DNA of 33,555 nucleotides from positions 1 to 33,555 of the forward strand of contig CAMVLL010000016.1 of the NCBI GenBank assembly GCA_947168315.1, read 5' to 3'. The notes under the pieces are model-generated. The model worked only from the letters and a program-made list of their open reading frames with translations, had not been told where the DNA came from and did no database searches. The stretch is from an uncultured Bacteroidota bacterium (GTDB taxonomy: Bacteria > Bacteroidota > Bacteroidia > Bacteroidales > Bacteroidaceae). Positions 1 through 33,555 of the stretch are shown piece by piece. Each line of letters opens with the position of its first letter. Positions within the stretch are counted from its first letter, which is position 1. The position numbers and the translations under genes are program-made.

Positions 1-753
1 GTTTTCACCTGGATATTTGGAATACTATCTATAAGTGCTCAGTTAAGTCGAAAGATTTCCATTCATTCACATAATGATTATGATCAGTCGAATCCATTCT
101 GGGGAGCATATAACGCCCGCTGCGGCTCAATCGAAGCTGATATCTATCAGATTGATGGTGAATTATTCGTCAGTCATAACCGAAAAGATGTGAAACCAGA
201 GCGAACCCTACGTTCCATGTATTTGGATCCAATACAAAAGATGTTCGAAGAAAACGGTAAATCAGGCTATCCTAATGGGGATACATTCCAGCTGATGATT
301 GACTTTAAGACCGATGTGGCATCTACCATGCCCGTTTTGCTGAAGGTGCTGAGCGAATATAAGGAATGCTTTGACCATGCATCAAACCCACATGCCATTA
401 AGATTGTAATCACTGGACATAACCTTAGTCCCGACCATTTCGGAGAATTCGGAGAGAACATTTTCTTTGATGGGTTGATTGGTGAGACCTATACTCCAGA
501 CCAACGCCAGCATATTGCATTGGTCAGTCAAACCCTTCGTAAATATTCCACATGGAACGGTAAAGAACCAATAACAAAAGATGATCAGAAGAAAATCAAA
601 AAACTAATTAAGCTCGCTCATAAACAAGGGCTAAAGATACGGTTCTGGCAAAGTCCTGATACAGAATTGGCTTGGAGGATAGCCCGAAAGATGAAAATTG
701 ACTTCATCAATTCAGACTATCCTTCAGACGTCGCTTCTTTCTTGAAACGATAA
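1..753 (+). CDS. PI-PLC / glycerophosphodiester phosphodiesterase-like family protein, 5' truncated by window edge
   Basis: Frame 1 is open from base 1 (VFTWIFGILSISAQLSRKISIHSHNDYDQSNPFWGAYNARCGSIEADIYQIDGELFVSHNRKDV...), in frame with the listed 190..753 ORF. HSHNDY and EADI/SHN motifs are typical of GDPD/PLC-like TIM barrels. Confidence 0.8.
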   Translation, partial: VFTWIFGILSISAQLSRKISIHSHNDYDQSNPFWGAYNARCGSIEADIYQIDGELFVSHNRKDVKPERTLRSMYLDPIQKMFEENGKSGYPNGDTFQLMIDFKTDVASTMPVLLKVLSEYKECFDHASNPHAIKIVITGHNLSPDHFGEFGENIFFDGLIGETYTPDQRQHIALVSQTLRKYSTWNGKEPITKDDQKKIKKLIKLAHKQGLKIRFWQSPDTELAWRIARKMKIDFINSDYPSDVASFLKR

Positions 754-789
754 TCAGCCATAACTAAATAGTCGCTTCTATACTGCCGT

Positions 790-2514
790 TTAGATTGCAT
801 TAATAAAAGCGACAACAGCATCACGTTCTTCTTTAGAAAGTTTATAGAATTGCTCACAAGAAGAATATGCATCACTTTCCTTACTATAACCATGCCACAT
901 GATTGCTTCTATCACGTTACGTGCACGACAGTCATGCAAACGATCTTCTGCACCTGTTTCCTGTAATGAAAGGCCACGTCCCCACAACGGAGTTGTGCGA
1001 CACCAACCGGTACGAATATCATTTTCCATATGTAAACGGTGTTGAACCATATCCGTGTACGGCCAAATGACTTGCTTTACATATTTTGGCAAAGGACCTT
1101 GTGACTTGGTAATCTTATCTGCCCAATAATCATCATTACCTGTTGTCCAAGAAGGACGATGACATGTAGCACAACCCATTTTATTGAAAAGTTTCTTTCC
1201 TTTCTGCACCTTTACAGAGTTCAAATTACGTGCTTTTGGAACACCCAGACCTCTGTGCCAAACCATAAAGTCGTAATAGTCCTTGTCAAGCATTTCTTCT
1301 TCTCCATTGTAAGGAGCAGCATCAACAAAGTGTTTCTTAAACTCATCGCCATCACCCGGTGTATTCAATCCCAACAAATGATTTACCATTTCGCTGATAT
1401 TCTCTTTAGTACCATCACCGTAATAAGGATGTAATAAAGATGTTTCAGATGCGCCTTGATTTTGGATGGCTGCAACAACATCCTCATTTTCTGACATTGC
1501 CTTTGCCCAAGCCTTTGTTGTATACAAATAATGACGATCGGAACGAGTTACATTGGTAATATTCCAAATGGCATTAGCTCCTGCTCCATCTTGCAATGAT
1601 CCACGAGTCATCGCATATGTGAACTTCTTAATACGGTTTACTCCATTAGCTGTGTACATTGCTGATTTTGCCCATGTATTAGCAGCCTTATCCCACATAG
1701 CAGGATTTAGTTCCACATAATTTGCCTCTTTCGCATATTGAGCCTTTAATGAATCATCCGGAATAGCATCAATCAAACCAGTCCCGTAGATACCAATTGT
1801 TGATTCCAACAACACCTTATAATTATCTGGTTTCGGATTTGTATTGAATGCATCCTGTGGTATTGTAACTTCTGGGTAAATCAATTGATAAGACTCTCCA
1901 TCAGGGAAGGTTAAAGCTAATCCACTTGGCATGGAGGTAACCGTCTTCCAATCAATACGAATTTTACTTTCATCTATAGGAGGCAAGAATGGATCCATCG
2001 CTTTTGTCTGCGGCATTCCTGTTACCTCCGAAATGTAACTGTTTGCAGCATAAGGATTACCGTTTGCATCAACTCCTGCTGTTGGGTGATAAATAACCAG
2101 CAAATACCCATTTCCTTGGGTATTCGCTTGATAAGAAGTCTGACGCTTTCCGTGACCATAAGATGGGTGACAATAAAGACAACCAGAACGAACCCAAGCT
2201 GGTCCTAAACCACGACGAGGATACGTATTCAATGTATAATCCTTTTCAAAGAAAGACTCACCTCTTTTAAAAGAAACGTATAAACCATTATTCTCAACAT
2301 ATGGAGAAGGATTTGCATAACATCCCTGTTCATTAGAAGTTGTTCCTAATTCACCGCCAGGATACCACTCAGCCTTTGTAAACACATCGTTTGCTTCACC
2401 TTCTTCACCATTTATTTCATTATTTATGATGCTATCGTCGTCATCACTACAAGACGTGATTGTCATTGAAAGAAAGCAAAATATACCAAGTATGCCTAAA
2501 AATTTGTTTTTCAT
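790..2514 (-). CDS. Di-heme oxidoreductase family lipoprotein (DUF1111 / thiol-oxidoreductase-like)
   Basis: Lipoprotein signal MKNKFLGILGIFCFLSMTITSC. Two CxxCH heme motifs (CLYCH, CATCH). C-terminal TPLWGRGLS...LHDCRARNVIEAIMWHG resembles DUF1111. The listed ORF start (2541) is a TTG; the ATG at 2514 fits the signal peptide. Confidence 0.85.
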   Translation of the reverse strand: MKNKFLGILGIFCFLSMTITSCSDDDDSIINNEINGEEGEANDVFTKAEWYPGGELGTTSNEQGCYANPSPYVENNGLYVSFKRGESFFEKDYTLNTYPRRGLGPAWVRSGCLYCHPSYGHGKRQTSYQANTQGNGYLLVIYHPTAGVDANGNPYAANSYISEVTGMPQTKAMDPFLPPIDESKIRIDWKTVTSMPSGLALTFPDGESYQLIYPEVTIPQDAFNTNPKPDNYKVLLESTIGIYGTGLIDAIPDDSLKAQYAKEANYVELNPAMWDKAANTWAKSAMYTANGVNRIKKFTYAMTRGSLQDGAGANAIWNITNVTRSDRHYLYTTKAWAKAMSENEDVVAAIQNQGASETSLLHPYYGDGTKENISEMVNHLLGLNTPGDGDEFKKHFVDAAPYNGEEEMLDKDYYDFMVWHRGLGVPKARNLNSVKVQKGKKLFNKMGCATCHRPSWTTGNDDYWADKITKSQGPLPKYVKQVIWPYTDMVQHRLHMENDIRTGWCRTTPLWGRGLSLQETGAEDRLHDCRARNVIEAIMWHGYSKESDAYSSCEQFYKLSKEERDAVVAFINAI

Positions 2515-2585
2515 AACTATTATCTTTATAAACAACTTCAAGGAGGCAATATAAATTGCCTCCTCTTGTTCATTATTATATGATA

Positions 2586-3833
2586 TTAATCCTTTGAGTT
2601 CTGAATATAATCATTTGCTGCATTCAATGCATTTACAACTTCATCGCAAGCATCCATAGCCTTATCACAAGCAGAACTTGTATAATTCAAAACAAAAGGT
2701 TTAGGAATACTATTGATTGCCGACTGAGCTGCTGCAATCGCATCTTCTACACGTTTACCGATTGTTGGATTATATTTTGAGAACCATGCAGAAAGAGATA
2801 CTCGTGAAACACGGCTACCTTCAACACCACCCATCCATACATTCTTTATACTTTCCATATTGTTGTAGAAATCAGTCAACGAGTTGTAGCTGTAAGGTGA
2901 TTCTATATAATTAACATCAGCACCTGTATGAGGATTACCTATCTTTACCATACCTACTTCGTCAGCAATACCTGCCGCTCCACCATCACCAACAAGAATA
3001 GCACTTATAGCATTCTTTACACTATAATATGTACTTCCTGGTTCACCGGCATCCTTCATGTTCTCTCCATACGATTTACCGCTTGTCAATGTAATACCCC
3101 ACTCCAAGTCTTCCATTACATCAATGTGAGCCTTAGGAGCATCTTCATTCCAAGCTGTTTCCATACGGTAGCAACTGTTACGCAAGTCGCCACAAACAGC
3201 TAAAGCATAAACCATTTCATATTCACCAGAGAAAGAAGTAAAGTCTAGTCCGTCTTTATTATATGAATCATACCCATTGAATTCCTCTGCCTTTCTTGGA
3301 TTTCCGTCACGGAAAAGAATAAATTCTACACCGTGAAAACCAAGTAAATTCTGCCCTAAATTTGTATTCGCATATTCCGGACCATCTTCACCATCCAATT
3401 TATTAACCATATTTGGACTGCTTAATAATGTCCATAACTGATCAAGGTCAAGTGGCCATGAATCAATGTGCGGGTCAATACTGAAATCAGCAGCAGCACC
3501 CATCAAAAACGCTTCACTTTTTTCATAATTTGCACGAGCACTCTTCCAACTATTACAAGCTGCATCAACCATGGTTTGTGTTACTGATTTTGTTTTTGCT
3601 GCATTTCTAATGATTTGCATTTGATTGTACAATGCCTCACAATCCGATGCTAATGCTTTATAGGTCGGATTAATTGTTCCATCAACATTTTGTTCTAATA
3701 TTTCCTCAAGCAATTCTTCACCTTCTGTTTGAGCATTAGGATCTGGATCATCCTTACTATCACTACATGATGACATAAATAATGTAACAGTTAAGAGTGT
3801 TACATAAAACATTAAATCTAAGTACTTTTTCAT
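2586..3833 (-). CDS. Imelysin family protein (M75-like, iron-regulated lipoprotein)
   Basis: Lipoprotein signal (MKKYLDLMFYVTLLTVTLFMSSCS) and intact GxHxxE motif (GFHGVE), diagnostic of imelysin/IrpA/EfeO-type proteins. Confidence 0.87.
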   Translation of the reverse strand: MKKYLDLMFYVTLLTVTLFMSSCSDSKDDPDPNAQTEGEELLEEILEQNVDGTINPTYKALASDCEALYNQMQIIRNAAKTKSVTQTMVDAACNSWKSARANYEKSEAFLMGAAADFSIDPHIDSWPLDLDQLWTLLSSPNMVNKLDGEDGPEYANTNLGQNLLGFHGVEFILFRDGNPRKAEEFNGYDSYNKDGLDFTSFSGEYEMVYALAVCGDLRNSCYRMETAWNEDAPKAHIDVMEDLEWGITLTSGKSYGENMKDAGEPGSTYYSVKNAISAILVGDGGAAGIADEVGMVKIGNPHTGADVNYIESPYSYNSLTDFYNNMESIKNVWMGGVEGSRVSRVSLSAWFSKYNPTIGKRVEDAIAAAQSAINSIPKPFVLNYTSSACDKAMDACDEVVNALNAANDYIQNSKD

Positions 3834-3852
3834 ATTCTAAGTTTTTTAATTA

Positions 3853-5163
3853 TTACCGTGTAAAAAATCCTTGATAAGCTACTCCTATTGAAATAGCTGG
3901 TTCATTATTATATTGACTCTTTAACATTCTATATGAATACTCTCCCTTTATGGCAATTTGAGGAATAGGATAATAATTCAAACCTCCAACAATTCTACTT
4001 CTATCTGTGTATGGATATTCTGGTTGAGAATTCAAATTAGGAATATAAGAATCATAGTATTCATAACGTCCAAATACATATAACTTCTTGTTTTTTGATG
4101 CCATACTGTTTATTTGAGAGAATATATCATACCCAGCTTCTATTCCATAAGCTAATGCATTCTTACCTACATGATCTTTTGAATAAGGACTTGTCTTTGT
4201 CTGACGCCCAGGTAAATTATAAATACTTACTGCATCACCTATGTGACCATAATCAAAATTGCCTCGAACAATCCAATTATGATCATTATATGTGAAGTCA
4301 AAAGTTCCAATAGCAACAGCACCTTTCAATTCACTTGCTTTACCATTTGCATCACGTGTCAACGCATTATCTATACTATGACCATAGTAGCCAGATATAC
4401 CCATTCGTAATCCTTTAATTGAATAATTATCAATGCGAATCATTGAAGCGTATTTATTAGCAACTTCAAATTCAAGCGTAGTCATTGCTCCTTTATGAAT
4501 CCAACCATCTCGTGTAAAATGCATTGCATTCAAACCAGGAAGAAACTGTATTTCATAACGCCAATCTTTCAATCTTCCCCATAAACTTATACCTGTCTGA
4601 TGCCATGTACTTGGAAGAATAGTATATTCTCCTTCTGGACGATAAACCGTAAAGAAATTTAATGGTTCATGAGCATTATTTAATCCACCAACTGGAACAA
4701 CAATATGACCTACTCTTAAATTCAGTGATTGAGAAAACGATTTTTGAATCCAAAATTGTTCCAATTCTACTTCACCACCCTTTTCTACTTCTTGTTCCCA
4801 TTCACCACTTTCCTCATATTCTTTTCCATAGGCTGTACCTGTTCCTCCATGTTCAAACTCTATTTCAGTACCCATACTCCAACCTTTTCCAAAATCGTAA
4901 CCAATATTAATTACTGCATGAGGAATATCAAATTTTCCATGACTTGGATCATCTTTATATTTTCCTGGCTGACTATAACGATAAACATTATCACTATAAA
5001 ACTCACGAGTCAACGCAACTTCACCATAACCACCAATAGTAAGTTTTCCAGGAAAATGAAATGCTTTATTTTCTTCCTTTTTATCTGAACTTAATTCTTG
5101 TGATAATCCTTGTTGTATACAACAAGATGTTAAACAAAATATTAATAAAACTAATTTTCTCAT
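3853..5163 (-). CDS. Outer-membrane porin-like beta-barrel protein
   Basis: Signal peptide (MRKLVLLIFCLTSCCIQQGLSQ), repeated amphipathic aromatic-rich strands, C-terminal ...ISIGVAYQGFFTR. First gene of a tight minus-strand cluster with imelysin and DUF1111. Confidence 0.7.
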   Translation of the reverse strand: MRKLVLLIFCLTSCCIQQGLSQELSSDKKEENKAFHFPGKLTIGGYGEVALTREFYSDNVYRYSQPGKYKDDPSHGKFDIPHAVINIGYDFGKGWSMGTEIEFEHGGTGTAYGKEYEESGEWEQEVEKGGEVELEQFWIQKSFSQSLNLRVGHIVVPVGGLNNAHEPLNFFTVYRPEGEYTILPSTWHQTGISLWGRLKDWRYEIQFLPGLNAMHFTRDGWIHKGAMTTLEFEVANKYASMIRIDNYSIKGLRMGISGYYGHSIDNALTRDANGKASELKGAVAIGTFDFTYNDHNWIVRGNFDYGHIGDAVSIYNLPGRQTKTSPYSKDHVGKNALAYGIEAGYDIFSQINSMASKNKKLYVFGRYEYYDSYIPNLNSQPEYPYTDRSRIVGGLNYYPIPQIAIKGEYSYRMLKSQYNNEPAISIGVAYQGFFTR

Positions 5164-5183
5164 AATATGCTTTTTTAGTGATG

Positions 5184-5191
5184 CAAAATTA
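5184..5191 (-). promoter_or_regulatory. Bacteroidales -7 promoter element (TAATTTTG) for porin-imelysin-DUF1111 operon
   Basis: + strand CAAAATTA = RC of TAatTTTG, matching TAnnTTTG; a TTG (RC of CAA at 5212-5214) lies 20 nt upstream. Confidence 0.5.
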
Positions 5192-5250
5192 TAATCTATT
5201 AATAATCATGACAATACCTATTTTTTTGTATTTTCCATATTATAATAATC

Positions 5251-5266
5251 TACCTATAAATAGGTA
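5251..5266. promoter_or_regulatory. Perfect 16-bp palindrome TACCTATAAATAGGTA, candidate operator
   Basis: 7-bp arms TACCTAT/ATAGGTA with AA centre, in the porin/GH30 divergent intergenic region; another TACCTAT half-site at 5215-5221. Confidence 0.5.
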
Positions 5267-5281
5267 TATATCCTTTTTTAG

Positions 5282-5289
5282 TATCTTTG
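5282..5289 (+). promoter_or_regulatory. Bacteroidales -7 promoter element (TATCTTTG) upstream of GH30 gene
   Basis: Exact TAnnTTTG match 28 nt upstream of the ATG; no clear -33 TTTG. Confidence 0.5.
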
Positions 5290-5316
5290 TAAAAACTCTT
5301 TATAAACACAATATAT

Positions 5317-6759
5317 ATGAATAAGTATTTTCTTTTATTATTAGTTATTTTCTTATGTAGTTTATTTGCTTTTTGTTCATATAATAAAAAAGCTACTGTT
5401 TATATTACTACTTCAAATCGTCAATATGACTTAACTAAAATGAATGTTGAAATAAATAATTCTTCTAATAATGATTCTATAATCATTATAGATCCATCAA
5501 TAACTTATCAAAATATTGATGGATTTGGAGCAGCTCTTACTGGTTCCTCATGTTATAATCTTTCTCAAATGGATAAGAATGAGAGATTTAAATTCTTAGA
5601 AGAAACATTTTCTCTTAAAAAAGGATATGGTACAAGTTATATAAGAGTAAGTATTGGTTGTTCAGACTTTTCTTTAGATGAATATACATGTTGTGATGAA
5701 CCTAATATTGATAAATTTCATCTTACTTCTGAAGAAATAAAATACGTTATTCCTATTCTAAAAGAAATATTATCTATAAATCCAACTATTAAAATTCTTG
5801 CTTCTCCATGGACTTGTCCAAAATGGATGAAAGTAAATAATCTTACCGAACTTAAACCATATGATTCTTGGACAGGAGGTCAATTAAATCCTTTATACTA
5901 CCAAGATTATGCTACTTATTTTGTTAAATGGATTGAAGCATTCCAAAATAATAATATCCCTATTTATAGTATAACCATTCAAAATGAACCTCTTAATAGA
6001 GGTAATTCTGCTTCTCTTTTTATGGGATGGGAAGAACAACGTGATTTTATTAAAACTGCTCTTGGTCCAGCTCTTAAAAAAGCTAATCTTAATACTAAAA
6101 TTTATGTATTCGACCATAACTATAATTATGATCGTATAGAAGATCAGTTCCAATATCCTCTAAATATATATAAAGATAAAGAGGCAAGTACTTATATTAC
6201 TGGTGCTGCCTATCACAATTATGGAGGTAATAAACAAGAATTACTAAACATCCATCAAAATGCTCCTGAAAAAGAACTTGTTTTTACTGAATCATCCATA
6301 GGAACATGGAATGATGGAAGAAATTTAGAAAAGAGACTTATTGCTGATATGAATGAACTAGGTTTAGGTACTATCAATAATTGGTGTAAAGCAGTTATTG
6401 TATGGAACCTTATGCTTGATACATATCTGGGTCCTAATCGACCTAAAGGTTGCAGAACTTGTTATGGAGCTGTAGATATAGATATCAATGATTATTCTAC
6501 TATCGTTCGTAATTCACATTATTATATGTTCACTCATCTTTCTGCGGTTGTAAAACCAAATGCAAAACGTATAGAAAGTAAAGATATAAAAGATAAAGAT
6601 CTTACCTATTGTGCCTTTAAAAACACAGACGGAAGCTTTGCTTTTGTTATAACAAATAATGCAGAAAAACAAAAGAAAATCAATATTCAACTCGATAAGA
6701 AAAATATCTCATATACTTTACCAGCAAAATCAATAGCATCATTTTTGTGGAAACAATGA
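5317..6759 (+). CDS. Glycoside hydrolase family 30 lipoprotein (glucosylceramidase / beta-1,6-glucanase type)
   Basis: DGFGAALTGSSCYNL N-terminal motif, ILASPWTCPKWMK, acid/base QNEP, nucleophile region VFTESS, C-terminal beta domain; lipobox-like LFAFC. Confidence 0.88.
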   Translation: MNKYFLLLLVIFLCSLFAFCSYNKKATVYITTSNRQYDLTKMNVEINNSSNNDSIIIIDPSITYQNIDGFGAALTGSSCYNLSQMDKNERFKFLEETFSLKKGYGTSYIRVSIGCSDFSLDEYTCCDEPNIDKFHLTSEEIKYVIPILKEILSINPTIKILASPWTCPKWMKVNNLTELKPYDSWTGGQLNPLYYQDYATYFVKWIEAFQNNNIPIYSITIQNEPLNRGNSASLFMGWEEQRDFIKTALGPALKKANLNTKIYVFDHNYNYDRIEDQFQYPLNIYKDKEASTYITGAAYHNYGGNKQELLNIHQNAPEKELVFTESSIGTWNDGRNLEKRLIADMNELGLGTINNWCKAVIVWNLMLDTYLGPNRPKGCRTCYGAVDIDINDYSTIVRNSHYYMFTHLSAVVKPNAKRIESKDIKDKDLTYCAFKNTDGSFAFVITNNAEKQKKINIQLDKKNISYTLPAKSIASFLWKQ

Positions 6760-7196
6760 TGTTATCAACCTTCTATTATTATATTCTTTTGTTTTAATTT
6801 TAAAAAAAAAAAGATGATGATGATAGGTTGTTAATTCTGTTAGTAAATAAACGTACTTTTATTTGTATAATCAATTATTAATATATTATGATATTTTATT
6901 TATAGTTTATAAACATCTTAACTTATTATATATAAGTAAATTAAATGCAATATAAACAAATGGTTAATAAATAAATATGTGGATTATTTATACGTTTAAT
7001 ATGATTGAAAAAATGGATTTTTCTGGTTTGAATTTTATCCAAAATTTCTTTCATTTATTTTTGGTTATCAAATATCCTTGTTGCTATATGCAAATAAATA
7101 AATAAAGCAAATAGATTTTTTATTTTTATTTTAACTGGTTATTAACCGATGTTGTGAATTTATTGATTACATTTGCTGCATATAAATTAGAATATA

Positions 7197-7727
7197 ATGA
7201 GAAAGCTAAAAGTGACTGAACTAAACAGAATGACCGTAGATGAATTTAAAAAAGCGGATAGATTACATCTTACTGTCGTTTTGGATGAAGTTCGTAGTTT
7301 GTATAATGTAGGATCAGTATTTCGTTCATCAGATGCTTTTTGTATAGAAAAAATCTATTTGTGTGGAATAACTGCTACACCTCCACATCCAGAAATACAT
7401 AAAACAGCATTAGGAGCAGAAGATTCTGTTGATTGGATATATAAGAAACAAACAATGGATGCAATCAATGAACTTCATAATAATGGATATACGATCTTAG
7501 CTATTGAACAAGTTGAAGGAAGCACAATGCTACAAGATTTTATTCCAGAGAAAAATAAGGCTTATGCTATAGTATTTGGTAATGAGGTAAAGGGTGTTCA
7601 ACAACAAGTAGTAGATGCTTGTGATGGATGCATCGAGATACCTCAGTATGGAACTAAACATTCTTTAAATGTATCAGTAACAGCAGGAATAGTATTATGG
7701 GAATTAAGTAAAAAATTGAGGGAATAG
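7197..7727 (+). CDS. TrmH/SpoU family RNA methyltransferase
   Basis: LDEVRSLYNVGSVFRSSDAF, AIVFGNEVKGV, IEIPQYGTKHSLNVSVTAGIVLWEL: SPOUT motifs 1-3. Confidence 0.92.
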   Translation: MRKLKVTELNRMTVDEFKKADRLHLTVVLDEVRSLYNVGSVFRSSDAFCIEKIYLCGITATPPHPEIHKTALGAEDSVDWIYKKQTMDAINELHNNGYTILAIEQVEGSTMLQDFIPEKNKAYAIVFGNEVKGVQQQVVDACDGCIEIPQYGTKHSLNVSVTAGIVLWELSKKLRE

Positions 7728-7728
7728 A

Positions 7729-8328
7729 CTATAATTGTCCATTTTCAACCAAAACAACAACACGTTCTGTTAATACGTCAGCTCCAGTAGGATCATATTC
7801 TTTTTTGAGGCTTGCACCAAACATCCAGGCAAATACTTGATAGGATCCTGCTCTGAGAGGACCTAAGAAGGCTTTAACTAATTCGTACGATGAAGAATTG
7901 GTTTCTCTAAAAACTAGTTTAATTAAGAGTTTACCCTGATTAAGGGTAAGTTTCTTCATTTTTGGTGTATAGGTTTGTTTGAGATCTTTTTCAACATTCT
8001 TCAAATGTTTTTGACGTTCTTTTTCGTTAGGAAGTGTCTGAAGATATTCGTATGTTTCTATGATTATTTGATTTATTTCTTTAGCTATGGGAAGTGTTCT
8101 TTTTACATCTCTAACAAGTTTGTTATATTCATTTCTTTGTTTTTTATTTTTAAATATTAAAGGTTTAAAAATATAAACAACAGGCAGTTTAATATCTGGT
8201 ATGGTATCTCCATCATATACAATGACAGGTACACGATAGCCGATTATTTTTTGAGATGAATCATCTTGTCCATAGATAGATATAGAAATAATCAATAGAG
8301 ATAATATGACATAAATCCTTTTTATCAT
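7729..8328 (-). CDS. DUF4294 domain-containing exported protein
   Basis: Signal peptide MIKRIYVILSLLIISISIYGQ; VIVYDGDTIPDIKLPVVYIF and C-terminal FLGPLRAGSYQVFAWMFGASLKKEYDP typical of this Bacteroidetes family. Confidence 0.75.
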   Translation of the reverse strand: MIKRIYVILSLLIISISIYGQDDSSQKIIGYRVPVIVYDGDTIPDIKLPVVYIFKPLIFKNKKQRNEYNKLVRDVKRTLPIAKEINQIIIETYEYLQTLPNEKERQKHLKNVEKDLKQTYTPKMKKLTLNQGKLLIKLVFRETNSSSYELVKAFLGPLRAGSYQVFAWMFGASLKKEYDPTGADVLTERVVVLVENGQL

Positions 8329-8410
8329 ACTTGCAAAAGTAGTAAGAAAAGTGATTTATTGTATGTATGATAATTATTTTTAGTATTTAAACACATATTA
8401 TAATTACTGG

Positions 8411-10417
8411 ATGAACAAACTATTTAATTTGTTGTTGATTGTAACAACATTATGCTGTTTTGTGAATAAAAGTTATTCACAAAGTGTTATAGAAGATTTG
8501 GCTGAACAGTTCATGTCAATAGGAGAACAAAATACAGAATTGTATTTAGAAGAATTATCCGATTATTTGTCGAATCCCTTAAATATTAATGAAGCAACGA
8601 AAGAGGATTTGAATATTTTTCCTTTTCTATCGGATAAGCTGGTAGAAAACATTCTTTATTATTTATATAAATATGGGCCAATGCTAACTGATAAAGAATT
8701 AATGATGGTCGAAGGAATGGATAGAAGTACTAGTCAGTTATTGAAAACATTTGTGGTTGTAAAACCACCACAACAAAAAGTAAATAAGTTGAAAATAAAG
8801 AACCTATTGAAATATGGAAAAAAAGAAATGATTTCTAGAATAGACATCCCTTTTTATACAAAAGAAGGATATAAAAAAGAATATCTTGGATATCCCTATC
8901 GGCATAGTATTCGACTTCAATATCATTATAATTCCAGAGTATATGCTGGTATTACGATGGAGAATGATCCAGGAGAATTATTCTTCGCTGGTAAGAATAA
9001 AAAAGGTTATGATTACTATTCTCCATATTTGTATTTACATAATGTAGGAAAAATACACTCATTGGTTATCGGTAATTATCGAGCTAATTATGGCTATGGA
9101 ATGGTAATCAATACGAATTTTGGTCTGGGTAAAACAGCGGCAATGAACACATTATTAAATAGGAATACAGGTTTGAGAAAACATTCTTCTACAGATGAAT
9201 TTAATTATTTGCAAGGTGTAGGGATAAGCTATCAATTATCTAAACGATGGACATGGGATACTTTCTGTTCTTTTCGAAAAATGGACGGAACAGTGGATAG
9301 CTTGTTCATAAAGTCGTTTAAAAAGGATGGATTATACCGAACGAAAAAGGAAATAGAAAAGTATCATACATTTAATAACCGACTGATAGGTAGTCATTTA
9401 GATTATAATGGAAAGTATATTGAATGGGGATTAACTACTGTTTATAATGTTTTCAACAAATCATTAAATCCTGTTCATAAGTATTATAATTCGTTCGATC
9501 CAAAGGGAAGGGATTTTTTCAATATTGGTGTAGATTACAGATTTTTTATGGGAAGAATAACAGTATTCGGAGAAACAGCTATAGATAAAAACGGAAGGTT
9601 AGCATCCTTGAATATGATACGTTATTCACCAAATGCGAAAACACAAATTATAGTTATGAACAGATGGTATGATATGAAATATCAAAGTATTTATGCTCGT
9701 TCCGTGGCAGAAGGAGGAAAAGTACAAAACGAGGAAGCTTTTTATATAGGTTTGGAAATGAAACCTTTACGTAACATTTCTTTGAATTGTTATGGTGATT
9801 TTTTCTATTTTCCTTATAAGAAATACCTCATAAAGAAAGCTGGAACATCAGGATTTGATGGAGTATTTCAGCTGACTTATTCACCGCGAAATGAACTGAA
9901 TATGTTCATAAAATATAAATATAAGCATAAAGCGTACAGCTATACAAAAGATAAGGTAGAGAAAATAGGTTCTACAAATCAACATCGTTTACGATATCAG
10001 TTGAACTATTCAGGAAATCAGCTGACTTTAAAGTCAATATTGGAATATAATCATGTGGGTTATTCATATAAAAAGGCATCACAGGGATATTTGATTTCTC
10101 AAAGTATGGGTTATTCATGTAAAAGAATCCCGCTAATGTTTGACGCATCTCTTTCTTGGTTTGACACGGATGACTATGCCTCACGTATTTCTATCTATGA
10201 GAAAGGTTTGTTATATTCCTTTTCGATACCTTCTTTATATGATAAAGGATATAGAGTTGCTGTTAATGGTAGATATGAGATATGGAAGAACATTGTTTTG
10301 CAATGTAAGTTTTCACGGACAAACTATTTGAATAGGAAAGAAATTGGTACAGGATTGGAAAAAATACGTCATCATTTCAAGCAGGATTTTAATTTTCAAC
10401 TAAGATGGAAATTTTAA
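8411..10417 (+). CDS. Secreted helix-hairpin-helix domain protein with predicted outer-membrane beta-barrel
   Basis: Signal peptide; ComEA-like HhH segment (NPLNINEATKEDLNIFPFLSDKLVENILYYLYKYGPMLTDKELMMVEGMDRSTSQLLKTFV); long beta-rich remainder ending ...FNFQLRWKF (C-terminal aromatic). Confidence 0.75.
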   Translation: MNKLFNLLLIVTTLCCFVNKSYSQSVIEDLAEQFMSIGEQNTELYLEELSDYLSNPLNINEATKEDLNIFPFLSDKLVENILYYLYKYGPMLTDKELMMVEGMDRSTSQLLKTFVVVKPPQQKVNKLKIKNLLKYGKKEMISRIDIPFYTKEGYKKEYLGYPYRHSIRLQYHYNSRVYAGITMENDPGELFFAGKNKKGYDYYSPYLYLHNVGKIHSLVIGNYRANYGYGMVINTNFGLGKTAAMNTLLNRNTGLRKHSSTDEFNYLQGVGISYQLSKRWTWDTFCSFRKMDGTVDSLFIKSFKKDGLYRTKKEIEKYHTFNNRLIGSHLDYNGKYIEWGLTTVYNVFNKSLNPVHKYYNSFDPKGRDFFNIGVDYRFFMGRITVFGETAIDKNGRLASLNMIRYSPNAKTQIIVMNRWYDMKYQSIYARSVAEGGKVQNEEAFYIGLEMKPLRNISLNCYGDFFYFPYKKYLIKKAGTSGFDGVFQLTYSPRNELNMFIKYKYKHKAYSYTKDKVEKIGSTNQHRLRYQLNYSGNQLTLKSILEYNHVGYSYKKASQGYLISQSMGYSCKRIPLMFDASLSWFDTDDYASRISIYEKGLLYSFSIPSLYDKGYRVAVNGRYEIWKNIVLQCKFSRTNYLNRKEIGTGLEKIRHHFKQDFNFQLRWKF

Positions 10418-10484
10418 TTGAAGATAATCGAATATGAAAAACTTTATTGTATCTTTACAATTCCAATTATAAACAACAAATACA

Positions 10485-11264
10485 ATGTCAACGATCATTT
10501 ATCCATCTCCTATATTCGGCCCGGTTCATAGTCGGCGTCTGGGTGTTTCGTTAGGAATTAATTTACTTCCTGGTGACGGTAAATTCTGTACATTCGATTG
10601 TATTTATTGTGAATGTGGGTTTAATGCAGATCATCGTCCTCATCAACTTTTGCCCACAAGAGTGGTTGTGAAGGAAGCATTGGAAAAAAAGTTGATAGAA
10701 ATGTCGGAGAAAGGACCCCAACCAGACGTGTTGACATTTGCAGGAAATGGTGAACCAACGGCCCATCCAGAGTTTGGTGCAATCATCGATGATACGATTG
10801 CTTTGCGTAATCAATATTTTCCTAATGCAAAAGTAAGTGTTCTCAGCAATGCTACCTTTATTCATAAACCATCTGTTTTCGAAGCTCTTTTGAAAGTGGA
10901 CAATAACATTCTGAAATTGGATACCATAGATGTTTCGTATATTAACTTGGTCGATCGTCCTGTACAAAAAGAATATAATGTGAAAAGGATTATCAACGAT
11001 ATGATGCGTTTTAAAGGACATTTGATCATTCAAACCATGTTTATGGAAGGATTTTCGAACGGGACAAGCGTGGACAACACTTCTGATAATTATGTTCTTC
11101 CTTGGCTAAATGCTGTTCGTGCAGTGAATCCTCAGCAAGTAATGGTTTATACAATTGATAGAGAGACTCCTGATCACGACTTGAAGAAGGCTTCACCTCA
11201 GAGGTTAAACGACATAGCGGAAAAAGTCAGGAAGCTGGGCATTCCTTGTTCGGTATCTTATTGA
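10485..11264 (+). CDS. Radical SAM protein
   Basis: CTFDCIYC (CxxxCxxC) [4Fe-4S] motif, VLTFAGNGEPTAHPEF, VLSNATF. Confidence 0.9.
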   Translation: MSTIIYPSPIFGPVHSRRLGVSLGINLLPGDGKFCTFDCIYCECGFNADHRPHQLLPTRVVVKEALEKKLIEMSEKGPQPDVLTFAGNGEPTAHPEFGAIIDDTIALRNQYFPNAKVSVLSNATFIHKPSVFEALLKVDNNILKLDTIDVSYINLVDRPVQKEYNVKRIINDMMRFKGHLIIQTMFMEGFSNGTSVDNTSDNYVLPWLNAVRAVNPQQVMVYTIDRETPDHDLKKASPQRLNDIAEKVRKLGIPCSVSY

Positions 11265-11288
11265 AATTATTAATTAAATATATCTATT

Positions 11289-11870
11289 ATGACTAAAAAA
11301 AGTATTAAAGGAACTCAAACAGAGAAAAACTTGTTGACCTCTTTTGCGGGAGAGTCTCAAGCAAGAAATCGTTACACATTCTTTGCAAGTGCTGCAAAGA
11401 AGGAGGGTTATGAACAAATCTCAGCCATTTTCTTGGAAACAGCAGAGCAAGAAAAAGAGCATGCAAAGCGCATGTTCAAATACTTGGAAGGTGGAGCTGT
11501 AGAAATTACAGCATGTTATCCTGCAGGTGTTATCGGAAAAACAAAGGATAACTTGAAAGCTGCTGCTGCTGGTGAAAATGAAGAATGGGTTGAGGCTTAT
11601 CCTCATTTCGCTGAGGTTGCTGATGCGGAAGGTTTTCCTGAAATTGCAGAGATGTATCGCCGTATTGCTGTAGCTGAAAGAGGACATGAAGAAAGATATT
11701 TGGCCTTCTTGAAAAACATTGAGGAAGGAACGGTATTCAAGAAGGAAGAGGAAGTGGTATGGCAATGTCGTAACTGTGGCTATCTCTTCATCGGTAAAGA
11801 GGCTCCGGCAGAATGTCCGGCATGTTTGCACCCACAGGCATTCTTCGAAGTAAAGAAGACAAATTTCTAA
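11289..11870 (+). CDS. rbr: Rubrerythrin
   Basis: N-terminal ferritin-like di-iron domain (GESQARNRYTFFASAAKKEGYEQISAIFLETAEQEKEHAKRMF) and C-terminal rubredoxin-like CRNCGYLF...CPAC. Confidence 0.95.
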   Translation: MTKKSIKGTQTEKNLLTSFAGESQARNRYTFFASAAKKEGYEQISAIFLETAEQEKEHAKRMFKYLEGGAVEITACYPAGVIGKTKDNLKAAAAGENEEWVEAYPHFAEVADAEGFPEIAEMYRRIAVAERGHEERYLAFLKNIEEGTVFKKEEEVVWQCRNCGYLFIGKEAPAECPACLHPQAFFEVKKTNF

Positions 11871-11894
11871 GAATCAAACGAAACAGATTAATCG

Positions 11895-11918
11895 GGCTTG
11901 TCATTTAGATGGCAAGCC
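11895..11918. terminator. Bidirectional terminator hairpin between convergent rubrerythrin and folK
   Basis: GGCTTGTC atttagat GGCAAGCC (8-bp stem with one G-U wobble) followed by TTTATTTATT on +; overlaps the folK 3' end. Confidence 0.65.
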
Positions 11919-12383
11919 TTTATTTATTCTCTGCCATAAGGTGCGGATGTTTTCATGACTGACAGGATGAATAAAGTCGGGTGCTATCTCCACCAAAGGT
12001 TTCAGGACAAATTCTCGTTCGGAGAGTAGAGGGTGTGGTATTTGTAGGTTTGCCTCATCAAGAATGAGTTGGTCATAGAATAAAATGTCGATATCGATAA
12101 GGCGATCAGAATAGTTATGGGTAAAGGATTTATTTTTTCTGCCAAGATTTATTTCGATATTTTGGGTGATCGATAAGACTTCGTGCGGCGAAAGCGTTGT
12201 TTGTACAACGCAGACGGCATTAAGAAATGTGTTTTTTGAAGAGAATCCCCAGGGAGAGGTTGTATAAAAAGCGGATAGGGTCATAACACGACCTATCCGC
12301 TTTTCTATTTCGCTGACAGCTGTTCGCAGTTGGAATGTTTTGTCACCTAAGTTAGTGCCTAATCCAAGATAAACAGTTGACAT
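11901..12383 (-). CDS. folK: 2-amino-4-hydroxy-6-hydroxymethyldihydropteridine diphosphokinase
   Basis: YLGLGTNLGDK N-terminus, DRLIDIDILFYDQLILDEANLQIPHPLLSEREFVLKPLVEIAP. Confidence 0.95.
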   Translation of the reverse strand: MSTVYLGLGTNLGDKTFQLRTAVSEIEKRIGRVMTLSAFYTTSPWGFSSKNTFLNAVCVVQTTLSPHEVLSITQNIEINLGRKNKSFTHNYSDRLIDIDILFYDQLILDEANLQIPHPLLSEREFVLKPLVEIAPDFIHPVSHENIRTLWQRINKGLPSK

Positions 12384-12388
12384 GATAT

Positions 12389-13444
12389 TTATTTATTCAA
12401 GATCAACATGGCATCTCCGTATGTTCCGAACATATAGTCGCTCTTCAGTGCTTCTTCGTATGCGCTCATTATCAGATCGTATCCACCGAAAGCACAAGTA
12501 AGCATCAATAAAGTAGAGTAAGGTAACTGGAAATTGCTGACCATACTATTTGCCAACGTGAACGGGTATGGTGGGAAGATAAACTTATTCGTCCATCCTT
12601 CGTATTCTTTCAATCGTTGATCGGCTCCAACAGCTGTTTCAAGTGCTCGCATAACGGTGGTTCCTACAGCACAAATGTTTCTGTCATGGTCTTTTGCTTC
12701 GTTGACAATGTCACAAGCTTTCTTATTTACAAACATCTGTTCGGAATCCATTTTATGCTTTGTCAAGTCTTCCACGTCGATTTCACGGAAGTTGCCTAAT
12801 CCAGCATGGAGGGTAACGAATGCAAAGTTAATTCCTTTGATTTCCAAACGCTTCATCAGTTCACGACTAAAGTGCAAGCCTGCTGTCGGAGCAGTAACGG
12901 CTCCTTCGTTTTGAGCATAAATCGTTTGGAAACGTTCTGAATCCTCTTCTTCTACGTTTCGTTTGATGAATGTTGGCAATGGTGGCTCACCCAGTTCATA
13001 AAGGGCTTTTTTGAATTCATCGTGTGGACCGTCGTATAAGAAGCGCAAGGTGCGACCACGAGAAGTGGTATTGTCGATAACTTCGGCTACCATAGAGTCG
13101 TTTTCACCAAAGTACAGCTTGTTTCCAATGCGGATTTTGCGTGCCGGATCAACCAAGACATCCCATAAACGGAACTGTTCATTCAATTCTCGGAGCAGGA
13201 ACACCTCAATGCGCGCACCTGTTTTCTCCTTATTGCCATAGAGACGTGCAGGAAAAACCTTTGTATCATTAAAAACGAAAACATCTTTATCGTCAAAATA
13301 TGTGATGATGTCTTTGAATGTTTTGTGTTCTATCTTACCTGTTGATTTGTGGATTACCATCAGCTTGCATTCATCCCTGTAACGTGTAGGATATAAAGCG
13401 ATTTTGTTCTCTGGCAGCTTGAATTTGAATTGAGAAAGTTTCAT
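12389..13444 (-). CDS. queA: S-adenosylmethionine:tRNA ribosyltransferase-isomerase
   Basis: [57 protein letters not shown]-type motifs. Confidence 0.95.
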
Positions 13445-13506
13445 AATACCTATTGTTTTAATGTAATGGCCCTCATCCGTTTATGAGTAGCTAATAAAAA
13501 TCGATG

Positions 13507-13514
13507 CAAAAATA
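13507..13514 (-). promoter_or_regulatory. Bacteroidales -7 promoter element (TATTTTTG) upstream of queA
   Basis: + strand CAAAAATA = RC of TAttTTTG; a TTG (RC of CAA 13536-13538) lies 21 nt upstream. Confidence 0.5.
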
Positions 13515-13575
13515 CAACTTGAAACAAGGGGTTGTCAAGTCGTTTTACGTTAAGAAAACCTAAATCATTTGTAAA

Positions 13576-14289
13576 CTATGTGTTTTCCTTTGATGGAAGT
13601 TCTATTTCTTGTTGATCCAACCAAGATGCGAAATCATCAACTTGCAAACAGTCGGATAGTCGAATATTGCCTACTCGTGTCCGAATCAAGCCTGTGAGAT
13701 GTGCTCCACTATGCAGTGCTTCGCCGATATCACGTGCCAGAGCACGAATATATGTACCTTTACTGCAGACAACACGGATCTTGATAGTTGGCATTTGGTA
13801 GTCGAGGAGTTCGATTTCGTCTATCACCAATGTTTTGGGTTTCAAGTTGACTTCCTCTCCTTTTCTTGCCAGTTCGTATGCTCGTTCTCCACTGATCTTA
13901 CAAGCAGAGAACGAAGGAGGAATCTGTTCGATGGTACCAACAAAATGCTTCAGTGTTTCCTCAACAAGTTCGCGGGTTATATGGTCGGTTGGATAGGTGG
14001 CATCGATATCTTTTTCAAGATCATACGAAGGGGTGGTTGCACCCAGACATAGGGTTGCCACATATTCTTTGGTATGATATTGGAATTCTTCAATGCGTTT
14101 GGTTGCCTTGCCAGTGCAGATAATCATGACACCTGTAGCAAGTGGGTCAAGTGTGCCGGCGTGTCCGACCTTAATCTTCTTGACATGCATCTTTTTGCTA
14201 AGCAAATACCTTACCTTGTTGACAACAGCGAACGATGTCCACTTCAACGGTTTATCGAAATACAGTACTTCTCCTTCAAAAAAATTCAT
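13576..14289 (-). CDS. truB: tRNA pseudouridine(55) synthase
   Basis: VGHAGTLDPLATGVMIICTGKATK, PPSFSACKISGERAYELAR, CSKGTYIRALARDIGEAL. Confidence 0.96.
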   Translation of the reverse strand: MNFFEGEVLYFDKPLKWTSFAVVNKVRYLLSKKMHVKKIKVGHAGTLDPLATGVMIICTGKATKRIEEFQYHTKEYVATLCLGATTPSYDLEKDIDATYPTDHITRELVEETLKHFVGTIEQIPPSFSACKISGERAYELARKGEEVNLKPKTLVIDEIELLDYQMPTIKIRVVCSKGTYIRALARDIGEALHSGAHLTGLIRTRVGNIRLSDCLQVDDFASWLDQQEIELPSKENT

Positions 14290-14295
14290 CTGAGA

Positions 14296-15096
14296 TTAGA
14301 TTAATGAGCAAACAAGGGTAATCAATCCTACAATACCACAATAAATAGCAAAGTAAATTAACTTACCTTTCTTGACAATGTTGATCATCCACTTACATGC
14401 AATACATCCAGAAACGAAAGCGGCGACGAAACCAACGGTGAGAGAGGTAATTGAGATATCAGTTGCTCCCTCAGCAGCTCCCTTTACAATCTTCATACCA
14501 TCGAGTAAAGCCTCTCCTAAAATTGGAGGTATCACCATGAGGAAAGAGAACTGTGCCAACCTTTCCTTTTTATTTCCTAACATCAATCCGGTAGCAATCG
14601 TACTTCCTGAACGGGAAAGACCAGGCATGACGGCGCAAGCTTGTGCTATACCGATGATGAAAGCGTCTTTCTTGCTGATTTCTTCCTTGATACGTGGCTT
14701 GGCATAATATGAGAAAGCAAGAAGCGTGGCAGTAACTAACAACATTAGTCCGACAATGAATAAGCCGGAGCCAAAAATGCGTTCCACCTCATCCTTGAAG
14801 AAGAAGCCGACGATGCCGATAGGTATCATTGAGATAAGGATGTTGATGATATATTTCATCTCTGTGTTCATCTTGAACTTGAAGAACCCGCGGAACAACC
14901 ATTCTACCTCTTTCCAGAGAATGACTAATGTGCTCAGTATGGTTGCTACATGTACAGCAATGGTAAAGGTGAGGTTATCCTCTCCTTGAATACCGAACAA
15001 AGCAGATCCGATGGCCAAATGTCCACTACTGCTGACAGGTAAATACTCTGTCAAACCTTGGATGATTCCAAGGATCAAAGCTTCTAACCAATCCAT
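14296..15096 (-). CDS. uppP: Undecaprenyl-diphosphate phosphatase
   Basis: [20 protein letters not shown] and [17 protein letters not shown] motifs; multiple TM segments. Confidence 0.96.
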
Positions 15097-15107
15097 ATGA
15101 TGTGTTT

Positions 15108-15338
15108 TTAATTCTTATCTTTCGGTTTACGTAAGATACCGTAAATCATGAATACAAACCCGAAGAAACAAATCAGAGGAGCTACTTTGATTCTTCTTAC
15201 ACTGAAAATGTCGGGTTCAAAAGCAGTCTCAGTGGTACCAGGTCCCATCATGAGCAAGAAACCGATAATCACGATAATCATTCCTGCTGCTAACAGGATG
15301 AAATTTATTTTATCAAAGGCAAATTTCTTCTTATCCAT
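15108..15338 (-). CDS. DUF3098 domain-containing small membrane protein
   Basis: 76 aa, two TM segments ([20 protein letters not shown] ... [30 protein letters not shown]); sits between ftsX and uppP as is common in Bacteroidetes. Confidence 0.85.
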
Positions 15339-15340
15339 AG

Positions 15341-16216
15341 TTAGATATAATAAAGTGCACTTGCTTTCATTCGCAAGTATTTATTGATAGATATAAATGC
15401 ACACATTAGAGTGATGATGACTCCAAAAACAAATACGGCAATCATAACCGTCAACATTGTTGAAGGAGTGATCAACTCGATAAGTTCCGGCCAGTATTTT
15501 ACCAATGCATAAGCCATTCCTATTAATGCCAAATCGGCCAAAATAGCGGCTACCACACCAATCCATACATTTTTCCAGAGAAATGGTCTGCGGATAAAGC
15601 TCCAACTTGCACCAACCAAGGTCATGGTATGAATGAGGAATCGTTTCGAATGAATCGCGAGTCGAATAGTATTGTTGATAAGAGCAAAGGAAATGAGCGT
15701 CAAAAGGGCAGCCAGAATCAACAGTCCTAAGCTGATTCGGCTGATGTTACGATTCACGCTCTCCAGCAGGTCTTCCGGATAGTCGATTTCCAGTACTTTC
15801 TTATTGGCAACGATTTCTTTTTCAATCCATTTGATGCTGTCTGAATGGGCATATTCGGCTTTCAGCTTTACTTCGATGCTGGCATTGAACGGGTTTCGGC
15901 CGATGAATTCGGCAGGATTGGTTCCCATTGCTTCTGTCTGTTCCTTCAAGGCGCGCTCCTTCGAGATATATGTACTTTCCTTTACATAATCACTTTTGTT
16001 CAGTTCCTTTTGGAAAGACAACGCTTCGGGTTCTTTCATATCGTCACTGAGCATCACGGAAAAACTGATGTTCTCTCGGACGTATTTAGAAAGATTATTT
16101 GCGGATAGTACAAAAAATACCACCATACCCAGTAATAAAAGGACCAACATGGTACTGATGCTGGAGGTGATAAATTGCATGTCGATAAATGAGGTCTGTT
16201 TCTTTGCCATAATCAT
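15341..16216 (-). CDS. ftsX: Cell division permease FtsX
   Basis: N-terminal TM, periplasmic ECD1-like region (SVMLSDDMKEPEALSFQKELNKSDYVKESTYISKERAL), four-TM topology, ISLGLLILAALLTLISFALINNTIRLAIHSKR. Confidence 0.92.
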   Translation of the reverse strand: MIMAKKQTSFIDMQFITSSISTMLVLLLLGMVVFFVLSANNLSKYVRENISFSVMLSDDMKEPEALSFQKELNKSDYVKESTYISKERALKEQTEAMGTNPAEFIGRNPFNASIEVKLKAEYAHSDSIKWIEKEIVANKKVLEIDYPEDLLESVNRNISRISLGLLILAALLTLISFALINNTIRLAIHSKRFLIHTMTLVGASWSFIRRPFLWKNVWIGVVAAILADLALIGMAYALVKYWPELIELITPSTMLTVMIAVFVFGVIITLMCAFISINKYLRMKASALYYI

Positions 16217-17109
16217 TTCTTTCTGAAAACGTATATCATTGAACTGCTTTGCTCTTTTTTAGCCAAGGCATGTAGCCAACCGACGAATCCTGTCCACATC
16301 CCCTTGATGAACGGCCAACTGGAGTTCTTATATTTCTCTGTCAGGATGGAGACATAAAAGGCATCGAAAGGCATTGGATGTTGTTCTGCCAAGATAAATC
16401 CATACTTCGTTCCCATCTGCTGAATGGTGGATGGTGTGAAATGCCAAAGGTGTCGTGGGACATCGTATGCGGCCCACATGGACTGATACTTTTTGGCATC
16501 GTAAGAACTAGGGTTCGGTACGGCGACAATCAGTACTCCCCTGTCCTTTAATAACCGATGAATCGTTTCCCATAATGAGTTGATCTTTTCAATATGTTCC
16601 ATGACATGCCATAAAGTGATAACGTCAAAGGATGAATCTGAATAGTTCTCCAGAGCGTTTTCATGATCTACTTCAATCTGGAAATGCTGTTGTGCGAACA
16701 AGCGTGCTTTTTCGTTCTTTTCGATAGCATTGACTTGCCATCCAGCCTTCTTCATGGTAAAGGGAAAGTAGCCTGTTCCTGTTCCGATATCCAACAGTCT
16801 GCCTTTTTTTAAACTCGTTGTTCGTTGGATAAGGTGTCTTTTTTTGAGGAGCATCCATCTCCTGACAAGGTGGTAGAGCTTATTGGTCAAGCCTCTTTGC
16901 GTGTCCGAATGGGAGATATAGTCTACGGTATCGTAATATTTGCCAATCTCAGCCTCAACAGGAACATCTTGTGTTAAAAGAAAGCCGCAATCCTGACATT
17001 GCCATACCTCAAAGCTCTCACCGGAAGCATGGAAATCTGTACAATTCATCACAGGAGTCAGCCGGCTCCCGTCACAAAGAGGACATTTGTCTGTATGTAG
17101 CTTGTTCAC
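16213..17109 (-). CDS. Class I SAM-dependent methyltransferase with N-terminal CxxC...CxxC zinc-ribbon-like segment
   Basis: CPLC...CQDCGF; LLDIGTGTGYFPFTMKKAGW (motif I); DVITLWHVMEHI; VAVPNPSS. ATGA overlap with ftsX. Confidence 0.88.
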   Translation of the reverse strand: MNKLHTDKCPLCDGSRLTPVMNCTDFHASGESFEVWQCQDCGFLLTQDVPVEAEIGKYYDTVDYISHSDTQRGLTNKLYHLVRRWMLLKKRHLIQRTTSLKKGRLLDIGTGTGYFPFTMKKAGWQVNAIEKNEKARLFAQQHFQIEVDHENALENYSDSSFDVITLWHVMEHIEKINSLWETIHRLLKDRGVLIVAVPNPSSYDAKKYQSMWAAYDVPRHLWHFTPSTIQQMGTKYGFILAEQHPMPFDAFYVSILTEKYKNSSWPFIKGMWTGFVGWLHALAKKEQSSSMIYVFRKK

Positions 17110-17184
17110 GTTGGCAGTAAATTATATATGCAAATAAACGAATAAAATGCTAGATATCTGCATTCTTTTAAACTCTTTTAATCA

Positions 17185-18552
17185 TTATGCAATGATTTCC
17201 TCACCTTTTAAGGTTGCAGAGCTGGATTCCGTTATTTTAACCATCACGAAATCTCCTACATGATGATTTCCTTTGTCGAAAACAACGACTTTGTTCTGTT
17301 CGGTACGGCCAAACAGTTGTGACTTTGAGCGTTTGGAGAATCCTTCAACCAACACTTCAAATGTCTTACCTACATCCTTCGCATTACTTTCGGCGGAGAG
17401 TTGATTCTGTAGATTGATAATCTCCTCTAATCGTTTGATCTTTGTCTCTTCTGGAACATTGTCTGCCAGATGCTTGGAGGCATAAGTGCCAGGACGTTCT
17501 GAATAGCGGAACATAAAGGCTGCATCGTATGCACATTCCCGCATCAGCGACAAGGTGAGTTGTTGATCTTCTTCTGTTTCATCGTGATAACCGCAGAAAA
17601 TATCAGTGGTCAATCCACAGTCGGGTATGATGCGTCGGATAGCAGCGACGCGGTCAAGATACCATTCACGCGTATATTTGCGGTTCATCAGTTTAAGGAT
17701 ATGATTGCTGCCGCTTTGCACAGGCAGATGGATGTGTTTACATACATTCGGAGTGTCCGCAATCACGTGCAAGGTCTCATCGCTCATATCCTTCGGATGT
17801 GAGGTGGTAAAGCGGATTCGCATATTTGGAACAGCTTCTGCAACGGTACGAAGCAATGTTGGGAATGTAATATCTTGTCCGTCTTTCTCGAAGTGATAGG
17901 AGTTGACATTCTGTCCCAACAAAGTTACTTCCTTATAACCTTTCTTCTGTAAGTCGAGTACTTCGTTCAGGATACTTTCGATATCACGGCTACGTTCCCG
18001 TCCTCTAGTGTAAGGGACGATGCAGTAGTGGCAGAAATTGTTGCAGCCTCGCATGATGCTGACGAAACCTGAGATATGATTGCCGCAGATACGTGAAGGA
18101 ATGATGTCACGATATGTTTCAGTAGTCGATAATTCGACATTGATCGCTTTCTCACCTGCTTCTACGGAGGCGATCAGGTCGGGTAAACTTAGATAGCCGT
18201 CCGGACCTACTACCAGGTCGGTATAATGGTTGTTGATTAGATCCTCCTTGACACGCTCGGCCATGCAGCCTAAAACACCTATAATAAGATGAGGTTTCTT
18301 GTTTTTCCGTAATGAATGAAAGAATTCAAGTCGGTTATAAATCTTGTTCTCCGCATTCTCGCGAACTGAACAGGTATTCATAAATATAGCATCGGCTTCG
18401 TTGATGTCTTGACAAACTGTATATCCCGCCATCTTCATAATAGATGCGACCACCTCACTGTCGGCAACATTCATCTGACAGCCGTATGTCTCTATAAATA
18501 GTTTTTTCTCAGTTACAGATTTAAAGTCTGCTCCTTGTTGTTGATGAGTCAT
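17185..18552 (-). CDS. miaB: tRNA-2-methylthio-N6-dimethylallyladenosine synthase
   Basis: IETYGCQMNVADSEVV, RGCNNFCHYCIVPYTRGRERSR, TRAM domain at C-terminus. The listed start (18579) is a TTG lying in a TATCTTTG promoter element; the ATG at 18552 is preferred. Confidence 0.94.
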   Translation of the reverse strand: MTHQQQGADFKSVTEKKLFIETYGCQMNVADSEVVASIMKMAGYTVCQDINEADAIFMNTCSVRENAENKIYNRLEFFHSLRKNKKPHLIIGVLGCMAERVKEDLINNHYTDLVVGPDGYLSLPDLIASVEAGEKAINVELSTTETYRDIIPSRICGNHISGFVSIMRGCNNFCHYCIVPYTRGRERSRDIESILNEVLDLQKKGYKEVTLLGQNVNSYHFEKDGQDITFPTLLRTVAEAVPNMRIRFTTSHPKDMSDETLHVIADTPNVCKHIHLPVQSGSNHILKLMNRKYTREWYLDRVAAIRRIIPDCGLTTDIFCGYHDETEEDQQLTLSLMRECAYDAAFMFRYSERPGTYASKHLADNVPEETKIKRLEEIINLQNQLSAESNAKDVGKTFEVLVEGFSKRSKSQLFGRTEQNKVVVFDKGNHHVGDFVMVKITESSSATLKGEEIIA

Positions 18553-18576
18553 TTTACCTTGATTATAAATTTGCTG

Positions 18577-18584
18577 CAAAGATA
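18577..18584 (-). promoter_or_regulatory. Bacteroidales -7 promoter element (TATCTTTG) for miaB
   Basis: + strand CAAAGATA, 24 nt upstream of the ATG at 18552. Confidence 0.45.
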
Positions 18585-18900
18585 ATACAAATCTTGCTTA
18601 TTTTCTTTTCGTTATTCAGTTTATCTTCAAATCGGTCAGGTTAAGAGATGAATGAAATAAAAAAACTGATTGGAAAAGAAACAATTTTACTAGAAATGGT
18701 TCTCATTCATCGTAACTTCTGATAATAATTCAAAATATGTATCTTTTTTTTATTATAATTTTTAGGTGCGTTTTATGGATAAATTGTTAGAAATAAAAGA
18801 GAAAAGGTAAGAAAATGCAGTGAAATGGGCTTAAATTGTTAAAGAATTCTAAATACAGGAAGAAAAATATCAATTGTTATATGTGTAATAAAAATATCAT

Positions 18901-18994
18901 TATATTTGTAGTCAGAAAAACATTAGATTTTTTCATAGTTAAGGTTTAGGTTAAATTTGGGAAGTCAGTTGTGAAAACTCACTTCCTTTTTTTT
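18901..18994 (+). ncRNA. Candidate small RNA unit: promoter-like TATATTTG (18901-18908) to intrinsic terminator (18960-18994)
   Basis: TAnnTTTG match followed about 50 nt later by GGAAGT-c-AGTT-gtgaa-AACT-c-ACTTCC + TTTTTTTT. No plus-strand gene upstream that this terminator could serve (nearest is rubrerythrin, 7 kb away). Confidence 0.45.
18960..18994 (+). terminator. Intrinsic terminator, 10-bp interrupted stem plus T8
   Basis: 6 bp + C/C mismatch + 4 bp stem, 5-nt loop, followed by eight T. Confidence 0.7.
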
Positions 18995-19035
18995 ATTTCT
19001 TCATTTAGAGGATTGTATCTTTCCTTTTTCTTTTA

Positions 19036-19043
19036 TATCTTTG
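19036..19043 (+). promoter_or_regulatory. Bacteroidales -7 promoter element (TATCTTTG) for the 19062 gene
   Basis: TTG at 19013-19015, 20-nt spacer, TATCTTTG, start codon 18 nt downstream. Confidence 0.55.
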
Positions 19044-19061
19044 CTTCAGTAATCGATCGTT

Positions 19062-19436
19062 ATGGATATATTATTTATTATCGGTATGATACTTTTCTTT
19101 GCCTTGACGACAAGAAAGGAAAAGAAAGAGGTAACTACGAACACGAATCGTCCGAAAGGGAATGTGTTTGGAGATGAGTTTCCTGATATAAAGGAATGGA
19201 GTCGTCCCGAACCTCCTCGTCAGAAGCAGCAGATGAGTGAACCGGAACCTTTCCTGCGTGAAGAGATGAGAGAAAGCAAACCGTATTCATCCAAACCACA
19301 GGCAAGTGTAAAGCCGGTAGTTCCACCGGTCATCCTGAAAGAAGAAGAACCTTGTGAGGAATTTAACCTACAAGATGCCGATGAGGCTCGGCGGGCTTTT
19401 ATCTATTCGGAAATATTCACTCGGAAATATGAATAA
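19062..19436 (+). CDS. Small N-terminally membrane-anchored hypothetical protein
   Basis: MDILFIIGMILFFALTTRKEKK TM segment then low-complexity charged/proline-rich tail; good promoter upstream. Confidence 0.65.
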   Translation: MDILFIIGMILFFALTTRKEKKEVTTNTNRPKGNVFGDEFPDIKEWSRPEPPRQKQQMSEPEPFLREEMRESKPYSSKPQASVKPVVPPVILKEEEPCEEFNLQDADEARRAFIYSEIFTRKYE

Positions 19437-19443
19437 TAACATA

Positions 19444-19483
19444 AAGAGAGAGGGAATCATCAATCGATGATTCCCTCTCTCTT
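19444..19483. terminator. Perfect 18-bp inverted repeat (4-nt loop) between the convergent 19062 gene and tRNA-Gln
   Basis: AAGAGAGAGGGAATCATC aatc GATGATTCCCTCTCTCTT; no long T tract. Confidence 0.6.
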
Positions 19484-19556
19484 GGTTGGACTACCGAGAC
19501 TCGAACTCAGTCAAACAGAACCAAAACCTGTTGTGCTACCATTACACCATAGTCCA
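19483..19556 (-). tRNA. tRNA-Gln (anticodon TTG), CCA encoded
   Basis: RC folds as TGGACTA/TAGTCCA acceptor, GTGT/GCAC D-stem, ACAGG-ttTTGgt-TCTGT anticodon arm, CTGAG-TTCGAGT-CTCGG T-arm, A discriminator, CCA. Confidence 0.95.
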
Positions 19557-19584
19557 ATCAGTGCTTTCATTCTGAAAAGCGCTG

Positions 19585-19592
19585 CAAATATA
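19585..19592 (-). promoter_or_regulatory. Promoter for tRNA-Gln (TTTG-N21-TATATTTG on minus strand)
   Basis: + strand CAAATATA at 19585-19592 and CAAA at 19614-19617. Confidence 0.55.
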
Positions 19593-19687
19593 CAAAGTTC
19601 TATTCAAATTCCCCAAATATTTCGATAAATTTTTTCATAAACGTCGCAAATGAGTATCTTTGTATCATTACAATAAATCTTTGGAAA

Positions 19688-22600
19688 ATGAAAAAGATCA
19701 TCATTTCTTGTTTGTTTTGCGTGATTGCAATCAGCGTGTTTGCGATGAAACCCTTGTGGTTGCGTGATGTACAAATATCACCTGATGGAACTCAAATCGT
19801 ATTCTGTTATAAAGGTGATATTTATAAGGTTGCATCAACGGGCGGAACAGCTGTTCAGCTGACAACTCAGGAGTCGTACGAATGTAATCCCGTGTGGAGT
19901 CCGGATGGGAAACAGATTGGTTTTGCTAGTGATCGGAACGGTAATTTCGACATCTTTGTGATGCCGGCTGAAGGTGGGGCGGCTAAACGTTTGACCTCAC
20001 ATTCTGTAGCGGAGCTTCCTTCTACGTTCACACCTGATGGGAAATACATTGTGTTCTCTGCCAACATCCAAGATCCGGTAGAGAGTGTTTTATTCCCGAA
20101 AACGACGATGACTGAAGTTTATCGCGTACCAGTGGATGGTGGACGTACCGAACAAATCCTGGGTACTCCAGCGGAAATGATTGATTATACTGCCGATGGC
20201 AAGTTCTTCGTTTATCAAGACCAAAAAGGAGTGGAAGATCAATGGAGAAAACATCATACATCTTCGGTGACAAGGGACATCTGGCTTTATGATGTGAAGA
20301 ACGAAAAACATACGAACTTGACAAATCGTCCTGGTGAGGACCGTAACCCTATCTTCTCTGCCGACGGACAGACGGTTTATTTCCTGAGCGAACAAGCAGG
20401 AAAGACTTTTAATGTTTATTCGTTTGCACTCCAAAACCCGCAAGGTCTGAAGGAACTGACAAATTACAAGACTCATCCTGTCCGTTTCCTTTCAGTTGCA
20501 AAGAATGGAAACATGTGTTATACATACGATGGCGAGATTTATACTCAAACACCCGATGGAAAGGCACAGAAGGTGGCGATAGAGGTTGTGCGTGATGATG
20601 AAAACATACCTGTAAGCTTGTCTTTCTCAAGAGGCGCTTCTTCCGCATCAGTCTCTCCTGACGGAAAACAAGTTGCGTTTACTGTTCGTGGCGAGGTCTT
20701 CGTCACATCTGTGGAATATAATACGACCAAGCAGATTACGCATACCGCTGCCAATGAGCGTAGCGTTTGCTTTGGTAAGGACAACCGTACCATCTATTAT
20801 GTGAGTGAACGTGACGGACAATGGAATTTGTACGAAGCGAAAATCAGTCGGAAGGAGGATTTGAATTTCCCCAATGCGACAGTGATCGACGAAAAGGCGT
20901 TGTTTACGGATAAGACAGAACGAACTTATCCTTCGGTTTCTCCGGATGGAAAAGAACTGGCCTTTATTCAGGACCGCACGAAACTGATGGTGATGAACTT
21001 AAGTACGAAGAAAGTCCGTCAGGTAACCGATGGCTCTACTTGGTATGAGACAAGTGGTGGCTTTACTTATCAATGGTCGCCCGATGGAAAATGGTTTGCC
21101 ATCGAGTTTATCGGGAACGGTCATGATCCTTATACGGATATAGGCTTGGTAAGTTCGCAAGGTGGAACGGTGACGAACTTGACCAATAGCGGATATTTCG
21201 ATAGCGAGCCTCTGTGGGTAATGGATGGTAACGCAATCTTGTTTGGCTCCGACCGTTATGGAATGCGTAGTCATGCTTCGTGGGGCTCTCAGACCGACGC
21301 GATGCTGATCTTTATGAACCAGGATGCCTATGATAAGTATATCTTGAGCAAAGAAGATTATGAGTTGCAAAAGGAATTGGAAAAAGAGCAGCAGAAAGCA
21401 GCATCCAAAGATGAGAAACCAAAGAAAGACGAGAAAGCAGTAAAAGATGAAAAGAAAGAAGAAAAGGCAAAGGATATCGTTGTTGAACTGAAAGGTATTG
21501 AAGACCGTGTGGTACGACTGACGCCAAACTCCTCAAACATGGGTTCCGGAATTATGGATAAAGAAGGCGAGAACCTTTATTACCTGACATCTTTCGAAAA
21601 AGGATATGATCTGTGGAAGCTGGATCTGCGGAAACATGAGACGAAACTGGTCAGCAAAGGTGTTGGAAACGGATCGTTTGAAATGGATAAGGAAGGAAAG
21701 AACATCTTCCTTCTTGGAGGCGGCAGTATGCAAAAGATTGATCCGAAATCGGGCACTCCCAAACCTATCACCTATAGTGCGGATATGAAATTGGATTTGG
21801 CTGCCGAACGGGAGTATATGTTCAATCATGTGTACAAACAGGAGCAACAACGGTTTTATAATCTGAATATGCACGGGGTGGACTGGGACAAGATGACGGC
21901 TGCTTATCGGAAGTTCTTACCGCATATCAACAATAATTACGACTTTGCCGAATTACTCAGCGAGTGGCTGGGTGAACTGAACGTATCACATACGGGTGGT
22001 CGGTACACGGCACCAGCAAGCAAGGTACAGACAGCCAACCTTGGTCTGTTGTATGATATGAAATACACCGGAAAAGGCTTGAAGGTGGGTGAGGTAATCG
22101 AGAAAGGTCCGTTTGATTATGCTAACTCAAAGGTAAAACCGGGAGTAATCATTGAGAAGATTGACGGCGTTTCCATTGAAGATAATACCAATCTGTCGGA
22201 TGTGTTGAACGATAAGGCGAGAATCAAGACATTGGTTTCGTTCTATAACCCACAAACGAAGGAACGTTGGGATGAAGTGGTACTGCCAATCTCACAGTCT
22301 GCATTCAACAGCTTGCTTTATACTCGTTGGGTGAAGCAACGTGCGGCTGATGTCGAGAAATGGTCGAATGGCCGATTGGGATATATCCACTTGCAATCGA
22401 TGGGCGACCCGAGTTTCCGCCTGGCATATAGTGATATCCTAGGAAAATTCAATAAGAAAGAGGGTATCGTGATCGATACACGATTCAATGGCGGTGGGCG
22501 TCTGCACGAAGATATCGAAATCCTGTTCAGCGGAAAGAAATACCTTACGCAGGTAGTTCGTGGAAGGGAAGCGTGCGACATGCCGAGTCGTCGTTGGAAC

Positions 22601-22930
22601 AAACCAAGTATCATGGTACAAGGTGAGGCCAATTACAGTAATGCACATGGTACCCCTTGGGTATATAAATATGACGGACTAGGAAAGTTGGTGGGAATGC
22701 CTGTTCCTGGTACGATGACCAGTGTCTCTTGGGAGACGCTGCAGGATAACTCGCTGGTATTCGGTATTCCTGTGATCGGATATCGCCAGGCTGATGGTAC
22801 TTACCTCGAGAACTCTCAACTGGAGCCGGATATCAAGGTGGCCAATAGTCCGGAAACCGTTGTCAAAGGTGAGGATACTCAGTTGAGAACAGCTGTTAAC
22901 GAATTGCTAAAAGAAATAGATGCCAAATAA
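19688..22930 (+). CDS. Tricorn-like S41 family peptidase with N-terminal PD40/WD40-like beta-propellers
   Basis: Signal peptide; repeated SPDGKxIxFxSxRxG motifs; K/E-rich linker; PDZ-like region; VIDTRFNGGGRLHEDIEILFSG and NYSNAHGTPW characteristic of tricorn-type C-terminal domains. Confidence 0.93.
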   Translation: MKKIIISCLFCVIAISVFAMKPLWLRDVQISPDGTQIVFCYKGDIYKVASTGGTAVQLTTQESYECNPVWSPDGKQIGFASDRNGNFDIFVMPAEGGAAKRLTSHSVAELPSTFTPDGKYIVFSANIQDPVESVLFPKTTMTEVYRVPVDGGRTEQILGTPAEMIDYTADGKFFVYQDQKGVEDQWRKHHTSSVTRDIWLYDVKNEKHTNLTNRPGEDRNPIFSADGQTVYFLSEQAGKTFNVYSFALQNPQGLKELTNYKTHPVRFLSVAKNGNMCYTYDGEIYTQTPDGKAQKVAIEVVRDDENIPVSLSFSRGASSASVSPDGKQVAFTVRGEVFVTSVEYNTTKQITHTAANERSVCFGKDNRTIYYVSERDGQWNLYEAKISRKEDLNFPNATVIDEKALFTDKTERTYPSVSPDGKELAFIQDRTKLMVMNLSTKKVRQVTDGSTWYETSGGFTYQWSPDGKWFAIEFIGNGHDPYTDIGLVSSQGGTVTNLTNSGYFDSEPLWVMDGNAILFGSDRYGMRSHASWGSQTDAMLIFMNQDAYDKYILSKEDYELQKELEKEQQKAASKDEKPKKDEKAVKDEKKEEKAKDIVVELKGIEDRVVRLTPNSSNMGSGIMDKEGENLYYLTSFEKGYDLWKLDLRKHETKLVSKGVGNGSFEMDKEGKNIFLLGGGSMQKIDPKSGTPKPITYSADMKLDLAAEREYMFNHVYKQEQQRFYNLNMHGVDWDKMTAAYRKFLPHINNNYDFAELLSEWLGELNVSHTGGRYTAPASKVQTANLGLLYDMKYTGKGLKVGEVIEKGPFDYANSKVKPGVIIEKIDGVSIEDNTNLSDVLNDKARIKTLVSFYNPQTKERWDEVVLPISQSAFNSLLYTRWVKQRAADVEKWSNGRLGYIHLQSMGDPSFRLAYSDILGKFNKKEGIVIDTRFNGGGRLHEDIEILFSGKKYLTQVVRGREACDMPSRRWNKPSIMVQGEANYSNAHGTPWVYKYDGLGKLVGMPVPGTMTSVSWETLQDNSLVFGIPVIGYRQADGTYLENSQLEPDIKVANSPETVVKGEDTQLRTAVNELLKEIDAK

Positions 22931-22933
22931 ACC

Positions 22934-24196
22934 ATGAGAGTCCTGATTGTTAACACCTCGGAGCGGATAGGTGGTGCGGCTATTGCAGCCAACCGACTGA
23001 TGAATGCCTTGAAAAAAAACAATGTCAAGGCAAAGATGCTCGTGAGGGATAAGCAAACGGATGAGGTAAGTGTCATTGCTTTGAGAAAGTCTTGGCGGAA
23101 AATATGGAATTTCCTTTGGGAAAGACAGGTTATCTGGATAAACAATGCTTTTTCAAAGCAAAACTTGTTTGCGGTGGATATCGCAAATACAGGCACCGAC
23201 ATCACTTTGCTTCATGAATTTGAAAAAGCCGACGTCATCCATCTTCATTGGATCAATCAGGGCATGCTCTCTCTGCAAACTATTCGCAAGATACTTCATT
23301 CTGGAAAGCCTGTGGTGTGGACAATGCATGATATGTGGCCGGTAACAGGCATCTGCCATCATGCAAATACCTGCGAAAAATACAAAACGAAGTGTCATCA
23401 CTGCCCTTTACTCCAACTTGGTGGGAAAAAAGATCTGTCGCAACATGTCTTTCAAGAGAAAGCAAAATGTTATACGGGCGCCAATCTTACCCTTGTTGGG
23501 TGCAGCCGTTGGATTGCTCATCGGGCAGAACAGAGTGCTTTGACAAAGGGATTGAAGATAATGAGCATACCGAACCCTATCAATACGGATCTGTTCCAAC
23601 CTCTCGATAAAAAAGAGGCTCGCAAACGTTGCCATCTTCCTGAAGATAAGAAATTGCTGTTGTTCGGATCGGTGAAGATCAGTAATAAGCAAAAAGGAAT
23701 CGACTATCTGATAGAGGCTTGCAAACTTCTGAAAGAAAATCATCCGGATTGGAGCAAGGACTTGGGCGTTGTCGTTTTTGGACAGGAGGCCGATCGCTAT
23801 GCTTCCCTCTTTCCTTTTCCTTGCTACGCAATGAACTATGTGAGCAGTGAGCAGGAGCTGGTGCAAATCTACAATTCTGTTGATTTGTATGTCACTTCTT
23901 CTTTAATGGAGAACCTTCCGAACACGATTATGGAGGCAATGGCCTGTGGAATACCATGTGTGGGTTTCAATATTGGAGGAATTCCGGAGATGATCGATCA
24001 TCAGCAGAACGGATATGTGGCAGAATACTGCTCTTCCGAGGATTTGGCTCGTGGTATCCAATGGACATTGCAAGAAGAGGAATATCCTAAACTCAGTGAA
24101 TCATCCCGAGAAAAAGTAATGAATAGTTATTCCGAGGAAATCGTAGCCAAGCAATATACTCAACTTTATCGTAATCTGTTGAAACAAAATGCATAA
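22934..24196 (+). CDS. Glycosyltransferase family 4
   Basis: SERIGGAAIAANRLMNAL N-terminus; TMHDMWPVTGICHH; EX7E-like region SLMENLPNTIMEAMACGIPCVGFNIGGIPEMI. Confidence 0.92.
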   Translation: MRVLIVNTSERIGGAAIAANRLMNALKKNNVKAKMLVRDKQTDEVSVIALRKSWRKIWNFLWERQVIWINNAFSKQNLFAVDIANTGTDITLLHEFEKADVIHLHWINQGMLSLQTIRKILHSGKPVVWTMHDMWPVTGICHHANTCEKYKTKCHHCPLLQLGGKKDLSQHVFQEKAKCYTGANLTLVGCSRWIAHRAEQSALTKGLKIMSIPNPINTDLFQPLDKKEARKRCHLPEDKKLLLFGSVKISNKQKGIDYLIEACKLLKENHPDWSKDLGVVVFGQEADRYASLFPFPCYAMNYVSSEQELVQIYNSVDLYVTSSLMENLPNTIMEAMACGIPCVGFNIGGIPEMIDHQQNGYVAEYCSSEDLARGIQWTLQEEEYPKLSESSREKVMNSYSEEIVAKQYTQLYRNLLKQNA

Positions 24197-24941
24197 CACT
24201 CATCTACATCCGAAGTTCTCCATTATCACGGTGACCTATAATGCTGAGGCCGTGCTTGATGATACCATTCAAAGCGTGGTCAGTCAGACATACAAGGAGA
24301 TAGAATATATCATCGTGGATGGTGGGTCGAAAGACAGAACAATGCAGATAGCCCGACGTTATCAGGATAAGATATCTGTTCTTATCAGTGAACCCGACAA
24401 AGGATTGTATGATGCGATGAACAAGGGAATCCGACAATCGACAGGTGATTATGTTTGTTTTCTGAACGCGGGTGACCAACTACACGAGGACGATACCTTA
24501 TTCCACATTGTGCAGACGTTGCATGGAAAAGAATTGCCGGATGTAATTTATGGAGATACCGATATCGTGGATGGTGAAGGACATTTCCTTCACAAACGGA
24601 GACTCTCTCCTCCCGAACAACTGACGTGGAAGAGTTTTAAGCAGGGGATGTTGGTTTGTCATCAGGCTTTTTTTGCCCGAACAACCTTGGCGAAGAACAC
24701 ACCATATAATCTGAAATATCGGTTCTCAGCCGACTTTGACTGGTGTGTGCGAATCATGAAACAGTCGAACGTGTTGCATAATACACATCTAACCATCATT
24801 GACTATTTGAACGAGGGCATGACTACACAAAACCACAAGGCGTCCTTGAAGGAACGTTTCTGGATCATGTCCCGGCATTATGGTTTCTTCAACACGGTCT
24901 TCCATCATCTTTGGTTTGTTATCCGACTGTTCGTTAAGTGA
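24189..24941 (+). CDS. Glycosyltransferase family 2
   Basis: FSIITVTYNAEAVLDDTIQSVVSQTYKEIEYIIVDGGSKDRT, ISEPDKGLYDAMNKGI: GT-A fold motifs; 8-nt overlap with upstream GT4. Confidence 0.93.
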   Translation: MHNTHLHPKFSIITVTYNAEAVLDDTIQSVVSQTYKEIEYIIVDGGSKDRTMQIARRYQDKISVLISEPDKGLYDAMNKGIRQSTGDYVCFLNAGDQLHEDDTLFHIVQTLHGKELPDVIYGDTDIVDGEGHFLHKRRLSPPEQLTWKSFKQGMLVCHQAFFARTTLAKNTPYNLKYRFSADFDWCVRIMKQSNVLHNTHLTIIDYLNEGMTTQNHKASLKERFWIMSRHYGFFNTVFHHLWFVIRLFVK

Positions 24942-24956
24942 TACCCCTTTCAAAAA

Positions 24957-25019
24957 CTCGACTTTTGGGCTCCAAAGCTCGATTTTCAACTGAAAAAACT
25001 CGATATTTCGCCGAAAAAC
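24957..25019. repeat. Three tandem 21-nt degenerate repeats, each with a small palindrome
   Basis: ctcgacttttgggctccaaag / ctcgattttcaactgaaaaaa / ctcgatatttcgccgaaaaac; degenerate partial copies flank both sides (24947-24956, 25020-25034). Confidence 0.75.
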
Positions 25020-25379
25020 AACGGATTTTGAAAAGAATAACACGACAATCGTATAGCAAAAACACTAAAACAAGGATTCTTTGTTGTTAAAGAGATTTTT
25101 TCTGTAAGAAACGACCTTGTGTCGTCTCGCAAACAATCATTGTTGTTACCATTAATTGTTCTTTTGATTCTGTAATTTGTTGTGAGAAGAAAAACTTCCA
25201 TCAACCATTCATGGAATCTTTAGGTTACAAGGACTGAGTGAATGGGAATAAATATTCATTCCGTGAAATATTCATGCAAAAACACCCTCCCCATGCACTC
25301 AAATTAAAAAACATCCTTCACCTTCACCTTTTTGCTATTCCTTTTATTATCAATCATTTAAAATGTCAAGAAAAACGAA

Positions 25380-25404
25380 ATGGTGAACCTTAATGGTTCA
25401 CCAT
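25380..25404 (-). terminator. Intrinsic terminator hairpin downstream of GH2 gene
   Basis: ATGGTGAACC ttaat GGTTCACCAT perfect 10-bp stem, followed on the minus strand by TTCGTTTTTCTTG. Confidence 0.65.
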
Positions 25405-25463
25405 GCCGAAAATCCCCATTTTACCCTACTCGGGTTTTCTACATATTCATTACTTTCTGATTG

Positions 25464-27941
25464 TTATCTGACCAATACCTCTACCTTTTCCGTCGGGAAT
25501 TCTTCCGACGAAACAGAAAGTGTTATAATTCCTTTGGACGATGCTTGCAGGATCGCCAAACAACTGCCATGCCAGGTCTTACAATCAGCATGACGGAAAC
25601 TCTCCATGTCATCGGGTGCTCCATTGCCACAGGCCAAAAGTTTACCCGCTCCACTTACCGATAAATGAAGTTTCACAGCTGCTTCAGGAATGATATTTCC
25701 CTCATTGTCTACTATATGTATACGTACGTAAGCCAGGTCGTTGACATCATTCGCAATCGACTTGCTTTCAGCCACCAATTGGATGCGGGCCGCCTTTTGT
25801 GTCTTCAGCGTCTTTGAAGCCATCTCCTTGCCCTCTTGATCATATCCTTTCGCTACTAAGATTCCCGATTCGTATGGTACTTGGAACTCTGCAATCAGAT
25901 TATTTTTCAATACAGGTTTTTTAGTTATCATTCGACCATTCAGGAATAATGCCACTTGGTCGGCATACGAATATACGCGGACAGTCATCAGTTTGTTCTC
26001 GTATCCCTTCCAGTTCCAGCTGGGTAACTCATCATACCATCCCCACTTGCTCACCAGTTCGAACTTTCCATCGACTACCGGTGCCACCGCCACTTCCATC
26101 TGACTTCGTTTCCACACTACGTCACGGTAATAAGACTGTGCTTTCTTGTTGCCGATCAAATCGATGTCACCGCAGAACGATACGTACCATGGCCACAAGC
26201 GCGTTGGGCGAGCATAGTTCAAAGTGGTGTTATCTGTATAGACCGCATTGCCGATGCCAACCTCACCGATATAATCCATGCCTGTCCATACGAATGAACC
26301 TAAGTAGCAGTTGAGGTTTTGCTCCATCTGGTAGTTCAGATATACTTCCCTCGGAAAACTTTCGGTGCTGACCATGATGCGGTTTGGGAACTGCAGATGA
26401 TCAGCGAATATCTCACGCAATCGGTAGTTATATCCCCACACATCCAAGGCTGCATAGACCTCATCCAACTGGTCTTTTACCAATCCTTCCCGTTGGGCAA
26501 AGGCACAAACGCCATCGGTGACAGGACGGGTGGTATCATTTGCCTTCACGACATCGGCCAGTCTGCGGGAGATGGCTGCACCTTCCGGCGTCTGGTCGCC
26601 AGGGATTTCATTGCCAATGCTCCACATCAAAACGGATGGGTGGTTGCGGTCACATTGTACGAGGGCTGCTTGGTCGCGGTAGGCCCACTCATTAAAGTAA
26701 AGATGGTAGTCATAATCCCGTTTCCCAATCAGCCAAGAATCGAAAGATTCATCGATAACGAATACTCCCAGGCTGTCACAAGCATGGAGAAAGGCTGCCG
26801 ACGGACGGTTATGGGAGGTGCGGATGGCGTTGAACCCGTTCTGCTTCATCACGCTGACACGGCGAGCCTCCGCCTTATCGTAGGCAGCAACACCCAAAAT
26901 ACCATTGTCGTGGTGCATACAAGCACCATGCAGCTTGGTTGGCTTGCCATTCAACAAAAAACCTTCCTCTGCAGAGAACGAGATGGTACGGATACCAATC
27001 GGTGTCGTATATTGATCCATCAGTTTTTTGCCATCGAAGACTTGCACTTCTGCTTTGTATAAATAAGGATTTTCGGGTGACCAAAGTTGAGGATTGCTCA
27101 CTTTGCAAGAAGTGTGGAGCGTATCGCCTTTAGCAGATAATTTTGTTGATAGTTTCGTCCCAACTATTTCTTTACCGGATGCATCCAGCACCTTGGCAAC
27201 GAGTTGGACATTCCGTGTTCCATGGGCTTCATTCATCAGCGGGATGTCGAAATGGACAGTAGCTGTATTGTCGGCAACATCGGTTTTTATCTGAACACCC
27301 CATACTGGGAAGTGGATGGCACCAGTTTGTATTAAATACACATGGCGATAAATGCCACCACCACAATACCAGCGGCTGTTATCAGCCGTGTTATGAGCAC
27401 GCACCGCAAGGACATTCTCCTGATTTCCGCCTTTCAGATAAGGAGTCAGGTCATAGAAGAAAGGCGTATAACCATTGGGATGGAAGCCAAGATGATGATC
27501 GTTCAACCAAACATCAGAAAGAACGGAAATACCGTCGAAAACCAGATATACCTTTCCCCCCTGCTGACGGTTAGGTAATCTGAAATGCTTACGATACCAG
27601 CCAGTACCACCCGGCGTATTTCCTGTTGAAATGGAATCTTTGATATCTTTTAGGAATGGTCCAATACCGTTTTTGCCGGTGAAATCGCGTTCAATGATAA
27701 AATCGTGAGGCAAGGTGACGGTCTTCCATTGGGTATCGTTGAAAGAGACACGAGCAGCTTCCTCCGAAGCATCCTCCATAAATCTCCAGTCCGCATCAAA
27801 CAACGAGGTCTGTCCGAAACAAGTGAAAGCAATCAGCAATAAGAAGGCTATAAGACAATGTCTTTTGATAAAAAAAGCATCGGCGGACAATGTTTGCGAC
27901 AATATCCGCTTGATGCCAGTACCTTTTTTGAACGTTTTCAT
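25464..27941 (-). CDS. Glycoside hydrolase family 2 (beta-galactosidase-like)
   Basis: FDADWRFMEDA...WKTVTLPHDF; GTGWYRKHF; FDGISVLSDVWLNDHHLGFHPNGYTPF; SIGNEIPGDQTPEG acid/base region; STESFPRE nucleophile region. Confidence 0.92.
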   Translation of the reverse strand: MKTFKKGTGIKRILSQTLSADAFFIKRHCLIAFLLLIAFTCFGQTSLFDADWRFMEDASEEAARVSFNDTQWKTVTLPHDFIIERDFTGKNGIGPFLKDIKDSISTGNTPGGTGWYRKHFRLPNRQQGGKVYLVFDGISVLSDVWLNDHHLGFHPNGYTPFFYDLTPYLKGGNQENVLAVRAHNTADNSRWYCGGGIYRHVYLIQTGAIHFPVWGVQIKTDVADNTATVHFDIPLMNEAHGTRNVQLVAKVLDASGKEIVGTKLSTKLSAKGDTLHTSCKVSNPQLWSPENPYLYKAEVQVFDGKKLMDQYTTPIGIRTISFSAEEGFLLNGKPTKLHGACMHHDNGILGVAAYDKAEARRVSVMKQNGFNAIRTSHNRPSAAFLHACDSLGVFVIDESFDSWLIGKRDYDYHLYFNEWAYRDQAALVQCDRNHPSVLMWSIGNEIPGDQTPEGAAISRRLADVVKANDTTRPVTDGVCAFAQREGLVKDQLDEVYAALDVWGYNYRLREIFADHLQFPNRIMVSTESFPREVYLNYQMEQNLNCYLGSFVWTGMDYIGEVGIGNAVYTDNTTLNYARPTRLWPWYVSFCGDIDLIGNKKAQSYYRDVVWKRSQMEVAVAPVVDGKFELVSKWGWYDELPSWNWKGYENKLMTVRVYSYADQVALFLNGRMITKKPVLKNNLIAEFQVPYESGILVAKGYDQEGKEMASKTLKTQKAARIQLVAESKSIANDVNDLAYVRIHIVDNEGNIIPEAAVKLHLSVSGAGKLLACGNGAPDDMESFRHADCKTWHGSCLAILQASSKGIITLSVSSEEFPTEKVEVLVR

Positions 27942-28070
27942 AATATAATATGTGTTTTAATTATCTAAAAATCCAGGAGGGCTAGGTTTCATACTATGAA
28001 AACTAAGGTATTTTCTCTAAAAGCCGAACATTGTTTTTCACAAGACCCTATTCCCCTTTTAGATTAATAG

Positions 28071-28078
28071 CAAAGATA
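28071..28078 (-). promoter_or_regulatory. Bacteroidales -7 promoter element (TATCTTTG) upstream of GH2
   Basis: + strand CAAAGATA, 130 nt upstream of GH2 ATG; -33 not convincing. Confidence 0.4.
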
Positions 28079-28279
28079 AGAAAAGATATTCACAAAATGA
28101 CATTTTTATTGAAAAAAGAACATATTCTTTCTCTTTTGTTTTAGCTATGGTTTGAGTGTTCTGAGAAAGCTATGCTGATCTCCGACCATGTAATTTACTA
28201 TGATATTAGAACCATAAAGGACGTTTAGTCTGAAAAACATCATAAATAATTGTAATTAAAATATTTTTAGTCGAAATTA

Positions 28280-28310
28280 TTTGGGATAATCAATTCTTTC
28301 GCTATTTTTG
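28280..28310 (+). promoter_or_regulatory. Promoter TTTG-N19-TATTTTTG for the DUF4332 gene
   Basis: TTTG at 28280-28283, 19-nt spacer, TATTTTTG at 28303-28310: both Bacteroides sigma elements at canonical spacing. Confidence 0.65.
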
Positions 28311-28353
28311 TGGAAACGTAAAATAGAAATTTTCATTTTTATTATATACAATT

Positions 28354-28761
28354 ATGGCTTATAAAATTATCGACATCGAAGGCGTAGGTGAAGTTTACGC
28401 AAAGAAATTGATTGAAGCAGGTATCGAAACTCCGGCTCAGTTGTTAGACAAATGTGCAGCTCCTGCAGGTCGTAAGGCTTTGGCAGAAGAGACTGGTATT
28501 TCTGGTGCATTGATTTTGAAGTGGACAAATCATGCTGATTTGTTCCGCATCAAGGGTGTTGGTCCTCAGTTCTCAGAATTGCTGGAGGCTGCTGGCGTTG
28601 ATACAGTAAAAGAATTACGTAACCGTGTTCCTGCAAACTTGCAAGCTAAATTGGAAGAAACCAATGCTGCTAAGAAGTTGGTTCGCCGTGTTCCTGCATT
28701 GAAGGAAGTTGTTAAGATGGTTGAACAAGCAAAGGCTTTGGATCCTGTAATGACTTATTGA
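28354..28761 (+). CDS. DUF4332 domain-containing (helix-hairpin-helix-like) protein
   Basis: IDIEGVGEVYAKKLIEAGIETPAQLLDKCAAPAGRKALAEETGISGALILKWTNHADLFRIKGVGPQFSELLEAAGVDTVKELRNR: duplicated HhH motifs typical of DUF4332. Confidence 0.88.
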   Translation: MAYKIIDIEGVGEVYAKKLIEAGIETPAQLLDKCAAPAGRKALAEETGISGALILKWTNHADLFRIKGVGPQFSELLEAAGVDTVKELRNRVPANLQAKLEETNAAKKLVRRVPALKEVVKMVEQAKALDPVMTY

Positions 28762-28781
28762 TACGTTAAGGATAAAGATGA

Positions 28782-28810
28782 TAAAAGGCTGTGCAATCCA
28801 CAGCCTTTTA
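28782..28810. terminator. Bidirectional terminator between DUF4332 and GH92 genes
   Basis: TAAAAGGCTGTG caatc CACAGCCTTTTA perfect 12-bp stem, then TTTT on +; its right arm contains the GH92 stop codon. Confidence 0.75.
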
Positions 28811-31126
28811 TTTTCTTGTCAATGAATAAGGTTTATCCTCATCTTTCAATCCTCGGTGCTTGTTTGGTGAAGAACTCATCACAAACTCTAACGTACCTCC
28901 TTCCAATATGTCCTCATGCGTGAGATATAACTTGGAATAGGGCTTCCCATTTCGTAAAACTGCTTTTACATATCGGTTCTTATCACTGACTCGCGGTGCT
29001 TTTATCTCTATAACTCTACTATTTGGTAATATTATTTTGACATAAGGAAGGTATGGTGCTCCTATTACATACTGATCTGTTCCAGGACAGACAGGATAGA
29101 ACCCCATGGCAGTAAAGAGATACCATGCCGACATCTGTCCGCAGTCGTCATTTCCTCCCAAACCACGGATATCGTTCCGGTACATCCGGTTCAGTACCTC
29201 CCGTACCCAATACTGCGTCTTCCACGGTTGTGAGGTCCAAGCGTAGAGGTAAGGGATGTGGTGACTGGGTTCGTTACCATGTACATAACCGCCGATCAGA
29301 CAATCTTCAGTAATGTCTTCATTGTCCTCGTAGTACTTCTTATCCAATGGCTGTGCGAATAACTGATCAAGTTTCTGAACAAACACCTTATCACCACCCA
29401 TCAGCTGCATCACCCCGAACACATCGTGAGGAACATGGAACGAGAAGTTGAACGAGTTGCCTTCGATAAACCCTTCCCCATAGGTTTGCCGTACATCAAA
29501 ATCTTTCTTGAACGTACCATCCTTGTATTTAGGACGGGCAAATCCAATCGTCGGATCATAGATTTTCCGGTAGTTCAACGCTCGTTGGTAGTATTTGTCA
29601 GCCACTTCCTGATTGCCGGCATTCAATGCAGTCTGGTAAATGGTCCAGTCGTCGTAACAATATTCTAATGTGGTGGAGGCAGCTGTCGAACTGGTCTCGA
29701 AAGGTACATACCCATATTTCAAATAATCCCCGATGCCATCCAGATATTCGACATTCGAGGTCGTAACCATGGCTTTCAAGGCTTCTTCTTTATTGACGTT
29801 TGCTCCCTTGGTGATGGCATCTGCCAAGACGGAGGTAGCGTGATAGCCGCTCATGCACCAGTTGTCGTTTGCCATGTGACTCCATATCGGGAGCAATCCG
29901 TGAACGCTTTGTTGCTGATGGCGAATCATGGAGAGCACCATGTCACGTTCCTGTTGAGGCTTCAATAACATCAGCAACGGATGCTCGGCACGATACGTGT
30001 CCCAAAGGGAGAAGACAGTGTAGTTGGTGAAGTCATCCGCCTGATGGATGTTCTGGTCAAGACCACGATACTTATTGTCCACATCCATATAGACGGAAGG
30101 ATTGATCATCGTATGATAATAAGATGTGTAGAACATCGTTTTCTGATCGTCGGTGCCTTCCACGTTGATAGTTCCCAGCTCTTTGTTCCAACTCTTTACC
30201 GCCTCTTGATGAACGGTTTCGAAGTCTTTGTTGGCTGCCTCAGCATAAAGGTTCTTGAGTGCACCTTCGGTACTTGTTGCCGAGAGCGCTACCTTCACGA
30301 CCAGTTCAGGATTTTGTTTGGTATCAAACTCGAAAAAGGCCACAACTTTTCTGCCAGCCATCTCAGGAAAGTTCGAATTCACCGGGAATTTTCGCCAAAA
30401 TCCGTTATATATAATCTTTTGAAAATCTTTATAACCATAGTTCTTTATCGGTTGTGAAAGCGAGATGGCAAAGTATGTATAGTTGGTACGTGCCCATCCG
30501 TTGGTGATGCGGTAACCGGTTAGCAAGGTATCGTTTTCTACGCGGAGGCTAGCCCACAAAGTCTTGCCATCGTAATTGTAAATACCATGATTCAGGTCGA
30601 GGATGATTCGTCCTTCTTTATCTGAAGGGAAGGAATATTGATGTACTCCTACACGTTTTGTGGCTGTGAGACGTGCTTTGATGTGATAATCGCTCAAAGT
30701 TACCTCGTAATACCCAGGACTGGCCTTTTCCGTGTCATGCGAGAAACGGGAACGGTAGCCTTTGTCGGGTGCATCCTCCGTACCCGGATTGAGATATAGC
30801 GGACCGTTGGTCGGCATAATCAGAATATCACCTAAGTCGGAATGACCTGTACCACTAAAATGGGTATGGCTGAACCCTACAATGGTAGGATCTTGATACT
30901 GGTAACCCGCACAGTATTCGTAGGCCCGTGCTTGATACTTCCCGTTGATATTATGTGGAATGGTATCCGTATCTGGACTGAGTTGAACACCGCCAAAGGG
31001 AACACAGGCACCAGGAAAGGTATGACCCATTCCATCCGTTCCGATAATCGGATTTACATACTCCGATTGAGCGAACATCGTCAGTGAAGCGACACAAAAA
31101 GTAATTAAAAAGTAGAATCGTCTCAT
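28808..31126 (-). CDS. Glycoside hydrolase family 92 (alpha-mannosidase)
   Basis: YVNPIIGTDGMGHTFPGACVPFGGVQLSPDT; GFSHTHFSGTGHSDLGDILIMP; GNDDCGQMSAWYLFTAMGFYPVCPG: GH92 hallmarks. Confidence 0.95.
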   Translation of the reverse strand: MRRFYFLITFCVASLTMFAQSEYVNPIIGTDGMGHTFPGACVPFGGVQLSPDTDTIPHNINGKYQARAYEYCAGYQYQDPTIVGFSHTHFSGTGHSDLGDILIMPTNGPLYLNPGTEDAPDKGYRSRFSHDTEKASPGYYEVTLSDYHIKARLTATKRVGVHQYSFPSDKEGRIILDLNHGIYNYDGKTLWASLRVENDTLLTGYRITNGWARTNYTYFAISLSQPIKNYGYKDFQKIIYNGFWRKFPVNSNFPEMAGRKVVAFFEFDTKQNPELVVKVALSATSTEGALKNLYAEAANKDFETVHQEAVKSWNKELGTINVEGTDDQKTMFYTSYYHTMINPSVYMDVDNKYRGLDQNIHQADDFTNYTVFSLWDTYRAEHPLLMLLKPQQERDMVLSMIRHQQQSVHGLLPIWSHMANDNWCMSGYHATSVLADAITKGANVNKEEALKAMVTTSNVEYLDGIGDYLKYGYVPFETSSTAASTTLEYCYDDWTIYQTALNAGNQEVADKYYQRALNYRKIYDPTIGFARPKYKDGTFKKDFDVRQTYGEGFIEGNSFNFSFHVPHDVFGVMQLMGGDKVFVQKLDQLFAQPLDKKYYEDNEDITEDCLIGGYVHGNEPSHHIPYLYAWTSQPWKTQYWVREVLNRMYRNDIRGLGGNDDCGQMSAWYLFTAMGFYPVCPGTDQYVIGAPYLPYVKIILPNSRVIEIKAPRVSDKNRYVKAVLRNGKPYSKLYLTHEDILEGGTLEFVMSSSPNKHRGLKDEDKPYSLTRK

Positions 31127-31128
31127 AG

Positions 31129-33408
31129 TTATTCGTTCGAAAGTGAGTAAGGGAAGTCTGAATCGTTCACACCTCGGTTGGTTGCAGGCTTACTGTCCAT
31201 TTGGAAGACCAAGGAAGCTCCCTTGAGCAAGTCGAAATGGTTGAGATAATTTTTCGTATAAGCCTTTTTGTTATAGGTCATGGAACGTATGTAACGGTTC
31301 TCATCACTGTTGTCAGGAGCGGTGATGGTGATTTTATTTCCGTTCTCCAACGAGATGGTTGCTTTCTTGAAATATGGAGCACCTAACACATACTGCTCGG
31401 ATGTCGGACAAACAGGATAGAATCCCAAAGCCGTGAAGACATACCAGGCAGAAGTCTGGCCGTTGTCCTCATCACCACAATAGCCGTCTGGAGTTGCGAA
31501 ATACAAGCGGTTCATCACTTCGCGGAGCCAATATTGTGCTTTCCAAGGTTGGCCGGCATAGTTATACAGGTAGATCATGTGCTGTATCGGCTGGTTGCCG
31601 TGAGCATAGTTTCCGAAGTTCATAATCTCCATCTCACGGATTTCATGAATAACACCACCGTAATAACTGTCGTCAAAGACTGGTGGAACCTGGAAAACGG
31701 AGTCCAACATATTGACAAACTCTGTTTTTCCTCCCATCAGGTTAATCAATCCTTGGATATCGTGGAATACCGACCAAGTATAATGCCAGCTGTTGCCTTC
31801 AGTGAACGCATCGCCCCACTTGAACGGGTTGAAAGGAGACTGGAACTGTCCATCCTGATTCTTTCCTCGCATAAGCTTATGGGTCGTGTCGAACACGTTT
31901 TTATAATTCTGGCTGCGTTGCTTGTAGATGGCAATTTCTGATTCTGGACGACCCAACTTCTTTCCCATCTGATAGATGCACCAGTCATCGTAGGCGTATT
32001 CCAAAGTGCGTGCCACATTCTCGTTGATGTTCACATCGTATGGGATATAACCTAATTTATTGTAGTAATCGTAACCTAATCGTCCAGTCGACCTGACAGT
32101 TGGATGTACGCTATTGGTACCATTTATCAGTCCTTCGAACATCTTGTTTGCATCCGACTTTGTCACGTTCTTGATAAAGGCATCTGCAACAATCGAAGCC
32201 GAATTGTTGCCCACCATACAATTGCGGTGACCTGGACTTGCCCATTCTGGGAAGAAGCCACTTTCAAGATAAGTATTCAGCAATCCTTCCTGCATCTTCT
32301 CACCCATCGAAGGATAGATGAGGTTGATGAAAGGGAAGAGACAGCGGAAAGTATCCCAGAACCCGGTATCGGTGAACATATAGCCGGGCAACACCTTTCC
32401 GTTATACGGACTATAGTGGATAGGTTTGCCATCCTCGTCATATTCGTAGAACATCCGTGGGAAAAGAATGGAACGGTAATAACAAGAGTAGAACGTGCGG
32501 AGACGATCGACATCCTCATCCTCCACTTGGATACGACTTAACGCTTCGTTCCAAGCATCTCGTGCGGCTGCCTTCGTTTGTTCAAAGTTCTTTCCGTCCA
32601 GTTCCTTCATATTTCGTTCTGCCTGCTCAAGGCTGATGAACGAAGAAGCGACACGGGCATGAACCTGTTCGCCTTTTCGTGTCATAAAGCCGATGGCGGC
32701 ACCAGCATGATTGGCTTTCAACTCCAGTTGATCATCAACAAGGTCACCTCCTGCCCAAACCTTATGGAAGGAGAAAGGTTTGTCGAACACGATAACGAAA
32801 TAGTTCTTGAAGTTAGCAGGTACACCACCACTGTTGCGGGTGTTATAACCGATAATCTTATTTTCCGAAGGGATAATCTTTATATATGAGCCACGGTCGT
32901 AAGCATCCACCACGATGTAGGCTTGTTTTTCCTCAGGGAAATTGAAGCGGAAGTATGCACAACGTTCAGTGGTAGTGAACTCCGTTGTCATATTATATTC
33001 GGACAAATAAACACTGTAATAATATGGCGTAGCCTTTTCTGCTTTATGTGAGAACCAGGAAGCACGGTCATCTTCCTTGATTTTCAGTTTTCCTGTCATA
33101 GGCATGATGGAGAACTGTCCGTAATCGTTGATCCACGGACTAGGGCGGTGGGTTTGTTTGAATCCACGAATCTTATCCGAAGCATAGGTATATGACCATC
33201 CGTCACCCATCTTTCCTGTTTGTGCCATCCAGAAATTCATTCCCCAAGGCACTGAGACAGTAGGAGTAGTATTACCATTGGAAAGAGATATTTTAGAATC
33301 CGTTCCCATCAAGGTGTTTACGTAATCAACAGGTTGTTTGTCATTCTTTGCCTGAAGTGTGATGCAACAAAGAGAGATTGCACACATCAAAAGCCACATT
33401 CTTTTCAT
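31129..33408 (-). CDS. Glycoside hydrolase family 92 (alpha-mannosidase)
   Basis: VDYVNTLMGTDSKISLSNGNTTPTVSVPWGMNFW; GDEDNGQTSAWYVFTALGFYPVCP. The listed start (33450) is a TTG; ATG at 33408 gives signal peptide MKRMWLLMCAISLCCITLQA. Confidence 0.95.
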   Translation of the reverse strand: MKRMWLLMCAISLCCITLQAKNDKQPVDYVNTLMGTDSKISLSNGNTTPTVSVPWGMNFWMAQTGKMGDGWSYTYASDKIRGFKQTHRPSPWINDYGQFSIMPMTGKLKIKEDDRASWFSHKAEKATPYYYSVYLSEYNMTTEFTTTERCAYFRFNFPEEKQAYIVVDAYDRGSYIKIIPSENKIIGYNTRNSGGVPANFKNYFVIVFDKPFSFHKVWAGGDLVDDQLELKANHAGAAIGFMTRKGEQVHARVASSFISLEQAERNMKELDGKNFEQTKAAARDAWNEALSRIQVEDEDVDRLRTFYSCYYRSILFPRMFYEYDEDGKPIHYSPYNGKVLPGYMFTDTGFWDTFRCLFPFINLIYPSMGEKMQEGLLNTYLESGFFPEWASPGHRNCMVGNNSASIVADAFIKNVTKSDANKMFEGLINGTNSVHPTVRSTGRLGYDYYNKLGYIPYDVNINENVARTLEYAYDDWCIYQMGKKLGRPESEIAIYKQRSQNYKNVFDTTHKLMRGKNQDGQFQSPFNPFKWGDAFTEGNSWHYTWSVFHDIQGLINLMGGKTEFVNMLDSVFQVPPVFDDSYYGGVIHEIREMEIMNFGNYAHGNQPIQHMIYLYNYAGQPWKAQYWLREVMNRLYFATPDGYCGDEDNGQTSAWYVFTALGFYPVCPTSEQYVLGAPYFKKATISLENGNKITITAPDNSDENRYIRSMTYNKKAYTKNYLNHFDLLKGASLVFQMDSKPATNRGVNDSDFPYSLSNE

Positions 33409-33439
33409 ATCTTTCTTGTTATTTTTGTTTGCTATGAAG

Positions 33440-33447
33440 CAAAGATA
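33440..33447 (-). promoter_or_regulatory. Bacteroidales -7 promoter element (TATCTTTG) for the GH92 pair
   Basis: + strand CAAAGATA, 32 nt upstream of the ATG at 33408. Confidence 0.45.
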
Positions 33448-33555
33448 CAAACTTTTATTTTCAAATTTTCTTACTTGTTATTCATATTTCTCAAGATATC
33501 GAGTGTTTTTCTCCAATTGAACAGTTACTATCTTCTTTTGGTCATTTTATAGTGT

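Follow-up and report, generated by a model that had tools for sequence, protein, structure and literature searches.

What is the short tandem array that follows the GT2 gene in the window, the whole stretch of 33,555 nucleotides analysed here, and does it act as RNA or as DNA? The first-pass annotation, made from the letters of this stretch, had noted three consecutive units of 21 nt starting with CTCGA, each carrying a small palindrome, and had suggested that the palindromes change in sequence and stay complementary. We followed the array through the window's genome, a draft of 2.57 Mb (89% complete) from a Phocaeicola species, and through its relatives. The genus follows from G017, a genome of the same genus with a contig that matches plasmid NC_015165.1 of Phocaeicola salanitronis DSM 18170 at 100% identity over the 4,000 bases compared.

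Results

The three CTCGA units lie right after the GT2 stop at 24957–25019 with an exact 21-nt spacing, and the sequences quoted for them before are correct (Table 1). The extent given earlier, 24947–25034, contains these units, but the true feature is longer (24945–25058) and also includes the lead CCCTTTCAAAAA and two degenerate units at the 3' side. The window copy begins 3 bases beyond the GT2 stop at 24941, inside a 522-bp gap between convergent genes, and reads in the order CCCTTTCAAAAA, CTCGACTTTTGGGCTCCAAAG, CTCGATTTTCAACTGAAAAAA, CTCGATATTTCGCCGAAAAAC, AACGGATTTTGAAAAGAATAACACGACAATCG. Two CTCGA pairs at 21-nt spacing were seen in the window versus 0.30 expected, a number reached by 3 of 100 shuffles. 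Tandem Repeats Finder did not report the array because its units are too diverged. A profile made from nine further copies recovered the window copy in full length (24945–25058, profile positions 1–114, E = 9e-18, nhmmer), and our sequence model R1 matches it at 24946–25060 with E = 1.7e-22.

Table 1: Features of the array and its neighbourhood, in window coordinates.
Feature	Position	Strand	Basis
Whole dispersed element (~115 bp), CCC-lead plus five ordered 21–22-nt units	24945..25058	+	nhmmer, edge similarity among copies
Sharp 5' boundary, CCCTTTCAAAAA	24945..24956	+	column information of 20 copies
Unit 1 CTCGACTTTTGGGCTCCAAAG	24957..24977	+	
Unit 2 CTCGATTTTCAACTGAAAAAA; most other copies have CTTGA here	24978..24998	+	
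Unit 3 CTCGATATTTCGCCGAAAAAC	24999..25019	+	
Degenerate units 4–5 AACGGATTTTGAAAAGAATAACACGACAATCG...; consensus CTCGAATTCTGAAAAGAAAAACTCGATAATAGAAA	25020..25058	+	alignment of copies
GT2 gene, 5' flank, directed at the element	24189..24941	+	ORF list; GT2 name from the first-pass annotation, by sequence reading
3' flanking gene, facing the GT2 gene; looks beta-galactosidase-like by eye	25464..27941	-	ORF list, coordinates
Second dispersed element E2, CCTTCACCTTCACC ... GGTGAACC-TTAAT-GGTTCACC hairpin	25285..25440	+	separate family, same intergenic gap

With the sequence-only model about 44 confident copies (E < 1e-11) were found in the window's genome, which bears out the idea of a dispersed intergenic element, one of the roles proposed initially. 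The triple-core CTCGA pattern gives 15 matches in this genome and none for a reversed-pattern control. The closest genome with further copies is the MAG RUG12482 of a sister species, where about 30 were scored and the total is at least 30; this MAG is G060 and, judged by matching coordinates, apparently also G073 of our list of relatives. A copy is built from four to five ordered, non-identical units of 21–22 bp with a AAAAACTCGA core, which is nearly invariant at a spacing of 21–22 nt in both species, and units of 22 nt make up 6 of 61 in the window's genome and 16 of 35 in the sister. Instead of an open-ended tandem series, the copies share one order of units, namely the CCC-lead followed by U1 CTCGAYRTTTGGYTTCAAAAA, U2 (usually CTTGATTTTCNGCTTCAAAAA), U3 CTCGATNTTT....AAAAA, U4 CTCGAATTCTGAAAAGAAAAA and U5 CTCGATAATAGAAA. 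The sister shows the same five-unit layout with different interiors (CTGAGTTTTT...AAAAAA CTGAGTTTTTNAACGAAAAAA CTCGATAAATGAGGGTGAAAAA CTCGATAAATGAAAAAATTTATA CGATGAATGAAA).

In a comparison of 20 copies the similarity starts sharply at the 5' side, 12 bp ahead of U1, with column information at background level upstream of position -12, and fades at the 3' side about 40 bp into U4–U5. The ends of these 20 copies, CCCTTTCAAAAA (5') and ...TAGAAAGTTATTATT (3'), carry no terminal inverted repeats when compared by eye. As a short, AT-rich, dispersed and non-coding repeat with many copies per genome, the element nevertheless fits this part of the description of MITEs. An Rfam search returned only a tRNA and no match to the element, the plasmid collection contains no copy, and nothing in the viral contigs matches the core pattern.

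The palindromes had been taken as the maintained property, each unit being a small stem-loop of RNA or a DNA hairpin that is kept by compensatory change at the 3' end of the mRNA. Three palindromes of 5–6 bp are visible in the window copy, and the 54 units of 21 nt from the window's genome show a weak, non-significant stem excess (mean best stem 3.28 bp versus 3.04 bp after column shuffling, p = 0.08; 12 versus 8.5 stems of at least 5 bp, p = 0.10), with columns shuffled independently and with unit 1 of the window left out by the unit filter, its AT content being just under the threshold. However, the palindromes are centred differently, at positions 9, 7.5 and 8 after CTCGA as read off the sequence, and the supposedly compensatory pairs thus sit at non-homologous positions. 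The best stem of many units does not exceed 2 bp, and substitutions freely break the pairing. Stems in the sister do not exceed the shuffled level (p = 0.56 for 21-nt and p = 0.99 for 22-nt units), its units CTCGATAAATGAGGGTGAAAAA being almost stemless. It has AAA where the window's species has TTT at the same phased position, an exchange that destroys the palindrome and keeps an A/T tract about 10–11 bp from the A5 tracts. The RNAalifold consensus of -1.47 kcal/mol with one double-sided change is essentially unfolded, which together with the missing Rfam match also speaks against a stepwise structure at the 3' end of the mRNA, and at several loci separate, classical terminator-like hairpins are located between the gene and the array. 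RNA hairpins and dyads at a variable centre are unsupported, and we consider the hairpin array very improbable. When a periodic, AT-rich repeat shows palindromes in a single copy, this is no evidence of RNA structure.

It is established that DNA bends where A/T tracts recur in helical phase. The curvature of the copies was predicted using the wedge parameters of Bolshoy 1991, and all figures given here are predictions of such wedge models. For the window copy a turn of about 119 degrees over 114 bp is predicted. The end-to-end ratio has a mean of 0.70 for the window's species (all 15 copies) versus 0.93 for dinucleotide shuffles, and of 0.74 versus 0.93 for the sister copies. As a tendency to bend comes with any 21-bp period, a further control held the period and permuted the unit's columns, and the real base order proved more bent than nearly all column permutations in most of nine copies; the curvature optimum was at 21 bp spacing in eight of the nine. 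No other 115 bp of the locus is as bent as the element at 15 of 19 loci of the window's genome and at 12 of 18 sister loci. Ranked among 215,653 other 115-bp segments of this genome, 19 of 20 elements belong to the most bent 0.5%; ranked among AT-matched segments, each of the 19 own copies tested reaches the top 1%. With AA/TT wedges only, the effect has the same direction and is weaker, 14 of 19 copies reaching the top 1%. L072 is the one own copy without a predicted bend. The many low p-values are not independent, as the copies are paralogues.

By its predicted curvature and phasing the family would count among curved-DNA elements with phased A tracts, and under the wedge model the thing maintained is the helical phasing of the A/T tracts. 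Selection on structure rather than on primary sequence, as suggested in the first-pass annotation, therefore holds in spirit if structure means predicted curvature, and fails for the palindromes. A protein-binding array, also suggested there, is possible and fits the spacing of two turns. The same curvature model places the most bent 115-bp stretch of the window at 19561, beside a tRNA gene (19486–19556, minus strand).

Gaps with an element are preferentially convergent, both in the window's genome (11 of 18 versus 10 of 80 other gaps, p = 4.5e-5) and in the sister (12 of 25 versus 11 of 76, p = 1.6e-3), and divergent gaps are avoided (2 of 18 and 1 of 25 of the gaps with an element, respectively). 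These counts refer to gaps of at least 20 bp between crude, simple ORF-based gene calls, and the bias holds at other minimum sizes. A link to glycan genes, a check proposed in the first-pass annotation, was not seen among 20 flanking proteins: their functions are varied and of a housekeeping kind, including ClpB, a PEP synthase/PPDK-like protein, PntB, glutathione peroxidase, glycerate kinase, mannose-6-phosphate isomerase and others, with one GH35.

The window gap also holds the second dispersed element E2, of which about 28 copies exist in the window's genome, about 20 of them within roughly 400 nt of an array in several arrangements; E2 has many copies in the sister species, too. Runs of short perfect hairpins, differing in their arms and alike in style, are found around arrays in both species (GGGGATTTGTAATCCCC, GCGGGTCACAGACCCGC, GTGGATCTCCAGATCCAC, GGCCTAGCTTGTCTAGGCC and GACGACACAAGGTCGTC at L076, L077, L122, L127, L141 and L145), and these runs, unlike the arrays, look like elements that change their arms while the pairing stays.

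At the window locus the sister has a gap of only about 70 bp with a hairpin and with neither array nor E2, and the flanks of this gap are too diverged to read a target-site duplication, the window gap holding E2 as well. Several other gaps are occupied in both species. Eight such same-gap pairs were compared, and in six of them the identity across species is 0.47–0.53, no higher than that of random cross-species pairs and below the mean of 0.64 among copies within the window's species. This points to turnover, replacement or concerted change. The pair L161/L124 looks truly orthologous; at L158/L144 both species have an array in the same convergent gap, but the two face opposite ways with respect to the genes. 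Two further pairs suggested by synteny, L169/L123 and L173/L143, proved to be different gaps.

Beyond these two species the family was searched in three ways. The three-core CTCGA pattern gave, outside the window's own genome, only chance matches in coding sequence among 60 relatives; in the scan of genome contigs the sister MAG RUG12482 was the sole match, and the sequence model applied to 119 relatives found strong copies in the own and the sister genome only. Of the weak matches of the model, many were AT-rich coding DNA, and some pointed to arrays that keep the period but have another core. Such arrays are formed by AAAAAGCTCGGYATSTTTTT in G016 and G002, by AAAAGAACTTGATNTTT in G078 and by seven units of CCTAGGACTTTGATTTAAAAA in G111, which belongs to another family; G111 has this array and one further weak place, and its array is not a large family. 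The core is thus characteristic of the genome, with CTCGA in the window's species, CTCGA together with CTGAG in the sister, GCTCGG in G016 and G002 and CTTGA in G078. Predicted curvature is strong for the G111 array and weak in G016, G002 and most of G078, so that spacing and not curvature is the wider common denominator. The arrays with other cores share the period, and their common ancestry is possible. In G016, another Phocaeicola, GCTCGGYATSTTTTT arrays adjoin a GTAGGGGC...GCCCCTAC hairpin repeat family (L182, L204 and L205).

Discussion

We propose, with a probability of about one half, that the array belongs to a dispersed non-coding repeat family, MITE- or REP-like, whose copies form a bent, phased DNA platform at the 3' ends of genes and at convergent junctions. 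The computation gave dispersal, ordered units, phasing, a strong predicted curvature and a bias to convergent genes, and it gave neither conserved stems nor a shared reading frame. In the proposed model each unit would combine a CTCGA-type core with two A/T tracts, an A5 tract and another one about half a unit from it. With 21–22 bp corresponding to two helical turns all A/T tracts would come to lie on one face of the helix, resulting in an intrinsic bend, and the element would act as DNA and not as RNA. A nucleoid-associated or other DNA-binding protein might recognise the bent platform, which may pin the tips of plectonemes or buffer supercoils between converging transcripts. Protein binding, any effect on supercoiling or transcription and the mode by which copies spread are inferences. 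Curvature may also be secondary to a protein-binding register of 21–22 bp, given the weakly curved arrays in other Phocaeicola.

The main rival is a purely selfish, MITE-like repeat without host function, whose units are sites for its own mobilising enzyme or an inheritance from the founder, and which survives where it does the least harm, between convergent genes. We regard it as a possible explanation that is less probable than even. It would account for the presence or absence of copies between species, as at the window locus with 522 bp versus about 70 bp without array or E2, for shared-gap copies that are about 0.5 identical across species and 0.64 within the window's species and so suggest turnover, for the avoidance of divergent gaps and hence of promoters, and for copies that adjoin other dispersed repeats. 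The convergent placement is equally expected of a selfish insertion tolerated away from promoters. Yet neither the sharp 5' nor the softer 3' edge has terminal inverted repeats, no transposase-bearing copy was seen, none of the 20 scanned flanking proteins is a transposase, and the genome has no Y1/RAYT transposase; the searches of the plasmid collection (copies) and of the viral contigs (core pattern) were negative as well. Selfishness alone also leaves the in-phase exchange of AAA for TTT unexplained. The bent-platform and the selfish-repeat readings are compatible with each other.

The units might instead be an operator-like array of sites, in which a sequence-specific protein would contact AAAAACTCGA once per two turns from one side of the helix, the A tracts causing the curvature only incidentally. 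The near-invariant core at 21–22 bp in two species agrees with this, as do the genome-characteristic core variants, which are expected of sites that follow a changing protein; but the copies lie between convergent genes and not at promoters, the cores drift widely and no candidate protein was identified, and we consider such an array rather unlikely. A degenerate coding sequence was considered because 21 nt equal seven codons and the window copy contains an antisense ORF of 84 aa with a heptad-like pattern (25043–24789). This reading has a negligible probability: units of 22 nt (6 of 61 own, 16 of 35 sister) break the frame, the open frame varies by copy, and an ATG ORF runs across the element on either strand in only five of the tested copies. 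A coding repeat was consequently rejected on its mixed 21/22-nt period and on the absence of a frame common to the copies.

Coming back to the bent platform, a bolder version can be formulated, which we offer as a speculation with the odds clearly against it. Phocaeicola and perhaps other Bacteroidales would possess chromosome-organising arrays of 21–22 bp in which the two-turn register is kept and the core is swapped per species in all copies at once, tracking a DNA-binding partner and marking convergent junctions. If the platform is real, the most strongly bent DNA of these gut and rumen bacteria would be a dispersed repeat at the ends of converging genes, and the family would offer a direct handle on chromosome folding in Bacteroidota and on the handling of supercoils between converging transcripts. 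The constant spacing with a core sequence that varies between species would then represent a natural experiment.

In the literature searched the element is not described, and two known systems were rejected as its identity. A CRISPR array requires identical repeats with unique spacers, and the units here are diverged and contiguous without spacers, as the first-pass annotation had rightly stated. A REP/RAYT system does not fit either, as the consensus has no conserved stem and no GTAG or CGTC tag and there is no RAYT transposase; PF01797, the Y1 REP-associated tyrosine transposase, gave no match in the window's genome (89% complete) and was positive in five control genomes.

The nearest named relative, set beside the element by its description, is BrickBuilt, a MITE with a 23-nt minisatellite that is present in 19 copies per genome in Porphyromonas gingivalis and is reported to have no BLASTn match outside this species (PMC4596501). 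Both occur in Bacteroidales, consist of spacerless direct tandem units in strictly intergenic, dispersed copies, combine conserved and variable positions within the unit, and have neither an ORF nor an Rfam match. They differ in that BrickBuilt has 1–23 near-identical repeats, whereas a copy here has 4–6 ordered units of 21–22 nt, and in that BrickBuilt has a leader and tail bearing TIRs and a long stem-loop, neither of which is found here; the present element, on the other hand, is strongly bent by prediction and has a convergent bias. REP, BIME and other GTAG- and CGTC-tagged repeats are located mostly between convergent or unidirectional genes (PMC3733652). They resemble the element in being short, dispersed, intergenic and clustered with other repeats in mosaics, but a REP is one stem-loop, tagged GTAG or CGTC and tied to RAYT transposases, in contrast to an element with no conserved stem in a genome with no PF01797 protein. 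In E. coli, helically periodic A/T tracts and curvature peaks downstream of coding sequences have been described (PMC516772). Intergenic A/T tracts with helical periodicity are common to both cases, and what is a diffuse statistical property of unrelated sequences in E. coli belongs here to a discrete family of about 44 copies that is constant in its layout.
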